Of a stretch of DNA of 64,000 bases, positions 1 through 64,000 are shown piece by piece (positions within the stretch are counted from its first letter, which is position 1; each line of letters begins with the position of its first letter). The stretch is from Sphaerochaeta associata. GTDB taxonomy: Bacteria > Spirochaetota > Spirochaetia > Sphaerochaetales > Sphaerochaetaceae. Made by a program: the position numbers and the translations under genes. The notes under the pieces are model-generated. The model worked only from the letters and a program-made list of their open reading frames with translations, searched no databases and was not told where the DNA came from. Location of the stretch: assembly GCF_022869165.1 (NCBI RefSeq), contig NZ_CP094929.1, positions 1,860,001 to 1,924,000 of the forward strand. The letters run 5' to 3'.

Positions 1-742
1 TATAGCCGTATCGCAGTAAGGCACGCATGATGGCTTTGAAATCGGTATTTCCATAGCCTGGAGTCAGCGAGTTGGTATCGCGGAAGTGCAAGTGCCACAG
101 AAGCGGTTGTGCTTCCACTACTGCCTCGTAACAGTTCAGTTCCTCAAAGCCTGCATGAAACCAATCCAATTGCAATCCCAAATTGGAACAGCCGGTTTTC
201 TCGATCAGCCGCTTATGATTTGCTACCGTATTGACAAATTTCCCCATCTCCAGGTGGTTGGTGGCTTCAAAGACCAACTTGATCGATTGCTTTTCTGCAT
301 ATACGCACAGTTCCTGCAGAGAGGAAACTGCAACCTCCACCGCCCTAGCAGCATTCTTTGCATTCACTTCATGGGCAATGGCTACTGCAACGGTTACAAA
401 TGATGAACCGAGCTCATGAGCCACGTCGATGGTCTCTTTCGTTTCTTTTACTGCTTTTTTGGCTCCGTCAACATCAGTAAGTGTTTTGTAATGCGGAGAA
501 TACGGGTCCCATGCCTCGCCCCAGCAATCGTTCAAGCAGGAGACACCAAGGCCGTATTCCTTGGTCAAACGCTGATGCTCCGTTACAAAGCGTTCAAGCG
601 TTATGCCTTTTCCGTATCTACCTTTGGGTGGAGTGAGCTCGATTGCATCGTATCCGTATTTCTTGAGTCTTTCATAGCTCGTTTCGGGATGAAGGTATGT
701 TTCATCCTGGCCGAACGTCAGTTGAAAATAACTGTACTTCAT
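1..742 (-). CDS. Sugar isomerase/epimerase-like TIM-barrel protein (3' end outside window)
   Basis: About 247 N-terminal residues are visible; the C-terminus runs off the left edge. The chain has the look of the xylose-isomerase-like TIM barrel (AP_endonuc_2) superfamily: a strand with LVFEATNH, then LQLDWFHAG, then WHLHFRDTN, which in this superfamily carry the acidic and histidine ligands of a divalent metal. Members epimerise or isomerise free or phosphorylated sugars in the cytoplasm. The ATG at 742 overlaps the TGA of the VOC gene (ATGA), so it is the last visible member of the sugar operon. Substrate unknown. Confidence 0.85.
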   Translation of the reverse strand, partial: MKYSYFQLTFGQDETYLHPETSYERLKKYGYDAIELTPPKGRYGKGITLERFVTEHQRLTKEYGLGVSCLNDCWGEAWDPYSPHYKTLTDVDGAKKAVKETKETIDVAHELGSSFVTVAVAIAHEVNAKNAARAVEVAVSSLQELCVYAEKQSIKLVFEATNHLEMGKFVNTVANHKRLIEKTGCSNLGLQLDWFHAGFEELNCYEAVVEAQPLLWHLHFRDTNSLTPGYGNTDFKAIMRALLRYGY

Positions 743-1248
743 GCTTCCTCTGCTGGATATATCCGTTCAGGTGTACGTCTTCCTTTCGGCCGACAAATGA
801 GCTCCAACGTTGTTCCGATGGCCTTTTCCGTATCCAAATAGGCATAGTGGCCGTCTCCGTCCAAGCCGAAGCCTGCACCATCCATGGTTACCGTAAAGCC
901 CGCTTGCTCCGCCATGGCTATTGCAATTTGCATATCATCAACCAAGATTCCCAAATGGTGGATTCCATATCCATGCTCCTGGATGAACTCGTTGTACACC
1001 GTGTCACCATGTTGTTGCTCGATCAACTCAATGCGCATCGAAGCGAAGTACGAAAGAGCCACGCGCATCGCATACTCGGTCGGTTGCCCGTTTCTCGTCA
1101 TATGCGAAACCATGGGCTTTTCATAGGTATAGAAGTGCCAAGGACCTATGCCGAACAGGTTGTAATAGTTTTCTACAGTCTTATCGAGATCCTCGACGAC
1201 AAACGCTATTTGTGCAACTCCTTGCTGTAAAAACGGTAATGGTTTCAT
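739..1248 (-). CDS. VOC (glyoxalase/methylmalonyl-CoA epimerase-like) protein
   Basis: A protein of 169 residues with two beta-alpha-beta-beta-beta modules of the vicinal-oxygen-chelate fold: VAQIAFVVEDLD begins the first and IHHLGILVDD the second. IELIEQ and TTLELICR are strand ends that usually carry metal ligands. The first ligand, usually His, appears to be Gln (AQIAFVV). VOC enzymes epimerise, isomerise or cleave metal-bound oxygenated substrates. It overlaps both neighbours by 4 nt, so it is probably made together with the dehydrogenases and isomerase and acts on the same sugar-derived intermediate. The reaction is not deducible. Confidence 0.85.
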   Translation of the reverse strand: MKPLPFLQQGVAQIAFVVEDLDKTVENYYNLFGIGPWHFYTYEKPMVSHMTRNGQPTEYAMRVALSYFASMRIELIEQQHGDTVYNEFIQEHGYGIHHLGILVDDMQIAIAMAEQAGFTVTMDGAGFGLDGDGHYAYLDTEKAIGTTLELICRPKGRRTPERIYPAEEA

Positions 1249-2294
1249 GGCAGGTACACTCCTTTGAGCACTTTGCCCTCGAGTGCAAGATGAGCTCCCT
1301 TTTCAAAATCCTTCAGGGCAAATACATGGGTTATCAACTTGTCAACGGGAATCAAGCCCGATTCAACCAATTGCAAGGCAATCTTGTTGTGGGAGGGGGC
1401 GAACGTGGATGTTCCAAGTATGGTGAGACCGCGATAGTGCACCAAGTTCATATCAATACCGGGCTTGCTGTCGTTATGCGGCAAGCCTCCGAATTGTACG
1501 ATGCGACCACCCTTTTTGGCCATTTCAACAGCTTGTACGCTTGCTTTCGGAGCCGGCGTGGCGACCAGTATCACTTCTGCGCCTGTACCGTTTGTCATCG
1601 ACAACACAGTCTCTACCGGATCTACCTCGAGCGCATTGATCAATCGGTCAGGCCCGAAGGCGGCCGCCATTTGCAATCTAGTTTCATCAATGTCGATGAG
1701 AAATACCTGAAAGGCACCTCGTGCCTTCGCCAGTGCAACATGAATGCACCCTATCGGTCCTGCTCCAAAAATCACCACGGTGTCACCGAGCGTCACGTTT
1801 GCTTTTTGCTGGGCATGCACACAGGATGAAATCGGTTCGATTACTGCTGCGTGAATACTCTGCATGCCTTGTGGTACCTTTTGGATATTGCCAAGCTTTA
1901 TACAAGCGGCATCGATGGCAACGTACTCGGCAAGTCCTCCCTGCCATTGCTGACCGATCTCTCTTTGGTTTTCACACAATTCAAAGCGTCCCGCCCTGCA
2001 GAACTCACATTCGCCGCAGTAGGCAAGCGGACCTATCGCCAAACGGTCACCAACCTCAAACGACGTAATGCAGGCTTCTCCTATCTCAAAGACCGTACCA
2101 CAAATTTCGTGTCCGATGGTCCAAGGGAATGTTATGTTCTTATGGCCTGAGCGCAACGTCCTCAAATCTGAACCACAGAGACCGCAGGCCTCTACCTTCA
2201 CCAGCATGCCATCGCGTGGAGTCTTTGGAACGGGGACCTGTTGAACCGAGAAAACCATAGGGTTTTCAACGACCACCGCCTGCATCATTTTCAT
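1245..2294 (-). CDS. Zinc-dependent alcohol/polyol dehydrogenase (MDR family)
   Basis: A 349-residue medium-chain dehydrogenase. The catalytic zinc site is seen as [10 protein letters not shown] (Cys) and GHEICGTV (His-Glu); the structural zinc lobe as [15 protein letters not shown] with four cysteines; the NAD(P)-binding Rossmann turn as GAGPIGC. Closest in style to sorbitol/threonine dehydrogenase-like enzymes that interconvert a secondary alcohol and a ketone. The start overlaps the stop of the SAF-domain gene (ATGA) and the end overlaps the VOC gene. Likely oxidises the polyol or sugar brought in by the ABC transporter; the exact substrate cannot be read. Confidence 0.9.
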
Positions 2295-3589
2295 GATTTG
2301 CCTCCTTTGTAGAGGGCATCCTGCATCCTTCTGAGACGATAGATGAAGGTGGAATCATTCAATGCAACGTCATCCTCGGTGATGATGGAACCTTCCTCGA
2401 TCGTGCGTTTGGCAACTGCTTTTGAGCCTATGCCTATGGGAACCGCACGGACAGCTCTCGCCATTTCATAGGTCATCAACTGGCCGTACCAGTCATTGCC
2501 ACCGATATCACCCAGCACTTCCCCGGCCTTAATCGTCCTTTTTGCTTTGCATACCACTTCCGAGTGCATGGCTTCAGCGGTGACGGTCACCTCGTTGAGC
2601 AAAACCGCCTCAGCGATTGACTGCGGGGTTTCAAGATCGCAAAGATGGTACGGTCTGAAATGCAGATAATACGGGCCGTCCGCCCGGGTAATAAATTTCA
2701 TCTCTTTTTGCATACGCTTGTCTTCGGTATACACAATGGCAAATACACCGGGGGCTATCGCACCTGTCGAAAAGTCCACTCGACCGGCCTGTTCAAAAAT
2801 TCCTCCATCCTTTTTCGGAATGAATACGCTGGTCAACTGATCAATTTCAACCTTTGGCCCATGCATGCCGGGAATATCGGGGATCAAACCGGTCGCATTG
2901 CTGACTGCTGCCATCTCAACCATGGTCTTGGTCCCATCCTGAAACGCCGCCAGCATTTTCGGATTCATTCCTTTGCTGAGAGCTTCCTCTCTGACCATGT
3001 CGGCAGTTGCATGGAAATTGATTTTGTTGTTCTTGCCCTTACCCAGCATCACTACTTCAAATCCCATCAACAAGGCTTGCTCATACAGCATTTTGCATAC
3101 GCCGGGCTCATCTCCTGATGCTACGGTATACAGAGAATGATGCGTACGAGCCAGGGTATTCAAATACCAGCCTACCGTGATATCTGTTTCGACATTCAGC
3201 ATGATTATCGGCTTCTGATGCATGATGGATTGATAGGCCACCTGCGCTCCTATATCGGTGACGCCCGTCGCCTCTACATTTGCTTCCAGCCCATCAAGCC
3301 TTGGCATGAGCAGTGCGTCCTGGGTCACGACACGCTTTTGACGGCGCAAAGCATCCTCTGCAACACCCTTGGTGTTTGTTTCAACAATATCACTACGGTC
3401 GCATCCAAGCGAAACCAACGTCTCGACCGCCCGTTTGGTGTCGATATCGGCTATTGAACTGATTCTCATACCGTGCACGTTGTGTATTGCATGGGCAAGG
3501 CCAGACCCCATTTGTCCACATCCCACAATGCCTACCGAGATTGGGTTTCCCGCTTCTTCTCTTGCTCGTAGCTTACGTACCAATTCCAT
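2291..3589 (-). CDS. Rossmann oxidoreductase with C-terminal SAF domain
   Basis: A protein of 432 residues. The N-terminus has a homoserine-dehydrogenase-like NAD(P) fold (VGIVGCGQMGSG near residue 20); the C-terminal ~90 residues look like a SAF domain (KAKRTIKAGEVLGDIGG and RTIEEGSIITEDDV), a module found in sugar-acid dehydratases and antifreeze/FlgA-like proteins. Proteins of this architecture occur in sugar and polyol catabolic clusters, but I know of no firm reaction for this one. It lies 11 nt after the kinase and overlaps the zinc dehydrogenase by 4 nt. Two oxidoreductases plus a kinase suggest a branched or modified sugar or polyol. Confidence 0.8.
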   Translation of the reverse strand: MELVRKLRAREEAGNPISVGIVGCGQMGSGLAHAIHNVHGMRISSIADIDTKRAVETLVSLGCDRSDIVETNTKGVAEDALRRQKRVVTQDALLMPRLDGLEANVEATGVTDIGAQVAYQSIMHQKPIIMLNVETDITVGWYLNTLARTHHSLYTVASGDEPGVCKMLYEQALLMGFEVVMLGKGKNNKINFHATADMVREEALSKGMNPKMLAAFQDGTKTMVEMAAVSNATGLIPDIPGMHGPKVEIDQLTSVFIPKKDGGIFEQAGRVDFSTGAIAPGVFAIVYTEDKRMQKEMKFITRADGPYYLHFRPYHLCDLETPQSIAEAVLLNEVTVTAEAMHSEVVCKAKRTIKAGEVLGDIGGNDWYGQLMTYEMARAVRAVPIGIGSKAVAKRTIEEGSIITEDDVALNDSTFIYRLRRMQDALYKGGKS

Positions 3590-3600
3590 ACAAAACCCCT

Positions 3601-5145
3601 TTACGTTGTTGCATACCGCTTGGTCAAATCCGCAAGTGTGCGGAAATCCTGTTTCACATGACCATACAACTCTTTATATAATTTGAAATATTCCATATAC
3701 ATGTGATGAACTTCGATATTGGGTTCCATGGGACTTACATAGACGGCTTTTTCCTTTGCTATGGAAAAATCCTTGAACATGCCGATGGAGATACCGGCAA
3801 GCAGCGCATCACCATACGGTGCTCCCACCCTGTTCTCAACCATCACGGTAGGGCAATTGAATACATCGGTGATAATGCGGCGCCAGAGCACACTTTTCGC
3901 ACCGCCTTCATTGAGTACGATGGGAGAGTGCATCTCGACCCCGGTCTGCTTGATCAAGGAGTAGGAGTCGTACAAGGCGTACGCAACCGCTTCCATCATC
4001 GCCCTTGCTATGTGCCCGCGGCCGTGATGCAAGGAAAGCCCGAACATCACCGCCTTGGCATACACATCCCAAATCGGGGTTCTCTCACCCATCATGTAAG
4101 GAAGTATCAACAAGCCTTCGCTGCCTGGAGGTACTACAGATGCATCCTCATTGATCAGGTCATAGACGTCCTTTCCTTGTGCAGCAAGCTGCAGTTTTTC
4201 CGCCTTATAGAACGTATCGCGCACATAGCGGATAAGGTGACCGCCTGTTGTGGTAGTAGGAACGGTTATGAAAGTTTTCTCTGAGTCCGTTGTATAATTG
4301 AAGGCAATCATGGATGCATGAAATACCGGTTCATCGTGAATAATGCCAAAATTGCCGCAGGTTCCCAGATTCATCTGGATATCCCCCACTTCTATGGCAC
4401 CGGCTCCGCTGTACCCTGCGTTGCAATCCACCTGCCCTGCACATACACGAATTCCAGGGACGAGTGAACACGCCTTTGCGGCCTCCTCGGTTACCTCACC
4501 GACAATATCTTCACAACGGAAAAGCGGAGGGAAAAGCGTTTCTGACAAACCGATTTCCTTCAGTATTTCAGCATTGAATTCCCGCTTGAGCAGGTCATAG
4601 GCAACCCCGTAGAAGGCGGCACCCGAGTAGTGCGCAGAATACTGGTTGGTAAGCTTGTACGTCACAAAGCCATCGATGGAAAGCGCTTTATGGATGCGCT
4701 TGAAAACCTCAGGCCGATGATGTTTTTCCCAGAGCAGGTTGACGATCATAGGATGGTCATCCAACCTGTTTTTTGTCACTTCAAATATCCTCTTTTCACC
4801 GAGGAGTTCACGTAGTGCATTCACTTCCTCTATGGCACGTCGATCCATCAGATTGTATGCCCTCGCCACCGGTTCTCCTTGCCCGTCCACCATCACCAGG
4901 CTTGGCATGGCCGAAGAGATGGCAATTGCCTGTACATCCTTTGCCTGCACATTCGCCTGAGCAAGAACTTGGGGAATCAACGTACATGCTAATTCCCAGT
5001 ACGTGTTTGCATCGTGTTCAGACCAACCCGGGTGATCGGTGAAAATGGGATACTCTTGAAACGCATAGGCTCTGACAGCAGCCTGTGCGTCGACGAGGGT
5101 GACTTTTCCGCCACCCGTTCCATAGTCCAGTCCAAGTACATACAT
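3601..5145 (-). CDS. FGGY-family carbohydrate kinase
   Basis: A 514-residue sugar kinase. The N-terminal phosphate-binding loop is YVLGLDYGTGGGKVTL; the actin-like core includes MNLGTCGNFG and, in the C-terminal half, LNEGGAKSVLWRRI (the family GG-x-x-S region). FGGY kinases phosphorylate pentuloses, hexuloses, glycerol or polyols using ATP; length and style are xylulokinase-like. It follows the permease by 14 nt and precedes the SAF oxidoreductase, so it probably phosphorylates the imported compound or its first oxidation product. Specificity cannot be assigned by eye. Confidence 0.9.
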   Translation of the reverse strand: MYVLGLDYGTGGGKVTLVDAQAAVRAYAFQEYPIFTDHPGWSEHDANTYWELACTLIPQVLAQANVQAKDVQAIAISSAMPSLVMVDGQGEPVARAYNLMDRRAIEEVNALRELLGEKRIFEVTKNRLDDHPMIVNLLWEKHHRPEVFKRIHKALSIDGFVTYKLTNQYSAHYSGAAFYGVAYDLLKREFNAEILKEIGLSETLFPPLFRCEDIVGEVTEEAAKACSLVPGIRVCAGQVDCNAGYSGAGAIEVGDIQMNLGTCGNFGIIHDEPVFHASMIAFNYTTDSEKTFITVPTTTTGGHLIRYVRDTFYKAEKLQLAAQGKDVYDLINEDASVVPPGSEGLLILPYMMGERTPIWDVYAKAVMFGLSLHHGRGHIARAMMEAVAYALYDSYSLIKQTGVEMHSPIVLNEGGAKSVLWRRIITDVFNCPTVMVENRVGAPYGDALLAGISIGMFKDFSIAKEKAVYVSPMEPNIEVHHMYMEYFKLYKELYGHVKQDFRTLADLTKRYATT

Positions 5146-5159
5146 GCTGTGACCTCGCT

Positions 5160-6140
5160 TTAAGCCTTCAAAATATTACGTCGCTCAAGTTTGTGGATTT
5201 GTGTTGTTCGAACACTGTCGATGAACACTGCCATGAAGATGATGAGCGCCATAATGATGGGCTGAATGTAGATGTCGATATTTGCGAATACCAAGCCGGC
5301 CTGAATCATCTCGATCATCACGGTGCCTAAAACGGTACCGGGGAATACCGTTCCAATTCCCCCGAAGAGGCTGGCTCCACCAAGTACTGCAGCAGCGATT
5401 GCATCAAATTCTTCACCGGAACCAAATCCTGCATTTACACGTCCGATCTGCGTAATGGTGACAAAGCCACCGAGTGCTGCCAACAAGCCGCTGATCACGT
5501 ACGTACTTGCAATGAGACGGTCGCATTTGATTCCAGCTTTCTTGGCAAACTCCAAATCATTTCCGACTGCGTAGAGTTGGCGTCCGTAGCGTGTTCGATT
5601 GAGCACCAGGGCGGCGATCAATACCACTACCAGGAAAATGAATATCTGCAGGGGAATGAATCCCAACACCTTTGAAGTACTCATCAGCGTAACGCTGTCG
5701 GGGTAGTTGACAGCTACCGAGCGGGTGATGAACAACCCAAAACCTCGGGCTACCGTCTGGGTGATCAAGGTGGTGATGAATGGCACGAGCCTGAGCTTGG
5801 TGATCGCGAACGCATTCACCATACCGATGATCAAACCTACACACAGACTGAGCAATACAGCCAGCACTACAGGAACCTGAAACTCATTGATGAGTTTTCC
5901 ACACACCACTGCAGAGAGGTACATAGTCGAGCCCACGCTCAGATCGATGCCCCCTGTCAGAAGGACAAAGGTCATTCCTACTGCAATAATTCCGATATAC
6001 GATGCATTGCTCATGATGTTCTGGAAATTCTTCAGCGTAAAAAAGCGGGGTGCTATCAAGCCGAACATAATGAAAATGAGAACAAAGAGTACTGCCGTCG
6101 AATTTTTCAATGTGAATTTAATCACCTTAGTCCTGTCCAT
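5160..6140 (-). CDS. Sugar ABC transporter permease (RbsC family)
   Basis: Predicted 326 residues from the ATG at 6140, which overlaps the last 14 nt of the ATPase gene; a longer in-frame start at 6167 exists but lies deeper inside that gene. About ten hydrophobic segments. Family marks include LTGGIDLSVGS and the cytoplasmic EAA-like stretch AAVLGGASLFGGIGT. It forms the inner-membrane channel of a ribose/galactose-type (CUT2) importer. A second permease lies on the other side of the ATPase, implying a heterodimeric channel. Confidence 0.92.
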   Translation of the reverse strand: MDRTKVIKFTLKNSTAVLFVLIFIMFGLIAPRFFTLKNFQNIMSNASYIGIIAVGMTFVLLTGGIDLSVGSTMYLSAVVCGKLINEFQVPVVLAVLLSLCVGLIIGMVNAFAITKLRLVPFITTLITQTVARGFGLFITRSVAVNYPDSVTLMSTSKVLGFIPLQIFIFLVVVLIAALVLNRTRYGRQLYAVGNDLEFAKKAGIKCDRLIASTYVISGLLAALGGFVTITQIGRVNAGFGSGEEFDAIAAAVLGGASLFGGIGTVFPGTVLGTVMIEMIQAGLVFANIDIYIQPIIMALIIFMAVFIDSVRTTQIHKLERRNILKA

Positions 6141-7677
6141 TTGCCACCGCCTTTTCGTTTGAGCCATACTCCAAGGACTGTCGGAAGGCTATTCGCATGA
6201 TGTGCTCTTGATTGAAATCCTTCCTGAGGAACTCATGCATCACCTCACCCTGGCTCCATACAATAATCCTATCGCACATAGCCATCAGTTCCTCTACTTC
6301 ACTGGAAATGAACAGAATGCCTGTACCCTCCGAAGCCAATCGATCCATGATCACGTACACTTCATACTTCGCTCCCACATCGATACCTCGTGTAGGTTCA
6401 TCCATAATCAACAGCGAAGGATGCTTGAGCAGCCACTTGCCGATGACCACCTTTTGCTGATTACCCCCTGAAAGGCTTTTCACCTTTTGGTTCTTCAAGC
6501 TTGTGCATTTAAGGTGAAGGGAGGTTCCAATCTCTTGGGCTTCCTTGGACAAGCGCTTTGTGTTCACCAAACGGGTAATAGGAGCCGAGAAGTCAGGAAG
6601 TGATACGAGGGCGATGTTTTCAAGAATCGGATAATCCATCAACAACCCTTCTTCGCGCCTGTTTTCCGTGATGAAGGCCAGTCCGCGCTTGATGCTCTCT
6701 TGCGGCTTGTGTTTGGGAAGAGGCTCTCCCTGCACCATGATGGAGCCTTCCCGATAGGAATCCACACCGAACACCATGCGGGCAAACTCAGTACGACCCG
6801 AACCCATGAGCCCGAACATTCCTACGATTTCCCCTTCCCGCACATTGATGTTGATGTTCCTTACAATACCGGTTTCCGAGACCTTGTTTGACTTTAGAAT
6901 CACATTGCTCTTGATTGTTGAGTGCCGTTCGGGAAACACGTTGCTTATCTCACGGCCAACCATCAGGTTGATCATTCTATGAATTGGAAAATCTTCAATG
7001 GGACCGCCGCAAATGACTTGTCCGTCACGAAGAACGACTATATCGTCAACCAGGGAGATGACGTCCGAGAGGATGTGGGAGATATAGATGATGGATTTTC
7101 CTTCATCACGCAATCTTCTCATGATGGCGAACAGGTTCTCGGTCTCTTTTGCCGTCAACGAAGTTGTTGGTTCGTCAAAGAGGAGAATGTCGGCATTGGT
7201 ACTTAGGGCTTTTGCTATTTCAACCAATTGCCGTTCGCCCGGCGAAAGATTCTCCACAAGAATATTGGGAGAAATATCCAGATGCAGTGAGTCCAGCAAC
7301 TCTTTGCAGCAAAAGCGCATCTGCTTCTTGTTGAAGAACGGTGTCTTCTGGATGCAAGGAAATTTGGAGATTGAGATATTCTCTGAAACCGAGAGATTGG
7401 TAAAGAGATTCAACTCTTGGTGAATGAATTCAATGCCATGTGCAGATGCATCGAGAGGGCTTTTGGGGGTATACGGTGCTCCATGCAACTGCATGACGCC
7501 CTCGTCCGGTTCAAGAACACCACCCATGATGTTCATCAATGTGGACTTGCCTGCACCGTTCTCCCCTACCAGTCCGAGAATTTTTCCCCGCTCCAGCTCG
7601 AAGGAGACATCTTTCAAAGCATGCACGCCAAAAAATCGTTTGGTTATGTGTTTATAACTGAATACTACGTCTGCCAT
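6127..7677 (-). CDS. Sugar ABC transporter ATPase, duplicated (RbsA family)
   Basis: A 516-residue CUT2 ATPase with two nucleotide-binding domains. The first has Walker A GENGAGKST and signature LSPGERQLVEIAKAL; the second has the altered Walker A usual for this family (GLMGSGRTEFA) and signature LSGGNQQKVVIGKWL. It powers uptake through the two flanking permeases. It lies 9 nt after the upstream permease and overlaps the next one by 14 nt. The degenerate second Walker A is normal for RbsA/XylG-type proteins and not a sign of decay. Confidence 0.95.
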   Translation of the reverse strand: MADVVFSYKHITKRFFGVHALKDVSFELERGKILGLVGENGAGKSTLMNIMGGVLEPDEGVMQLHGAPYTPKSPLDASAHGIEFIHQELNLFTNLSVSENISISKFPCIQKTPFFNKKQMRFCCKELLDSLHLDISPNILVENLSPGERQLVEIAKALSTNADILLFDEPTTSLTAKETENLFAIMRRLRDEGKSIIYISHILSDVISLVDDIVVLRDGQVICGGPIEDFPIHRMINLMVGREISNVFPERHSTIKSNVILKSNKVSETGIVRNININVREGEIVGMFGLMGSGRTEFARMVFGVDSYREGSIMVQGEPLPKHKPQESIKRGLAFITENRREEGLLMDYPILENIALVSLPDFSAPITRLVNTKRLSKEAQEIGTSLHLKCTSLKNQKVKSLSGGNQQKVVIGKWLLKHPSLLIMDEPTRGIDVGAKYEVYVIMDRLASEGTGILFISSEVEELMAMCDRIIVWSQGEVMHEFLRKDFNQEHIMRIAFRQSLEYGSNEKAVANGQD

Positions 7678-7686
7678 GATTTTCTC

Positions 7687-8814
7687 CTACATCTGCGACT
7701 TGCGAATGCTGTTTCTTGCTACATCCAACAGAGCAGCTACGAGGATGACTGAGCCTTTGACCATATCGATGATGTAAAATGAAAGGTTCAACATATTCAG
7801 GGAGTTTGCAAGAATGATGAAGAAGAACACGCCGAAAATCGTCCAGGTAACTTTCCCCTTCCCTCCGGCGAGACTGATACCACCGATGATGTTGGCTCCG
7901 ACAATATCTATGAACAAGGTGCTGCCCAGTGTGGGCCTTCCCATCTCCAGACGGGAGGAATAGAGTACTCCGGCTATTGCTGCACATGCTCCACTGAGCA
8001 TGTACGCTGCGATTATGGTGGTTTTTGCCGGTACTCCGCTTATCTCTGAAGCAGTGGTGTTGATACCTACTGCATACAGTCGTTTTCCAAATAAGGTTCG
8101 TGTCAGGACAATATGGGCGATGATTGCCAAAAACAGGGCAATGATCAAGGATCCTGAAATAAACGAACCCTTTGTCTTGCTGATTTGCAAATATGCTTGC
8201 GGCAAATGCCTGATGTTTTCACTCTTGGTCAGATATATCGCCATTGCCGAGAAGAGCATCATAGAAACCAGTGTGACGATAAATGGCGGCATTTTAAAAT
8301 ATGCAACGGAAAATCCGTTGAGAAAGCCGATGAAGAGGCCGACGGCGAGCATGACCAGAATTCCCACGGGAACTGCAAAGGCACTTGCTCCGAGCAAGCC
8401 TCCCTGCTCGGAGAGCAATACTCCCCAAAGCGGTGATTTCGTAAAGAGGATGGGATCGGCACTGCTGGTCATGACCACTGCACCGATTACGCTGGACATA
8501 GCCATTACCGAAGTCTGGGAAAGATCAATTCCTGCTAGAATCAGGACGAACGTTTGACCGATTGCAACCACAAGCAAAGGCCACATGTTTGAGAGTATGT
8601 TCTGGATATTCATCGGATGCCAGAGACGTGGAATGATGGGGGTTAATACCAAAATGTAGAGTATTGTCAGATAGAGGACGAAATATTCTGAAAGCAGCAG
8701 GCGTTTTGCCAAACTTGCATGCATAGTGATCGTGCGGGAACTTGCTGTAAGCGCGGTCTTCTGCATCATGGGAGTGCCTTCATCCGGCCTTTGCTTTCTC
8801 AACGATTGTTTCAT
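7687..8814 (-). CDS. Sugar ABC transporter permease (RbsC family)
   Basis: Predicted 375 residues from the ATG at 8814, chosen because AAGGAAAG lies just upstream; the longer frame from 8847 would begin inside the stem-loop at 8839-8874. It has many membrane helices, LAGIDLSQTSVMA (compare GIDLSVGS in the other permease) and ANIIGGISLAGGKG. It is divergent in sequence from the second permease, so the channel is likely a heterodimer. Placed directly after the binding-protein gene. Confidence 0.92.
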   Translation of the reverse strand: MKQSLRKQRPDEGTPMMQKTALTASSRTITMHASLAKRLLLSEYFVLYLTILYILVLTPIIPRLWHPMNIQNILSNMWPLLVVAIGQTFVLILAGIDLSQTSVMAMSSVIGAVVMTSSADPILFTKSPLWGVLLSEQGGLLGASAFAVPVGILVMLAVGLFIGFLNGFSVAYFKMPPFIVTLVSMMLFSAMAIYLTKSENIRHLPQAYLQISKTKGSFISGSLIIALFLAIIAHIVLTRTLFGKRLYAVGINTTASEISGVPAKTTIIAAYMLSGACAAIAGVLYSSRLEMGRPTLGSTLFIDIVGANIIGGISLAGGKGKVTWTIFGVFFFIILANSLNMLNLSFYIIDMVKGSVILVAALLDVARNSIRKSQM

Positions 8815-8838
8815 AACGACTTCTTTCCTTACTTCAAA

Positions 8839-8874
8839 CGATGCCAAGAGAGCTCACATGCCCTCTCGGCATCG
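8839..8874 (-). promoter_or_regulatory. Intercistronic stem-loop between binding protein and permease genes
   Basis: Two 12-nt arms (8839-8850 and 8863-8874) pair fully, with one G-U pair, around a 12-nt loop. It lies between the binding-protein stop (8896) and the permease start (8814) and is followed in the mRNA only by a short TTTG, so it is not a strong terminator. Hairpins here in ABC operons commonly protect the binding-protein mRNA from 3' decay or cause partial termination, giving excess binding protein. Confidence 0.6.
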
Positions 8875-8895
8875 ATTCAAACACTCATCTCACAG

Positions 8896-9906
8896 TTATT
8901 TCTTCTCTTTATAGAGAACCCAACCCCACATTTCCTCGGCTTTGGTTGAAAGATTAGCCTGAGTCAATGCAAATCCAGGATCGTCCATCCACTTGTCGGG
9001 AGTCTTTTCGCCGCTCTTGATTGCCAAGAGCATTGCTTCAAGCATCAAGTCAGCTTCGTAGAAGAGGTTCTGTACACCTGTAGCATCCAAATAGCCTTCT
9101 TCAAGCAGTCTAGCTGCGGTTACGTCACCGTCCAGGCCGCCAAGAATGACGTGGTTGGGATCGCCTACCAGATTCCACTTGCCCAACGGAGCAAGAACGG
9201 ACTTGATAACAGGGAAGAGGAAGTCGGAAGAGGTGAACAGGAAGTCAATCTTCGGATTTGCCTGCATGGCGCTCTGCAGATTAGCCAGGGCTACGTTTGC
9301 ATCCCATTTGGTTGGAATCTCAACAGGAGCCTGAGCCCAAAGGTCAGGATACTTTGCCATGACATTCATGAAGCCTTGGCGTCTGCCGACAGCATTCGGA
9401 TCTCCGAGGTCACCGACCATGATGGCGGGATACACTTTTCGGCCAAGCTTCTTAGCTTCCTGAGCCATGTGCTCAACTGCTGCTTCGGCAATCACTTCGT
9501 TGTTAGCTACAACAACCAGATTCTTTGCACTGCGGTCTGAAGGAGGTCTGTTGAACACGCCGATGGGAACGCCGGCTTCGTTGCAAACCTTGGCAATCGT
9601 TACTGCACTTTCACCGTCCTGGGGAATAATGATTACACCATCAACACCCTGGGTAATGACGTCCTTGACCTGCTCAAGCTGTCGGTTGGCATCCTCGTTG
9701 GCGTTCTTTTCAATTACCTTGATCCCATTTTCACGCAACGTTTCCGTAATAGCCTTGTGACCGGCTACCCAGAATTCCGTCTCAAGATCCTGAAAACAGA
9801 ATGCGATGGTGATTTCATCGGATTTCGCTTCCTTTGCACCCGCTGAGAACAGCAGTGTAGGTGCCAACAGGCACATCACTACCAACAAAATAGTCAGCTT
9901 TTTCAT
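8896..9906 (-). CDS. Sugar ABC transporter substrate-binding protein (type I periplasmic fold)
   Basis: Predicted 336 residues from the ATG at 9906, preceded by AAAAAGGAG. The signal peptide is MKKLTILLVVMCLLAPTLLFSA followed by GAKEA. The mature part has the ribose-binding-protein pattern: ITIAFCFQDLETEFW, LEQVKDVITQGVDGVIIIP, and VILGGLDGDVTAARLLEEGY. It captures the sugar outside the inner membrane and hands it to the two permeases. There is no lipobox cysteine. A 119-nt gap separates it from the sensor kinase; I saw no convincing promoter there. Confidence 0.93.
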   Translation of the reverse strand: MKKLTILLVVMCLLAPTLLFSAGAKEAKSDEITIAFCFQDLETEFWVAGHKAITETLRENGIKVIEKNANEDANRQLEQVKDVITQGVDGVIIIPQDGESAVTIAKVCNEAGVPIGVFNRPPSDRSAKNLVVVANNEVIAEAAVEHMAQEAKKLGRKVYPAIMVGDLGDPNAVGRRQGFMNVMAKYPDLWAQAPVEIPTKWDANVALANLQSAMQANPKIDFLFTSSDFLFPVIKSVLAPLGKWNLVGDPNHVILGGLDGDVTAARLLEEGYLDATGVQNLFYEADLMLEAMLLAIKSGEKTPDKWMDDPGFALTQANLSTKAEEMWGWVLYKEKK

Positions 9907-10025
9907 AACTTTCTCCTTTTTTATGAATTCGTACCTAAAGACTACCACGTCAGAGGTGGTTGACTAGGGAGAGAAAGTAGACATTTTGTAGGATGTTTTG
10001 CACTTTTACGTATATAATTATGAAA

Positions 10026-11921
10026 TTAATAGAGAAATACCGGCTTACTGTTTTCACTGATGTAGGTAGTCTTCGGTTTCAAGGGGAGATACGGCAGCAC
10101 CATGACAACTATCGTTCCTTCCTGGCTGCTCGTAATCTTCAGGTCATACAGCGAGCCAAAGTTGAGGGTGATGCGGTCACGAACGTTACGCAGCCCAACG
10201 CTATGGATGCTTGCACTGTCCTTAAGATCGGAGCGTACACGCATAAGCGTCTGCTCATCGATGCCCTGTCCATTATCGATGACGGTTATGTGTACCTTTT
10301 CTTCCACTTCATGGGCTCTGATGGTGATGATCCCGCCATTCCCAATTTCGTTGAACGCATGCAGAATGCTATTCTCTACAATAGGTTGCAGAATAAATCG
10401 CAAGGTATACAGGTCCAGCAGTTTTTCCTCGACATCCCATACAACACTGAACCGGTCCGAATACCGATAGCGTTGCAAATCGATATAGAGCTGCGCATGT
10501 TCCAGCTCCTTGCGCAGCGTTACATACATCTCCCCATCGCCCATGGAAATCCTGAACAACTTTGCAAGCAGCTTGATCATCTCCACCGCCCGATCATCCT
10601 TCATGCTGATCATGAATCGAATCGTCTCCAGCGTATTGTACAGGAAGTGAGGATTGATCTGAGCCTGCAAGGCTTTCATTTGGGAATCACGGAGCATTAT
10701 GTCAATTCCGTGGCGTTCCAAATCATTAATATTTTTCAGTTTCTTAACGAAGGTATTGAAATATTCGGCGAGCCTTCCTACTTCATCATTCGACCCGATC
10801 GAGAGTGAGCTGAGCAGGTTTACCTCACCTTCGGAGAGTTCTTTGATCTTCTTGGTTATGAGGGTGATGGGCTTAGTAATTCTCCGTCCGATCAGAAAAC
10901 CCAATACCTGGGCAACGATGAGGGAGATACCGAATATTACGATGAAGATACTACGAATTGCATAGAGGCTGCCATAGAAGTCGTGCATGGTAGAACCGAC
11001 GATCACAATCCAGTTCATTTCAGAGATATATTTGAAGTAAGCCAGATGATTGGTTGACTTTCCGGTCTCTGCATCTATCTGTGAGTATTGTATGCGGCCA
11101 TTCCTTTGAAATACCAAATTGACGATATCCTGATGATTCATCAATTGCTTCCCTTCTTCCTTCGGATGCACAACCACCCGGCCGAGATAGTCGACAATAT
11201 AGGGAACGCCTTCTTTACCAACAGGAACGCTGAGCAGCTGCTCCCGAAGGGCCTGCATGTCGACCTGTGCCTGGGAGGTATACATCAGAGCCACTACGTT
11301 GCCGTCTTCATACAGGAGTTGATACCCTGTGAACACCCACTCCTTGTTGATATAGTCGTAATCGCGGCTGTACCACGTACCCTCACGCATCACCAAGGTA
11401 TTCATGGACGAATCGTTGGGGATAAGCCATCCGATACCGTGATACGTACTACTCGATCGATCACTGGAGGAAACACAGAGAAACCCTTCTTTGGTCAGTA
11501 CGAACAAGGATGCGACACCCTCTGTTTTCTGTGCAATTTGATCAACGATGCCATGATTGAGTGAGACATCCTCTGATGCAATGAAAAGAGACGGCGCTTG
11601 GAGCTCATAGGACTTTTCCCGTATCGGATCATAGGCCAGCAGGGGTTTATTCACAGAAGGCCCAACTGCAATGTCATCCCCTATATAGTGCTGTGCAACA
11701 ATAAGATCCTTGATGATCTCACCCCGTTTGTTTTCAATGCTTGTCTCTACAATTTTGGCGATGAGAGCGCTGGAAGTATCGAGATTGGCATCGACATTCT
11801 CGGTGATGACCGTCTCTATCCGAGAATAGGTGATAAAGCTGGCGAAAAGCAGGACCAAGATAATGAGCAGACCGAAAGAGATGCCGAGTTTGGATGACAG
11901 GGGCACAAACCGCTTATTCAT
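10026..11921 (-). CDS. Sensor histidine kinase (YesM/LytS-like, His_kinase family)
   Basis: A 631-residue membrane sensor. One helix at about residues 14-32, a large extracytoplasmic Cache-like region (about 40-310), a second helix (about 320-345), a HAMP segment, then the His_kinase domain with phospho-acceptor His425 in QINPHFLYNT and a GHKL ATPase with DNGQGID. It overlaps the response-regulator gene by 8 nt. Kinases of this class placed beside sugar ABC transporters sense the carbohydrate directly or through the binding protein and control the adjacent operon. Confidence 0.93.
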   Translation of the reverse strand: MNKRFVPLSSKLGISFGLLIILVLLFASFITYSRIETVITENVDANLDTSSALIAKIVETSIENKRGEIIKDLIVAQHYIGDDIAVGPSVNKPLLAYDPIREKSYELQAPSLFIASEDVSLNHGIVDQIAQKTEGVASLFVLTKEGFLCVSSSDRSSSTYHGIGWLIPNDSSMNTLVMREGTWYSRDYDYINKEWVFTGYQLLYEDGNVVALMYTSQAQVDMQALREQLLSVPVGKEGVPYIVDYLGRVVVHPKEEGKQLMNHQDIVNLVFQRNGRIQYSQIDAETGKSTNHLAYFKYISEMNWIVIVGSTMHDFYGSLYAIRSIFIVIFGISLIVAQVLGFLIGRRITKPITLITKKIKELSEGEVNLLSSLSIGSNDEVGRLAEYFNTFVKKLKNINDLERHGIDIMLRDSQMKALQAQINPHFLYNTLETIRFMISMKDDRAVEMIKLLAKLFRISMGDGEMYVTLRKELEHAQLYIDLQRYRYSDRFSVVWDVEEKLLDLYTLRFILQPIVENSILHAFNEIGNGGIITIRAHEVEEKVHITVIDNGQGIDEQTLMRVRSDLKDSASIHSVGLRNVRDRITLNFGSLYDLKITSSQEGTIVVMVLPYLPLKPKTTYISENSKPVFLY

Positions 11922-13494
11922 CGTGGCCGACCTTGCGATACTCTAACGGAGTGAGAGATGTACAACGTTTGAATACGTCGCTGAAATAGTGTTGGTCGTT
12001 GAACCCTACTGCAGCTGCTACTTCGTATATTTTTGCGTTGGTTGACCGAAGCAATCGTTTGGCTTCATGAATCTGTTTTTCCAGAAGATACTCTTTGAAA
12101 TTGACCCCGACCTCACGCTTGAACAGTTTGCTGAGATAGGTGGCTGTAAGGCCGAGTTCTCGAGCAAGTTCATCAAGACTGATGACATTCTGAAATCCTT
12201 GATCGATGCGTTGCAGGGCATCGCGAATACTTTTGCTGTAACAGGTGCTCTTGTGGTTTTCAATCTTCTGGCAGGAAAGAAGTCCGAGCATGATGGCAAG
12301 ATACTGTGTCCGTCTAGCCGTAAGGCAATATTCAAATAAGGGAAGTACAGAATCAAAGTATTGGGAAATGGAGTCAAAGGAGGCTCCACAGGCGAGAACT
12401 GATGCCTTCAGAGCGCTCATATACTCCGTAAGATACGCCATTGCCGAGTTGAAATGCTTCTTTTCCAGCGTTTCAAACAGCTGCTCTTTCTCTTGAATGG
12501 ATCCTTGTTTCTTGTGAATGCACATCTCCTTTGCCAATTGGACAGGGTCAGGCAGAGTGATGTACTGAGCATCAGAACGGACGTGATGATACGCTAAGGT
12601 GCCAACCTCTCCTATCGACGCGTTCCAAAACAATGCGTCCGCTTGGGAAAGCCATAGGGAAAGCTGGTCATCAGGCCAACCATCCAGATTGTCGACGGTA
12701 CATCCCAGTCCCATAAGTGCCACGGGAAATTCTTGGGAGGTATGTGCCTTCAGAGATTGAAATAGCGCAGCTATCTTCTCTTCTGCTACCGCTTTTTCAC
12801 AGGTAAAAATACAAAGATAGCGTTGATTGTGTAGTTTGAGTACTACAAGATCTTCCAAATCCAGATACGGTTCAAACATTTCATATCGGGGAAAAGAAGT
12901 AGACTCTATATCCGTATTAACCGCCGCCTTGAACAGCTGCTCTGTGGGGAGCAGCTGCAGAAGCAACATCGCAACGGCACACTGTTTGTTTTGTTGTTTC
13001 CAGGAGAGGAACTCCCTTGCATCCTGTAGTTGCATCTTTCCTGCAATAAGGTGAGAAAGCTCTTCCTGGACTATGATCTTCTGCATTTTTTGCAAAGAGG
13101 CCTTTCTTGTTCGGATCTTATCCAACTCATCACGTAAATGGGTAAATACGTCTACAATCTCTTCCTCTGCACAGGGCTTGAGCAAGTAGTGGTACACTCC
13201 ATAGCGAATTGCATTTTGGGCATAGGAAAAATTGTCGTAACCACTGAGAATCACGACACGGGTCTCTGGATAGTTCAATTTGATGAGACGGGCGAGCTCA
13301 ATGCCTGAAACACGGGGCATCCGTATGTCAGCGAGAACAACATCAACAGCAGCCTTTTCAAGGAAACGCAATGCATCTTCACCGGATGCAACCGCAGCGG
13401 CGATCGAGTATCCGAGAGCTTGCCACGAGACTACCTGCTTCAATCCTTCACGAATTACAGCCTCATCATCGACTATCAGAATGGAATAAGCCAT
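11914..13494 (-). CDS. Response regulator with AraC-type DNA-binding domain (YesN-like)
   Basis: A 526-residue regulator. The N-terminal receiver has DDE at 9-11 and phospho-acceptor Asp56 in LADIRMP; a long middle linker follows; the C-terminal ~100 residues have two helix-turn-helices of AraC type (LGLTATYLSKLFKREVG and VGFNDQHYFSDVFKR). It is the first gene of the sugar locus and is predicted to activate the operon after phosphorylation by the kinase. No Shine-Dalgarno is seen; the -10 hexamer ends 6 nt before ATG, suggesting a leaderless mRNA. Confidence 0.93.
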   Translation of the reverse strand: MAYSILIVDDEAVIREGLKQVVSWQALGYSIAAAVASGEDALRFLEKAAVDVVLADIRMPRVSGIELARLIKLNYPETRVVILSGYDNFSYAQNAIRYGVYHYLLKPCAEEEIVDVFTHLRDELDKIRTRKASLQKMQKIIVQEELSHLIAGKMQLQDAREFLSWKQQNKQCAVAMLLLQLLPTEQLFKAAVNTDIESTSFPRYEMFEPYLDLEDLVVLKLHNQRYLCIFTCEKAVAEEKIAALFQSLKAHTSQEFPVALMGLGCTVDNLDGWPDDQLSLWLSQADALFWNASIGEVGTLAYHHVRSDAQYITLPDPVQLAKEMCIHKKQGSIQEKEQLFETLEKKHFNSAMAYLTEYMSALKASVLACGASFDSISQYFDSVLPLFEYCLTARRTQYLAIMLGLLSCQKIENHKSTCYSKSIRDALQRIDQGFQNVISLDELARELGLTATYLSKLFKREVGVNFKEYLLEKQIHEAKRLLRSTNAKIYEVAAAVGFNDQHYFSDVFKRCTSLTPLEYRKVGHDE

Positions 13495-13500
13495 GGTAGG

Positions 13501-13529
13501 ATTATAAAGTACCTATGCGCTGGGCACAA
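13501..13529 (-). promoter_or_regulatory. Promoter of the response regulator gene
   Basis: On the minus strand TTGTGC, 17 nt, TATAAT, then six bases to the ATG at 13494. The -10 is a perfect consensus. With a usual start 6-8 nt after the -10, transcription would begin at or next to the A of ATG. Confidence 0.6.
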
Positions 13530-13625
13530 CAATGATATGCGGTTTGTATGCTAAAGAGCATCTATTAAGGTTCCAACGACAAGAGTGACGCACACTACGG
13601 TAATTGTGATGCAAGGAGATGAGGA

Positions 13626-14582
13626 ATGCATCGAGTACTTTCTTGGCTTCTTGGTGGCGATGTCTCAATCCAATATCAGACTCACAGAGATCTTCTGCAA
13701 AGTGAAGGAATGCTTCTAGAGCACCTGCAACAGAGAATTGAGACCGAGGGGTTTGGGTCTCAGTTGCTTTCTGCAAGAAATACAAGCGGACATTGGGGGC
13801 TTTGGTACTATCAACCCAAGTGGACCAGTACACATTACACGCTTTGCGACCTGAAGAGCCTTTGCCTTGCACCGTCAAATCTCATAGCTGCAGAAATGGT
13901 TGAACGAGCCCTTAGTGAATGCCAGCTTCCCGATGGCGGACTGAACTTCGCAAAGAGCAACTTGCCAAGCGATATGGCTGTGAATGGCATGTTCTTGGAG
14001 TATGCATCCTATTTTTGCCCCAAAGATTCCCGCCTATCGCCTCTTGTTTCCTGCATACTCACCCATCATAAACGTGACGGTGGCTTCAGCTGGGACAATG
14101 AGTCGTTGACAAGCGACCCTCATACCACCCTGTGTGTGTTGGAAGGACTCTATTCCTACATGTGCTCTACCCGAAATGCGGAATCAGTTGGAACCATCAT
14201 CGATGCAGCCCTGCAATGGTTGTATGAGAGAAATCTTTGTATCGGTGAAGATCGGCGATACACCCGGTTGGCATTTCCTCATCGGTATCGATACGACCTG
14301 CTTCGATTTCTTGAGTTCGCAGCAAGAGCTGACATTCCCTGGAACGAGAACATCGAAAAAGCAGTAACTTGGTTGGTGAACAAACAGCTCGATGGGGTAT
14401 GGAATTTGGAACTTGTACATCCAGGAAAGGTTCATGTACAGTTTGAGCCGGTGAAGCAACCAAGCAGGTTCATCACCCTCAAAGCCTTGAGCATCCTCAA
14501 CTTTTATGCATCCGATTCGAAGACGGCTGCAAAGGCATGGAATATGTTTGTTCGGGAGACGGATGCCGGTGCCTTCACCTGA
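13626..14582 (+). CDS. Prenyltransferase/squalene-cyclase-like alpha/alpha-toroid protein
   Basis: A 318-residue protein without signal peptide or membrane helix. It has repeated pieces of the terpenoid-cyclase toroid: GHWGLWYYQPKWTSTHYTL, LPDGGLNF, KRDGGFSWDNE, LDGVWNLEL. These resemble the prenyltransferase/squalene oxidase repeat, but I do not see a DxDD or VxDCTA cyclase motif. ATG has AAGGAG upstream. It is transcribed divergently from the sugar regulator and alone. The fold guess is fair; the function is unknown. Confidence 0.75.
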   Translation: MHRVLSWLLGGDVSIQYQTHRDLLQSEGMLLEHLQQRIETEGFGSQLLSARNTSGHWGLWYYQPKWTSTHYTLCDLKSLCLAPSNLIAAEMVERALSECQLPDGGLNFAKSNLPSDMAVNGMFLEYASYFCPKDSRLSPLVSCILTHHKRDGGFSWDNESLTSDPHTTLCVLEGLYSYMCSTRNAESVGTIIDAALQWLYERNLCIGEDRRYTRLAFPHRYRYDLLRFLEFAARADIPWNENIEKAVTWLVNKQLDGVWNLELVHPGKVHVQFEPVKQPSRFITLKALSILNFYASDSKTAAKAWNMFVRETDAGAFT

Positions 14583-14608
14583 AAGCACCGGCAAATGGTT
14601 ACAGTCTC

Positions 14609-16615
14609 TTAGCGCCGTGCCATCATGTCATGCAGGCCGCCGCCGTTCTCCACGTTTGTGAAGCCCATCTGCTTGAGCATGCGCATGCCGTAGCTGGAGC
14701 GGGCTCCCGATGCGCAGTAGATGAGAATCTCTCGATTCTTATCCTCAATCGTCTGTGCCCACTCAGCAAGACTGTCCAATCCTACGTTGATCGCTCCCGG
14801 ATACGCTCCCATGGCAAACTCCATCGGCGTACGTACGTCGAGGATAAGCGGACCATGCTCATCGGCTTCACAGGCACTCTCTGTACCCAAGCCTTCTGAA
14901 GCGTCTTCTTTTCTCTCATTGACGGTCTTTCTCTCGGTTGGGAACAAGCCCACACTCAGGTGCTCGAACCCGACTGCCCGAGCATGGCGCTCCAAACTGA
15001 TATACCCGCCGCTGAGGTTGTACACCTTGTCAAACCCGGCTCCCTTGAGCATTCTGAGGGCAACGTGGCCTTTCTGACCGTCATCGCTGATCAAAAGAAT
15101 GGTGTGCTCCTTGGGTATCCGGTCAAGGTTTTCGCGCAGCACGTTCTGGCTGAGGTTGTTCGTACCACGCAGGTTCGCCTTTGCGTAGCTGATGGGATCA
15201 CGAAGATCGATGGCGATCGGAGTCTGTTCAAGTACAAACTGCTCAAACTCCTGGGCAAGGATGGAGGGGCTGAAACCGGTTTGCTTGTTAATGGCTGTGA
15301 AGGCTGCCATGTTCACCGGACCATTGGGAGAGTTGAACGGAGGGGCGTAGGCGAGGTCGAGTTCTGCAAGGTCTTCGATGGTCAGTCCGCCTGCTATTGC
15401 TGTAGTCAATACGTCGATTCGCTTGTCCACACCCACCCTTCCGGCGACCTGGGCTCCAAGGACCTTCTTCGATGCCTTATCCCAAATCAACATCAGGCTC
15501 ACTTTCTCCGATCCCGGATAGTAGGCGGTATGGCTGGCCTTGTGTACAACCACCGCATCGGCATCGAAGCCGGCATCCTTGGCTCCCTTCAAGCTCAAAC
15601 CGGTGGAACCTGCTGCAACCTCAAAGACTTTTACAATGGAGGAACCCATCGCCCCCTTGTACACATGATCGCCTCCTAGTGCATTTTCTGCGGCAATGCG
15701 TCCCTGCCTGTTGGCCGGACCTGCCAGAGGAAGGCGTACCGTGTTTCCAGATACTGTCTGATGGATTTCAATCATATCTCCGGCTGCATAAATGGACGGG
15801 TCGCTGGTGCGCAGATGCTCATCCACCTTAAGGCCGCCGCAGGAGCCCAGTTCAAGGTTTGCCTCTTTTACCAGTTGCAGGGTAGGCCTTACTCCTACTG
15901 AAAGCAGGACAAAATCAGTGTCTACGGCAGTTCCGTCGTTGAGCCGTACACAGGTATCCTCCACGGCTTGCAGCGACTTGCCTAATTTCAGCTTGACGCC
16001 ATAGTCCTGCAGCTCCTTGGTAAGCATGCCGGCAAACTCCCCTTCAAGGTTGGGCATGACCTGGCCGGCCATTTCCACCAGGGTAACAGCTATGCCGCGC
16101 TTGGATAGTGCTTCCACCATCTCAAGGCCGATGAAACCGCCTCCGACTACGACCGCCTTTTTGGGCTCCTTTTCGGTGATGTATCGATCCATGCGGTCCA
16201 TGTCATCGAGCGTCCACAACTGAAAAACATGACTCTTATCTACGCCGGGAAGTGGGGGAACGATGGGTTTGCCTCCCTGGGCAAGAATGAGTGCATCGTA
16301 CGGAAATAGTGATTCTTCACCGGTCTGGGTATTGCGTGCCTTGACTTGCTTGGTTTCTCGGTCGATGGAGAGAGCCTGGGTATTGGTATGTACCTTGACC
16401 CGATACTGGTCATGGAATGTTTCCTCGCTCGCCAGGATCAACGATGAACGATAGGCTATGTCCCTTCCAAGATAATAGGGAAGCCCGCAGTTGGCAAACG
16501 ATACGTCCGCTCCTGCTTCCAACAAGGTAATAGTGACATCGTTGTCAAGTCTTCGAGCTCTGGCGGCAGCAGTAGCTCCGGCTGCAACCCCACCGATTAT
16601 TAAAAGATTTTTCAT
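14609..16615 (-). CDS. CoA-disulfide reductase-like flavoprotein with two rhodanese domains
   Basis: Predicted 668 residues from the ATG at 16615, preceded by GAGGAG. The FAD/NAD disulfide oxidoreductase part (about 1-450) has the FAD loop IIGGVAAGATAAARARR, redox Cys43 in FANCGLPYYLG, an NAD loop (VVVGGGFIGLEM) and YAAGDM. Two rhodanese domains follow. The second keeps the Cys loop (YCASGARSS); the first has ISDDGQKG, where Ser stands in place of the catalytic Cys. Family members reduce CoA disulfides or persulfides, and the fused rhodanese carries persulfide sulfur. The start has its own promoter at 16641-16669. Confidence 0.92.
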   Translation of the reverse strand: MKNLLIIGGVAAGATAAARARRLDNDVTITLLEAGADVSFANCGLPYYLGRDIAYRSSLILASEETFHDQYRVKVHTNTQALSIDRETKQVKARNTQTGEESLFPYDALILAQGGKPIVPPLPGVDKSHVFQLWTLDDMDRMDRYITEKEPKKAVVVGGGFIGLEMVEALSKRGIAVTLVEMAGQVMPNLEGEFAGMLTKELQDYGVKLKLGKSLQAVEDTCVRLNDGTAVDTDFVLLSVGVRPTLQLVKEANLELGSCGGLKVDEHLRTSDPSIYAAGDMIEIHQTVSGNTVRLPLAGPANRQGRIAAENALGGDHVYKGAMGSSIVKVFEVAAGSTGLSLKGAKDAGFDADAVVVHKASHTAYYPGSEKVSLMLIWDKASKKVLGAQVAGRVGVDKRIDVLTTAIAGGLTIEDLAELDLAYAPPFNSPNGPVNMAAFTAINKQTGFSPSILAQEFEQFVLEQTPIAIDLRDPISYAKANLRGTNNLSQNVLRENLDRIPKEHTILLISDDGQKGHVALRMLKGAGFDKVYNLSGGYISLERHARAVGFEHLSVGLFPTERKTVNERKEDASEGLGTESACEADEHGPLILDVRTPMEFAMGAYPGAINVGLDSLAEWAQTIEDKNREILIYCASGARSSYGMRMLKQMGFTNVENGGGLHDMMARR

Positions 16616-16640
16616 CAACTTCTCCTCTGGTAACGCTCCG

Positions 16641-16669
16641 AATATAGTATATTTAGTTGCTAGTGGCAA
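16641..16669 (-). promoter_or_regulatory. Promoter of the CoA-disulfide reductase-like gene
   Basis: On the minus strand TTGCCA, 17 nt, TATATT, ending 26 nt before the ATG at 16615. The AT-rich -10 area (16641-16653) is itself a near palindrome, which could be a repressor site. Confidence 0.5.
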
Positions 16670-16831
16670 GTATTATGCAAAGGTTTTTATCTTCTGCATT
16701 CAATCACTTGAAGAACTATACAGAGTTGTTGGCGAGTTGTTGGAGATTCGTGGAGTTGGTAATAATACCCTTGCAGGATAGCTCCACCATCATGAATATT
16801 GGCGTACATTTAACCTAGAGGGAGACTTCCA

Positions 16832-18583
16832 ATGAAACAGGGAAAACCAAAGATTGTGATCAGCATGCTGCTCATCCTGATTATGCTGTTCACTAGCTGC
16901 ACTACTGCATCCAACCAGACAATCATCGCACAGGAATCGACGCTTGCCGATGTCGAATCATCGTCAATCTTTACCGTCGACCCCGCACCTTACCGGGCTT
17001 CAGTCTCTTCTCCGCTTCAAGCTCAAACATACTATGATGAGCAGGACATCGTGGATGCTTCGAGTTTTCAGGCGGTGTACATTGACGTAAATCAGAAAGA
17101 TGCGGTGATTGAGGGAGTATCGGCAACCTGGGCAGAGGAAGGAAACCTCACCATCACCCATGATGGCAGCGATCTCATTAATTATATCCTTAGTGGACAG
17201 ATGGATGGCACGGTAGTAATTGCAAACAACCAGGCTCCGTACATGGTAACACTGAACGGGGTCAAGATTACCGGCACCACGCTTCCCGCCCTGCAATTGG
17301 CAGGTTCAGAGAAGGCATTTCTCGTCCTCGCCGATGCAAGCGTAAACATACTCTCAGATACCCCGGAGAACAGCAAAAAAGGGGTGCTCACGGCAGCGGG
17401 GGATGTAATAGTTTCGGGCAATGGATCACTTGAGGCCAGTGCATACAAGAAACATGTTCTGAAAATTGATGGAACCTTGAGAATTCTGGGCGGCAATGTG
17501 CATCTCAGGACGACAGAAAATGCAGAGGGCAATGCCATCAGTGTTGATAAGGCGTTCATCATGGATGACGGGTCTATGACCATTGAAGCGAACGGCTCGG
17601 TTTACGGAGAGGAAAGCAAAGGCATCAAGGTCAATGGAGTGGAGGAAGAAGGCACTGCAAACGGCTTTGCGGTAGTCAACGGGGGAACCCTTACCATCAC
17701 ATCCGTAGGCAAGGCCCTCACTGCAGGCTGGGACAGGGATGAGGATGCAGAGACCGCAACGACGAGCGACGACCCGACTCCCAATGTAATCATCAACAAT
17801 GGTGTGATTACGCTTACCACGACCGGCAAGCCGTATGAGGTGAGCGAGGATGAGTCGCTTAGTCCCGAGGGGCTTGAGGCAAAAGAGCACCTGATCATCA
17901 ACGGCGGCCTGATCCAGGTCTCCGCAACCGACGATGCATTGAACGCCGGCTCCAGCATAGAGATCAATGGCGGCCTGTTGTTCGCCTACAGCAGTCAAGC
18001 CGACGGCCTCGATTCCAACGGAACCGTCGAAGTCAACGGCGGGACCATCATCGCCCTCGGTTCCCGTGCACCGGAAACTGCAATAGATTGCGACAACAAT
18101 CAGAACTTCACCTATCGCGGTGGTACCATTGTTGCCATCGGAGGTGCTGCAAACAATACTCCGCTTGCACAAGAGACATCAGGTTATGTAATTACCTACG
18201 GTGGAAAACTGGAATCCGGGGCTGCCTTGTCTCTGTTGAATGCACAGAACGAACACGTGCTGGCCTACAGCATCCCTTCGTATTATTCAGAAGGCCAAGC
18301 CCTCCTGCTTGCCTCTGATGAGTTGCAAGCCGGCCAGGCATTCACCCTATTGGTCGGTGGAAAGCTCACCGACGGAAACCATTTCAACGGCCTTGCATTG
18401 GGACAACCTGTGTATGATGGAGGAGAGCAGCTGCAAGCTGAAATAACTTCAAGGGTCTCCCATGTTGGAGAAGCCTTGCGCTCCATGGGATTTGGAGGTA
18501 ATCGACCTGAACCTCCCGAAGGGTTTGGAGGCGAAAGGCCTGATTTCCCTGAAGGGTTCGGACCTCCAATGTTCAAGCAATAA
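16832..18583 (+). CDS. Lipoprotein with carbohydrate-binding-like beta-helical repeats (DUF4353-like)
   Basis: A 583-residue protein. Start ATG with GAGGGAG upstream. The signal peptide ends in a lipobox, LFTSC, near residue 25, so a lipid-anchored envelope protein is predicted. The body has many short repeats with NGG turns (INGGLIQVSATDDALNAGSS, INGGLLFAYSSQADGLDSNG, VNGGTIIALG) as in right-handed beta-helices of the DUF4353 carbohydrate-binding family. The C-terminal tail is rich in Pro, Gly and Glu with tandem PEGFGGERP and PEGFGPP. Binding target unknown; a strong terminator follows. Confidence 0.85.
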   Translation: MKQGKPKIVISMLLILIMLFTSCTTASNQTIIAQESTLADVESSSIFTVDPAPYRASVSSPLQAQTYYDEQDIVDASSFQAVYIDVNQKDAVIEGVSATWAEEGNLTITHDGSDLINYILSGQMDGTVVIANNQAPYMVTLNGVKITGTTLPALQLAGSEKAFLVLADASVNILSDTPENSKKGVLTAAGDVIVSGNGSLEASAYKKHVLKIDGTLRILGGNVHLRTTENAEGNAISVDKAFIMDDGSMTIEANGSVYGEESKGIKVNGVEEEGTANGFAVVNGGTLTITSVGKALTAGWDRDEDAETATTSDDPTPNVIINNGVITLTTTGKPYEVSEDESLSPEGLEAKEHLIINGGLIQVSATDDALNAGSSIEINGGLLFAYSSQADGLDSNGTVEVNGGTIIALGSRAPETAIDCDNNQNFTYRGGTIVAIGGAANNTPLAQETSGYVITYGGKLESGAALSLLNAQNEHVLAYSIPSYYSEGQALLLASDELQAGQAFTLLVGGKLTDGNHFNGLALGQPVYDGGEQLQAEITSRVSHVGEALRSMGFGGNRPEPPEGFGGERPDFPEGFGPPMFKQ

Positions 18584-18594
18584 GCTGGATGAGC

Positions 18595-18627
18595 AACCCC
18601 TCTTTTAGGGAAAAGGAGGGGTTTTCT
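18595..18627 (+). terminator. Rho-independent terminator after the lipoprotein gene
   Basis: Arm 18595-18606 (AACCCCTCTTTT) pairs with 18611-18623 with one bulged G, then TTTTCT. It lies 12 nt after the stop at 18583. Confidence 0.8.
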
Positions 18628-18679
18628 CACTGCCAAATTGCAGCAGAGGGTATACACTGAAGCAAGGAGTTGCAACACC

Positions 18680-19318
18680 ATGGCCTCTTGCTTGAATTTG
18701 CTTTCCTTACTCATCAGTTCGCTTGGGTTCTCCCTCTTCTACGGTCTTTCAGTTAGTCCCGCTCGATTGGCACGAACGAAAGGAGAGAAGGCGTATCGGC
18801 TTGCAGCCCGTTACCGATTGATCTGTTCGGTATGCATGAGTATTGCCTTCATCAATTTCATCCTCTACCGCATTCTGCCCGTCTCCTCCGATCCACTGTC
18901 GCCGACGTTCCCATGGCCCTACCCGATCAGCGTTGCGGTCGCCGCAGCTTTGGCCCTGCCTGCCGGCATGCTCTTGGTCAGTGCACTCAAAGCAGCGGGA
19001 AAAGAGACTCTCGTTCCCAAGAAAGAGCATGAGCTCTATCGGGGTATCTATGAGAAAATCCGTCATCCGCAGGCCATCGGCGAGCTGGCTTTTTGGTATG
19101 TGACCGCACTCTTGCTTGATTCTCCGTTTCTCATCCTGGTTGCTGTGCTGTATACGCCCATCTGGATAGTGTGGTGTTTTCTTGAGGAATGGGACCTGTC
19201 GATCAGGTATGGAGAGGAGTACCTGCGGTATCAAGCAAGAACAGGTATGTTCATTCCCAAACGCAAGCATGGGGGTTCTCCCAGCAATACTGGTTGGGAC
19301 AGAAAACATCGTACCTGA
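18680..19318 (+). CDS. Isoprenylcysteine carboxyl methyltransferase-like membrane protein
   Basis: Predicted 212 residues from the ATG at 18680, chosen for AAGGAG 10 nt upstream; the open frame begins earlier at 18638. Several hydrophobic helices are followed by the C-terminal pattern of ICMT/PEMT-type methyltransferases: GIYEKIRHPQAIGE, then EEWDLSIRYGEEYLRYQARTG. In this fold the RHPxY-like segment and the E-x-x-L...YG-x-E-Y-x-x-Y segment bind S-adenosylmethionine. The bacterial substrate is unknown. It is an isolated gene. Confidence 0.85.
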   Translation: MASCLNLLSLLISSLGFSLFYGLSVSPARLARTKGEKAYRLAARYRLICSVCMSIAFINFILYRILPVSSDPLSPTFPWPYPISVAVAAALALPAGMLLVSALKAAGKETLVPKKEHELYRGIYEKIRHPQAIGELAFWYVTALLLDSPFLILVAVLYTPIWIVWCFLEEWDLSIRYGEEYLRYQARTGMFIPKRKHGGSPSNTGWDRKHRT

Positions 19319-19504
19319 TTAGAGGTTTGCTCTGCATCTTGCATATCCAGTGCCATACAGCAATTGTTTTCTGTCAAGACAATTTGTGATACATCACTGT
19401 ATCTTTCAGACATTATTGTTAATCTGATAGTATGATATCTTGCAATTATTAACCATTAAATGTATTGTTTTTGAAAGAAGAAAATAGGCGTATGTATAGC
19501 TCTA

Positions 19505-20539
19505 TTGCTTCTTCCATCTTTTCTTGTCTTCGGTGTCATAGCTACCTACTCTACCTACCCTTTGAAGCTCGAAAGCTACAACTCCATCTATGTGAACAAG
19601 TATGGTGGGACAGGCACGAATCACTACCAAAACATGATGGCGATGCACATGGGTCGGTTCACCATCGATACGCAGGGACAGACAATCAGGTCGTTCGCTT
19701 TGCTTTCAAACATCTCCAACGAGTTTGTTTTCAGAGGGCCGACAACATGGAATCCCAATAAAAACGATAAACTTGGCTTCCATGGAGTTGCCATTCTCAG
19801 ATACGGATCGCAATTATATAATTCGAATCTCAACCAGGGAAATGTAAATCCGATCAATCCCACCAATAGTCCGATGAACGGCTTGATCACCATAGACTTC
19901 TTCTTGATCTCCCACAATCCGGACACTGTATTTATTCCCGAACGAACCTACACGCATCAGAGTGGCACTGTGGGAAACTTCGTCGTTTCCTATTCGACCG
20001 AAAATGAAGACTTTTGGAATACCGACTTCACCCCTGTCACCGGAGCCGACGGAGAACCTGTTCCCCAGCAGCCTTATCTCGGGTCTGGTACTGTTACGCC
20101 TGATGTTGCAGTTCCTTATGAAGATCCCACCGATCCTGTCTTCGATTTCTCAATCGTCGAAATCCAACAGCAATTCGACCTGGACAAAGCTTACAACACC
20201 GCCGCTGCCTATGTTGCCAAAGCCCAGGTAGTCGTCACCAATGTCCAAGCCGGCAATCCTGCCGGAGTCACCCTTACCTTCAGCAGTGACTCCACTACCG
20301 ATTTTTTTGAGATGCGGCACACGGAAGAACAGAATCTGGAACCCATCGGATACAAACTCCTCTTCGATTCTACCATCATAGAACCCGGTGACTCGGTGGA
20401 TTGGGTAGGCTTTTCCAATGCAACGTATACAAAGAACATCTATGTCACCCAAGTACAGGAACACGCGGTAGAGAACCTGGTTGCAGGCACATACAGCGAT
20501 ACCATCACCGTTCAGCTCACCCCCAAGGACACCCTGTAA
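19505..20539 (+). CDS. Exported protein of unknown function with damaged or non-standard start
   Basis: I do not recognise the family. From the TTG at 19505 it would be 344 residues, but the frame is open back to 19475 and reads KKKIGVCIALLLPSFLVFG, a good signal peptide lacking a start codon. An ATG in the same frame at 19460 is cut off by TGA at 19472. The mature part is rich in beta strands, Asn, Thr and Pro, with a middle linker VPYEDPTDPVFDF, and ends in TYSDTITVQLTPK, like spore-coat-U or pilin-like subunits, though this is only a resemblance. No Shine-Dalgarno is near 19505. A possible promoter (CAGACA, 18 nt, TATGAT) lies at 19407-19436. Confidence 0.6.
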   Translation: MLLPSFLVFGVIATYSTYPLKLESYNSIYVNKYGGTGTNHYQNMMAMHMGRFTIDTQGQTIRSFALLSNISNEFVFRGPTTWNPNKNDKLGFHGVAILRYGSQLYNSNLNQGNVNPINPTNSPMNGLITIDFFLISHNPDTVFIPERTYTHQSGTVGNFVVSYSTENEDFWNTDFTPVTGADGEPVPQQPYLGSGTVTPDVAVPYEDPTDPVFDFSIVEIQQQFDLDKAYNTAAAYVAKAQVVVTNVQAGNPAGVTLTFSSDSTTDFFEMRHTEEQNLEPIGYKLLFDSTIIEPGDSVDWVGFSNATYTKNIYVTQVQEHAVENLVAGTYSDTITVQLTPKDTL

Positions 20540-20629
20540 GAAGCGGCTTCCTTCTCGACTAGGGGAATTTTGACTTCAGGTGAAAAAACCCTTGAGGCAT
20601 ATCAATGCATTCCCAACAACGTATGGTGC

Positions 20630-20657
20630 TTGAAAAAGTATGCGGCTATGCTATTGT
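20630..20657 (+). promoter_or_regulatory. Candidate promoter of the GNAT gene
   Basis: TTGAAA, 16 nt, TATTGT, ending 9 nt before the ATG at 20667. There is no ribosome-binding site between them, which would make the message nearly leaderless. Confidence 0.4.
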
Positions 20658-20666
20658 CATGATTGT

Positions 20667-21428
20667 ATGGAAACACTAAGGAACCCCGGCTTGGCCAAGC
20701 CCCTGTTTGCAGGAAAGAACAGCCACTTCTTCGATGCATGCCTGTATAGCGGCATGGGCTCGGTGTTTGCAGACAACCAAAGCAGGCCATACAGTGCAAT
20801 AGCCATACTTGGTGACTATGCCGTCTTGGGCGGACAACCCTCCGAAGCTTTGCTTGCCGACATCTCCGCCATGCGCTCTGATGCATACCTTATCCTGGTT
20901 GGACCCGATCATAGGTGGAATGAGCTCATTGAAACAGCCTATGGCAACCGGGCGAAAGCAATTACACGCTATGCACTGAAAAAGAGTGAGCACAGCTTCA
21001 ATACAGCAACCCTGCAGCATTGTGTCGATTCACTGAAACCCGGCTTTGCGCTACAGCCCATCAAAGAAGAGTTGTACCATAGGTGCCTGAGTGAGAGTTG
21101 GTCAAAGGATTTGGTCGCACTCTATCCGACCTATGACCGGTATGCTGAACATGGACTTGGCTTTTGTGTGCTCAAGGACGGGAACATTGTCAGCGGTGCC
21201 TCATCGTACTACTTCTATGAGAAGGGAATCGAAATCGAAGTCGATACACATCCTGAGTATAGAAAGCAGGGACTGGCCACCGCCTGCTGTGCCAGTCTCA
21301 TCCTAAGCTGCCTGCAGCGAAGCCTATTCCCCTCCTGGGATGCCCATACAACCACATCCCTGCATCTGGCCCAAAAGCTTGGGTATCATTTTGCATATGC
21401 ATATCGCGCATATGAGATTGGAAGCTGA
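20667..21428 (+). CDS. GNAT-type acetyltransferase (ZmaR-like family)
   Basis: Predicted 253 residues from the ATG at 20667; the frame is open from 20640. The N-terminal half is a family-specific domain (AILGDYAVLGGQP, AYLILVGPD) and the C-terminal half a GNAT fold with the acetyl-CoA pattern VDTHPEYRKQGLATACCAS and a final strand AQKLGYHFAYAYRAYEI. It resembles the GNAT family that includes zwittermicin resistance acetyltransferases. The substrate is not known. The next gene starts 58 nt downstream and may be cotranscribed. Confidence 0.85.
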   Translation: METLRNPGLAKPLFAGKNSHFFDACLYSGMGSVFADNQSRPYSAIAILGDYAVLGGQPSEALLADISAMRSDAYLILVGPDHRWNELIETAYGNRAKAITRYALKKSEHSFNTATLQHCVDSLKPGFALQPIKEELYHRCLSESWSKDLVALYPTYDRYAEHGLGFCVLKDGNIVSGASSYYFYEKGIEIEVDTHPEYRKQGLATACCASLILSCLQRSLFPSWDAHTTTSLHLAQKLGYHFAYAYRAYEIGS

Positions 21429-21435
21429 ACAGTCT

Positions 21436-21483
21436 CCCTTGCTTTGAGAGAACCATCAGTCGTACTATCAAACAAAGCGAGGG
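21436..21483 (+). promoter_or_regulatory. Hairpin covering the ribosome-binding site of the hydrolase gene
   Basis: 21436-21446 (CCCTTGCTTTG) pairs with 21473-21483 (CAAAGCGAGGG), 11 pairs with one G-U, around a 26-nt loop. The 3' arm contains the GAGGG that serves as Shine-Dalgarno for the ATG at 21487. Confidence 0.45.
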
Positions 21484-21486
21484 CCT

Positions 21487-22413
21487 ATGAAAACAAAGTA
21501 TCCGGTGCACAAGGATTATCGAACCATCAACATCGGTGTACCGATGTATGCTCCACTGCTGCCTCTCTTTCAGAGGATGACCCGCTTTTTGTACGCAAAA
21601 CAGAGTGTTCCAAGTACCATCAAATGTCAGAAACTCACGCTGAAAAGCTTCGATGGATATACACTTCCTATGGAACTATTCAGCCCTCATACCGCTAACG
21701 ACAAATCCCCATGCATTCTGTTTCTGCATGGCGGGGCGTTCGCCCTGCCCGCCAATGATTTTCATAAGAAGCTGATGTGCGAATATGCGCTTGGTTCGAA
21801 TATCAAAGTTCTCTTTGTCGATTACCGCTTGGTCCCCAAGCATCGGTTTCCCCATGGACTTGAGGACTGCTTTGCAGCGTATGCATATATAACCGGCCAT
21901 GCCGGCGAACTTGGCATTGATTCCGACCGAATTGCCCTTTGCGGCGATAGTGCCGGAGGGGCCTTGGCTGCTTCCCTCATCCATCTGATCAGGGACAGAA
22001 ACCTTACCAAACCCTTGTTTCAGATGCTCATCTATCCGGTTTTGGATGCAAGGCAGCAAACCGATTCCATGAAACGGTTTATTGATACTCCCATCTGGAA
22101 TGCACGGCAGAACAAAAAAATGTGGAATCTCTACTGCAAAAACCCGACCACCCAAGCGTATTGCTCCCCCATGCAAATTCCATCGTTTGCACGATTGCCC
22201 AAAGCGTATATTGAAGCAAATGAGTTTGATTGCCTGCGTGATGAAGCAATAGAATACGCCAGACAACTGCAGGACGCAGGTGTGGAAGTTACCATGAACC
22301 AGACCAAGGGAACGGTGCATGGATTTGAGCTGAATTGGAAAAGCGAGTATACCCAACAGATAATCAAGCAAAGAATTGCATACATGAACCAACAATTGGC
22401 CGTTGTGGATTAG
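21487..22413 (+). CDS. Alpha/beta hydrolase, hormone-sensitive-lipase-like esterase
   Basis: A 308-residue cytoplasmic esterase. Oxyanion-hole motif HGGAF, VDYRLVP, nucleophile Ser in GDSAGG, acid in EANEFDCLRDEAI and base His in TVHGFE form the complete triad of the HSL family. ATG follows GAGGGCCT. It hydrolyses short acyl esters or lactones; the natural substrate is unknown. It sits 58 nt after the acetyltransferase, so one may remove what the other adds, but that is only suggested by position. Confidence 0.92.
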   Translation: MKTKYPVHKDYRTINIGVPMYAPLLPLFQRMTRFLYAKQSVPSTIKCQKLTLKSFDGYTLPMELFSPHTANDKSPCILFLHGGAFALPANDFHKKLMCEYALGSNIKVLFVDYRLVPKHRFPHGLEDCFAAYAYITGHAGELGIDSDRIALCGDSAGGALAASLIHLIRDRNLTKPLFQMLIYPVLDARQQTDSMKRFIDTPIWNARQNKKMWNLYCKNPTTQAYCSPMQIPSFARLPKAYIEANEFDCLRDEAIEYARQLQDAGVEVTMNQTKGTVHGFELNWKSEYTQQIIKQRIAYMNQQLAVVD

Positions 22414-22454
22414 CAGCTTCATTTTAGTATGGTTTTAGTAACAACCTTATGCTA

Positions 22455-22483
22455 TTGGACATTCTTCTTTGATACAGTATAAT
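22455..22483 (+). promoter_or_regulatory. Strong promoter for the outer-membrane protein gene
   Basis: TTGGAC, 17 nt, TATAAT. The -10 is perfect consensus; the leader to the ATG at 22527 would be about 37 nt and contains CAGGAG. Confidence 0.75.
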
Positions 22484-22526
22484 GCCTACTAATTATATAG
22501 CAATTATCACCTATCAGGAGTAGTGT

Positions 22527-23126
22527 ATGAAACGTAGTGTATCGGTTGTTCTTCTTATTCTCGCTTCTGCTTCCTTGGCCTTTGCGTCCTCGTATATTGG
22601 TGGCAGTATCTCCATTATGAATGATACGTACAGTGAAGACAGCTACAAGGTTGTTTTCAATCAGGTTGCAGTCTCACTTGAGGGTGCAAGCTATGGTTCC
22701 ACCTCCGGTCGCTTCGGAATCGCCTATCAATTCGGTGTTGGATCATCCACGCCGACATTCGAAACCTCGATACTCTCCTTGGAAGGTGATCCTACATCGG
22801 TGCTCACGGGAAGCCTCATGGGTACTGTAAAGCATATATTAAACCGTGATTTGTCGTTGGAAACCGCCTTGGGTTATGGCTATACGCAGAGTTCCTACGA
22901 AGACTCAAGTAGTGAGTCAACCTCTCGGATTTCCAAGATAGAGGCGAAAATTGGTGCTGTATACGAACTGAACAACGACTTGGTTCTTCTGGGTGGTGTC
23001 CGACTCAGTATTCCGTTCAGTGTCTCAAAAACAACCAAGAGCGGATCCTCTACTACTACTGATACAATCTCCCTTGAGAGTGGATCGGGATTTGGAACCT
23101 ATATAGGCATGGCGTATCAGTATTGA
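22527..23126 (+). CDS. Small outer-membrane beta-barrel protein
   Basis: A 199-residue protein with a signal peptide (MKRSVSVVLLILASASLAFA). The mature chain of about 180 residues has alternating hydrophobic strands (FGIAYQFGVG, ETALGYGYTQS, KIGAVYELNNDLVLLGGVRL) and ends in MAYQY, an aromatic C-terminal residue typical of barrels assembled by the BAM complex. It resembles opacity/OmpW-like 8-strand barrels. Strong promoter upstream. Exact role unknown. Confidence 0.8.
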   Translation: MKRSVSVVLLILASASLAFASSYIGGSISIMNDTYSEDSYKVVFNQVAVSLEGASYGSTSGRFGIAYQFGVGSSTPTFETSILSLEGDPTSVLTGSLMGTVKHILNRDLSLETALGYGYTQSSYEDSSSESTSRISKIEAKIGAVYELNNDLVLLGGVRLSIPFSVSKTTKSGSSTTTDTISLESGSGFGTYIGMAYQY

Positions 23127-23148
23127 TATACAGCATGTTGCTGCAGTC

Positions 23149-23502
23149 TTACATAATCGTGATATTGAAAGCCTTGAGAATCCAAAGCATGACGAAGTAG
23201 ATTACGATCGTCAGCGTAGCTGATGCTCCCAGGCTCACCCAAAAAGAAAGGCCTTTGGTCAGCAGGAAGGGAAACGCCAGAAAGAATGCAAGCGAAGGCA
23301 ATACGAACCAGAAGATGGATTGGCTTAGCTGAGCAATCTTCTTTGTCTCCACGTTATCTTTATACATCCAAAGGATTGCAAGCAATGATGTCAGAGGCAA
23401 AGATGCAATGAGAGCTCCGAATAGTGAGCTGCGTTTGGCAACCTCGCTGACAGAGACGATGACGAGAGCCGATATGAATACTTTCAGTGAATAATAGAGC
23501 AT
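23149..23502 (-). CDS. DUF3147 family membrane protein
   Basis: Predicted 117 residues from the ATG at 23502 (GAGG 8 nt upstream; the frame is open from 23532). It has four hydrophobic helices with the small pattern LFGALIASLPLTSLLAILWMY typical of DUF3147. Function unknown. It lies downstream of the AEC transporter on the same strand, 77 nt away. Confidence 0.8.
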   Translation of the reverse strand: MLYYSLKVFISALVIVSVSEVAKRSSLFGALIASLPLTSLLAILWMYKDNVETKKIAQLSQSIFWFVLPSLAFFLAFPFLLTKGLSFWVSLGASATLTIVIYFVMLWILKAFNITIM

Positions 23503-23579
23503 ATGCTTGAACCTCAACTTTGCTGTGTACACTTGCGATATGACTGCGACGGCAAAACCTAAAAAACGGCGGTCTGGTT

Positions 23580-24497
23580 TTACCGGTACAGGACAACGGC
23601 CGCCATCACCAAGAAAATGGAAACAAGGGTGTCAAGAGAGAGCGTATTATCTACATAGCCTGCATTCACGGGGTCGTTGGGACGCATATAGATGGTAACT
23701 ACGTAGGGCGGCGGGGTGAGGAACATCACAAGAAGTGCATAGCGGTAGATGGTATCCATACCCAGAAGTCGGTCGATCAGGAAGTGGTTGATCAGCAAGG
23801 CCAAGCCCAACAAGACAAGTTTCCTTACCATGATCGTTTTCAGTGACCAAGACAATCCTTCTTTCTTGATATGGATGCCATACCCGATGGAAAGGGCAAT
23901 GAGGGGTGTGGTCAGACTGGCAAGCAGGGAGATGCCCTCGTCGATGGCAGTCCATACGGGATGGGGAGAAAACCACGGGCCTATGATACTGACCACAATA
24001 CCGCCAAAAATTGCAAGAATCACCGGAGAGGTGATGAATTGTTTCAACAATGCTTTGGTTGTATGAGCACCGTCACGTTCGCGGATCAAGAACGCCATAA
24101 GGACAAAAAATACGAAGAGGACCTGACCCAGGTCTATCAGGGCCATTTTCCCCACGTGTTCACTTCCATAGGCACTCAGAAACAAGGCGTAGCCCAACAT
24201 TCCCATTTCAAACCCTCCAAGCAGAAGCGGGAAATAGGGGGTTTCCATGTGCAGGGGTTTTGCCAAGGCCTTGCCTAACAAGACCATGAGAAGACAGACA
24301 AGGAATATGGTCACAACCAAAATCAGATACTTGCTCTCAATTTCCAATGAAGAGAAAGCCTGAAACAGGAGAGCCGGAAGCGCAAGATCGCTGACTATTC
24401 GTTTTGCTCCTGCAACCGAAGTCTGTGTCAACGTGCTTCCCCGCTGCAAGAGAAATCCAAGAATGAACAACAAGAGAACCGGAAGTATTGAATACAT
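23580..24497 (-). CDS. Auxin efflux carrier (AEC) family transporter
   Basis: Predicted 305 residues from the ATG at 24497, chosen because CAGGA lies 7 nt upstream; the open frame starts at 24527. It has ten predicted helices in two halves of the bile/arsenite/auxin type fold: RIVSDLALPALLFQAFSSL in the first half, GIHIKKEGLSW between, and FLTPPPYVVTIYM near the end. Bacterial members export or import malate-like organic acids. No clue to the substrate here. Confidence 0.88.
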   Translation of the reverse strand: MYSILPVLLLFILGFLLQRGSTLTQTSVAGAKRIVSDLALPALLFQAFSSLEIESKYLILVVTIFLVCLLMVLLGKALAKPLHMETPYFPLLLGGFEMGMLGYALFLSAYGSEHVGKMALIDLGQVLFVFFVLMAFLIRERDGAHTTKALLKQFITSPVILAIFGGIVVSIIGPWFSPHPVWTAIDEGISLLASLTTPLIALSIGYGIHIKKEGLSWSLKTIMVRKLVLLGLALLINHFLIDRLLGMDTIYRYALLVMFLTPPPYVVTIYMRPNDPVNAGYVDNTLSLDTLVSIFLVMAAVVLYR

Positions 24498-24750
24498 ACC
24501 CATCCTGCCGAATGAAATGATGAGCATAGACTACCATGAGTACATGCAGGGTGCAAGAAGGGACAGAACCACGACAAACATCATACCGGTGACACTCGGC
24601 ATCAGCAGATGACAATTTGACAATAGACTCCACCTCGCCCATGGTGATACCTTGCTTTCTACTACAAGCGAATCTGAGGCTTCACTCCTTTTAAAAACAA
24701 GAAGAGTTGATCTTTCCTATCCAAGTCAAATCAACACAAAGACAAATTCA

Positions 24751-25611
24751 TTAAAATGCTCGTACAGGTCTCACCCAATAATCTTTATATCGACCACCGA
24801 AACCTCGTGTACCATTGCCGAAGAGATGGAACCATGCATACTTTACACGGTCATTGGGGAAACCCATGGTGAACTGCGAAGAACTCCAATGCCAATCGCC
24901 AGAAAAATCTCCTATATTATGTTCCTTGAGATTTTCATACATCTGGTTTAGCTCATCCTTGCTCGGTAAGAACCAATCGCTATACAACACACCATCCTTA
25001 AGGACCACCAGATCGGCACACACCTTCGCAGCATAGTCGGTCTTCATGTCATACGGTTCGGCATGGCCGAATGTTGTCACAATTTCCTCTGTGTTGCTTT
25101 TACCTGCCCCTATTTCTATGCCCGTCTGCACCTGTATCCCATACCCGCCCCATACCTTCCTGAATTCATATTTTTTCGGGGCTGCCTCCAAAAACCGCCA
25201 ACCATTGCTGTACGATCCCTTGTCGTAGAATACATGGCCTCCAGCGGGTCCAATGCTTCCGACTAAAAAGGAAGATTCTTCCAAAGCATCACTCAAGCCA
25301 GTAAACTCCCACTTTGCATAGAGGGTCAAATCCGAGCAGACGGTGTCACTGCTGAAATCCCATCTCGATTCGGGTGTAAAATAGCTGTTCGTGTACCAAC
25401 CACCAAACGAATATCCTTCTAGTGAAGGTGTAATCGGCTCAATAAGCATTGAGTTTCTCAGCTCAGTTTCTTGAACTGCTGTATTTCCATTCTGATAATC
25501 AAAATGTACGGCATAAGCAGGAATCCCATCAGCACAGGATATCAGCACAGCGACTGCAAGGCTTATCACCATCAAGAGAAGAACTATAGAAATCACTGTA
25601 CCTTTCTTCAT
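24751..25611 (-). CDS. Lipoprotein with one InlB B-repeat and a DUF1566-like C-terminal domain
   Basis: A 286-residue protein. The signal peptide ends in a lipobox (VLISC, near residue 26). One Listeria-Bacteroides (InlB B) repeat follows with GYSFGGWYT and LTLYAKW, then a domain with GPAGGHVFYDKGSYSNGWRF, DWFLPSKDELNQMYENL and DWHWSSSQ ending in YKDYWVRPVRAF, like DUF1566/FGE-type domains. It is paralogous to the gene at 35873-37004. A surface-exposed adhesin-like role is plausible but unproven. AGAAGG precedes the ATG. Confidence 0.85.
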   Translation of the reverse strand: MKKGTVISIVLLLMVISLAVAVLISCADGIPAYAVHFDYQNGNTAVQETELRNSMLIEPITPSLEGYSFGGWYTNSYFTPESRWDFSSDTVCSDLTLYAKWEFTGLSDALEESSFLVGSIGPAGGHVFYDKGSYSNGWRFLEAAPKKYEFRKVWGGYGIQVQTGIEIGAGKSNTEEIVTTFGHAEPYDMKTDYAAKVCADLVVLKDGVLYSDWFLPSKDELNQMYENLKEHNIGDFSGDWHWSSSQFTMGFPNDRVKYAWFHLFGNGTRGFGGRYKDYWVRPVRAF

Positions 25612-25876
25612 TCAATGCCTTCTTTATCGCAATATTTCTAATCCTGGTATCAGTCCAATCGTCACTAATCATATCCTATGGACATGACTATTACAATTTA
25701 TACCTCTTGATTTTTCTTGCCTGATACACACGCTAAATATATTGAGGCTTCAGGTTCACGCAATAGAGAGAATCCTTGTCCAGGAACTTATTCTTTAGTA
25801 TTTTATCAAATGTCTTACGCAATGGTGTACCGCAGGATGAAATAATATTCTTCGCATTGGAACTTCGGAGGTCGGT

Positions 25877-26383
25877 ATGAGGAAACTTGCTGCAGGAGCT
25901 GGGGTTTTATCACTTATTCTCTTTGTACTCATACTAGCCCTATATGAATACATACCACAAACCATTCCCGTGCTCAGAGGAATCGAAGCAGAGAAGTCTC
26001 TGTTCCTAAGCATACGTATACTCGTTATCAATATCCTTACACTTGCCGCTTTCCTTATTCTCGCAAAGAGCATATATCGCTCACAACAGGACTATGAATT
26101 GAACACCTATGGAACATGGATTTTGATTTTCATCATGGTCAAAATGCTCTTGGAGTTCGTTGGCTTATTGTATGAAAGTTACTTGAACCTTCAGATGTAC
26201 ATTCTGTTGGCGGGAGTCGTATTACTTGGATTCTATGGTTTGTCTCGGCACAGATATCTGTTTGGCAAGGAGTTTTGGAAACCTATACGATTCCTCGCAT
26301 CAGAGAAGATCATCCTTACGATACTCCTTATTACCTATATTGCTGTGAATATTCCTGTAGTATCCATGATCTCCAACCAATAG
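25877..26383 (+). CDS. Hypothetical five-helix membrane protein
   Basis: A 168-residue protein with about five hydrophobic helices, the first beginning at residue 5. CGGAGG lies before the ATG. No family recognised. The surrounding 24.5-26.7 kb is richer in A and T than the rest of the window, with longer gaps, which may point to recent acquisition. No neighbour on the same strand is close enough for an operon. Confidence 0.65.
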   Translation: MRKLAAGAGVLSLILFVLILALYEYIPQTIPVLRGIEAEKSLFLSIRILVINILTLAAFLILAKSIYRSQQDYELNTYGTWILIFIMVKMLLEFVGLLYESYLNLQMYILLAGVVLLGFYGLSRHRYLFGKEFWKPIRFLASEKIILTILLITYIAVNIPVVSMISNQ

Positions 26384-26752
26384 AAACTTTCTCATATGCT
26401 CAGGAAATTCTTCGATGCCCTACAAACCCTAGAATCCGCATGTAAAACCTACATTCATTCTTTCACACAAATCAAACGCAAGTGGTTGAATGGGCAGTAT
26501 AGAACGCTTTCTTTCTAGAATAATCAGAATCACTTCTCTCAGAATCTACGATAATCATACCCTGCATGGCACAGGGAAAGAGTTCTCGGTAAGCGGGTAC
26601 TTAATCTAGTGAATGCGCTGCTCTGACGAGTAATCCTGCCATCTACAACTATATACGTACCTGCTAAATGGCCATCTCATACACATATTCGATAGTGAAA
26701 ACCACTCATAATCCCTACTCTACACTCCGTTACGAGTGAGGAGAAAAACCGT
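26384..26752. other. 369-base gap with no clear gene
   Basis: AT-rich spacer before the amidohydrolase. The only open frame of note is 26396-26518 on the plus strand (40 codons, no ribosome-binding site), which I do not call. I see no convincing terminator or promoter hexamers. Confidence 0.5.
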
Positions 26753-28186
26753 ATGCAATGGAGAGAATGTAAGAATGGCGTGTTTGGCTTTGTTGTCGTT
26801 GCAACTTTGCTGATGACTTCTTGTTTTTCAGGACCCAAGGCTGCTCGCCTGGACCTTCCAAGGCCGAAGCAACGGCCTGCTGCCCAGGCGTTCGTTCATG
26901 CAACCGTGATTCCCATGACCGAACCAGACACAGTCATTGAGAATTGCGTTGTTATCGTCGAAGACAAAACAATCGTCTATGTAGGTACCGACTATGAACG
27001 GATACCTTTGACTGCAGATATTGTCGATTGTTCGGGTATGTGGATAGTCCCGGGTCTTGCTGATGCCCACGTACATCTGCTGTTCAATGCATTGGACCCC
27101 CTGCTGTTTCTTGCCAACGGCGTAACGTCGGTGCGCAATATGGCCTCCCTGACAGAGGGGGGTCGAACGGACAAGCGATTTGCCTTCAGCGACCATCTCG
27201 AGCTTCGTGATGCAATCCGCAATGGACAGGTGCTCTCTCCTTGGATCTACCAGGCAAGTCCCATCCATGAGACAAGAAAAGGGGCCTACTTCGATCGATC
27301 ACTCTATATGAACACCCATTCGGCCGAGGCAGGAAAGCTTGCCGTTGAAATGGCCGATGAGGCTGGTTTTGACTATTTCAAGATTTACAACAAGCTTGGC
27401 ACCTCTGCATTCTACAGCATCGCAGAAGAGACGAAGAGTATCGGGCTACCGGTGGTGGGCCATGTTCCGCATGAAGTACCGCTTCAAGCAGTGCTCGAAG
27501 GCTCGTTGATGCATTCAATCGAGCATCTCACTGGATACATCAATCCATTCGGAGAGTTGAAGATCAGCCCCGACAGGCTCGATGAGATCGCCGCCCGCAC
27601 GAGAGAAGCCGGTATTTGGAACGTCCCCACCCTGGAGGTGTGGAAGCATGTTGTAAGGCCTGAGCGTATCGATGCCATCGAGGCAGATCGATGGACAGGG
27701 TATATTCCAAGGGCTAATCGCAGCATCTGGACACGTTCCATCAAGTCATTTTCCACCCTTATCAAGAAGAATGTTAAGGGATATGAGATTCTGCCTTCGG
27801 AGCATATCGAGGATTTTGAGCTGATCGTGAAAGCCCTTATCAAGGCCAAGGCTCCGATTGCAGCAGGCACCGACAGCGGAACGCTGAACGTGGTCGCAGG
27901 CTCTTCGCTGCACAAGGAGTTGGGTTCATTGGTTGCATTGGGTATGAGTCCATGGGAAGCGTTGGCGTCAGCTACGATTCGTGCAGCAGAATGCCTTAAG
28001 GCAGAGAATGAATTCGGTTCAATCCAAGCAGGACTTCGCGCCGATTTGCTGGTGCTGGGCGGCAATCCCCTTGAGGATGTTGCACACCTTGGTGATATCG
28101 AACTGATTGTCGTCCAAGGTGTGCCATACACGCAACAAGAGCTCGTTTCCCTGCTCGATTCGTTGGTTCCTGAGAACAATCTCTAA
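26753..28186 (+). CDS. Exported amidohydrolase (imidazolonepropionase/prolidase-like), lipoprotein
   Basis: A 477-residue protein with a hydrophobic signal peptide ending in MTSCFS (lipobox-like Cys near residue 25). The metal-dependent hydrolase TIM barrel has ADAHVHL (first two His), FKIYNKL (Lys that may be carboxylated), GHVPHEV and SIEHLTG (two further His) and GTDSG (Asp). The C-terminal GLRADLLVLGGNPLEDV is the usual amidohydrolase end. Such enzymes cleave cyclic amides or dipeptides; extracellular or periplasmic action is inferred from the leader. ATG has GAGGAG upstream. Confidence 0.9.
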   Translation: MQWRECKNGVFGFVVVATLLMTSCFSGPKAARLDLPRPKQRPAAQAFVHATVIPMTEPDTVIENCVVIVEDKTIVYVGTDYERIPLTADIVDCSGMWIVPGLADAHVHLLFNALDPLLFLANGVTSVRNMASLTEGGRTDKRFAFSDHLELRDAIRNGQVLSPWIYQASPIHETRKGAYFDRSLYMNTHSAEAGKLAVEMADEAGFDYFKIYNKLGTSAFYSIAEETKSIGLPVVGHVPHEVPLQAVLEGSLMHSIEHLTGYINPFGELKISPDRLDEIAARTREAGIWNVPTLEVWKHVVRPERIDAIEADRWTGYIPRANRSIWTRSIKSFSTLIKKNVKGYEILPSEHIEDFELIVKALIKAKAPIAAGTDSGTLNVVAGSSLHKELGSLVALGMSPWEALASATIRAAECLKAENEFGSIQAGLRADLLVLGGNPLEDVAHLGDIELIVVQGVPYTQQELVSLLDSLVPENNL

Positions 28187-28216
28187 ACTATATGTGTATA
28201 AGGAAGTACGTTGATT

Positions 28217-28855
28217 ATGTGTAAAACATTGAAAACCGCTTTGATGGTTCTGGTAATCGTGTTCTATGGCAGCCTTGCCTTCGCATCACATACGATGCTT
28301 GATGCCCGTCCTGCATCCTTCTCGTTTGTAAGTTATCTGAACGCAGGAGGAGGGACGGCGTTCATTCAAGACGAGTGGCCCTTGCAGGCCGAATTCTCCT
28401 ATGGGCTTCAACTCTCGCCTTGGTTCTCCCTGGGAGGTTTTGTCTGTGCCAATCCGCTCTCCAATTTCGAGCATGCCGACTTGGGCGTTTCGATAGCAAA
28501 TACCGAGGCGGCATTCGCCTTGATGTCGGGAACGGAGTTCATCTTCACCGCCTACCCCGACAAACGCATCCATCCTTTCCTTCGTCTGGCTCTTGGAGGA
28601 ATTACCGTCGGATACCTGGAGGATGTCGATGCCGATGAAGGGTATGACAGGGCTCAAGCAAGTCGTTCATCATTTGCTTCCCTTGCCGTTGGACTGGAGC
28701 TGGACCTTACAAAGTATACAATGCTGGCACTGCGGGGAGGCTGGCGATTTGCCGGCCATGCAGAAACCATGGGTATTGAAAAGCATGGACTAAGCGGGTT
28801 GGAAGTATGCCTGTCCGTCAAGACGGTCTGGAGGAATACCATCAGTAGTCTGTAG
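28217..28855 (+). CDS. Exported outer-membrane-like barrel protein of unknown function
   Basis: Predicted 212 residues from the ATG at 28217 (AAGGAAG 10 nt upstream). The signal peptide runs to YGSLAFA near residue 23. The mature chain alternates Gly and aromatic strands (FSYGLQLSPWFSLGGFV, FLRLALGGITVGYL, LALRGGWRFAGHAET), an opacity-family-like barrel. It begins 30 nt after the amidohydrolase and probably shares its message. Function unknown. Confidence 0.75.
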   Translation: MCKTLKTALMVLVIVFYGSLAFASHTMLDARPASFSFVSYLNAGGGTAFIQDEWPLQAEFSYGLQLSPWFSLGGFVCANPLSNFEHADLGVSIANTEAAFALMSGTEFIFTAYPDKRIHPFLRLALGGITVGYLEDVDADEGYDRAQASRSSFASLAVGLELDLTKYTMLALRGGWRFAGHAETMGIEKHGLSGLEVCLSVKTVWRNTISSL

Positions 28856-28880
28856 ACTGCCTTCACGAGATACATGATGA

Positions 28881-28920
28881 GAACCAACTTTGCCGGCTGT
28901 GAAGCCGACAGCGTTGGTTC
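28881..28920. terminator. Bidirectional hairpin between convergent genes
   Basis: Outer arms GAACCAAC/GTTGGTTC (28881-28888 and 28913-28920) and an inner stem GCCGGCT/AGCCGAC with one G-U pair. It overlaps the stop of the minus-strand gene at 28919. There is no clear T-run on either strand, so efficiency is uncertain. Confidence 0.45.
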
Positions 28921-29401
28921 ATTGTGGATCTGTTTGGCAATACACCTGACTTCTTCCCTGCCACTTGCAAAACACATAGGAGAACGTGCCCATCTGCAGG
29001 GCGATTTCCGGATAGCCGATGAGAGGATTGAAGGGAAAGTACGTATAGAGAAGTCCCTCAATTGAGCCAGGTCCCGTGATGACCGAGCCAATACTGGTAA
29101 GCACAAACAGCAAGGCAAACAATCGTATCCAACCTGACGGGACGCCGATGAAGCCTGCTCGAGAGGGATAGAGGGCGAAGGCAAGCAGAAGACCCCGAAC
29201 AATTTGTACAAGCGGGGCTAAACGGACGGTGAGTGCGGTCGACGGCTTCATGACTTCGTAAAAGACTCTCTGGTAGGCAAAATAGTCGAAATAACGACTG
29301 AGAAGCATGAACGCTATACCAAAGAACACATACGTAAGTACGTGTACAAGAGTGAATCGTACCATAAAGCCTGTGATGTTTTTATAACGCTTCTGTTTCA
29401 A
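28919..29401 (-). CDS. Hypothetical four-helix membrane protein
   Basis: A 160-residue protein starting with TTG at 29401, supported by AAGGAGG 7 nt upstream. It has four hydrophobic segments and a short polar tail. No family recognised. It is the last gene of the operon that starts with the LuxR regulator and lies 21 nt after the serine hydrolase, whose C-terminal helices it may accompany in the membrane. Confidence 0.65.
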   Translation of the reverse strand: MKQKRYKNITGFMVRFTLVHVLTYVFFGIAFMLLSRYFDYFAYQRVFYEVMKPSTALTVRLAPLVQIVRGLLLAFALYPSRAGFIGVPSGWIRLFALLFVLTSIGSVITGPGSIEGLLYTYFPFNPLIGYPEIALQMGTFSYVFCKWQGRSQVYCQTDPQ

Positions 29402-29422
29402 CCTACAACCTCCTTAACCTCT

Positions 29423-30907
29423 TCATGGATAACTACATAGTTTTCGATCTGTAAAAATGGGCAGCAGTGCCGATACCAACAGAGACATCGATACGCACAA
29501 AACAGCCCATCCAAGCCACTTTGAAAGGACGGGAAACACCGAGCTCACAAGAAGGTACGGTTGGGCCTTGCACCAGAGAACGATTCCGATGAGAATCAGG
29601 GCGGCAAGGGCCTTTGCAGTACCCATGCCTTTCCGTTTCTCTTCTCTCGGCGACAGCACAGCGCATAATACGAGCAGCATGCTTGCACTAAAGAGCAGTG
29701 CAATGAAGCCGCTCATTACATAGTGCGCCCATAGGATGTGCGTCATGCCCACAGTGCCGAAATCCCTCCATCGGGCCCATTGTGTGAGCACGTGTGCGAT
29801 AAACGGCCAACTTCTTTGGCTGTTTGTCAGGATTACGATTGCATCGCCGGTTTCCGGCACCATCTGCACATGCGTCATAATTCCCCTTCCCTGCCCGCCG
29901 TGGGAGGCCGAGAGCATTCCGTTGGGCAGCCGCTCGAGATAGTGACCAAGCCCGTAGGCATCGAAAACCAGGGAGTACACACCGATGTCGGTGTGCTCAG
30001 GTTTGTACAGCCTACGCACCTGCTGTGCCGTAAGTACGGGGTTTTCCTTCATTGAGGCTGCTGCGAATCGTGCAATATCTTCGGCTGTTGCAAACAACCC
30101 ACCCGACGATTTTTCAGGATACAGGTAGACCGGAACAGGCCGGCCCTGCAGGTCGTATCCGGTAGGGACACATCCTTTCATGGAATCCGGTATTTCAAAG
30201 AACGATGCGTGCATGCCAAGCGGGGCGAGCACCTTCTCATGCATATACGCAGAGAATTGCTTTGCTGTGATTTCTTCGATCAGAAGCTCAAGGACATGAT
30301 AGCCTACATTCGAGTACGAGAATTCCCCGGGCTCACCCTTCATACCTGCTTGCTCTGTAAGTGTCTGTCTGAGCGAAGGCATTGCTTCACCGGGGGCGTA
30401 CACGTCGTTGAAGTCACCCAGGGGCATGGCTGCGCTATGGTTCAATAAGGTTCCGGCCGTCACGTTTTCCACAGAATATCGGGTTTTGGGAAAGTCCCAG
30501 GTTCTCAAATACTCGGTTACCGGAACATCAAGATCAAGAAGCCCTTCCTGGACAAGCGCAAGGACGCCCCAGGCGGTCACCGATTTGGTGATCGATTGAA
30601 CACTCATGGGTGTGTCTGGTAAAAGCAGCCTCCGGCTTTCCATGTCCGCGTATCCAAAGGCCCCGCTGTATGCCATTTCACCATTCAGAACGAGCGATAT
30701 GCTGCATCCAGGAATGGAAAATTTTTCCATCAGATGCGGTATGAATTGACGTAGATAGTCCTCGAAATCCACCAGAGTGGCGTTTTTCTTGATTGTCTGA
30801 TGGAATAGAAGACTGCCCGAGAACAGGGCTATCACAAGACAAAGCACTACAGTTGTCATGATGAACAACCATGTGCGGTGAATCGTATGCATACTCGTGC
30901 AATTCAT
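29423..30907 (-). CDS. Membrane-anchored serine hydrolase (beta-lactamase/PBP4* family)
   Basis: A 494-residue protein: an N-terminal signal anchor (about 12-35), a class C beta-lactamase-type domain with nucleophile SxxK (VQSITKS), YSN (FSYSNVGYH) and SHGGQG in place of KTG, then about four C-terminal helices (about 390-490). Such proteins cleave or modify D-amino-acid peptides or esters outside the membrane; many protect against cell-wall peptides. Start overlaps the upstream PUA-like gene by 4 nt (ATGA). An internal ATG at 30892 is a possible start. Confidence 0.88.
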   Translation of the reverse strand: MNCTSMHTIHRTWLFIMTTVVLCLVIALFSGSLLFHQTIKKNATLVDFEDYLRQFIPHLMEKFSIPGCSISLVLNGEMAYSGAFGYADMESRRLLLPDTPMSVQSITKSVTAWGVLALVQEGLLDLDVPVTEYLRTWDFPKTRYSVENVTAGTLLNHSAAMPLGDFNDVYAPGEAMPSLRQTLTEQAGMKGEPGEFSYSNVGYHVLELLIEEITAKQFSAYMHEKVLAPLGMHASFFEIPDSMKGCVPTGYDLQGRPVPVYLYPEKSSGGLFATAEDIARFAAASMKENPVLTAQQVRRLYKPEHTDIGVYSLVFDAYGLGHYLERLPNGMLSASHGGQGRGIMTHVQMVPETGDAIVILTNSQRSWPFIAHVLTQWARWRDFGTVGMTHILWAHYVMSGFIALLFSASMLLVLCAVLSPREEKRKGMGTAKALAALILIGIVLWCKAQPYLLVSSVFPVLSKWLGWAVLCVSMSLLVSALLPIFTDRKLCSYP

Positions 30908-31353
30908 GTGACTGTTTTCTCCAAGCTCAAGACCCTTACCTGCTCTATGGTCTTGACAGGCAACCAGTCATCCATATTTCCAAAGTCGCTTCTATCAATG
31001 GCAAACGGAGGTATGAGTTCAAAGTTTTGAAGTTCCATCAGTACGAGATATCGCTTGCCTGCCCAACGCTTGATCTGAGCAGGGGAAAGCCGAAGCATCA
31101 ATTGGTTCTCTTCAATGAGCTGCAGGGCCTCCGAGGCTGATAGTTTTTCCGAATTGAAAACACGTTTAACGACGGCCTTGCCTCGGACCATTCCATCGCC
31201 CTTGTTCTCGATGAACCAGAGCACTTCACCGCACACTACGCGTCCGTAGGGCAGCTTTCTTCCTGCAGCACCGCGGACGATCATCTGTTTTTCTCCGCTT
31301 GCAAGCTTTTCCAGTTCCTTCTCTTTCGCTTCCAGATACACGACATGTTCCAT
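30904..31353 (-). CDS. PUA/ASCH-like small protein
   Basis: Predicted 149 residues from the ATG at 31353, supported by GGAG 8 nt upstream. The frame is open further upstream, but that part is a shadow of the permease gene. It has a charged helix (YLEAKEKELEKLASGEKQ) and then a compact beta-rich domain: GEVLWFIENKGDGMVRGKAV, and FGNMDDWLPV near the end. The pattern recalls ASCH/PUA-like RNA-binding barrels; this is tentative. It lies 23 nt after the permease and overlaps the serine hydrolase. Confidence 0.65.
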   Translation of the reverse strand: MEHVVYLEAKEKELEKLASGEKQMIVRGAAGRKLPYGRVVCGEVLWFIENKGDGMVRGKAVVKRVFNSEKLSASEALQLIEENQLMLRLSPAQIKRWAGKRYLVLMELQNFELIPPFAIDRSDFGNMDDWLPVKTIEQVRVLSLEKTVT

Positions 31354-31376
31354 ATGCAACGCTCCATTTCCCCCAT

Positions 31377-32144
31377 TCAATGGGAGGGTTCCCAACATCT
31401 GAGTGCACACAGCCCTCCGATGACACTCCCGATCATCACCAGTATCGCCGATCCGAACGGCTTGTATGATATCGCAAAACCTTCCACCACATGGATCATC
31501 TCCGAACCCAATGTGGTGAAGGAGTACCATCCTGTGCCGCCAAGTGATCCCAGCATACTGAACACCAACCAAAGGCCCAGGGCAGCAAGTCCTGCTGCAA
31601 CCGGTCGAGAGACCATTGCAGAGAGACTTGTGGTCATGACTATGACGACCAGGAGAAACAGCAGAAGTAGCAGATTCGATTGCATGAACAGCGCTGATGG
31701 GAATGCTGGAAAAAGGTACCTGCCATAGAGGTTGCAGAGCATCGCTGCAACCCCTATGCCTAGGAGTTCCATGACCATGAGTGCAAGCATCTTTGAGAAG
31801 AGAATCGATCGGCAGGTTATCGGTCGTACCATCAAAAACTGCAAGGAACCGTCGCTTTTCTCTCCTGCAACACAACCCATGGCAAGAAATATCATGACGA
31901 TCGAACCAATCTGCGTAAAGTTCTTTACATATTGGTCCACAGCATCCCGATAGGTGACTTCTGTCAGCGTAAGTACCATATTCTGTGTCGAGCCGATCAT
32001 GGCCAAAATGTCGGGCATGTAGTAGGCAGAGAGCGGGGAGAGTATACCGAAGAAGGCGCAGACCATCACCCATATGAGAACTCGATAGGATCGAAAGGCC
32101 TCGGTAAGTTCCTTCCATAGCAATATGCTCAGGTTGTTATGCAT
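31377..32144 (-). CDS. ABC-2 type transporter permease (YxlG-like)
   Basis: Predicted 255 residues from the ATG at 32144, which overlaps the last 8 nt of the ATPase gene; the longer frame from 32231 lies inside that gene. Six hydrophobic helices, with MVRPITCRSILFSKML on the cytoplasmic loop typical of ABC-2 permeases. With the ATPase and the small PLDc_N protein it matches the order YxlE-YxlF-YxlG of Bacillus subtilis, an exporter of unknown cargo. Confidence 0.88.
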   Translation of the reverse strand: MHNNLSILLWKELTEAFRSYRVLIWVMVCAFFGILSPLSAYYMPDILAMIGSTQNMVLTLTEVTYRDAVDQYVKNFTQIGSIVMIFLAMGCVAGEKSDGSLQFLMVRPITCRSILFSKMLALMVMELLGIGVAAMLCNLYGRYLFPAFPSALFMQSNLLLLLFLLVVIVMTTSLSAMVSRPVAAGLAALGLWLVFSMLGSLGGTGWYSFTTLGSEMIHVVEGFAISYKPFGSAILVMIGSVIGGLCALRCWEPSH

Positions 32145-33057
32145 GATTTCGCTCCTTGATGTGATGCATGAAGACATCTTCGAGTGTGGCGTTTTGCTTG
32201 TAGAGGCCCAGTAACTGCAGGCCATGGTCACTCAGCATCCGCATGATCTTTGCATGCTTGGCGTGATAGTCGGTTTCGCTTATGACAATGCATGTCGCCT
32301 CTTCGATGGAGTTCTCTACCGAGAGATCGGCCAGCAATGCCTTACAGGTTGAAGCAGTAAAGGAATCTTTGAACTGAAGACGCATCAAGGGTCGTGCATG
32401 ACAGCCGAGCAGTGCTTGTATGTTCTGTTGCAGGACAATCGAGCCGTCTGCGATGATCGCCACTTCGTCACACACCCGCTGGATGTCCTCGAGGATGTGG
32501 CTGGACATGAACACCGTTGTCTCTTCTCGCAGGCGGCCGATAAGAGTCAGCACATCCCTTCTCCCGATCGGATCGAGGGCCGATGCCGGTTCATCGAGCA
32601 GTACGACTTTTGGTCTGTGCAGTATCGCCTGGGCGATGCCCAGGCGCTGCACCATTCCCCCAGAGTACTCACCGATTCTCCTGTCTGCCGCCATCTGGAT
32701 TCCGCATAATGGCAACAGCTCATCGATTCGCTTCTCAATTTCGGAAAAAGACATTCCATACAGCGTACCGGAGAACCTGAGCAATTCCCTTGCACTCATC
32801 CAAGGATAGAATGTGGGCTGTTGGGCCAAATATCCGACAAGCCGTTTTGTATGGTGCATTGCCTTTCCGTCGATGCTGAAACTTCCCGATGTCGGTTCAA
32901 TGAGCCGGGCCAGGATTCTGATCAGCGTGGTCTTGCCTGCACCATTGGGTCCGAGGAATCCAAAGACGCTCCCTTCTCGTACAGAAAGGGATACGTTTTT
33001 CAAGGCTTGGACTGTTCGATACCGTTTGCTGATGGAATCGAGTTCAATCATTGCCAT
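32137..33057 (-). CDS. ABC transporter ATPase (YxlF/CcmA-like)
   Basis: Predicted 306 residues from the ATG at 33057 (GGGAG 8 nt upstream). Walker A GPNGAGKTT, Q-loop LAQQPTFYP, signature YSGGMVQRLGIAQAI, Walker B VVLLDEPASALDP, and H-loop SSHIL. The C-terminal 80 residues are an accessory domain seen in drug-export ATPases. It overlaps the PLDc_N gene by 14 nt and the permease by 8 nt. Confidence 0.93.
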   Translation of the reverse strand: MAMIELDSISKRYRTVQALKNVSLSVREGSVFGFLGPNGAGKTTLIRILARLIEPTSGSFSIDGKAMHHTKRLVGYLAQQPTFYPWMSARELLRFSGTLYGMSFSEIEKRIDELLPLCGIQMAADRRIGEYSGGMVQRLGIAQAILHRPKVVLLDEPASALDPIGRRDVLTLIGRLREETTVFMSSHILEDIQRVCDEVAIIADGSIVLQQNIQALLGCHARPLMRLQFKDSFTASTCKALLADLSVENSIEEATCIVISETDYHAKHAKIMRMLSDHGLQLLGLYKQNATLEDVFMHHIKERNHA

Positions 33058-33247
33058 GGTGCTTTCTCCCATATACCAGATAGGCGATCGGGCCGAACAG
33101 GTTCACAAACAGGAAGATCAGCAACCAAGCGGTCTTGGATAGTCCGTTGAAGCGGTCCCGGTGCATCCAATCCCGTAGGCATACCAGCTTGAGGATCAGT
33201 TCAAGGACCACCAGCGGTGCCGACAGCAGTAGTATCTCTTCACTCAT
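33044..33247 (-). CDS. PLDc_N-type small membrane protein (YxlE-like)
   Basis: A 67-residue protein with two helices and the phospholipase-D-N-terminal-like pattern: KTAWLLIFLFVNLFGPIAYL followed by VYGRK. In B. subtilis the homologous YxlE sits before YxlF and YxlG and helps regulate SigY. Here it overlaps the ATPase and follows a membrane LuxR regulator by 82 nt. It could sense transporter or membrane state. Confidence 0.85.
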   Translation of the reverse strand: MSEEILLLSAPLVVLELILKLVCLRDWMHRDRFNGLSKTAWLLIFLFVNLFGPIAYLVYGRKHHGND

Positions 33248-33329
33248 GGGTGCCTCCTGACTCAGACACTACGTGGTGATAGAGATGTTTAATAGTCCGA
33301 ATTGTTACGTAATCGGCTGGTATGACCGC

Positions 33330-34235
33330 TTACGTAGTTGTACGTAAGGGGTACATTTTATTGATGAGCTCCAGTTTGGTGCTAACCGAGCATTTCTTGA
33401 ATATGCGATACACATGGGTTTCAACGGTTCTCGGGGAGAGGGACAGCTCATAGGCAATCTCTTTATATGACTTGCCATCCACGAGCAACCGCACAATTTG
33501 TTGTTCCCTCTCGGAGAGCTTGTACTGCTTTTGGAAGGTGTCGATCGGGTTTGAATACCTTGTTCCTAAAGAGGAGAATTCCCTTAGGTACACCATTGCA
33601 TCGTTGATGCACCAGGCGATGATGTACAAGGCAGTCACAGTTGCATCGAATGCAGGCTGGTGCCGGGTATTCGCAATGCTGAATATGATGGTATAGAGGC
33701 TGAAGAGCAGGTAGGCAATGCTGGAGATGACGAGAAATGAACGCATCCGTGTGGCACTGAACGTCTTTTGCCCTTTGATTTGCATGAGGGTGTACAGAAA
33801 GCCGGTACCCACCAGGGCGTTGAGTGCTGCACTCACGTAGGGACCGACTGCAGGAGAGCCGATCATTACCAAAAAAATGACAAGCAAGAAGGTTGCCAAC
33901 CCGATGACTTTCGACGCTTTTGCTGAAAATTCGGTTATTTGTCCTGTGATGATGGAGTCGAGAAACAGTGGTATTCTATGGAACATCAGGATGGTGAATA
34001 CGTACCTGACGATGGTGATCACCAGCAGGATGGTTTGGTTGTTGCGCTCGAGCATGGTTTGGTAGACGAAGCCGATGAATTGGAAGAGATACCAAATCCA
34101 CGTGAGGGCGATGTACCACAGGTATTGGTCGAACATGATGTGACGATTTGACTTGCGAGATACGTAGGTCAAGAAAAAGGTACTGAACAACAACGAAAAT
34201 CCTGCAATATTCAACCAGAATGCTATAAGTTCCAC
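33330..34235 (-). CDS. Membrane-bound LuxR-family regulator
   Basis: A 301-residue protein starting with GTG at 34235 behind AAGGAGG. About seven hydrophobic helices fill residues 5-225, followed by a C-terminal LuxR helix-turn-helix (LSEREQQIVRLLVDGKSYKE, then LSPRTVETHVYRIFKK). The membrane part would sense a lipid-soluble or surface signal and the HTH would act from the membrane. It is the first gene of the operon with the YxlEFG-like exporter and is probably its regulator. Confidence 0.88.
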   Translation of the reverse strand: MELIAFWLNIAGFSLLFSTFFLTYVSRKSNRHIMFDQYLWYIALTWIWYLFQFIGFVYQTMLERNNQTILLVITIVRYVFTILMFHRIPLFLDSIITGQITEFSAKASKVIGLATFLLVIFLVMIGSPAVGPYVSAALNALVGTGFLYTLMQIKGQKTFSATRMRSFLVISSIAYLLFSLYTIIFSIANTRHQPAFDATVTALYIIAWCINDAMVYLREFSSLGTRYSNPIDTFQKQYKLSEREQQIVRLLVDGKSYKEIAYELSLSPRTVETHVYRIFKKCSVSTKLELINKMYPLRTTT

Positions 34236-34373
34236 ACCACCCTCCTTGTTCCAGTCTAGTAGGGATTGGGGTGTTTGTCGATTCTTAATGAAGCCTTGCA
34301 GCCTATACGTTGCTCGGATTTTTCGCCATGATTAGGCAAATAAGCCAAGAAAGCTCAGAGGGAGGTATTGAAA

Positions 34374-34931
34374 ATGGTGCTGCAAACAGAACGGTTGCTG
34401 CTTCGTCCATGGCAGGAGAGCGATGCAGAGAGCTTGTATGCCTATGCCAAGGATAGTGATATCGGCCCGATTGCCGGCTGGCCTGCGCATACAAGCGTCG
34501 AAGAAAGCAGAAGTGTCATTACGCATGTCTTCTCTGCACCTGAGGCATATGCCGTGTGTTTGAAGGGCGATGGAAAGCCGATCGGGGCAATTGAACTGAA
34601 ATTGAATGGTCATACCGATATGACGGACAGAGACGATGAGTGCGAGCTTGGGTACTGGCTTGGCAAGCCTTTCTGGGGTCACGGTATTATACCGGAAGCT
34701 GTCAGGGAGTTGATCCGTCATGGTTTCGAGGACCTGAACATGAGAGCCATCTGGTGCGGCTATTATGAGGGCAACGGTAAATCAAAGCGTGTCCAGGAGA
34801 AATGTGGTTTTACGTATTTCAGGACAACCGAGGGTCTTGATGTGCCGTTGATGGGAGAAAAGCGTACAGGTCATACGAGTGTATTGACCAGGGAAGCTTG
34901 GTTGAAACAGGCAATCACCCCTGTTGTGTAA
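34374..34931 (+). CDS. GNAT N-acetyltransferase (RimJ/RimL type)
   Basis: Predicted 185 residues from the ATG at 34374, 8 nt after GGAGG; a TTG at 34368 is too close to that site. It has the RimJ/RimL pattern: TERLLLRPWQESDAESLY at the N-terminus, ELGYWLGKPFWGHGIIPEAV in the acetyl-CoA region, and NGKSKRVQEKCGFTY. It may acetylate a protein N-terminus or small amine; the substrate is unknown. Confidence 0.92.
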   Translation: MVLQTERLLLRPWQESDAESLYAYAKDSDIGPIAGWPAHTSVEESRSVITHVFSAPEAYAVCLKGDGKPIGAIELKLNGHTDMTDRDDECELGYWLGKPFWGHGIIPEAVRELIRHGFEDLNMRAIWCGYYEGNGKSKRVQEKCGFTYFRTTEGLDVPLMGEKRTGHTSVLTREAWLKQAITPVV

Positions 34932-34980
34932 AGATAGTTTATAGGAATCAGCTGAGAATTTGAAAACGTTGTAAGCAAAT

Positions 34981-35010
34981 TTGCAAAACCCCTCTGGACA
35001 GCACCATAAT
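34981..35010 (+). promoter_or_regulatory. Promoter of tRNA-Val
   Basis: TTGCAA, 18 nt, CATAAT, ending 27 nt before the tRNA 5' end. Confidence 0.5.
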
Positions 35011-35037
35011 ATTTCCGTATTATTGTCAAAGTAACTC

Positions 35038-35109
35038 GGGCGCGTAACTCAGCGGGAGAGTGCTACCTTCACACGGTAGAAGTCGTTGGTTCAAACCCAA
35101 TCGCGCCCA
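35038..35109 (+). tRNA. tRNA-Val (anticodon CAC)
   Basis: A 72-nt cloverleaf: acceptor GGGCGCG/CGCGCCC, D arm ACTC/GAGT, anticodon stem CTACC/GGTAG with loop TTCACAC (anticodon CAC, reads GUG), T arm with GTTCAAA, discriminator A. The 3' CCA is not encoded, so it must be added after transcription. A terminator follows at once. Confidence 0.96.
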
Positions 35110-35115
35110 GTAAGG

Positions 35116-35138
35116 CCAGTCTTCGGACTGGTTTTTTT
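35116..35138 (+). terminator. Terminator after tRNA-Val
   Basis: CCAGTC, loop TTCG, GACTGG, then seven T. A textbook intrinsic terminator 6 nt after the tRNA. Confidence 0.92.
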
Positions 35139-35200
35139 AATTCAGGCCAAAAGTAATCACAAGTTTGTAACCCTTTGAGAGTACGAAAGAACCAGAATAT

Positions 35201-35335
35201 ATGTCATACTTTATCCTTGACGTTATCAACCATGCTACAGTATCTCTTGAACAGGCAGGCCTGCAGGAAAGCCGTCTTGCTCATGAGATAGAATCGATAA
35301 ATCAAAGGATGGAAAGTGAAAAAGTTCCTTCATAA
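35201..35335 (+). CDS. Possible 44-residue small protein upstream of the zinc-ribbon gene
   Basis: ATG to TAA, no strong Shine-Dalgarno (only GAAAG nearby). The peptide is amphipathic and Glu-rich at its end and overlaps the start of the next gene by 20 nt, an arrangement that could couple translation. No family recognised; it may be chance. Confidence 0.25.
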   Translation: MSYFILDVINHATVSLEQAGLQESRLAHEIESINQRMESEKVPS

Positions 35336-35732
35336 CCTCAAACAATCCCTGCAACAGTGGTCATACGGACGATATGGGTTTGATCAGCTGTCCAGAGTCC
35401 TATACATCATCAGCCTTGTTATTATCGGGTTGTCGCTTATTCCAGGCTTCCAATTGCTCGTGATGGTAGCGTTTGCACTCATGGTTTTGGTAACATTCAG
35501 AACAAGTTCCAAAAACACCACGAAACGAAGGCTTGAAAACGACAAGTTCCTCAACCTCACAAAGAAGCCGAGAGCATGGTTTTCTTTCAGGAAAGAGGTG
35601 CATGCAAACAGAAAGACGTATTGCTACTTCATCTGCAGGGAATGCGGTCGGCATTATAGAGTGCCCAAAGGAAAAGGGAAAATTAAAATCTCCTGTCCCG
35701 GTTGTCACACTACCGTAATTGCAAAAACATGA
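35316..35732 (+). CDS. Small membrane protein with C-terminal zinc ribbon
   Basis: A 138-residue protein with a GTG start behind AAGGAT. Two close hydrophobic helices (about 28-60), a basic linker, then a zinc ribbon: CRECGRHYRVPKGKGKI and SCPGCH, i.e. two CxxC pairs. Similar small proteins occur in anaerobic bacteria; the role is not known. Isolated between tRNA-Val and a convergent lipoprotein gene. Confidence 0.75.
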   Translation: MKKFLHNLKQSLQQWSYGRYGFDQLSRVLYIISLVIIGLSLIPGFQLLVMVAFALMVLVTFRTSSKNTTKRRLENDKFLNLTKKPRAWFSFRKEVHANRKTYCYFICRECGRHYRVPKGKGKIKISCPGCHTTVIAKT

Positions 35733-35820
35733 AGAGCCGGAAGCCATAAGGATAAAACCCTCTTTCGATTTTTTGAACCACAAATGCATTTGCATTTCAG
35801 CCTCTTCTGCATCATTCGAA

Positions 35821-35851
35821 ACAGGCAGAGGTCTTCTTACCCTCTGCCTGT
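35821..35851. terminator. Bidirectional terminator hairpin
   Basis: Perfect 11-bp stem ACAGGCAGAGG/CCTCTGCCTGT with a 9-nt loop, between two convergent genes. On the minus strand it is followed by TTTC. Confidence 0.65.
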
Positions 35852-35872
35852 GCTCCCTTGGAGAATCGCTTA

Positions 35873-37004
35873 TCAGAAAACTCGAGCAGGCCTAACCCTG
35901 TACATGCTTTGTTGCCGAGGGTTCATCAATGAACTTCCATTCAGGAAATATTGAATGCAAACATAGAATGGAGAGTTACCATACCCTGGAGCGTTTGGAT
36001 ATTCTGAGGAACTCCAATAATAGGTATCGGTAAAATTACCAATAGGCACCTCAATATCGTAGAGATTCTCGTACATGGCATTCAATTCATCTTTGCTTGG
36101 CAGGAACCAATCTTCATATTCTCCATACTCATATAGGCTACAGGTCCTTGCTGCGTAATACTCTGTATTTTCAGTAGAATCATCACCTACATAATAGGCT
36201 GTGGTTCCCATTGCATTGACCAACGCTTCTGTGTTTGCCTTGCCGGTTCCTATCGCAGTCCCCGTCCCCACTGCAAGGTTGACTCCATCGGCTTCTGTTC
36301 GGTAGAGCCCGAAAATGTGTTGATATTCCCATGTTGGGTTGAATTCCGATGTAACATCAGAAGGAGCGGCCTCCATGAACCTCCATCCATCACGATACTT
36401 TCCCTTGTCATAGAACACTATCCCACCGGCAGGACCGGTATCTCCAGGAACATAATCAGGTATCCATTTTGCATAGACGGTAATGTCGCCCGCCAACGGT
36501 GTAGAGGCATTGAATTCAGTCCCACCACCTTTGACTTCGGTGTACCATCCACCGAACGTATCACCTCTCTTCACCGGTGGTGTCGGCAATGACCCTACGA
36601 TATCAGTCCCTGTAGTGTACAACACCGTTCTGGACACAGGTTCGACAGTGGTGTCTGCATCCTGGTCATCGAACGTAACCGTATGTTTCCATTTCGCATA
36701 TACGGTGATATCACCGGTCACGGGAGTGGATGCATTGAACTCAGTCCCCCCTCCGTTGGTCTGCGTGTACCAACCGCCGAAGGAGGCGCCTGTCTTCTGG
36801 GGAGACGTCGGCAATGACCCGACCTTATTGGCGCCTATGATGTTCAAGACTTTTTTTTAACGCAGGATCAACACTGATGTCTGCATCCTGATCGTCGAAG
36901 ATAACCGTCAACTGTCTGTTTCCCAATTCATCAATCGATTCACTGCATCCAGTGAACACTACAAGCAACAAAGCAATGATCACTACCAATTTCCATGTTT
37001 TCAT
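35873..37004 (-). pseudogene. InlB-repeat/DUF1566 lipoprotein split by a frameshift in an A8 run (possibly phase-variable)
   Basis: The start is ATG at 37004 (TAGGAAA upstream) with a lipobox, VVFTGC. The first frame ends at 36825 after SVDPALKK; the rest of the protein is open from 36847 to the stop at 35873. With one A fewer in the run at 36851-36858 the two parts join as ALKKVLNIIGANKVGSLP, restoring two InlB B-repeats (each GGWYT...ITVYAKW, about 72 residues) and a DUF1566-like domain with DWFLPSKDELNAMYENLY, about 377 residues in all. It is a paralogue of the gene at 24751-25611. It may be truly off, a slippage-switched gene, or a sequencing error. Confidence 0.8.
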
Positions 37005-37145
37005 CTGATTTCCTACCATTCAAAATTGGCAGGGATTATAGCAACCAGGTGCAGACAAAGAGCTCTCTTCACTTAAAAAGTGTTGTTTTCTTCCTAAAAA
37101 CTCAATGACTTTCAGAATGAGTGGTATTCCACAGAAAAATTGTTA

Positions 37146-39086
37146 CTAATATACATCCCTCAAGCTGCTCAATGAGCTGATTCCCCTATTGGTATAGCCA
37201 TGCAGGTTTGTTTGTACCAAGTCGGGGGGCACTGACTCGAGAAAATAGGCTTGTCCTACGGCAGGAGAAGAGTCCACCCACATGGCGTTCCTGGCTTTTG
37301 CATAGCGGGTGATGATCAACTCATTCTTTGCCCTGGTGAGGGCTACATAGAGCACCCTGCGCTCTTCCTCCTCCGCCTCCAGATTACCCAGGGAACGGGA
37401 ATGTGGATACTGAGCAGGAACTGCGGAAGCAACAAAACAAATGGGAGCCTCGGTTCCCTTGGCGCTATGGACGGTGATAAGGGTGAGAGCGTCGTCATTG
37501 CTCTTATTGCTCAACTGCGTGCCATGCATCGGCTCAAGGGTGAAATCATCAATGAACTGGCCGAGGGAGGTATACGTACGAGCCACTTTCTCCAGCAGTT
37601 CCAAATCCTGCTTTCTCTGCTTCCAGTGGTCGTACCGTTCTGCCAACAGGGGACTCAGTTGCTGAATTACCGCCTTGATGCACTTCTGAGGATTGGGTCC
37701 TGCTTTCATCGCTGCAGAGAGAGCCTCTACACTTGGATGGCCCTCTCCTACCGCACCCTGAAGCGCTTGCACGACTGAATTGGCATCTTGCAGATTGCCG
37801 ACGATACGCTCGGCGGTAATCTCCCCGATTCGGGGAAACAACTGCAGATACCGCATCCAAGCAAGGTCGTCGGTGCTGTTTCGTACCAAGCGCAACAGGG
37901 CAAACACATCCCGGACATGGGCGGACTTGGTAAGCACCAACCCACCGATGAACCGGTAGGGGATCTTGCGCCTGATAAGCTCGGCCTCCAGCGTCTTGGC
38001 CTCGTAGCTCGAACGATAGAGAACCATAATATCGGAGAGCGGAATCTTCTGCTCCTGATAGCCTACGACCTGGTCGGCGATCCAGGAACACTCATCGCTT
38101 TGGTTCTCAAAGTCCTCAAGACGCACCAAGTTCCCGTTCCTGCCCCTGTTCGCCACAAGATTGTTACGGTAGGAATAAGATGAACACGAAAGGAGCCAGT
38201 TGGATACATCCAGAATTTCCTGGTAACTGCGATAATTCAGAGAAAGCGCAAATGCAATACTGTCGCCGAATATTCGTTCGAACTCCATCATATGGGAGAA
38301 CTCTGCTCCCCGGAACCGATAGATGGACTGTGCAGGGTCGCCTACACAAAACAGCCTCACCTTCTCAGCACAAAAGTGCTTGAGAATGTTGAACTGGATC
38401 GGATTGGTATCCTGCATCTCATCAACCAGCACCTCATCGAACAGCGAACACACTGCATGCCGCAGGGGAGGCTTTTTTGTCAGTGCCTCATCGAACTTGA
38501 TGAGCAGATCATCATAGTCCAAATACCCGCGCTCCTCTTTCCTCTTCTGGTACAGGCTGAACATCTGCAGGATTAGCTCTATCTGCTGATCATCCAAGTC
38601 TGTTTGTTCGTGAAGATAGTCTTCTGTATGTTGCAGTGTATTACGGCTGTAAGAGTACAGGGACAGTAGATGGTCGGAGCTGGGAAAGCCTCTTTTCGGA
38701 CCTTCCAGGTGCTTGATGAGGGATTTACGTACGATGCTCATCAGGTTGTCCTGGTCGTCTGCATCGATGATATTCAGCCCGCTGATATCAAAACTCTTGG
38801 GTAGCTGACTCATAACCTTCAGGCAGAAGGCATGAAAGGTACCCATCTGCACCGCTTCTCCAGAAGTCCCTACCTCATGTGCCAACCTATGACGAAGTTC
38901 CTGGGCTGCACGATTGGTGAAGGTAACGATAAGGATTCTGTCAGCCTGCGTCCCTTGCATGACTTGCTGGGCCGCTCGTGCAATAATTGTGCGGGTTTTA
39001 CCAGTACCCGCCCCGGCATTCACCAATATATTGCGTTTCGGTCCTGCATACGCAACTGCATCACGTTGTTGTTGATTGAGCTCCAT
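37146..39086 (-). CDS. UvrD/PcrA-type superfamily 1 DNA helicase
   Basis: A 646-residue helicase. Motif I NAGAGTGKTRT (Lys30), motif II VDEMQDTNPIQ, motif III GDPAQSIYRFRGAEF, motif IV LSLNYRS, and motif V/VI LITVHSAKGTEAP and ERRVLYVALTRAK are all present. It unwinds DNA 3' to 5' with ATP in repair and replication restart. It is shorter than typical PcrA/UvrD (about 720), lacking the C-terminal RNA-polymerase-binding tail. ATG has GAGGTG upstream. Monocistronic. Confidence 0.95.
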   Translation of the reverse strand: MELNQQQRDAVAYAGPKRNILVNAGAGTGKTRTIIARAAQQVMQGTQADRILIVTFTNRAAQELRHRLAHEVGTSGEAVQMGTFHAFCLKVMSQLPKSFDISGLNIIDADDQDNLMSIVRKSLIKHLEGPKRGFPSSDHLLSLYSYSRNTLQHTEDYLHEQTDLDDQQIELILQMFSLYQKRKEERGYLDYDDLLIKFDEALTKKPPLRHAVCSLFDEVLVDEMQDTNPIQFNILKHFCAEKVRLFCVGDPAQSIYRFRGAEFSHMMEFERIFGDSIAFALSLNYRSYQEILDVSNWLLSCSSYSYRNNLVANRGRNGNLVRLEDFENQSDECSWIADQVVGYQEQKIPLSDIMVLYRSSYEAKTLEAELIRRKIPYRFIGGLVLTKSAHVRDVFALLRLVRNSTDDLAWMRYLQLFPRIGEITAERIVGNLQDANSVVQALQGAVGEGHPSVEALSAAMKAGPNPQKCIKAVIQQLSPLLAERYDHWKQRKQDLELLEKVARTYTSLGQFIDDFTLEPMHGTQLSNKSNDDALTLITVHSAKGTEAPICFVASAVPAQYPHSRSLGNLEAEEEERRVLYVALTRAKNELIITRYAKARNAMWVDSSPAVGQAYFLESVPPDLVQTNLHGYTNRGISSLSSLRDVY

Positions 39087-39174
39087 ACCATCACCTCAAC
39101 ATCTGTATAGTGTGTACAGCCTATCACCTCTTTTGTCTATTGCCTAGAGCAGGGAACTTCCTCAGCGAAGGTAT

Positions 39175-39203
39175 TTGCATTTTCTGCAGATGGCTACTAC
39201 CAT
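39175..39203 (+). promoter_or_regulatory. Candidate promoter of the lactonase gene
   Basis: TTGCAT, 17 nt, TACCAT, ending 5 nt before the ATG at 39209. There is no room for a Shine-Dalgarno. Confidence 0.4.
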
Positions 39204-39208
39204 GAGCT

Positions 39209-40207
39209 ATGCATACACTGATAGCAGGAAGCAGGGTTTCATCGGATACACAGGGAATAATGTTCTGCTCCTTTGACGAACAGACGGGATTTATTCAGTA
39301 CCTCACTGGCTTTGGCGGAGTTGAACAACCCACCTTCCAATGCTTTGATGGTGAGAGACATATACTCTATACAGTCAGCGAAACGGAAAACGACGGTCAT
39401 GTGTACGGCTTTCGCGTCTCCCCTTCGTTGACCTGTGAGCAGATGTTTTGTGTTCGCAGCCTTGGAGGCTCTCCCTGCCACCTAGCTCTCAATCCTTCCG
39501 GCGATAGCTTGGCCGTTGCAAACTATGCCACCGGGACCTTCACCTGTCTTCGTTTTAATGAATGCAACTACACAGAAAACTTTGCGGGAAAGGGAACTCA
39601 CCCTGTACGCCAGGAGAGAAGCCACATCCACAGCAGCCTGTGGACGGATGAAGGTTCATCAGTCTTGGTCGCCGACTTGGGACTCGACAGGATAATCTGG
39701 TATAAGGACTGCTTCACGTTAAAACAGTATATCCAAGTACCACCGGGAACCGGACCACGGCATATGGCCATCTCAACGGACAAAACCATGCTCTTTGTTG
39801 CGGGAGAACTTTCAAGCGAAGTGCTGGTGATCCAGCTAGGACCTGAACCTAGCGTGGTGCAAACGATCAGCACCCTACCCCCTGATTTTACAGATGAGAA
39901 CACTGCAGCAGACATCCACCTCTCGCCTGACGGGCGCTTCTTGTACTGCTCCAACCGTGGCCATGACAGCATTGCTATGTATGCTGCTGACCAAGCATCG
40001 GGGTTTCTTACCCTGCTCGGCCATTGCAAAGTGGAGTCTGAACCGAGGAACTTTTGCATCGATCCATCAGGTGCCTATCTCTTGTGCGGCAATGCTTCGG
40101 GCAACTCGATAACGGTGCATGCAATTGACCAGCAAACGGGAATTCTCTCTTCAGCTGTTCAACGGTTTGAACTGCAGGCTCCGGTGTGTTTGACCTTCAT
40201 TACGTAG
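39209..40207 (+). CDS. Lactonase-like seven-bladed beta-propeller (6-phosphogluconolactonase YkgB/Pgl type)
   Basis: A 332-residue protein without signal peptide. Blades have the pattern GSPCHLALNPSGDSLAVANY, GTGPRHMAISTDKTMLFVAG, IHLSPDGRFLYCSNRGHDSI, and EPRNFCIDPSGAYLLCGNAS. These are the lactonase repeats of the PF10282 family, which hydrolyse 6-phosphogluconolactone or other sugar lactones. If it is Pgl it serves the oxidative pentose phosphate pathway; the neighbours give no support either way. The ATG seems leaderless. Confidence 0.85.
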   Translation: MHTLIAGSRVSSDTQGIMFCSFDEQTGFIQYLTGFGGVEQPTFQCFDGERHILYTVSETENDGHVYGFRVSPSLTCEQMFCVRSLGGSPCHLALNPSGDSLAVANYATGTFTCLRFNECNYTENFAGKGTHPVRQERSHIHSSLWTDEGSSVLVADLGLDRIIWYKDCFTLKQYIQVPPGTGPRHMAISTDKTMLFVAGELSSEVLVIQLGPEPSVVQTISTLPPDFTDENTAADIHLSPDGRFLYCSNRGHDSIAMYAADQASGFLTLLGHCKVESEPRNFCIDPSGAYLLCGNASGNSITVHAIDQQTGILSSAVQRFELQAPVCLTFIT

Positions 40208-40235
40208 CAAGAGGGCCAATCGATAGGCCCTCTTG
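40208..40235. terminator. Bidirectional terminator hairpin
   Basis: Perfect 10-bp stem CAAGAGGGCC/GGCCCTCTTG around AATCGATA, directly after the lactonase stop and 26 nt before the end of the convergent operon. Confidence 0.7.
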
Positions 40236-40261
40236 TGTGTTGTCTGTGAGTTGGTTCGGTC

Positions 40262-40429
40262 TTACCAATGCTTTACTACCGTCACCTGGGTAACCGAATT
40301 GGCAGGAGCGCTGGTTACCGCCTTACTCAGAAGGGACGTTCCAAACAGGATGGATATCAGCATATAGACTGCGAGAAAGATTCCCGCACCGATCAACATT
40401 GTATTACTCTTCTTTAGCTTGGACTTCAT
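40262..40429 (-). CDS. Small single-helix membrane protein in the GntR/ABC operon
   Basis: A 55-residue protein. ATG at 40429 behind a very good GAGGAG with 7-nt spacing; it overlaps the end of the GntR gene by 26 nt. A basic start (MKSKLKKSN) is followed by one hydrophobic helix of about 20 residues and a polar tail rich in Thr, Val and Ser. No family recognised. Position at the end of a YtrA-like operon suggests a partner of the ABC exporter. Confidence 0.7.
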   Translation of the reverse strand: MKSKLKKSNTMLIGAGIFLAVYMLISILFGTSLLSKAVTSAPANSVTQVTVVKHW

Positions 40430-40790
40430 GGTGTATCTCCTCATTGTGTGCATAGTGCTGTAAATCCTCCAACGTAATGCCCAGCGTCTCCATGGTGGAG
40501 AACAGTTGCGGCAACTCACGCTTGATGAACCTCTCGCGGCGCTGCTTGAGCACCAGAGCCCGTGCATCCTTTGCGGTGAAGTATCCGATACCCCGCTGAT
40601 TCTCCAGGGTACCTTCCTCCTGCAGCATGGCATACGTCCTGATCACCGTATTGGGATTCACCTCCAACTCCATGGCCATATCGCGTACCGAGGGGATTCG
40701 CTGTCCATCCTCCCACACTCGATTGAGGATGAGGTCATGGATGTACTCGGCTATTTGCAGATAGATGGGAGAGAGTGTATTAAACTGCAT
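40404..40790 (-). CDS. GntR-family repressor (YtrA subfamily)
   Basis: Predicted 128 residues from the ATG at 40790, inside the last 11 nt of the permease gene. Winged helix with SPIYLQIAEYIHDLIL and RIPSVRDMAMELEVNPNTV; the short C-terminal part (about 50 residues, helical) is the YtrA type without a ligand domain. Such repressors control the ABC operon they sit in, often in response to cell-wall antibiotics. A matching near palindrome lies at the operon promoter (42479-42494). Confidence 0.92.
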   Translation of the reverse strand: MQFNTLSPIYLQIAEYIHDLILNRVWEDGQRIPSVRDMAMELEVNPNTVIRTYAMLQEEGTLENQRGIGYFTAKDARALVLKQRRERFIKRELPQLFSTMETLGITLEDLQHYAHNEEIHHEVQAKEE

Positions 40791-41571
40791 CTGTTGCTTG
40801 GACCTCCTCAACCCTGAAGTACGCAGTCACCAAACAGAAAACAGGAAGTGCTGCGTAGTATAAAACCTTGCTGATACCGGTGAACACCTTCAGTGATGCG
40901 AGGGAGTTCTCCAGATACCTGGAATCGAAGTACATGAAGGAATCAAACATCGGAAGCGAGGAACCGAACCTGATTGCAAACAGTATTCTGGTAAACAGAA
41001 GAGCCAAGGCTCCGAGTGCAAGGGCGATTACCCCGACGGCAAGCACCGTCTTGATGAAGTGACTTTTACGAAAATAGGTTGCACCAAGAAGGAACACCGA
41101 ATTCCATACCCAGTACTGAGCCAAAAGCGACCAAAGCTCGTTGCCTGTGAACGGATTGAACAAACCCATCGGGCTGCCGAAAATTAGAAGCTGTATCGGC
41201 TCGGTCACCACGCTGGTCAAGAAGAACAACAACGTCAGGGCGATCGGATAGGCGATAGTCGAAACCACGGCCTTGGACAGGAACTTCTCCAAGTTCGTTG
41301 CAGGAAGCATCAGCCAGTTGTGCTGGGCATCCTTGCTGAACATGTCCTCACTGAACATAAGGCTGGTGGTAATGAACCCGCCAAGGAGTAAAAAGCCGGG
41401 AAACATCTCGGAATATACTTCCATCGGGAAGGAGGAACCGGTATATCGGGCGACCAGACTCTGCATGGTCTCAAAAGCAAACAGAAGCAATACAATTACC
41501 AACCCATAGGTTGAGTAGTCCTTCTGACCGGTCTTCCACTCCCGTTTCATCAGAGCGAGCAATCTATTCAT
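40780..41571 (-). CDS. ABC-2 type permease
   Basis: A 263-residue protein with six predicted helices, beginning MNRLLALMKREWKTGQKDY, the cytoplasmic start common to ABC-2 permeases. It overlaps the ATPase gene by 4 nt and the GntR gene by 11 nt. It forms the channel of an exporter whose cargo is unknown; in YtrA-type operons these relate to cell-envelope stress. Confidence 0.85.
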   Translation of the reverse strand: MNRLLALMKREWKTGQKDYSTYGLVIVLLLFAFETMQSLVARYTGSSFPMEVYSEMFPGFLLLGGFITTSLMFSEDMFSKDAQHNWLMLPATNLEKFLSKAVVSTIAYPIALTLLFFLTSVVTEPIQLLIFGSPMGLFNPFTGNELWSLLAQYWVWNSVFLLGATYFRKSHFIKTVLAVGVIALALGALALLFTRILFAIRFGSSLPMFDSFMYFDSRYLENSLASLKVFTGISKVLYYAALPVFCLVTAYFRVEEVQATDAV

Positions 41572-42455
41572 CGTACACCTCCCATCGTTCCCTTCGAAGT
41601 CTGGATCACCACATTGAACAAGGTTTCCAAATCCAAAGGCTGTCCTTCGCTCTCGTCGGTGCGCTCACTGAGCACCATCCAGCCGCCAAGTACTTTCTCC
41701 GTATACAGCGTTTTCTCCCTGTCGGGTTCGCTGGTGGTAAGGTTGAGCACGTATTTGTCCGATACACTGGCTACCGCATCGTTGAAAATAACCGAACCGT
41801 CATGCAGGATGATGATCGGATCGATGAGGTTCTCCATATCACGCACCTGGTGTGTTGAGATGATGAACGTCCTGTTCTCGGTCATCGCCGATGCAACCGT
41901 CTGTCTGAACTGCCGCTTGGAAGGAATATCCAAGCCGTTTGTCGGCTCATCAAGGATAAGCAGGGCGGTGTTCGATGCAAGACCGAAGGATAGCAATACC
42001 TTCTTCTTCTGTCCAAGCGACATCTGATCGAGCCGCTGATTCAAATCAACATCGAAGTCCTTGCAGTACACACCAAACATGGTGTGGTCGAAGCGGGGAT
42101 AGAACGGACTGAGCATCGCCAGATACTCATTCGCTTTCATCTTCGGTAGCGGAAACTCCTCAGGCAGATAGAAAATCTCCTGCAACAAGGAGGGGGAACG
42201 CTTTTGCGGATTTTGTCCAAAGACTTCCACCATTCCATCTTGAACAAACAACTGTCCGCTGAGCAGTTTTAGCAAGGTGGTCTTGCCCGCCCCGTTCTTC
42301 CCTAATAATCCATAGATGTTTCCTCTCTTGATCTCCAGATTCAAGTTGGAAAACAACTTCTTGCTCTGATAGGCAAACGAGATGCCCGTCATCCGAACGA
42401 CCACGTCCCCTGCTGTCTCAAGCGTTTCATGTACTGATACTTCCTGGCTTGCCAT
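41568..42455 (-). CDS. ABC transporter ATPase (YtrB-like)
   Basis: A 295-residue protein. Walker A GKNGAGKTTLLKL, signature MSLGQKKKVLLSFG, Walker B LLILDEPTNGLD, H-loop ISTHQ. TAGGAGG precedes the ATG at 42455. First gene of a four-gene operon with the permease, GntR repressor and small membrane protein. Confidence 0.92.
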   Translation of the reverse strand: MASQEVSVHETLETAGDVVVRMTGISFAYQSKKLFSNLNLEIKRGNIYGLLGKNGAGKTTLLKLLSGQLFVQDGMVEVFGQNPQKRSPSLLQEIFYLPEEFPLPKMKANEYLAMLSPFYPRFDHTMFGVYCKDFDVDLNQRLDQMSLGQKKKVLLSFGLASNTALLILDEPTNGLDIPSKRQFRQTVASAMTENRTFIISTHQVRDMENLIDPIIILHDGSVIFNDAVASVSDKYVLNLTTSEPDREKTLYTEKVLGGWMVLSERTDESEGQPLDLETLFNVVIQTSKGTMGGVR

Positions 42456-42478
42456 GCATGCCTCCTAATTTGCTACTG

Positions 42479-42494
42479 TACTAGCTAACTAATA
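42479..42494. promoter_or_regulatory. Putative GntR (YtrA-type) operator
   Basis: TACTAGCTAACTAATA is an imperfect 16-bp palindrome (12 of 16 positions symmetric). It covers the -10 box of the ABC operon promoter, fitting repression by the GntR protein coded three genes on. Confidence 0.5.
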
Positions 42495-42517
42495 CACCAA
42501 TATTGTAGTTTTGTCTA
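42489..42517 (-). promoter_or_regulatory. Promoter of the GntR/ABC operon
   Basis: On the minus strand TAGACA, 17 nt, TATTAG, 34 nt before the ATG at 42455. The -10 lies within the palindrome at 42479-42494. Confidence 0.45.
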
Positions 42518-42585
42518 GAGTCTTTTACGGAAAACTTCACAAATTTTTTGCATAGGTTTCCGCTTGGGAACTTTTTCGATATTTC

Positions 42586-42613
42586 TAGACAAATGCCAAA
42601 CAATCACTAGTAA
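42586..42613 (+). promoter_or_regulatory. Candidate promoter of the diaminobutyrate genes
   Basis: TAGACA, 16 nt, TAGTAA. The hexamers are weak, but the -35 is the same as that of the divergent operon. The leader to the ATG at 42779 would be about 160 nt. Confidence 0.3.
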
Positions 42614-42638
42614 ATTTAGAAAGAAGCTGGTAGTATCG

Positions 42639-42699
42639 GTTCTTGCGCATTGGGTTCCAATGTGCAGATAAGAACATCCTTCACCTCTCTTGAGAGAGG
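42639..42699 (+). promoter_or_regulatory. Two-hairpin 5' leader of the diaminobutyrate operon
   Basis: Hairpin 1: TGCGCATTGG (42644-42653) pairs with CCAATGTGCA (42657-42666); an outer helix GTTCT/AGAAC (42639-42643, 42671-42675) closes it across a 4-nt bulge. Hairpin 2: CCTCTC, loop TTGA, GAGAGG (42684-42699). Neither is followed by a T-run, so this is not a plain terminator. It may be a cis-regulatory RNA. Confidence 0.45.
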
Positions 42700-42778
42700 G
42701 TTGGAAACACTTTATATGAAAGGGCTAAATAGTATATTTAGACAAAAATAACACCATGGTATAGAAGGAATAAGGGTA

Positions 42779-44134
42779 ATGAACGAATCTACCAACCAAT
42801 TCTATCTTGATCGTCAGAATCAAACCGAATCCAATGCACGTACCTATCCCCGCAAGTTCCCCATTGCAATCAAACAAGCTAAAGGCTCCTACCTTATCGA
42901 CGTAGAGGGCAACAAATATCTCGATTTTCTCTGTGGTGCAGGCACACTAGCCCTTGGACACAACGACGATGAAGTCAATCAGGCAATGATCAACCTTCTG
43001 ACCAACGACTTTCCCCTTCATACCCTGGACCTAACCACTCCGATCAAAGACACCTTTGTACAGACTCTCTTCAGTCTGCTTCCCGAAGAATTGAGAACCA
43101 ATGGTAAAATCCAGTTCTGCAGCCCCAGCGGCACCGATGCCGTCGATGCAGCGATCAAGCTGTGCAAGACTGCAACCGGACGTTCTTCGGTCATCGCCTT
43201 CGGCGGCGGGTACCACGGCATGGGTCACGGAGCCCTCGCCCTCACCGGCAATCTCAATGCCAAAAGCCAGGTCAACGGCCTGATGCCCGATGTACATTTT
43301 TTCCCCTACCCCTACTCATACCGCTGCCCGTTCGGTCTTGGCGGAGAAGCGGGCGTCGATGCCGCCTGTGCAGTCTTTGAGCGAACGCTCAAGGACCCTG
43401 AAAGCGGTATCACCAAGCCTGCCGCAGTTATTCTTGAGACCATCCAGGGTGAGGGAGGCGTCGTCCCGGCTCCTATCAAATTCCTGCAGACGGTGCGCCG
43501 TGTCACCAAGGAACTCGACATCCCCATGATAGTCGATGAGATCCAGTGCGGAATCGGACGCTCGGGCAAGTTCTTTGCCTTCGAGTATGCCGACATTGTA
43601 CCCGATGTCATTCTTGCCTCCAAAGCAATCGGTGGCTCCCAGCCGATGAGCGTGGTCATCTATCACAAGGACCTTGATGCCTGGCAGCCTGGTGCACACG
43701 CCGGGACCTTCCGCGGCAACCAGCTTGCCATGGCTGCAGGTACTATTGTCATGAATCGCGTGAGCAAGCCTGAATTCCTGGCTGAAGTTGTTGAGAAAGG
43801 CCAGATGATCGTCGACCGCATGACTGCCTTGATGCAGGAAGTCTCCATCATCGGGGACATCCGCAACAAAGGACTGATGCTCGGCATAGAGTTTGTCGAC
43901 CCTCACGGGCAGAAGGACCAGCTTGGATCATTGCCCCAAAGCGGCGTCATTGCCGCTAAAGTACAGAAAGAGTGTTTCAACAACCGCCTGATCATGGAGA
44001 AAGGTGGAAGGTACGGTTCTGTCATGCGCTGCCTGTGCGCCCTCAACGTTACCAAGGATGAGGTTAGACTCATGCTCGATATCGCCGAGAAGGCAATCCG
44101 CAAGGTGGATGCAGATGTCAACTCACACCGATAA
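42779..44134 (+). CDS. dat: L-2,4-diaminobutyrate:2-oxoglutarate aminotransferase
   Basis: A 451-residue class III PLP aminotransferase. FLCGAGTLALGH, SPSGTDAVDAAIKLCKTATGR, VDEIQCGIGRSGKFFAFE and the PLP lysine Lys282 in ASKAIGG are seen. The sequence style and the gene that follows identify it as the enzyme making 2,4-diaminobutyrate from aspartate semialdehyde with glutamate as amino donor (EctB/Dat group). AAGGAA and AAGGG lie before the ATG. It overlaps the decarboxylase gene by 20 nt. Confidence 0.9.
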   Translation: MNESTNQFYLDRQNQTESNARTYPRKFPIAIKQAKGSYLIDVEGNKYLDFLCGAGTLALGHNDDEVNQAMINLLTNDFPLHTLDLTTPIKDTFVQTLFSLLPEELRTNGKIQFCSPSGTDAVDAAIKLCKTATGRSSVIAFGGGYHGMGHGALALTGNLNAKSQVNGLMPDVHFFPYPYSYRCPFGLGGEAGVDAACAVFERTLKDPESGITKPAAVILETIQGEGGVVPAPIKFLQTVRRVTKELDIPMIVDEIQCGIGRSGKFFAFEYADIVPDVILASKAIGGSQPMSVVIYHKDLDAWQPGAHAGTFRGNQLAMAAGTIVMNRVSKPEFLAEVVEKGQMIVDRMTALMQEVSIIGDIRNKGLMLGIEFVDPHGQKDQLGSLPQSGVIAAKVQKECFNNRLIMEKGGRYGSVMRCLCALNVTKDEVRLMLDIAEKAIRKVDADVNSHR

Positions 44135-45572
44135 GCTGCCGTATTTCCTGGGTTTTGATGCGCGGTCCAAGGACGCATACCGCTCGATAATCGACCAGAC
44201 AGTCCAGGCCGTCACCGATTCGGTGACCGATACCGGCGCCTACAAAGGCGCCAGTGTCGAAGAATTGCAAAACCTGATGGAGGCTGCGACCATTCTGCCG
44301 CAGCAAGGATGCGGCTGGGAGGCTGTGCTTGACGAAGTGAAGAGGACCATTCTTCCCAACTTCCTCAGGACCTGGTCGACCAATTACATGGCACACCTTC
44401 ACAGCCCCGCCCTCTTGGAGTCGATCGCCAGCGAGTTGATCCTATCCACCTTCAACCAGTCGATGGACAGCTGGGACCAGTCTCCCATCGCCACTGAAGT
44501 GGAGGTTGCCGTCGTAAGCGAACTATGCAAGCTCTACCGGCTGGGAGACGATGCCGACGGGGTCTTCACCTCAGGAGGCAGCCAATCGAATCTCAGCGCA
44601 CTGACATTTGCCCGTGACTGGTACTGCAACACCGTCCTTGGTCATGACGTAAAGAAAAAAGGCCTGCCCTCCTGCTATCAGAAGCTCAGGCTTTACACCT
44701 CCGAAGTCTCTCACTTCTCCATGGAGAAAAGTGCTCATCTGCTTGGACTCGGCTACGACGCTGTTCGCAAGGTGCCGGTTGACAACCTTTGCAGAATGGA
44801 TGTGAACGCACTGAAAGCAATGCTTGCCGAAGATACCGAGCAGGGTCTGCTTCCCTTCTGCGTTGTTGCAACCATCGGTACGACCGATTATGGTTCGGTC
44901 GACCCGGTTGATACGCTTCGGGAGCTGTGCGACCGGTACAATATCTACCTGCATGCAGATGCTGCATACGGAAGCGGAGTACAGATGTCGTCGACGTACC
45001 AGGACCGCTTGGGAAATCTTGGGTTGTGCGATTCCATCACCGTCGACTTTCACAAGATGTTTTTGCTGCCCATCAGCTGTGGTGCCATCCTGATAAAAGA
45101 CCGCTCGCTCTTTGAAGTTTTCACCCTGCATGCCGATTACCTGAACCGGGAAGAAGATGAAGAAGCCGGCTATACCAACCTGGTAGGAAAGAGCCTGCAG
45201 ACAACCCGCCGCTTCGATGCCTTGAAGGTGTGGATGGCCTTCCAGTGCAGAGGCAAGGACGGTTTTGCCTCCATCATCGACACATGCATCGAGAATGCCG
45301 CGTATCTTGCACAAGCGATTTCATCAAATGACCGGTTTGAACTGGCCATTGCACCCGAGCTTTCCAGTGTGGTATTCCGCCTCAAAGGAAGCTGTGAGAA
45401 GAACAAGCAGGTGAGACGGGAGTTGCTCCATCACCACCAGGTGGTCATCGGCCAGACGGTGTATCAAGGCAGGACCTATCTGAAGTTCACCCTGCTCAAC
45501 CCCATGGTGACCCATCAGCACCTGGATGAGCTGCTTGTATTGATTGAAAAGCTGGGAAACTTGATTCAGTAG
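44115..45572 (+). CDS. ddc: L-2,4-diaminobutyrate decarboxylase (group II PLP decarboxylase)
   Basis: Predicted 485 residues from the ATG at 44115 (AAGGTGG upstream); the open frame starts far inside the aminotransferase gene. Group II decarboxylase marks: SGGSQSNLSAL, HADAAYG, and PLP lysine Lys314 in VDFHKMFLLP. Paired with the aminotransferase it gives 1,3-diaminopropane, as known in Acinetobacter and Haemophilus, a polyamine or norspermidine precursor. No carboxynorspermidine or siderophore genes are in the window. Confidence 0.9.
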   Translation: MSTHTDKLPYFLGFDARSKDAYRSIIDQTVQAVTDSVTDTGAYKGASVEELQNLMEAATILPQQGCGWEAVLDEVKRTILPNFLRTWSTNYMAHLHSPALLESIASELILSTFNQSMDSWDQSPIATEVEVAVVSELCKLYRLGDDADGVFTSGGSQSNLSALTFARDWYCNTVLGHDVKKKGLPSCYQKLRLYTSEVSHFSMEKSAHLLGLGYDAVRKVPVDNLCRMDVNALKAMLAEDTEQGLLPFCVVATIGTTDYGSVDPVDTLRELCDRYNIYLHADAAYGSGVQMSSTYQDRLGNLGLCDSITVDFHKMFLLPISCGAILIKDRSLFEVFTLHADYLNREEDEEAGYTNLVGKSLQTTRRFDALKVWMAFQCRGKDGFASIIDTCIENAAYLAQAISSNDRFELAIAPELSSVVFRLKGSCEKNKQVRRELLHHHQVVIGQTVYQGRTYLKFTLLNPMVTHQHLDELLVLIEKLGNLIQ

Positions 45573-45590
45573 AGCGTTTACCATGCAAGG

Positions 45591-45622
45591 AGGGTCGAGG
45601 GCCGAAGGTCTTCGACCCTTTA
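45591..45622 (+). terminator. Terminator after the decarboxylase gene
   Basis: AGGGTCGA (45591-45598) pairs with TCGACCCT (45612-45619) followed by TTATCTCTCTCTT. It lies between convergent genes. Confidence 0.6.
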
Positions 45623-45640
45623 TCTCTCTCTTCATTGAGA

Positions 45641-46312
45641 TCACCAGCGATACAGAACAAGAAACAGGGATATGGTTGAGAGAATGCTGAACAGCGTACC
45701 GACAAGGAAGTACTCACAGAACGCCTGGGAGTCGGAAAGCTGCTTGCTTCGAGCCAACGTCTTCGCTGCAATAACCCACCCGATAACCCCATATTGTCCA
45801 ATAATCAACAGCAGGACAAGCATAAGCCGCTCCAAATAGCCGATTACCTTTCCAGCACCCTCCGTCCCTTCGCCGGGCAACGGCCGAAACCTTCCGAACA
45901 GCTCGGAGAACAAGACTGAGACCGGCTTTGCAACCCACAACACCAGAACGATGATTCGCAGTGCAGAAACATACCTGATTTCCATGGGAAAATCGGGGAA
46001 CGCCCATACACTGACTCCTGCAAGTACTGCAATATGGCCGAGTTGATCCAGAATAAAGAGAACCGAATTGCGGGCGGTGACATGCATCAGCACATATTTC
46101 AGGAAATCGATAACGGCATGCGAAAGTACAAGAATGAGGAACACATACCAAGAAGAGATGAAGACCATGGGCAGAAAAGCGATGGTATAGAGCAACGAGT
46201 GGATGAAAACGGCTGTGATCTCTTGGCGTTTTCTGAGTGCAAGCTTGTCTGATTGAAAATAGAAATCTCCTAGTACATGCATTGCCAGCAGTACCAACAG
46301 GGAAATGCTCAT
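45641..46312 (-). CDS. DUF3307 family membrane protein
   Basis: A 223-residue protein with about six helices. The N-terminal part has MHVLGDFYFQSDKLALRK and LVLSHAVIDFLKYVLM, the His/Asp-rich pattern typical of DUF3307. It overlaps SatD by 4 nt; these two families are often found together. The function is unknown. Confidence 0.88.
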   Translation of the reverse strand: MSISLLVLLAMHVLGDFYFQSDKLALRKRQEITAVFIHSLLYTIAFLPMVFISSWYVFLILVLSHAVIDFLKYVLMHVTARNSVLFILDQLGHIAVLAGVSVWAFPDFPMEIRYVSALRIIVLVLWVAKPVSVLFSELFGRFRPLPGEGTEGAGKVIGYLERLMLVLLLIIGQYGVIGWVIAAKTLARSKQLSDSQAFCEYFLVGTLFSILSTISLFLVLYRW

Positions 46313-46986
46313 GGATTATTTCCTCCTACGACTTGCAACAAGACTTGCTCGGTCTCTCTGCGTGTATCCAGAAAGGCAAACCAACCCATGGCTTGTATGG
46401 TAGTGTTTATTTGCTGGGTGCTCAGGCCCATCTCCTTGGCCAGCCGGGTTTGGGAGACTTTTTCAAATCCATGGGTAAGCAGATAGTGCCTTGCCAGTTC
46501 GAGCTGGGTGTTCTTCCACTTTGAAGAGACCTGGTCATGCAGAACCAACACTTGGTTCACCAGCCTTTTTACTGACTCAAGGTGCTTGTCCTTAAGGCAG
46601 AAGGCCAGGGTGCGTGTACCATAGTAGTCCTCTTGCTGCACCTGCTGCAAAGCAGTGCGAGCATTCCAGAATGCCGGACCATCGGCAAGAATGCTCTGCT
46701 TGGGATCGATGGCCGTCTCAATGGCACCGAAGCCAAGACCGATTCGTATTCCGCTTTGCACCGACAGTCCATACCTGATACCATCACAAATCTGGAGAAT
46801 CGGGGCCGTTGGGAGAAACAGACCCTGAAAAGCATCGCCTGCATTGACCATCAGAAGGGCTGCCATATGCTGGGAATACCTGTTGTTGAGCGCATTCAGG
46901 GTTTCAAGCAAGAGCTCCTGCAGGGCCTTTCGGTCGGAAGCTTGCCTTGACTGTCGTATATCGCCTACCAATGCGTAGTATTGCAT
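46309..46986 (-). CDS. SatD family protein with C-terminal helix-turn-helix
   Basis: A 225-residue cytoplasmic protein. The N-terminal half has YALVGDIRQSR and NAGDAFQGLF, the SatD pattern; the C-terminal part looks like a helix-turn-helix (QTRLAKEMGLSTQQINTTIQ). With DUF3307 it forms a two-gene unit. No Shine-Dalgarno is seen; TATACT ends 6 nt before the ATG, so the message is probably leaderless. Three direct repeats lie just upstream and may be its own binding sites. Confidence 0.85.
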   Translation of the reverse strand: MQYYALVGDIRQSRQASDRKALQELLLETLNALNNRYSQHMAALLMVNAGDAFQGLFLPTAPILQICDGIRYGLSVQSGIRIGLGFGAIETAIDPKQSILADGPAFWNARTALQQVQQEDYYGTRTLAFCLKDKHLESVKRLVNQVLVLHDQVSSKWKNTQLELARHYLLTHGFEKVSQTRLAKEMGLSTQQINTTIQAMGWFAFLDTRRETEQVLLQVVGGNNP

Positions 46987-46992
46987 AGCATC

Positions 46993-47020
46993 AGTATAGC
47001 ATACCGAACCATATAATCAA
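46993..47020 (-). promoter_or_regulatory. Promoter of the satD-DUF3307 pair
   Basis: On the minus strand TTGATT, 16 nt, TATACT, then 6 nt to the ATG at 46986. The -35 touches the first of the three direct repeats. Confidence 0.5.
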
Positions 47021-47093
47021 CAATTTTCTATTGATATTTAATATATAAACACTTTTTTGTTGATTTTCTTAACTTCTACACTTTTTTGTTGAT
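47020..47093. repeat. Three 16-bp direct repeats at exact 29-bp spacing
   Basis: ACACTTTTTTGTTGAT occurs identically at 47049-47064 and 47078-47093; a third copy ACAATTTTCTATTGAT (13 of 16) is at 47020-47035. Start-to-start distance is 29 bp both times. The last copy lies within the final codons of the YczE-like gene. The layout suggests a multi-site operator for the satD promoter. Confidence 0.7.
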
Positions 47094-47750
47094 ATTCTGG
47101 GCCTGCATGAACAATCCAAGCTTGCGATAGCTTGAGACAAAATCCTCATGCACAACCTTCTTGGGATCAAAGAGCAGCACCTTGAAGGTGATCTGGATGC
47201 AAAAGCCGATAAGAACGGCACTGAGCAGCGTCCCCCATCCCAAGAGGCCTCCCATGAGAAAACCTACGAGTGTGACACTGACTTCCATCGCCCCCCTGCA
47301 GGTCCCAACGGAGAACTTGGTCTTGCGGGAGAGCAGGACCATAAGACTGTCACGGGGTCCCGCCCCGAAACCGGATGAGATGTAGAAGTAGGAAGCCAGA
47401 GAGATGACGAACAAGCCCGCGATGAGCTGCACGACACCCAACACCGGATTGGAAAGTTCGGCAAACAACCCGCTTCCCAGCAGGATATTCATGAACAAAC
47501 CTACGACCACCATATTGCATACCGTGCCGAAGCCCAGCGGCTCCCCGAACAGCATGACGGCAATGCCGATGACCAATCCAACCAAAATGGAAACAGTTCC
47601 GATTTGCAGTCCCAACACCTTTGCAAGGCCTGCATGAAACACTTCCCACGGAGCATAGCCGATGTGGGCCTGCATGGTGAGTACAATACCCGCAGCATAG
47701 AGGAACAATCCAAAGAACAAGCGAAACAAACGAATCACAACAGCCTTCAT
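47076..47750 (-). CDS. YczE/YitT-type integral membrane protein
   Basis: A 224-residue protein with five or six helices. The pattern MQAHIGYAPWEVFHAGLAK, GFGTVCNMVVVGLFMN and SGFGAGPRDSLMVLLSRKT is that of the YczE family. Role unknown; in B. subtilis yczE affects bacillaene production. TAGGA precedes the ATG. Its last codons contain one of the direct repeats upstream of satD. Confidence 0.85.
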   Translation of the reverse strand: MKAVVIRLFRLFFGLFLYAAGIVLTMQAHIGYAPWEVFHAGLAKVLGLQIGTVSILVGLVIGIAVMLFGEPLGFGTVCNMVVVGLFMNILLGSGLFAELSNPVLGVVQLIAGLFVISLASYFYISSGFGAGPRDSLMVLLSRKTKFSVGTCRGAMEVSVTLVGFLMGGLLGWGTLLSAVLIGFCIQITFKVLLFDPKKVVHEDFVSSYRKLGLFMQAQNINKKV

Positions 47751-47804
47751 ACGTCCTACCTTGGCGCTACCTTACCGAATTCACCGAGAAAAAGATAGCT
47801 CATG

Positions 47805-49856
47805 CTACCAGAATCGTTTCAAGTTCTCCGTTCTTACCACCCATCCCTCTCTCGGGAATCCAGGCGCATGAGATGACTCGCCTCTCCATCCACCCGCCAT
47901 GAGGGCGAGAGCCAGCAGCAAGGCCCCGTTGCCCGGCAGGTAGAGCGGCAGGTCTGCTTTGGGCAGCTGTGCATTGTGCCCGTTTGCTGTATAGGTGTTC
48001 TTGGGAGAGTCCATCAACAAAAGATCTACAGCATCCTCTGCCCTACCGAGACGTGCCGCGGTCATAGCCATGAGGGGGAAGTCCCAGCCCCAGAGCTCAT
48101 TGAGCTTCCAATGCTTGAGGACCTTGTCCAGCGAGTTGTTCATCAGGTTCCTATCCACATCCCTGCCGTCCAACAGACCGAGACTGAACAAAAGCGAAGG
48201 ATGGTCGTAGGCATACGCTCCATAGGTGTCCGTGCAATGTTGCTGGGCCAGGTAGGCATTCCCGTCATGGGCAAGCGGGGCGATCTTGTCAAGCACGGCA
48301 AGCCAGTGTTCATCCACACTCCTGCCGGCTTCCTTGAGCAGGCTTACAGCCTCCTGGAGCGCCCATCGCCAATAGGAGAGCTCGAAGGTGGGATTGAGCG
48401 TCTGTTCAGGCCTGTGGTTCTCCTGTACCGGGATGACAGGAGGACCGAGTACATAGCAATCCCTACCTTCGTCGTACTGAAGGTAATCGACCATGAAGGC
48501 GGCCGTAGCCTCGATGACATCAATCCACTCTTTGAGCAGGGTGGACCGGGGATGGGTTTTTCTCAACAGGGATGCGTAGAAAATCGGATGCGGCTGCTGC
48601 CAACAGAGCAGCGTCCCGATGGAGGATGGACTGTCATTGCCGCTTGGGTCGGTCATCTTCGGCCAGCGTGCACCCTTGTATCCCTGGGACTTCGCCCGCT
48701 CGTATGCACCGCCGAGGATGTGCTTGTACCAATGCAATGAACGCTCCAAGAGTTCGGCTTGTGAGAACAAGGCAAAGTGGGCGGCATGCAGCAGATGCAT
48801 CTCCAGATGGAACTTTCCATACCAGCTGTTGCAGGTAAGTCCGGTCTCCGGTGGAGGGGTTTCGCTGCTGCACTGGATTGCAAGCAGGTACCTGGAAAGC
48901 AGCATCCTGCGTTGCAACTCCCCACTCCGAGGGTCGGTGGAGAGGGAGAAATCGATGAAGGCCCCCTCGGTCCAAAAGCGTGCCCAATGATTTGCAGAAA
49001 GTGACTTGGTCCGGGCGAAAGAATCAACGGTCGGAGAAGACTCATCATCGCTCTTTTTGAAAAGAATACTTGCCTGCAGTACCAAATTGGTGGAGGAAAG
49101 TTCAAACGAATGCCGCCCGATTTGCTTCATATCACACTGCGTGCAGGCCTTGATGAGAACATCGTAACTGGTGCTGTCCATGCTGCGCTTGATGGTATGG
49201 GCGAATTGGGTCTCGGAGAAAAGGACACTGCTGTGATCAGCATCTCTTGTATAATCCGATCCGCTGATCGTGTGCGAGGCATAGGGAAAGTGAAGCACCA
49301 CTGAAAGTATGCCGTTGGCTATCAGAGGCGACTCGACACTGAGCGAGATCTGGTCCTGGGTCGGATGACAAAGAGTTTGGACTCTGACCGGCTCTCCCCT
49401 GTAGACAAAGCTGCTGGTGATCAGGCCGCTGTACAGATCCAGGCACTGGTCGATCTGCCTCAGTGAAGTGACAAACGTCTCTTCGTCGGTGTCTTTCGCT
49501 TTCAATGCAATACGACCAAGATTGAACCGGTGGGGATTGACTCTCAGGTCGTTGAACAGCTCCTCCTGGCCGGTCGAATCGGTCATATAGCCGACTTTAC
49601 GGCCGTCACAGTCGTACTGCTTGAGTGTAAGCAGGTCGTAGCGGGCATTCTCCTTGCCCTGATAGCTGTGCAGGCCCCACCAGCTCATCGTGCACAGAGG
49701 AGTTTTACCCTCCCTGGGATGCAGGAAGGACTGCAGGCCGGTACAATCGACAGTGAAAGCAAAATTGCCGTTTCCCACGCTGAGAAACGCATCAGGGTCA
49801 TACGCATGCACCTTGGGGTTATGCGCCTCTACAAGTGTCCTACGCTCTAGCGGCAT
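47805..49856 (-). CDS. Six-hairpin glycosidase-like protein
   Basis: A 683-residue cytoplasmic protein, no signal peptide. N-terminal beta-sandwich region (DPDAFLSVGNGNFAFTVD) followed by an alpha/alpha six-hairpin barrel with NSWYGKFHLEMHLLHAAHFA, RWPKMTDPSGNDSPSSIG and LNELWGWDFPLMAM. This is the build of GH65/GH95-like glycosidases, with WYGKFHLEMH as a likely active-site strand. The exact family and substrate are not known. It overlaps the upstream GH43 gene by 10 nt, so the two probably act on one oligosaccharide. Confidence 0.8.
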   Translation of the reverse strand: MPLERRTLVEAHNPKVHAYDPDAFLSVGNGNFAFTVDCTGLQSFLHPREGKTPLCTMSWWGLHSYQGKENARYDLLTLKQYDCDGRKVGYMTDSTGQEELFNDLRVNPHRFNLGRIALKAKDTDEETFVTSLRQIDQCLDLYSGLITSSFVYRGEPVRVQTLCHPTQDQISLSVESPLIANGILSVVLHFPYASHTISGSDYTRDADHSSVLFSETQFAHTIKRSMDSTSYDVLIKACTQCDMKQIGRHSFELSSTNLVLQASILFKKSDDESSPTVDSFARTKSLSANHWARFWTEGAFIDFSLSTDPRSGELQRRMLLSRYLLAIQCSSETPPPETGLTCNSWYGKFHLEMHLLHAAHFALFSQAELLERSLHWYKHILGGAYERAKSQGYKGARWPKMTDPSGNDSPSSIGTLLCWQQPHPIFYASLLRKTHPRSTLLKEWIDVIEATAAFMVDYLQYDEGRDCYVLGPPVIPVQENHRPEQTLNPTFELSYWRWALQEAVSLLKEAGRSVDEHWLAVLDKIAPLAHDGNAYLAQQHCTDTYGAYAYDHPSLLFSLGLLDGRDVDRNLMNNSLDKVLKHWKLNELWGWDFPLMAMTAARLGRAEDAVDLLLMDSPKNTYTANGHNAQLPKADLPLYLPGNGALLLALALMAGGWRGESSHAPGFPREGWVVRTENLKRFW

Positions 49857-50731
49857 ACCAAACCCCCATCCCGCTCTTCCAATGCCACAAAGAACGGTCT
49901 CTCATTCGGTGTCTTGTTGGGACTGTGGTAGGTCAGATACAGCACACCCTCGAAGGAGCGGAAGATCATACCATGACCTCCGTCACACTGGATGAGGGGT
50001 TTCTCCTGTTGCAGCCAAGGTCCTTGCAGTCTTCCAGAAGAACTGGCGGCATAGCCCATGGCATACCCGGTCTCGGAGACGGTGGACCAGAGCATCAGAA
50101 GGGTGCCGTCCTTGGTGCGATGCATGAACGGCCCGTCGGTTACCCGGGCATCGATGATGCCCGATCCATCACGGCGGGCAAGTTTTTTCGGCCAAACAGC
50201 CGATGAGGCCTTAAAGAGAAGCTCGGGCTCCCCCACCGGCCGGCAAAGATCGGCAGAGAGCCGCTGGGCCGCAATCTCTCCATCGTTGGTTTGCACCCAT
50301 TCGTGGCAGAACACCATCCAGGGTTGGCCTTCTTCATCCAAGAAGAAGGTACCGTCCAAGCACTCCCAGGCAGCAGGAGTAGCAGGTTTTGGGGAAACAG
50401 GAGCAAACGGTCCCAGTGGTGATGAGGAAACGAGAATGTGGGTTCCCCTACGGTTCTCTACCGATTTGAATGAGGCGAACAGGTAGTATGCATCGTTATG
50501 AAAATGTACTTCAGGAGCCCAAAAGTTATGCGTCCCCCAAAAGCCTAGTGGCGGTGTAAAAATGGTGAAAGGACCTTCCCAGTGCACCAAGTCCGTACTT
50601 CTATAGGTTTCAAAGCTCACACCCTCCGCTTTCCAGGGGTCCTTGTCGGTAGTCCCATACAGGTAGTAACAATTCGACCTCCAGTCGGTGAGAATGAACG
50701 GGTCACGCATTTGGATCTCTTGCAGGCGCAT
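49847..50731 (-). CDS. Glycoside hydrolase family 43-like enzyme
   Basis: Predicted 294 residues from the ATG at 50731 (AAGGAG, 8-nt spacing). A five-bladed propeller with the GH43 acid pattern: MRDPFILTD near residue 8 (catalytic Asp), LDGTFFLDEEGQPWMVF (pKa-modulating Asp region) and ARVTDGPFMHR. No signal peptide, so it acts in the cytoplasm on imported oligosaccharides containing arabinose, xylose or galactose. A promoter lies just upstream. Confidence 0.88.
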   Translation of the reverse strand: MRLQEIQMRDPFILTDWRSNCYYLYGTTDKDPWKAEGVSFETYRSTDLVHWEGPFTIFTPPLGFWGTHNFWAPEVHFHNDAYYLFASFKSVENRRGTHILVSSSPLGPFAPVSPKPATPAAWECLDGTFFLDEEGQPWMVFCHEWVQTNDGEIAAQRLSADLCRPVGEPELLFKASSAVWPKKLARRDGSGIIDARVTDGPFMHRTKDGTLLMLWSTVSETGYAMGYAASSSGRLQGPWLQQEKPLIQCDGGHGMIFRSFEGVLYLTYHSPNKTPNERPFFVALEERDGGLVCR

Positions 50732-50754
50732 GGCGGGTACTCCTTTTTCAAGCA

Positions 50755-50782
50755 AGTATACCCCACCTTCTCAAAGCTGCAA
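50755..50782 (-). promoter_or_regulatory. Promoter of the glycosidase pair
   Basis: On the minus strand TTGCAG, 16 nt, TATACT, 23 nt before the ATG at 50731. Confidence 0.5.
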
Positions 50783-50817
50783 AGTAAGATTGCGTGCCCG
50801 TTCACGCACAATGCGCA

Positions 50818-51345
50818 TCACTTGGTGAACGGTATAGTGTGGGAGGCATACGTACTGTGCTTGCTCCTGAGGTCATCCCGTGTCCCGTACGCAAGAATCA
50901 TCCTGAGCTCACTACCGCCTGCATACAGGGAAGCAGGAACCGAGAATTCCAGGGTGGTTGTATTACCGCTCTCCTTGATCGCCTGCTGCTTGACAATCTT
51001 GTCCCTGGACGGGCTGTGACTGTGGCCCCTGCCGGTCTCCTCACTTATGGTCTGGCTGGTAAGTGCATCGAAGCCGATGACTATATGGGCGCCCTGCATT
51101 CTGTTCGACCCCAGCCCTATGGAAACCCAGCCCTTGGTCGGCGCTTGCAAGGCAAAGTGGAGCGTCTGTCCGTCACCGGACAGGGCGTAGCCCATCGTCA
51201 TTCCGCGCAACTGTTCAACAACAGGGTACTCTTGGTTGGAGAAAATCCCGTCAACCTTCGGATCGACGGAAGCACTTGGAACAATTTGGGCTGTCAACGG
51301 CAGCGTCAAGGCGATAAGCAACACTATGGTCAGCTGTTTCTTCAT
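50818..51345 (-). CDS. Exported DOMON-domain protein
   Basis: Predicted 175 residues from the ATG at 51345 (AGAGGA upstream). The signal peptide is MKKQLTIVLLIALTLPLTA. The rest is one DOMON-like beta sandwich: YALSGDGQTLHFALQAPTKG, then WVSIGLGSNRMQGAHIVIGF. DOMON domains bind haem or sugars and often serve as redox partners of membrane cytochromes. It begins 2 nt after the membrane-protein gene, so the two likely form a complex. Confidence 0.85.
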   Translation of the reverse strand: MKKQLTIVLLIALTLPLTAQIVPSASVDPKVDGIFSNQEYPVVEQLRGMTMGYALSGDGQTLHFALQAPTKGWVSIGLGSNRMQGAHIVIGFDALTSQTISEETGRGHSHSPSRDKIVKQQAIKESGNTTTLEFSVPASLYAGGSELRMILAYGTRDDLRSKHSTYASHTIPFTK

Positions 51346-51347
51346 AA

Positions 51348-51986
51348 TCACGTTCCTCTTCTCTTTCGGCCTGAAAGCCGATAGTTCAGATACGACAGGA
51401 GGGAATAGACCATCCAAAGCACCAGCATGGACATCCCCCAAGGGTTGTAGGTAAAGTCGGACGTGGACGCCAGTACGACGTGGGCCAATACCAGAAGGCC
51501 GGTCGGAACCATCAGGTTGTGCATTGCACGGGCTTTCTGGTGAGTCAAGCCGCCTTTTGTCATAACGTTGGTCCTGATTGCGGCGAAAGCCATGCGTTTG
51601 GTCAGGATGGTATTGGCAAACAACATCAAAGCCGAAAGAATTCCGACAAAGAAGAGCACAAAGGCAAGAAGCCCGATCACAGCTTGTGTCGTTGAGAGGG
51701 TGAAACCGACATTCAGCTTGAGCAGGGCATGTGTTCCTCCCAATGCCAACAACAACAGGGGGGAGGTGCTGTGCAAGGTCCTCACCTGCTTTGCTGAAAG
51801 CAGTTTGAGCAGGAAAGCTGGCTGCGAAGCCAGGTAAAACTGGTTGCAGACCAACACAAATGCATAGACGCCGAACACAATGGACAGCGCATAAGCATCA
51901 TAGCCGGTCCCGGCGGAAACCACGTAGAAGATCACAGGAATAAAGGGGGTAAGGAAAAATCCGAGATACGTCAATCGTTGTTTCAT
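51348..51986 (-). CDS. Ferric-reductase/cytochrome-b-like membrane protein
   Basis: Predicted 212 residues from the ATG at 51986 (GGAGG, 5-nt spacing). It has about six helices carrying histidines suited to haem b: VRTLHSTSP, GGTHALLK, KARAMHNLM and VLAHVVLAS. The pattern recalls ferric-reductase-like or cytochrome b561-like proteins. With the DOMON protein it would move electrons across or along the membrane. The assignment is by residue pattern only. Confidence 0.65.
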   Translation of the reverse strand: MKQRLTYLGFFLTPFIPVIFYVVSAGTGYDAYALSIVFGVYAFVLVCNQFYLASQPAFLLKLLSAKQVRTLHSTSPLLLLALGGTHALLKLNVGFTLSTTQAVIGLLAFVLFFVGILSALMLFANTILTKRMAFAAIRTNVMTKGGLTHQKARAMHNLMVPTGLLVLAHVVLASTSDFTYNPWGMSMLVLWMVYSLLSYLNYRLSGRKRRGT

Positions 51987-52101
51987 GTGGTCCTCCCATA
52001 AAACTCTAGGGTTTTTATAGGCTATAGGAGCCATGGCATACCGTCAAGGTTTGGAAGGCCCTAAAATCGTATTTTTCCACATTTTATTGCTTACAATACG
52101 C

Positions 52102-53364
52102 TTAAAAAACCCTCTCATAGCGTGTTGAACGAACCAAACCTCGAATTTCATAGGCTGAAAGAGAGCCTGATTCGTCTGCAAAAAGGTGATGGGTGAACAA
52201 GGGGTGCTCAAGATCGCAATACACACCCTCACCCACCCGTTTCAGATAGACCGGCCTTCCCTGCATCGGCTGTACCATGAGAATACCGTTTTTCATCTGC
52301 AATACCAGCGAATCCCCGTCACCGCCCTGAAAGACGGTCCGATCGAGTGAGGACCCAACAGGATCCCATTCCCTGCCGTCCGTATGGTTGATTGAAAGTC
52401 CCAAGGCCTCGGCACTGAGGGCATCGACAAGTTCCAACACATCGGGGAACCGGGTATTCAGCAGCACAATGACCACCAGATCCTCATCCTCAAAGAACCG
52501 CAGGCAGGTTGCATATCCCGAGCCCAAGTGCCCGGTATGCTCACGATATGCCCGGTCTTGCAGGGAACCGTGCATCCACCCAAGGAGCTTGGAAGGAACA
52601 CCAAAAACCCCGGCTTTCCAGGCTTTTGCAAACGCGTATAGGTCGGAGACTGTTGAGGCAAGGTTGCCCGACCCGTAGGCATGGCTGAAGTGATACCCGG
52701 CGAGCAAATTGCCGTGTGCATGCCCTTTAGCCAGCTCGGGAGGACCGAAGTCCTCAAGCACGCATGTTGCAGCCATCCCCGCCGGCTGCAGGATGTACTC
52801 TTTCAGGTAGCTTTCATAGCTTTGATCGGCGACCGCCTCGACCAGTCGGGCAAGCACCTGATAGTTTGCATTGCTGTACTGATAGGTGCTGCCTGCTTTG
52901 CTTCTCATCGGTGCCTTTGCAATGGCATCGACCAAGTCTTCGAGTTCTATGAGTTCATAGGGGGAAATCACCCTCTGATCGGTAAGGTCCCGGATAAGGC
53001 CGGAACGATGTTCAACCAGATGTCGAATCGTCAGGGTGGGATTCGAAGCAAATTGCACCAGATATTCAGCGATCGGATCATCGAGGTTGAGTCTGCCTTG
53101 CTCCTGAAGAAGACCTATTGCCATGGCGGTAAAAGGTTTTGTCAGCGATGCAAGAGGAAAGAGCGTATGCTCATCGATTGCCTTTTTGCTCTGATGGTCT
53201 GCAAAACCAAAGCTTTTCTGGTATACGACCTCCCCGGTATCGGCAACCATGACGATACCGGAAAGATCAACAAGCCGGTCGATGTGCTCAAGAGCCTCAT
53301 AGGGTTGAGACCATGCCCCGCCAGCGACCGCCAAACCAAGAAGCATGAAAAGCAGAACCTTCAC
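52102..53364 (-). CDS. Exported serine hydrolase (beta-lactamase/PBP family)
   Basis: A 420-residue protein with a signal peptide (VLLFMLLGLAVAGGAWS). Nucleophile SxxK in LASLTKPFT, YSN in YQYSNANYQ, and HTGHLGSG replacing KTG. The C-terminal ~80 residues form an extra beta domain as in esterase/D-aminopeptidase types (EstB, Pab87). It follows the PII-like gene by 8 nt and seems to be part of the RND operon. The substrate is unknown; it is not a typical resistance beta-lactamase. Confidence 0.88.
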   Translation of the reverse strand: MKVLLFMLLGLAVAGGAWSQPYEALEHIDRLVDLSGIVMVADTGEVVYQKSFGFADHQSKKAIDEHTLFPLASLTKPFTAMAIGLLQEQGRLNLDDPIAEYLVQFASNPTLTIRHLVEHRSGLIRDLTDQRVISPYELIELEDLVDAIAKAPMRSKAGSTYQYSNANYQVLARLVEAVADQSYESYLKEYILQPAGMAATCVLEDFGPPELAKGHAHGNLLAGYHFSHAYGSGNLASTVSDLYAFAKAWKAGVFGVPSKLLGWMHGSLQDRAYREHTGHLGSGYATCLRFFEDEDLVVIVLLNTRFPDVLELVDALSAEALGLSINHTDGREWDPVGSSLDRTVFQGGDGDSLVLQMKNGILMVQPMQGRPVYLKRVGEGVYCDLEHPLFTHHLFADESGSLSAYEIRGLVRSTRYERVF

Positions 53365-53372
53365 CTTCCCTC

Positions 53373-53645
53373 CTACAGAACAAAATACCCGATACCCTCA
53401 TGGTCGTACTTCTTTTTCACCAGCTCAAGGGCCTGTTCGATACCACCGAGCGTCTCCTCCTCACAATACATGATGAGGATGAAGTTCTCTTCAGGCCAAA
53501 CATCATCGCCCAACTTGGGGATGGTGTTGCCCTTCCCGTGTGCGGTGGGGATGATGGTGTAATGCATGGGAACCTCATAGTGCTCAAGAGCCTGCAGAAC
53601 GTCGTCCAGGATTGCCTGGGCTGCAATTATTTCGACCCTTCTCAT
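53373..53645 (-). CDS. PII-like small protein linked to the RND pump
   Basis: Predicted 90 residues from the ATG at 53645, 1 nt after the RND stop, with GGAGGAGG upstream. A ferredoxin-like chain: VEIIAAQAILDDVLQALEHY, then VPMHYTIIPTAHGKG, then NFILIMYCEEET. This recalls GlnB/PII, DUF3240 and CutA1 trimer folds; DUF3240-type proteins occur beside RND pumps in other bacteria. It may sense a metal or nucleotide and modulate the pump. No T-loop tyrosine of GlnB is evident. Confidence 0.7.
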   Translation of the reverse strand: MRRVEIIAAQAILDDVLQALEHYEVPMHYTIIPTAHGKGNTIPKLGDDVWPEENFILIMYCEEETLGGIEQALELVKKKYDHEGIGYFVL

Positions 53646-53646
53646 C

Positions 53647-56600
53647 TCACACCTCCTCCAGGTAATTCTCGATTCGTTCCACATCCTTTTTCTGCTTGTC
53701 CTTGTTGAACAGCATATAGAGAACAGGGGTGAAGAAGATGGTCATCAGCGTACTGATCGCCATACCTCCGATGATGGTCTGTCCGATGGGCTGGATCTGC
53801 TCCGCTCCCTGCCCGCCGAAGAAGGCAAGCGGGATCATGCCGAAAATGGTTGTCAGACTGGTCATGAGGATCGGCTTGAGTCGGTTTCCGCCCGCTTCGA
53901 TGCAGGCTCTTCTGATGGGAAGCCCGCGCTTTCTGAGGAGGTTGATGTACTCTATCAAGACAATACCATTGTTGACCACGATACCGGCAAGGATGACGAT
54001 TCCGATTGCGCTGATCAGACTGAAGGTCTCACCGGTGATCAAATAGATGCCGACAACACCAACCATCATCAGCGGCATCGAAAGCAGGACGATGAAGGGG
54101 TTCTTGAAGGACTCGAAAAGACTTGCCATGACTCCAAAAACCAGTACGACGGCGAGGATGAGAATCAAGCCGACTTGGCTGAACATGGCAGTCATGTCGG
54201 CAAAGTCACCACCATATTCAATGAATACTTCATCCGAAAGGGGCAACTCTTTTTCCAGAAGTGACTTGATGTCGGACTCCGCCTGGCTTGCGGCGTAGTT
54301 GGGGGCAAGACCGCCGACTACATGCACCGTTCTCATCTCGTTCTCGCGGTTGATCGACACAGGACCTGTGGAACGCTCGATGGTGGCAAGGTTGTCCAAG
54401 CTGATCTTCTCTCCAAGAGCATTGCGGATGAAGATGCGCTTGAGATCGAGCTCGCTGGAACGGTCATCCTTATCCAGCATGACCACCACATCGGTATCGG
54501 TGCCGTTCTCCTTGAGTTGGGTTGCAGTAATGCCGTTTACACTGTTGCTGATCTCACTGGCGATGGTTTGCATCGTCAGGTTGTAGGCATAGGCGCGCTC
54601 GCGGTCGATGGTGATCCTCAGTTCAGGAAGGCCCTTGCTGAAATCGGTACGGACTTCGGTGACTCCCTTCAGGTTTGCATCGATGAGATCGCGAATCTTT
54701 TCGGCCGTTGCTACTGCAAGCTCGAGGTTGTCACTCTTCACTGCTACATCAACCGGGTTGAGGTTGCCCAAGCCCATGGACACCTGACTGAACGAAAAAT
54801 CGGCGGCAGGATAGAGGTCGAAATATCGCCTCAACTTCTCTTGGACAACCTGCATGGAGTCGGCGCCTTCCTCATCGAGCAGGGAGATCTGAAGCGATCC
54901 GCCGTTCGTTCCCCCGGTGCCGAACATCCCGCCCCCACCGGCGGTAACGGTGATGTCCTTGTACCCCTTGATGTCCCGTTCGGCTTTTTCCTGGAGATCC
55001 ATCAACAGGCTTTCCGTGGTTGCAAGCGTTGTACCCTGCGGCAGGGTGACACTCAAGGAGACCGATGTCTCGCTCATGGTCGGATAGAGCGACTGATGCA
55101 TCGCCTGATAGGCCTGGAATGTAAGTACCATGATCAGGATGACCAGAATGAGGGTGAGCCATTTATAATCGAGAAGCAGGGCGAGGGCGCGCTTATAGCC
55201 GCGGTCGAGAGCTTCGAACGCAGCTTCGGCCTTGTCGTCGATGAATCTGAGCAGGCGAAGCTTAAGCGGCTTTTGCTTGCGTGTATACAGTTTCACATAT
55301 GAGCTGGTGAGCACCGGAATCAACGTGACGGCAACCACAAGGGAGGCCAAAAGGCTGATGATGATCGTCGCCGCCATCGGGGTGAGAATTTCGCCGAGCA
55401 TCTCCAGATTGCTTCTGAGCAACACCATCGGTACAAACACACAAACGGTGGTGAGAATGGAGGCGGTAATGGAGACGATCATCTCCTTGGTACCGAGAAT
55501 GGCTGCGGCGTGCAGCTTTGCACCGCGTTCGCGATAGCGGAAAATGTTCTCCAGAATAACGATGGACCCGTCCACCGTCATGCCAAGACCCAAAATCAAG
55601 CCTGTCAGGGTCATAAGATTCAATGAGTACCCCATGAAGAACATCACCAGCACCGTTAGCAACATCGATATCGGTATTGAGATTCCGATGATGAAGGTCG
55701 ACTTGACACTTCTGAGGAAGATGAAGAGCACCACCATGACCAGGACTATGCCGTAGAGCAGGCTTTCGTACACCTTGTTGATTGTCGATTCCACCATCTC
55801 GGTATTATCGACGATGACTTCAAGGCTCATCCCCTTGGGCAGTTCCTTGTTCAACTCCTTTATGACGTCCTTTACCCGTTTTGCCACCTGGACGCTGTTG
55901 GCATCCGACTCCTTGCTGACTGACAGATAAACCCCGCTCTCCCCGTTGATGTACACCTGGCTGGTCGCATCGCGGTAGGCGAAGGAAACTGTTGCGATAT
56001 CCTTGAGGCGTACGACATTGGAACCTATCACATTCCCCTTCGCATCGTACTTGGGGTAGGCTGCCACCATGGCATCCTCGATCTGCTCGATGGAGTTGAA
56101 TTGGGCGTCGGTGCGTAAGAGATACGACAGGTCACCTTCTATGAGGGTACCAGCCCCGATCTGGAAGTTTTGGGGATTGAGCGTGTAGGCCACCTGGGAG
56201 AGCGTAAGGCCATAAGCTTCCAAGCGGTTCTGGTCGACGGCAACCTGGACGAAAGCGTCCTGACCGCCGTTGATGGCGGTTGAAGAGACTCCTGCAACAC
56301 GTTCAAGGCGGCTTTGCACCATATCTTCCAACACTACTCGAAGTTCATTGGCATCCTGGCCGCTTGAGCCGCTGAGCGCAATGTTCATGATCGGCATCAT
56401 GTTGGTATTCAGCTTGAAGATTGTCGGTTTGGTTGCATCCTCGGGAAACATTTCAGTATAGAGGCTGATGTTGTCGTTGATCGATTGACTTGCCTTATCC
56501 AAATCGGTGCCGTAGGCAAACTCAAGCATGACCATTGAAATGCCTTCCGATGAGGTGGAGCTGATCTTCTTTATACCCCCGACATTGGAGACGGCGCTCT

Positions 56601-56802
56601 CGATGAGCTTGGTGACCCTGCTTTCCATAGTCTCAGGGCTTGCCCCCCGGTAGGAGGAGTAGACAATGACCATGGGCAGGTCCATTTCAGGAAACAGTTC
56701 AACCGACAAATTGGGATAGACCACCAAGGCAAGCACCGTAAGCAGAATGTAGATGATGATAATGGTGGTGGGGCGGCGAACTACAGTATTGGTTAGACTC
56801 AT
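53647..56802 (-). CDS. RND efflux pump inner-membrane subunit (HAE1/AcrB-like)
   Basis: A 1051-residue protein with 12 helices and two large periplasmic loops. TM4 carries the proton-relay Asp in LGLGMTVDGSIVILENIF; the second half has GIVILAGIVVNNGIVLIEY. It starts MSLTNTVVRRPTTIII, the family N-terminus. Drug- or lipid-type substrates fit the HAE1 group better than metals. It forms a tripartite pump with the adaptor and TolC-like protein directly upstream. Confidence 0.95.
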   Translation of the reverse strand: MSLTNTVVRRPTTIIIIYILLTVLALVVYPNLSVELFPEMDLPMVIVYSSYRGASPETMESRVTKLIESAVSNVGGIKKISSTSSEGISMVMLEFAYGTDLDKASQSINDNISLYTEMFPEDATKPTIFKLNTNMMPIMNIALSGSSGQDANELRVVLEDMVQSRLERVAGVSSTAINGGQDAFVQVAVDQNRLEAYGLTLSQVAYTLNPQNFQIGAGTLIEGDLSYLLRTDAQFNSIEQIEDAMVAAYPKYDAKGNVIGSNVVRLKDIATVSFAYRDATSQVYINGESGVYLSVSKESDANSVQVAKRVKDVIKELNKELPKGMSLEVIVDNTEMVESTINKVYESLLYGIVLVMVVLFIFLRSVKSTFIIGISIPISMLLTVLVMFFMGYSLNLMTLTGLILGLGMTVDGSIVILENIFRYRERGAKLHAAAILGTKEMIVSITASILTTVCVFVPMVLLRSNLEMLGEILTPMAATIIISLLASLVVAVTLIPVLTSSYVKLYTRKQKPLKLRLLRFIDDKAEAAFEALDRGYKRALALLLDYKWLTLILVILIMVLTFQAYQAMHQSLYPTMSETSVSLSVTLPQGTTLATTESLLMDLQEKAERDIKGYKDITVTAGGGGMFGTGGTNGGSLQISLLDEEGADSMQVVQEKLRRYFDLYPAADFSFSQVSMGLGNLNPVDVAVKSDNLELAVATAEKIRDLIDANLKGVTEVRTDFSKGLPELRITIDRERAYAYNLTMQTIASEISNSVNGITATQLKENGTDTDVVVMLDKDDRSSELDLKRIFIRNALGEKISLDNLATIERSTGPVSINRENEMRTVHVVGGLAPNYAASQAESDIKSLLEKELPLSDEVFIEYGGDFADMTAMFSQVGLILILAVVLVFGVMASLFESFKNPFIVLLSMPLMMVGVVGIYLITGETFSLISAIGIVILAGIVVNNGIVLIEYINLLRKRGLPIRRACIEAGGNRLKPILMTSLTTIFGMIPLAFFGGQGAEQIQPIGQTIIGGMAISTLMTIFFTPVLYMLFNKDKQKKDVERIENYLEEV

Positions 56803-56813
56803 GCTTGCATTCC

Positions 56814-57749
56814 TTACTGCAGGATACGCACGAGCGTACCCTCGGTCATCAGGCTCTGCCCTTGTACAATCAGCGTGTCTCCAACGGACAGGCCACTCGT
56901 GACTTGTACCAAATCGCCAACCTGCAGGCCCACTTCAATCAACTTCTTATGGGCAAGACCATCGGAGCCGACGGTGAATGTGTAGGCTTGACTGCCGGAG
57001 TACAGCAGGGCCGAGCGAGGAATCGCTACAACCTGCTCAAGACGCTCGGTATTGAGAATCACCGAGGGGAACATACCGCTTTTCACCTTGCGATCAGGGT
57101 CTTGCACCTTCAAGGTGATCTCCAAGGTTCTGGTGGCGGGATTGAGGACCGGGCTGAGCCTGATCACTTCGGCATCAAAGACTTGGCCGGGGTAGGCTTT
57201 GAAGGAGAGCCGGGCCTTGGTCCCGATTCCCACGGTTCCAATATGTCGCTCAGCGATATCCAGCACTACTTCCAAATCCACAAGCAAACCTATGCGGGCA
57301 ACGGGAGCCTGCACGGAAACGACCGACCCTTGTACAAAAGGAAGCAGCAGAACCGTTCCCGAAACAGGGGACTTGATCACACTCTCCTTGTAGGTTACTC
57401 CAGCCCTGGAAGGATCGACCGTGGCGATAACCTGGTCCTTTTCAACCTTCTGGCCGAGCTTCACGGCAAGCGAGGTGAGCGTTCCGGTCACTTCGCTGTA
57501 GACATCGATGGAGGAAGGATCGATTACGTTGCCGTTTCCGACGATGGTGTTCTGAAGGTCGACATGTTCCAGCTTCATCACCCGCACGCTTACCTCCACA
57601 GGACCGTCGTCCTCAGATGCAACGGGTGTGGCCTGAAGTGCCTTCAGATACTGGAAGGGATTGAGAACCACCAAGGCAGTGGCTGCAATTATGAGGATAA
57701 TCAGGACAATCAAGCCTGCAATATGCTTTTTTGAATGCTTCTGTTTCAT
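56814..57749 (-). CDS. RND efflux periplasmic adaptor (membrane fusion protein)
   Basis: A 311-residue protein with an N-terminal helix (about 10-28). Two halves of a lipoyl domain are close together (VYSEVTGTLTSLAVKLGQKV and VIKSPVSGTVLLLPFVQGSV), with no long coiled coil between them, so the hairpin is short. Then a beta-barrel and a membrane-proximal domain ending SVGDTLIVQGQSLM. It is shorter than AcrA (about 400). It connects the RND pump with the outer-membrane channel. Confidence 0.93.
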   Translation of the reverse strand: MKQKHSKKHIAGLIVLIILIIAATALVVLNPFQYLKALQATPVASEDDGPVEVSVRVMKLEHVDLQNTIVGNGNVIDPSSIDVYSEVTGTLTSLAVKLGQKVEKDQVIATVDPSRAGVTYKESVIKSPVSGTVLLLPFVQGSVVSVQAPVARIGLLVDLEVVLDIAERHIGTVGIGTKARLSFKAYPGQVFDAEVIRLSPVLNPATRTLEITLKVQDPDRKVKSGMFPSVILNTERLEQVVAIPRSALLYSGSQAYTFTVGSDGLAHKKLIEVGLQVGDLVQVTSGLSVGDTLIVQGQSLMTEGTLVRILQ

Positions 57750-57751
57750 AC

Positions 57752-59059
57752 TTAGATCAACTCCTTCGTGCGATACTGGTGTTGGATATTCAAATCATAG
57801 ATAAGATCGATGAGAGAGGATACATATTGGAACTGAAGAGCAAGAACCTGCTGTCGCGCTCCGAGCAAATTGTTCTGGGCTTCCTCCAACGCCACCCTTC
57901 CGATATAGCCGCTCTCATACTGAATATGGTTCATGATATAGACTTTCTCGGTGAGCTCCAGACTCTGGGTGGCAAGCTCTGCTTGACTGGCAAGCATGTT
58001 CAAGCTCTGCACCTGCCCCACTACACTCACTTCCAGTTGCTTGACCGCCTGCTGTCGCTGGAGGGCAAGCTTCTGTACAGAGTCATCCAGCTTGGCAAGG
58101 CCTACCTTTGTGCGGGAGTTGGGAATGAATCCGTCGAGGGGAATGCTGAGTGCAACAGTATAGGTAGCGGAATCGCTGAAATCGTTGATCGGATTCCTTT
58201 CGCTCCACAAAGAGATATCATAGGTACCCTTTATCATTATGGTCGGGAGCAAGGCCTGTTCGCGATTCTGTTTCTGCGTCATTCTCATCTGAGCAATGTT
58301 CAAATCAATCAGTGCGATGGAGTAGCTCTTTTCCAAATACTCCTTCAAATCCTGCACCTCGAGCTCCTTGATCAGAGAGGGAATCTCTCCTTCAACCACG
58401 AGTTCCTGATCCAACTCCATGCCAAGCATTGCTTTCAAGGTAAGAAGGTTCGAAGCGTACTGGTTCTTAGCCTGCTGCAGTGAAGGCTTGAGCCGTTCGG
58501 CCGCCAACTGGCTGGAAAGCACTTCAAGCTCTGAGGCGAATCCCTGCTCAAACTTGAGTTGCACTTCTTCATATTGCTTCTGAGCCAGTTCAAGATTTGC
58601 CTGCTGAACGCCGATGTTCTGTTCTTCCATCAGCAGGTAGTAGAAAAGCTTGGTGATGGTACGTTCCACCTCCGCTTTTGCCTGTTCGTACGTCACCTGT
58701 TGAATCTGGTATCCTATATGATAAGAATCCAATTTACTCTTTACGGCTGGATTCAGGGTGAGCGTCGCAGAAAGGCTGAGCCCAAGTCCGGTATTGGCAG
58801 CAGTTGCCCCTGGAAATGCTTTAAAAACAGGACCATTCCCAACATTGGAAAGTGTCAAATCGACTGTGGGGATGAACAAATTCCAAGAGGTATCGACATC
58901 TCGCTTTGCAGCATTGACATCTATGGCTGTGCTGGTAAGCGAAAGATTGTTGGCTCGTCCTGCCTGCAATGCTTCATCCAAGGTAATGGCGGAGAGTGCA
59001 GAGAGGGGAAAGAAAAGAAGCAGCAAGAGGGCTGCCTGTATCAGTACTTTTTTGGACAT
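57752..59059 (-). CDS. TolC family outer-membrane channel
   Basis: A 435-residue protein with a signal peptide (ALLLLLFFPLSALSA). It begins ITLDEALQAGRANNLSL, the typical TolC start, and contains long coiled-coil helices (QANLELAQKQYEEVQLKFEQ) repeated in both halves. It forms the outer-membrane exit duct of the pump. First gene of the operon; AAGGAA precedes the ATG. Confidence 0.93.
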   Translation of the reverse strand: MSKKVLIQAALLLLLFFPLSALSAITLDEALQAGRANNLSLTSTAIDVNAAKRDVDTSWNLFIPTVDLTLSNVGNGPVFKAFPGATAANTGLGLSLSATLTLNPAVKSKLDSYHIGYQIQQVTYEQAKAEVERTITKLFYYLLMEEQNIGVQQANLELAQKQYEEVQLKFEQGFASELEVLSSQLAAERLKPSLQQAKNQYASNLLTLKAMLGMELDQELVVEGEIPSLIKELEVQDLKEYLEKSYSIALIDLNIAQMRMTQKQNREQALLPTIMIKGTYDISLWSERNPINDFSDSATYTVALSIPLDGFIPNSRTKVGLAKLDDSVQKLALQRQQAVKQLEVSVVGQVQSLNMLASQAELATQSLELTEKVYIMNHIQYESGYIGRVALEEAQNNLLGARQQVLALQFQYVSSLIDLIYDLNIQHQYRTKELI

Positions 59060-59169
59060 AATTATTCCTTACTCGTGGAAACAACTAAACAATACTCATG
59101 TCGAGAAAAAACGGCAACTGATGCTACAGGAAAATGTCATGAAAATCATAAATCTTCTATGACGTTTCC

Positions 59170-60333
59170 TCACTTGCAGATATGGAATATCACAGAATGT
59201 TTGTCAGCATCCGCTTTTTTGCTCTCCAGTTTTGCTTTATACATGCTCGCATCGAGTTGTTGCAGGAAGGCATCGAGATTGGGGTATTGCTCGCGTATCA
59301 ATGGAGCACATCCTGCACTCAGGGTGAGCATATACGGGCACTCTCCTGCCGCATTGGACTCTGTGAGAATTTGTTGCAACCTCTCAAGCATGCGGGCAAT
59401 TTCGCTTTTGGGAAGTTCCGGGGTGAGCAGGGCGAACTCATCACCGCCATAGCGGCTTACCACTGTATGCCTTGGAACCGCTTGCTCCAAGAGGCGGGCA
59501 ATGCGCATCAAAGCTTCATCACCTTGGGCATGGCCGAAGGTATCGTTTATGTATTTGAAGCCGTTGATATCCAACATGAAGGCCCATTGGGGGTTGATGC
59601 CTTTCTTTTTGGAGAATGCAAGATCAGCCACCTTTTGAAAGTACCGGCGATTGAACAGCCCTGTCAGGTAATCACGATTGACTTGGTTTGCCTCTACGTT
59701 GAAAAAGAGAATCAAAAGCGAGATGGCGAGGCTGATCCACAACACCTCCAACCCGTAGAACATGACCTGCAATATCCCTGCAATGAAAACCGGGAATGGG
59801 AAGACAAGCAACGTACTGTATATTTTTCGTTCCAGTTGCTTATGATTGAATACAAGGTAGATGGGTCCAAGCACCAAGTACAAGTAATTGCTGATGACGG
59901 TCAGAAAGAAGTATGGTCCCCTGCTGTACTCAGAGAGCTCGTTGACCACGAACAACCATCCAGTGTGGATGCTTATCACCGAAGTCACGGCGACAAAGAG
60001 GACGGGAGTAACAAGCAGCAACAAAAACCATCGTTTCGTACGCTTGCCGACGACATGCTGTATATAGAGAAAATAGAATACGCCTACCGTTGGATTGAGC
60101 GTATAGAATATCGCCGTGACCACCGCCACAAAGAGAGCCAAAGACGCTGTCGGAGCGGAGATGCCAAGAATATCAATGCAGAGCTCACATGCCAATAATG
60201 CAAAATTGGTTGCCCAGAGCGCTAGAAAATACCGCCCCTCTTTTTCAAGCCTGCCTTGTTGCTTGAGGAAAAAATAAAGCAGGATCACAAGCAAAAGCAT
60301 ACCGGTTACACTGTTCTGAACATAATACAGCAC
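59170..60333 (-). CDS. Membrane-bound diguanylate cyclase (GGDEF)
   Basis: Predicted 387 residues from the GTG at 60333, supported by AAGGAG 9 nt upstream (the open frame begins TTG at 60357). Seven to eight helices fill the first 220 residues, then a GGDEF domain with the intact catalytic signature RYGGDEF. It makes cyclic di-GMP from GTP. The inhibitory I-site RxxD is replaced by P-x-x-T (VPRHTVVSRYGG), so product inhibition is probably absent. It is divergent from a cyclic-nucleotide-binding protein. Confidence 0.92.
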   Translation of the reverse strand: MLYYVQNSVTGMLLLVILLYFFLKQQGRLEKEGRYFLALWATNFALLACELCIDILGISAPTASLALFVAVVTAIFYTLNPTVGVFYFLYIQHVVGKRTKRWFLLLLVTPVLFVAVTSVISIHTGWLFVVNELSEYSRGPYFFLTVISNYLYLVLGPIYLVFNHKQLERKIYSTLLVFPFPVFIAGILQVMFYGLEVLWISLAISLLILFFNVEANQVNRDYLTGLFNRRYFQKVADLAFSKKKGINPQWAFMLDINGFKYINDTFGHAQGDEALMRIARLLEQAVPRHTVVSRYGGDEFALLTPELPKSEIARMLERLQQILTESNAAGECPYMLTLSAGCAPLIREQYPNLDAFLQQLDASMYKAKLESKKADADKHSVIFHICK

Positions 60334-60427
60334 GGCGATGGACTCCTTCTCTTGCAATGAAATCGAAGCCAGACACCCTTGCTAAAGGGTACTGCAACAG
60401 AGTCTGTAAGTCTAGAAATTGTCGTTG

Positions 60428-60447
60428 GATACTATGGTAATAGTATC
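60428..60447. promoter_or_regulatory. Perfect 20-bp palindrome, putative operator
   Basis: GATACTAT, GGTA, ATAGTATC: 8-bp arms with a 4-bp centre. It lies in the 197-bp space between the divergent diguanylate cyclase and cyclic-nucleotide-binding genes. Confidence 0.5.
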
Positions 60448-60496
60448 GGTATTGCGATGTTTGTTCTTAAAATCGTCGAAATTTAGGGCACAAAAC

Positions 60497-60525
60497 TTGC
60501 GCCGGTGTTCCATCACCTGTACGAT
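60497..60525 (+). promoter_or_regulatory. Promoter of the cyclic-nucleotide-binding gene
   Basis: TTGCGC, 17 nt, TACGAT, ending 5 nt before the ATG at 60531; no ribosome-binding site fits in between. Confidence 0.45.
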
Positions 60526-60530
60526 AAAGC

Positions 60531-61031
60531 ATGAGCGAATGCACACTAGAGAATGAATTTCTCTGCAAACACAGTATGTTCGGAGGACTTAGTGACGAGG
60601 ACCTCTTGTTGATCAAGGGTTTTCTGCAGGAGCAAACCTTTGCTCCAAACACTACGATTCTTCAACAGGGACAGAGCAACAACAGCGTGCACTTCATCGT
60701 TGAAGGGGAAGTAGCCATCGTTCGCCGATCGGAGTCGAATAAAAAGCAGAGCAGAATCATCACCACCCTGCATAAAGGCGACTCGTTCGGGGAGATGGAG
60801 CTGATCGACATCCAAAGCTGTGCCGCCTCGGTAATCAGCCAGAGTGAAACCCGTATCATCACCCTGTCGAACAAGGATCTCTATAAAATTTCCTTGATCA
60901 ATCTGAAGACCTATACCATGCTCATCCTCAACCTGGCCCGGGATATCAGCCGCAGGCTTCGGTCAGCGGACGAGATGCTCGCCTTGGTCAAGAACCGAAC
61001 TACACTTGTGCCTGTTTCTTCATCCTTGTAA
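60531..61031 (+). CDS. Stand-alone cyclic-nucleotide-binding domain protein
   Basis: A 166-residue protein. A Crp-type beta roll is seen: TILQQGQSNNSVHFIVEGEV, then KGDSFGEMELIDIQSCAASV (the phosphate-binding cassette region; the usual RxA is CAAS here) and a C-terminal helix. There is no helix-turn-helix, so it is not a Crp/Fnr transcription factor by itself. It may bind a nucleotide and act on a partner. The end overlaps the convergent MFS gene by 32 nt. Confidence 0.88.
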   Translation: MSECTLENEFLCKHSMFGGLSDEDLLLIKGFLQEQTFAPNTTILQQGQSNNSVHFIVEGEVAIVRRSESNKKQSRIITTLHKGDSFGEMELIDIQSCAASVISQSETRIITLSNKDLYKISLINLKTYTMLILNLARDISRRLRSADEMLALVKNRTTLVPVSSSL

Positions 61032-62220
61032 GAAAAATTACCATCAGAACGGGGAACAAGGCCCCGATGAGCATGCCGCTTCTCAATGCTGATTCCTCAA
61101 GCGTCAGATGCCTGAGCCAAGGGGCCACCTGTACGAGGGTGGGAGTGACGTCGGCTGTAAGGCCGATGAGCCAGGGGCCGAACGCCGCCCCTGCATCGCC
61201 GCCGGCGGCAAGGAAGGCAAAGAGCGAGGATCCTGCATAAGGGAATCGATTGGCCCCGTTGACGACCGAGCCCGGCCATAGGAGGCCGCTGCCGAGACCT
61301 GCAAAAATACAGGCGATGAGACTGATGACAGGAAGCGGGCTGAACGCAGCTATCAAGTAGCAGGCAACGCAGAGAATACTGCCTGCCAGCATGGCCTTAT
61401 AAAGCGGGAATTTGTCCCCCCACGAGCCATAGACAGCACGTATGGTACCCAGCAGGAGGGCGAACAGGCACAGCCCCACAAGGTCGCCGACCTCTTTGGG
61501 AAGCCCCAGGGATGCTTCCACAAATGCACTTGTCCACTGTGACATGGAGACTTCGGTGGCTCCACCCACGGCGATGCCCAGCACCACGAACAAGAAGTAG
61601 CGTGAGCTGAGAAGCTCCCGAATTTTCGTACGTTTCTCTTCACTTACCGCAGGTGCAAGGGGAACACGAAGAAAGTTGAAGAAGTTTATCAGGGGGAAGA
61701 CCGACCAGATAAGCACCAGTATGGGCCAGTTGCTGCGGCCCAGCAGCTTGATCATCAGTGTTGTTCCAATGACTACGACGATGAATCCCCATGCATAGAA
61801 GGAGTGAAGCAGGCTCATCGCCTTCTCCTTCGAGTCATTCGGTATCGATTGGACGATTGCACTGAGCAGAAGCTCGAACAGGCCGCCCCCGATCGAGTAG
61901 ATGACCGTGGCCACCATCAAGCCTAGATAGGGATTTGATGGAAAAAGCGTCGGGGCGAACGCCAGCAAGAGGAACCCTATGAAGGCCAGGAAGTGGCCCA
62001 ATGTGATGAACGGCCGCACCCCCCACTTGTCCACCGGACGACTGAAGACCAAATCGGCGACAATCTGGGTGAAAAAGTTGAGCAGCGTCAATCTTCCGGC
62101 CTGCTCGAAGGTGATGCCGAACTCATGCATGAACGTCACATATAAAAGCGGGGCCAGGTTGCACGTCAAAGCTCCGATGAAGTTTCCCAAATAGCAGGCA
62201 CGGATGGTAGATCGATACAT
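61000..62220 (-). CDS. Major facilitator superfamily transporter
   Basis: A 406-residue protein with 12 helices in two halves. The loop after TM2 carries FSRPVDKWGVRP, the MFS motif A region; a cytoplasmic loop with EEKRTKIREL joins the halves. Substrate unknown; it resembles FucP/NarK-like or general carbohydrate-type MFS members. TATACT ends 7 nt before the ATG at 62220 with no Shine-Dalgarno. Its 3' end overlaps the convergent gene on the other strand. Confidence 0.9.
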   Translation of the reverse strand: MYRSTIRACYLGNFIGALTCNLAPLLYVTFMHEFGITFEQAGRLTLLNFFTQIVADLVFSRPVDKWGVRPFITLGHFLAFIGFLLLAFAPTLFPSNPYLGLMVATVIYSIGGGLFELLLSAIVQSIPNDSKEKAMSLLHSFYAWGFIVVVIGTTLMIKLLGRSNWPILVLIWSVFPLINFFNFLRVPLAPAVSEEKRTKIRELLSSRYFLFVVLGIAVGGATEVSMSQWTSAFVEASLGLPKEVGDLVGLCLFALLLGTIRAVYGSWGDKFPLYKAMLAGSILCVACYLIAAFSPLPVISLIACIFAGLGSGLLWPGSVVNGANRFPYAGSSLFAFLAAGGDAGAAFGPWLIGLTADVTPTLVQVAPWLRHLTLEESALRSGMLIGALFPVLMVIFLTRMKKQAQV

Positions 62221-62258
62221 GAGGCAGAGTATACGACAAGAAAAGGGAAAAAGGAACC

Positions 62259-64000
62259 TTAATTCTCCAGATCCAGACTCTTCAGATACCGTTGTACAAT
62301 CCTATGGTTCTCGCTGTCGATATACAGATCCGGATGGTTGAGACAGAGCCTGCTCAAGACTTCTGCAACCGTGTAAGGCGCATCATCGGTGGCAAACCCC
62401 TTCTCATAGAGGAATGAAGACAGGGCATCCCTGGCATTATCCCGAAAACCTTTCAGAACTTTTGCCTCAATGGCTTGAAGTACATCGTTGCCTGTCCTAC
62501 GCTCCTCCTGCAGAAAGATCTGCAGGGCCTCGTAGTAGGCGGCGCTTCGGTTCAGCTTCAAATCATCGTCGGACAAATCATGGATAGTGAACACCTTCGG
62601 CCTTCCGGTTTGAGCCAGCTGCTGGGCTTGTGCAACCAGGGCCAGGCGCTGCCGGTACTGTTCTCCTGCCCTTGCCACCTGCCCAGCATTGACAAACCCC
62701 CGCTTCATATGGGCATACAGCTCTTCGCTTTCAGTGCACAGATACCAGCTGTGCAAACTCCCTATCGGCTCGTACAGAAGCGGTGACGGAATATTCAGTG
62801 CCTTTGCATACGCATCATAGTCTTGCACAGGATCGATTACGGACAACGTATCCACCTTCACCGCAGAGTAAGGACTCTCTTGGATACGATAGCTTCGTTT
62901 TACATCCTCCAACCTGATCACCTGCAACGCCCCCTTTGCCACATCCTGAAGCTTGGTCACCTCATCAAGTTGTGCAGTGCAATAGAAAACCTGCCGGTCC
63001 TTGGAAATCTCAACAATGGCCTCTGCAATCGCCAACGATCGCTGGTCGTCGCTGTTGGCCATCAATTCGTCAAAGAAGACGGGAAAGTGATACTCACCCC
63101 CGCTTTCCAGCATCTCCAGAAAAGCCATTCTCACTGCAAACAGCAGCTGCACCCTCGTACCACTGGAGAGCTCGGCAAGGGAGAAGCTTCGTCCCAGGGT
63201 GGTATCCACAGCATTGAAGGTGCCGTTGCCCATACCAAGGGAAAAGCGGTTTGCCGTAATACGCAGCAACCAATTACTCGCATGGCGGACCACCTGCGGT
63301 ACATGAATCGATTCCGACTCTTGCTTCACCTCCTCAAAGAGGGTGTACACCATGCGCTCGTGCACTTCCTCTCTTCGTTGGGCCTCCAAAGCCTCCTTGG
63401 CCGCCTCGTAGCTGAACAGGGCTTCCTCCAACTTGGTATCCGAGCACAACGAATCATACCGCTCCCGCTTTCTCCCGTACTCTTCACGCAGCTCCTCCAG
63501 CTGCCCGAGTTCGGCCTCTGCATCGGAGACCATATCCATGACTTCGTCCAGCGAGGTGCTTGCAGCAAACTCAATGATCTCCGGCGGATAGGTATTGAGT
63601 GATTGCTCATACCCACGCTTTTGATCTTCAAGCCCACGATACTGTTCATACTGACTCTGCAGGTTTTCCAGAGTCTGCAGGTCGCCTGAGGCAAGCTTAA
63701 GCCGTTCGAAGAGCTTTTGCAAATCCGATGCAACGGTACCCTGCCTCTGTTCTTCCTGTACAAGCAGCTCCTTTTGGCTTTGCAAGCGGTCTTGAAGCTT
63801 GGATGCATTTTGGATGGTGTGTATCAGATTCTGCGAGCCGGCTGTGATATCGACAACCTCGGTCTCCTGCAACCTGCACAGCCGTGCCAGATCAAGTGCC
63901 GCTGCTTGGAGCTGCTTTCGTGCATGCTGCACCTGTGCAGCACTCTGATCGTGGGCACTGACTGCGTGCACCCAATCCTTGAGGAGAGGAGACAGATGGA
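62259..64000 (-). CDS. SMC/RecN-like coiled-coil ATPase (N-terminus outside window)
   Basis: The frame is open to the right edge (HLSPLLKDWVHAVSAHDQ at the margin), so the start and the Walker A are not in the window. About 580 residues are visible: long coiled coils rich in Gln and Leu, an ABC-type signature LAELSSGTRVQLLFAVRMAF, Walker B YHFPVFFDELMANSDD, and VFYCTAQ. After the ATPase comes an unusual C-terminal extension of about 220 helical residues. It resembles YhaN-type AAA proteins of DNA repair or defence, often paired with a nuclease that would lie outside the window. Confidence 0.8.
   Translation of the reverse strand, partial: HLSPLLKDWVHAVSAHDQSAAQVQHARKQLQAAALDLARLCRLQETEVVDITAGSQNLIHTIQNASKLQDRLQSQKELLVQEEQRQGTVASDLQKLFERLKLASGDLQTLENLQSQYEQYRGLEDQKRGYEQSLNTYPPEIIEFAASTSLDEVMDMVSDAEAELGQLEELREEYGRKRERYDSLCSDTKLEEALFSYEAAKEALEAQRREEVHERMVYTLFEEVKQESESIHVPQVVRHASNWLLRITANRFSLGMGNGTFNAVDTTLGRSFSLAELSSGTRVQLLFAVRMAFLEMLESGGEYHFPVFFDELMANSDDQRSLAIAEAIVEISKDRQVFYCTAQLDEVTKLQDVAKGALQVIRLEDVKRSYRIQESPYSAVKVDTLSVIDPVQDYDAYAKALNIPSPLLYEPIGSLHSWYLCTESEELYAHMKRGFVNAGQVARAGEQYRQRLALVAQAQQLAQTGRPKVFTIHDLSDDDLKLNRSAAYYEALQIFLQEERRTGNDVLQAIEAKVLKGFRDNARDALSSFLYEKGFATDDAPYTVAEVLSRLCLNHPDLYIDSENHRIVQRYLKSLDLEN

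Follow-up and report, generated by a model that had tools for sequence, protein, structure and literature searches.

A tandem palindrome array at 28- or 29-bp spacing before satD: candidate operators of a cyclase-like helix-turn-helix protein

What reads the short repeats that lie at the promoter of satD in Sphaerochaeta associata, and to what effect? The SatD and DUF3307 families, whose genes stand side by side here, are widespread and uncharacterised, and the few papers that we found on them repeat an 'acid tolerance' label. The name-giving member comes from the sat operon of Streptococcus mutans, reportedly described by Kremer et al. in 2001; it falls in the same Pfam family, and the streptococcal members share the partner gene. 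We analysed a window of 64,000 nucleotides of the S. associata genome (NZ_CP094929.1, 1,860,001–1,924,000, forward strand), to which all coordinates below refer, together with satD loci from a genome collection.

Repeats and promoter in the Sphaerochaeta window

The following features make up the locus.

45641–46312, minus strand: gene for a DUF3307 membrane protein (Pfam DUF3307, 6.7e-17), its start overlapping the satD stop (ATGA)
46309–46986, minus strand: satD (Pfam SatD, PF16264, 1.6e-44; 152.5 bits against a cut-off of 29)
46993–47020, minus strand: predicted satD promoter by consensus match, TTGATT-16-TATACT, with the -35 TTGATT at 47020–47015, a 16-nt spacer and the extended -10 (TG) TATACT at 46998–46993
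47017–47034, minus strand: proximal candidate operator palindrome TCAATAGAAAATTGTTGA, overlapping the predicted -35
47046–47063, minus strand: middle candidate operator TCAACAAAAAAGTGTTTA, with a degenerate right arm
47075–47092, minus strand: distal candidate operator TCAACAAAAAAGTGTAGA, holding the stop codon (47078–47076) of the upstream ORF
47076–47750: ORF for a YczE-like membrane protein upstream of satD, its match lying below the family's curated cut-off

The 16-mer ACACTTTTTTGTTGAT occurs exactly twice (47049–47064 and 47078–47093), and a third copy at 47020–47035 carries 3 mismatches. The first-pass annotation had reported two identical 16-mers and one 13/16 copy at 29-bp steps, and our check of the sequence agrees (47020, 47049 and 47078). 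It had further placed the nearest repeat in contact with the -35 of satD and the farthest within the end of the upstream gene; the proximal site does overlap the predicted -35, and the distal site does contain the stop codon of the upstream ORF. Allowing up to 3 mismatches, the window holds 4 matches to the 16-mer versus a mean of 0.72 in shuffled sequence, and none of 100 shuffles reached 4.

Positions and spacing were thus correctly described, while the palindromic nature of the sites had been overlooked. On the satD (minus) strand, each unit is an imperfect 18-bp palindrome, TCAAC-N8-GTTGA, with an 11-bp linker, repeated three times at 29-bp steps. A looser consensus, TCAAY-N8-(G/A)TTGA, accommodates the sites in the order distal to proximal (TCAACAAAAAAGTGTAGA, TCAACAAAAAAGTGTTTA, TCAATAGAAAATTGTTGA), whose right arms are partly poor (GTAGA, GTTTA). 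The sites are better read as palindromes on the satD strand than as plain 16-mer repeats. An unbiased scan of all 64 kb at periods of 22–45 ranked this array first among three-site palindromic arrays, with a score of 33/36 versus 28 for the next unrelated one; the listing of a general repeat finder did not include the satD repeat family.

The promoter consensus upstream of satD was matched once with 1.0 match expected by chance, so this match alone is not significant. The -10 TATACT is followed by exactly 6 nt and then by the satD ATG (46986–46998), and the same 6-nt layout was seen by eye in several orthologues (L008, L011, L013, L042–L044). With so short a gap, satD mRNA is probably leaderless in this clade. 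An RNA element was rejected, since the window array precedes both the predicted -10 and the start. Adjoining the satD operon in convergent orientation are genes for a class III aminotransferase and then a PLP-dependent decarboxylase (42779–45572), a pair that we take to be of the diaminobutyrate type.

Array geometry at other satD loci

We took 80 satD loci from the genome collection and scanned the 170 bp before satD for the best palindrome pair, leaving the period (22–45, 24 values tested) and the width (14–22) free. The best period was 28 or 29 in most of the 80 loci. After removal of proteins at least 75% alike, 60 loci remained, spanning Firmicutes, Chloroflexi, Spirochaetes, Fusobacteria and Cryosericum, and 28/29 was the only best period in 46 of them (binomial p ~1e-37 if periods are equally likely). 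A score of 18 or more was obtained for 59/80 regions upstream of satD, for 1/209 regions before the remaining ORFs of these loci and for 0/80 segments inside satD. Repeats at the same spacing are therefore found across a wide phylogenetic range, the opposite of the absence from other satD loci that the first-pass annotation had named as telling against its proposal.

The letters of the sites are lineage-specific: TGTCTGTTATAATAGACA in streptococci, ATGCAGTTATAACTGCAT in clostridia, TTTCCTTAAATAAGGAAA in other Firmicutes, TTGCAATTTAAACTGCAA in Chloroflexi and TCAAGGTTATAACCTTGA in Vagococcus. Two satD genes on haloarchaeal plasmids have GTTCGCCATTACCGGCGAAC sites, which form GTTCG..CGAAC palindromes at 29 bp. 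Because the letters vary by lineage and the period stays constant, what is conserved is the geometry: a palindrome of ~18–20 bp every 28 or 29 bp, in 2–4 copies. We propose an upstream palindrome array at 28–29 bp as a trait of satD family membership, and the satD of the window carries one. The suggestion to look for ACACTTTTTTGTTGAT before satD in other genomes was sound in that arrays are present there, whereas a search with the literal letters would mostly fail.

Could the repeats be functionless, arising by chance or from low-complexity A+T-rich sequence? The intergenic region is A+T-rich, and some 22 single palindromes of the TCAAY-N8-RTTGA kind are scattered through the genome; against this stand the recurrence of the 28/29 period, the near-silent controls and the GC-rich haloarchaeal versions, which leave such an origin scarcely credible. 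Iterons, centromeres and CRISPR arrays are ruled out by the arrangement itself: 2–4 palindromes stand at the promoter of one gene, and neither rep nor par nor cas was seen beside satD.

Within the genome, a literal search found ACACTTTTTTGTTGAT exactly only as the two copies at satD, with near matches isolated; a near match that was read at L003 had no second copy alongside. Genome searches for TCAAY-29-TCAAY and TCAAY-N8-RTTGA gave no second adjacent array and hence no wider regulon, although half-diverged sites could escape them.

Several loci depart from the common arrangement. A clear array was not seen at L046, L081, L100 and L137. The distant SatD relative at L019 (G015 contig 100) has an array with a period of 30 (AGCAATAAAAAAGTATTGCT, TACAATAGAAAATTATTGCT), and a transposase-like gene lies downstream of this satD, where the membrane gene is expected. 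A sister genome carries a broken second fragment of the SatD HTH end ~11 kb from an intact satD (L031; G018 contig 1, 1699919–1700044). The two haloarchaeal plasmid loci (L138, L139) each show two pairs of GTTCG palindromes in a GC-rich setting, with 29 bp within each pair.

SatD fold and covariation with the sites

An AlphaFold2 model of SatD built from 53 sequences (pLDDT 94.5, pTM 0.91), together with Pfam matches and conservation, gives the following layout.

SatD residues ~1–133: cyclase/palm-like domain
SatD, next: helical linker
SatD, C-terminal part: helix-turn-helix (HTH), with the recognition helix at residues 190–200

The C-terminal HTH that the first-pass annotation had assigned to SatD is visible in the model, and Pfam finds it in other members (Sigma70_r4, 6e-7; HTH_8, 1e-5); the main domain, cyclase/palm-like, had escaped notice. 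We confidently assign residues 1–133 of the model to the palm fold (beta-alpha-beta-beta-alpha-beta) that class III cyclases share with GGDEF proteins and Cas10. Foldseek matched the model to cyclases with a probability of 1.00 at modest E-values (best 8.5e-4), and VIA-align gave a Z of 10.6 (131 residues, 3.4 Å), the scores of cyclases, Cmr2/Cas10, GGDEF proteins and GTP cyclohydrolase III lying within 1 Z of one another. Two aspartates are invariant in 53/53 SatD proteins, Asp9 where strand 1 ends and Asp51 in the strand 2–3 hairpin (G-D-[EAS]-F-Q); by the established layout of the fold and the elements of the model, we take them to occupy the positions of the superfamily's two metal aspartates. 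SatD thus resembles class III cyclases and GGDEF diguanylate cyclases in fold (Z ~10) and in having two invariant aspartates in the metal-aspartate elements, but shares only ~10–20% sequence identity with them and differs in its C-terminal HTH and in having a candidate operator array of its own. A sequence search for solved SatD relatives yielded none over the cyclase domain and only weak matches over the HTH. Because of the fold and the invariant aspartates, the modelled cyclase/palm domain probably binds, and perhaps converts, a nucleotide.

If SatD reads the array through its HTH, the letters of the sites should follow the recognition helix. In the 51 non-redundant loci whose arrays were clear, the similarity of half-sites rose with the identity of the recognition helix (r 0.52; partial 0.41 after allowing for the N-terminal domain, permutation p 0.001, a value that is indicative only, as Mantel-type tests can be too lenient with related sequences). 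After accounting for the recognition helix, the N-terminal domain contributed only 0.08 to site similarity. In a blind scan of 214 twelve-residue SatD windows, the top twelve all fell within residues 182–204, around the recognition helix, and the best window outside the HTH reached 0.21 versus 0.37. The period also followed the HTH type: it was 28 in 17/17 long-helix proteins of the KRL type, and 29 in 6/6 other long-helix and 19/22 short-helix proteins.

Since the site letters track the recognition helix and the period follows the HTH type, SatD very probably binds the array, in line with the self-binding on an array of sites that the first-pass annotation had put forward; the two patterns are hard to explain unless SatD is the reader. 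A different regulator, with SatD as a mere neighbour, is very improbable. An unlinked protein could in principle recognise the sites, and the case for SatD rests on covariation, but no other part of SatD tracks the letters as well as its recognition helix, the period varies with the HTH type, and the array stays with satD despite changed neighbours, also in archaea. Moreover, arrays persist where the partner of SatD lacks a Pfam DUF3307 match, clearly at L017 and L018 and more weakly at L020 and L039, which argues that the array goes with SatD.

A model for the operon and its membrane partner

Our preferred explanation, to which we give a probability of roughly 0.83 as a whole, is that the repeats are tandem SatD operators whose cooperative filling represses the operon, with oligomerisation set by a nucleotide. 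Each 18-bp palindrome would be read by a SatD dimer through the C-terminal HTH, and neighbouring dimers would touch through their cyclase-like domains, fixing the distance at 28 or 29 bp from centre to centre. Protein–protein contacts are suggested by the fixed period combined with free linker letters. At 10.5 bp per turn, 28 and 29 bp correspond to 2.67 and 2.76 turns; as these are not whole turns, neighbouring dimers would face different ways, a point against the model, and a row of them would coil around the helix. Cooperative filling of the array would mask the -35, or in streptococci the -10, and repress the operon of satD and the membrane protein gene, and a nucleotide bound by the cyclase/palm domain would set oligomerisation and hence repression. 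The sequence statistics establish the array, its constant geometry, the covariation with the recognition helix and the linkage to the membrane gene, and the fold is a confident prediction, whereas binding, repression, cooperativity and the nucleotide are inferences.

The direction of control is read from where the sites lie. Since they overlap the -35 in the window or the -10 in streptococci, whose sites contain TATAAT, SatD probably represses its own operon. Activation, or activation combined with repression, is an unlikely alternative that draws on some clostridial loci, where the array precedes the presumed -35, a placement compatible with activation, and on the two distal sites upstream of the promoter in the window. 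However, the proximal site at the -35 or -10 occupies the usual place of a repressor, and the essentiality of satD in Streptococcus pyogenes (PMC11323703) fits lost restraint better than lost activation.

Kremer et al. reportedly found in 2001 that S. mutans satD is immediately preceded by a constitutive promoter and that satD mutants are viable, which speaks against the model, as do the few satD loci lacking a clear array and the poor right arms in the window. According to transposon screens of S. pyogenes, satD alone among the accessory genes scored highly as essential, and it was essential wherever tested (PMC11323703). Such essentiality would be expected if SatD restrains a harmful partner, but the reportedly viable S. 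mutans mutants tell the other way.

In nearly all loci whose sequence extends far enough, satD is followed by a DUF3307 gene, streptococcal members included. In the class Spirochaetia, 10/10 strong DUF3307 matches (nine genomes) adjoin a SatD match, and one borderline match (G281) does not. The membrane protein encoded next to satD in the window carries the C-terminal module IGxLER...TAKSxAR...EYxLxGTLxS. Partners without a Pfam DUF3307 match (L017, L018, L020, L039 and L137, an Arthrobacter plasmid) are membrane proteins with the same module, which in its relaxed form reads IGxLER...(T/A)AKxxxR...(F)AEYxLxGTLxS and once occurs as a free-standing 112-residue protein. As it is shared even without DUF3307, this module, which resembles an unnamed domain, looks like the constant partner of SatD, rather than the DUF3307 domain. 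The DUF3307 proteins have membrane helices and invariant residues (H12, D16, Q20, K28, H38, H65, D69, K72, D89, Q90, H93) that point to a metal site or a membrane enzyme and not to simple anchoring. The AlphaFold2 model of the window's DUF3307 protein is all helices, and a search of PDB structures with it returned nothing significant.

Two known systems bear comparison. NrdR is a nucleotide-sensing repressor that oligomerises on tandem boxes at fixed spacing near a promoter (PMC12051234, PMC9110341). The satD arrays share the tandem sites, fixed spacing and promoter proximity, and SatD would share the nucleotide sensing; NrdR, however, is built of a Zn ribbon and an ATP-cone unrelated to SatD, its boxes need whole helical turns (PMC12051234) whereas SatD sites stand 28/29 bp apart, and it controls ribonucleotide reductase genes, whereas SatD goes with a fixed membrane partner. 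In the Panoptes system, a minimal CRISPR polymerase (OptS) and a membrane effector (OptE) form a two-gene operon (PMC12657218). As there, satD encodes a predicted palm-fold protein with two active-site-like aspartates and is followed by a membrane protein gene, but OptS, as published, is an mCpol domain and lacks the HTH that SatD has, and OptE is a 2TM beta-rich effector, unlike the all-helical DUF3307 model. We regard the resemblance as a possible functional lead and not as membership. PADLOC matched none of the window proteins to a known defence system; one clostridial SatD gave a weak CARF-HTH match over its C-terminal part (0.0014). A phage origin was rejected, as SatD was not found in annotated phages or viral contigs.

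By analogy, and tentatively, as we think it rather doubtful, the palm domain could make or hold a nucleotide that keeps the membrane protein silent, with the HTH and array tying expression to the same nucleotide state, so that depletion under stress or phage attack would lift repression and free the membrane effector together. SatD would then be a guard of the Panoptes sort with a transcription switch built in. If true, this would account for the reported status of satD in S. pyogenes as accessory yet essential.

Operator arrays for autoregulation are a known kind, and so are repressors that sense nucleotides, such as NrdR. The open-access literature yielded no description of SatD operators, of a cyclase-like fold in SatD or of a regulator that joins a cyclase palm to an HTH and has a 28/29-bp array throughout its family. 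The next questions concern the membrane module, the nucleotide and the essentiality of satD only where it is present in S. pyogenes. On the sequence and model evidence, the SatD family would gain a concrete role as transcription regulators of a cyclase-fold, nucleotide type with a defined operator; the operator of most satD genes would become predictable, and the regulator–operator code could be read from sequence.
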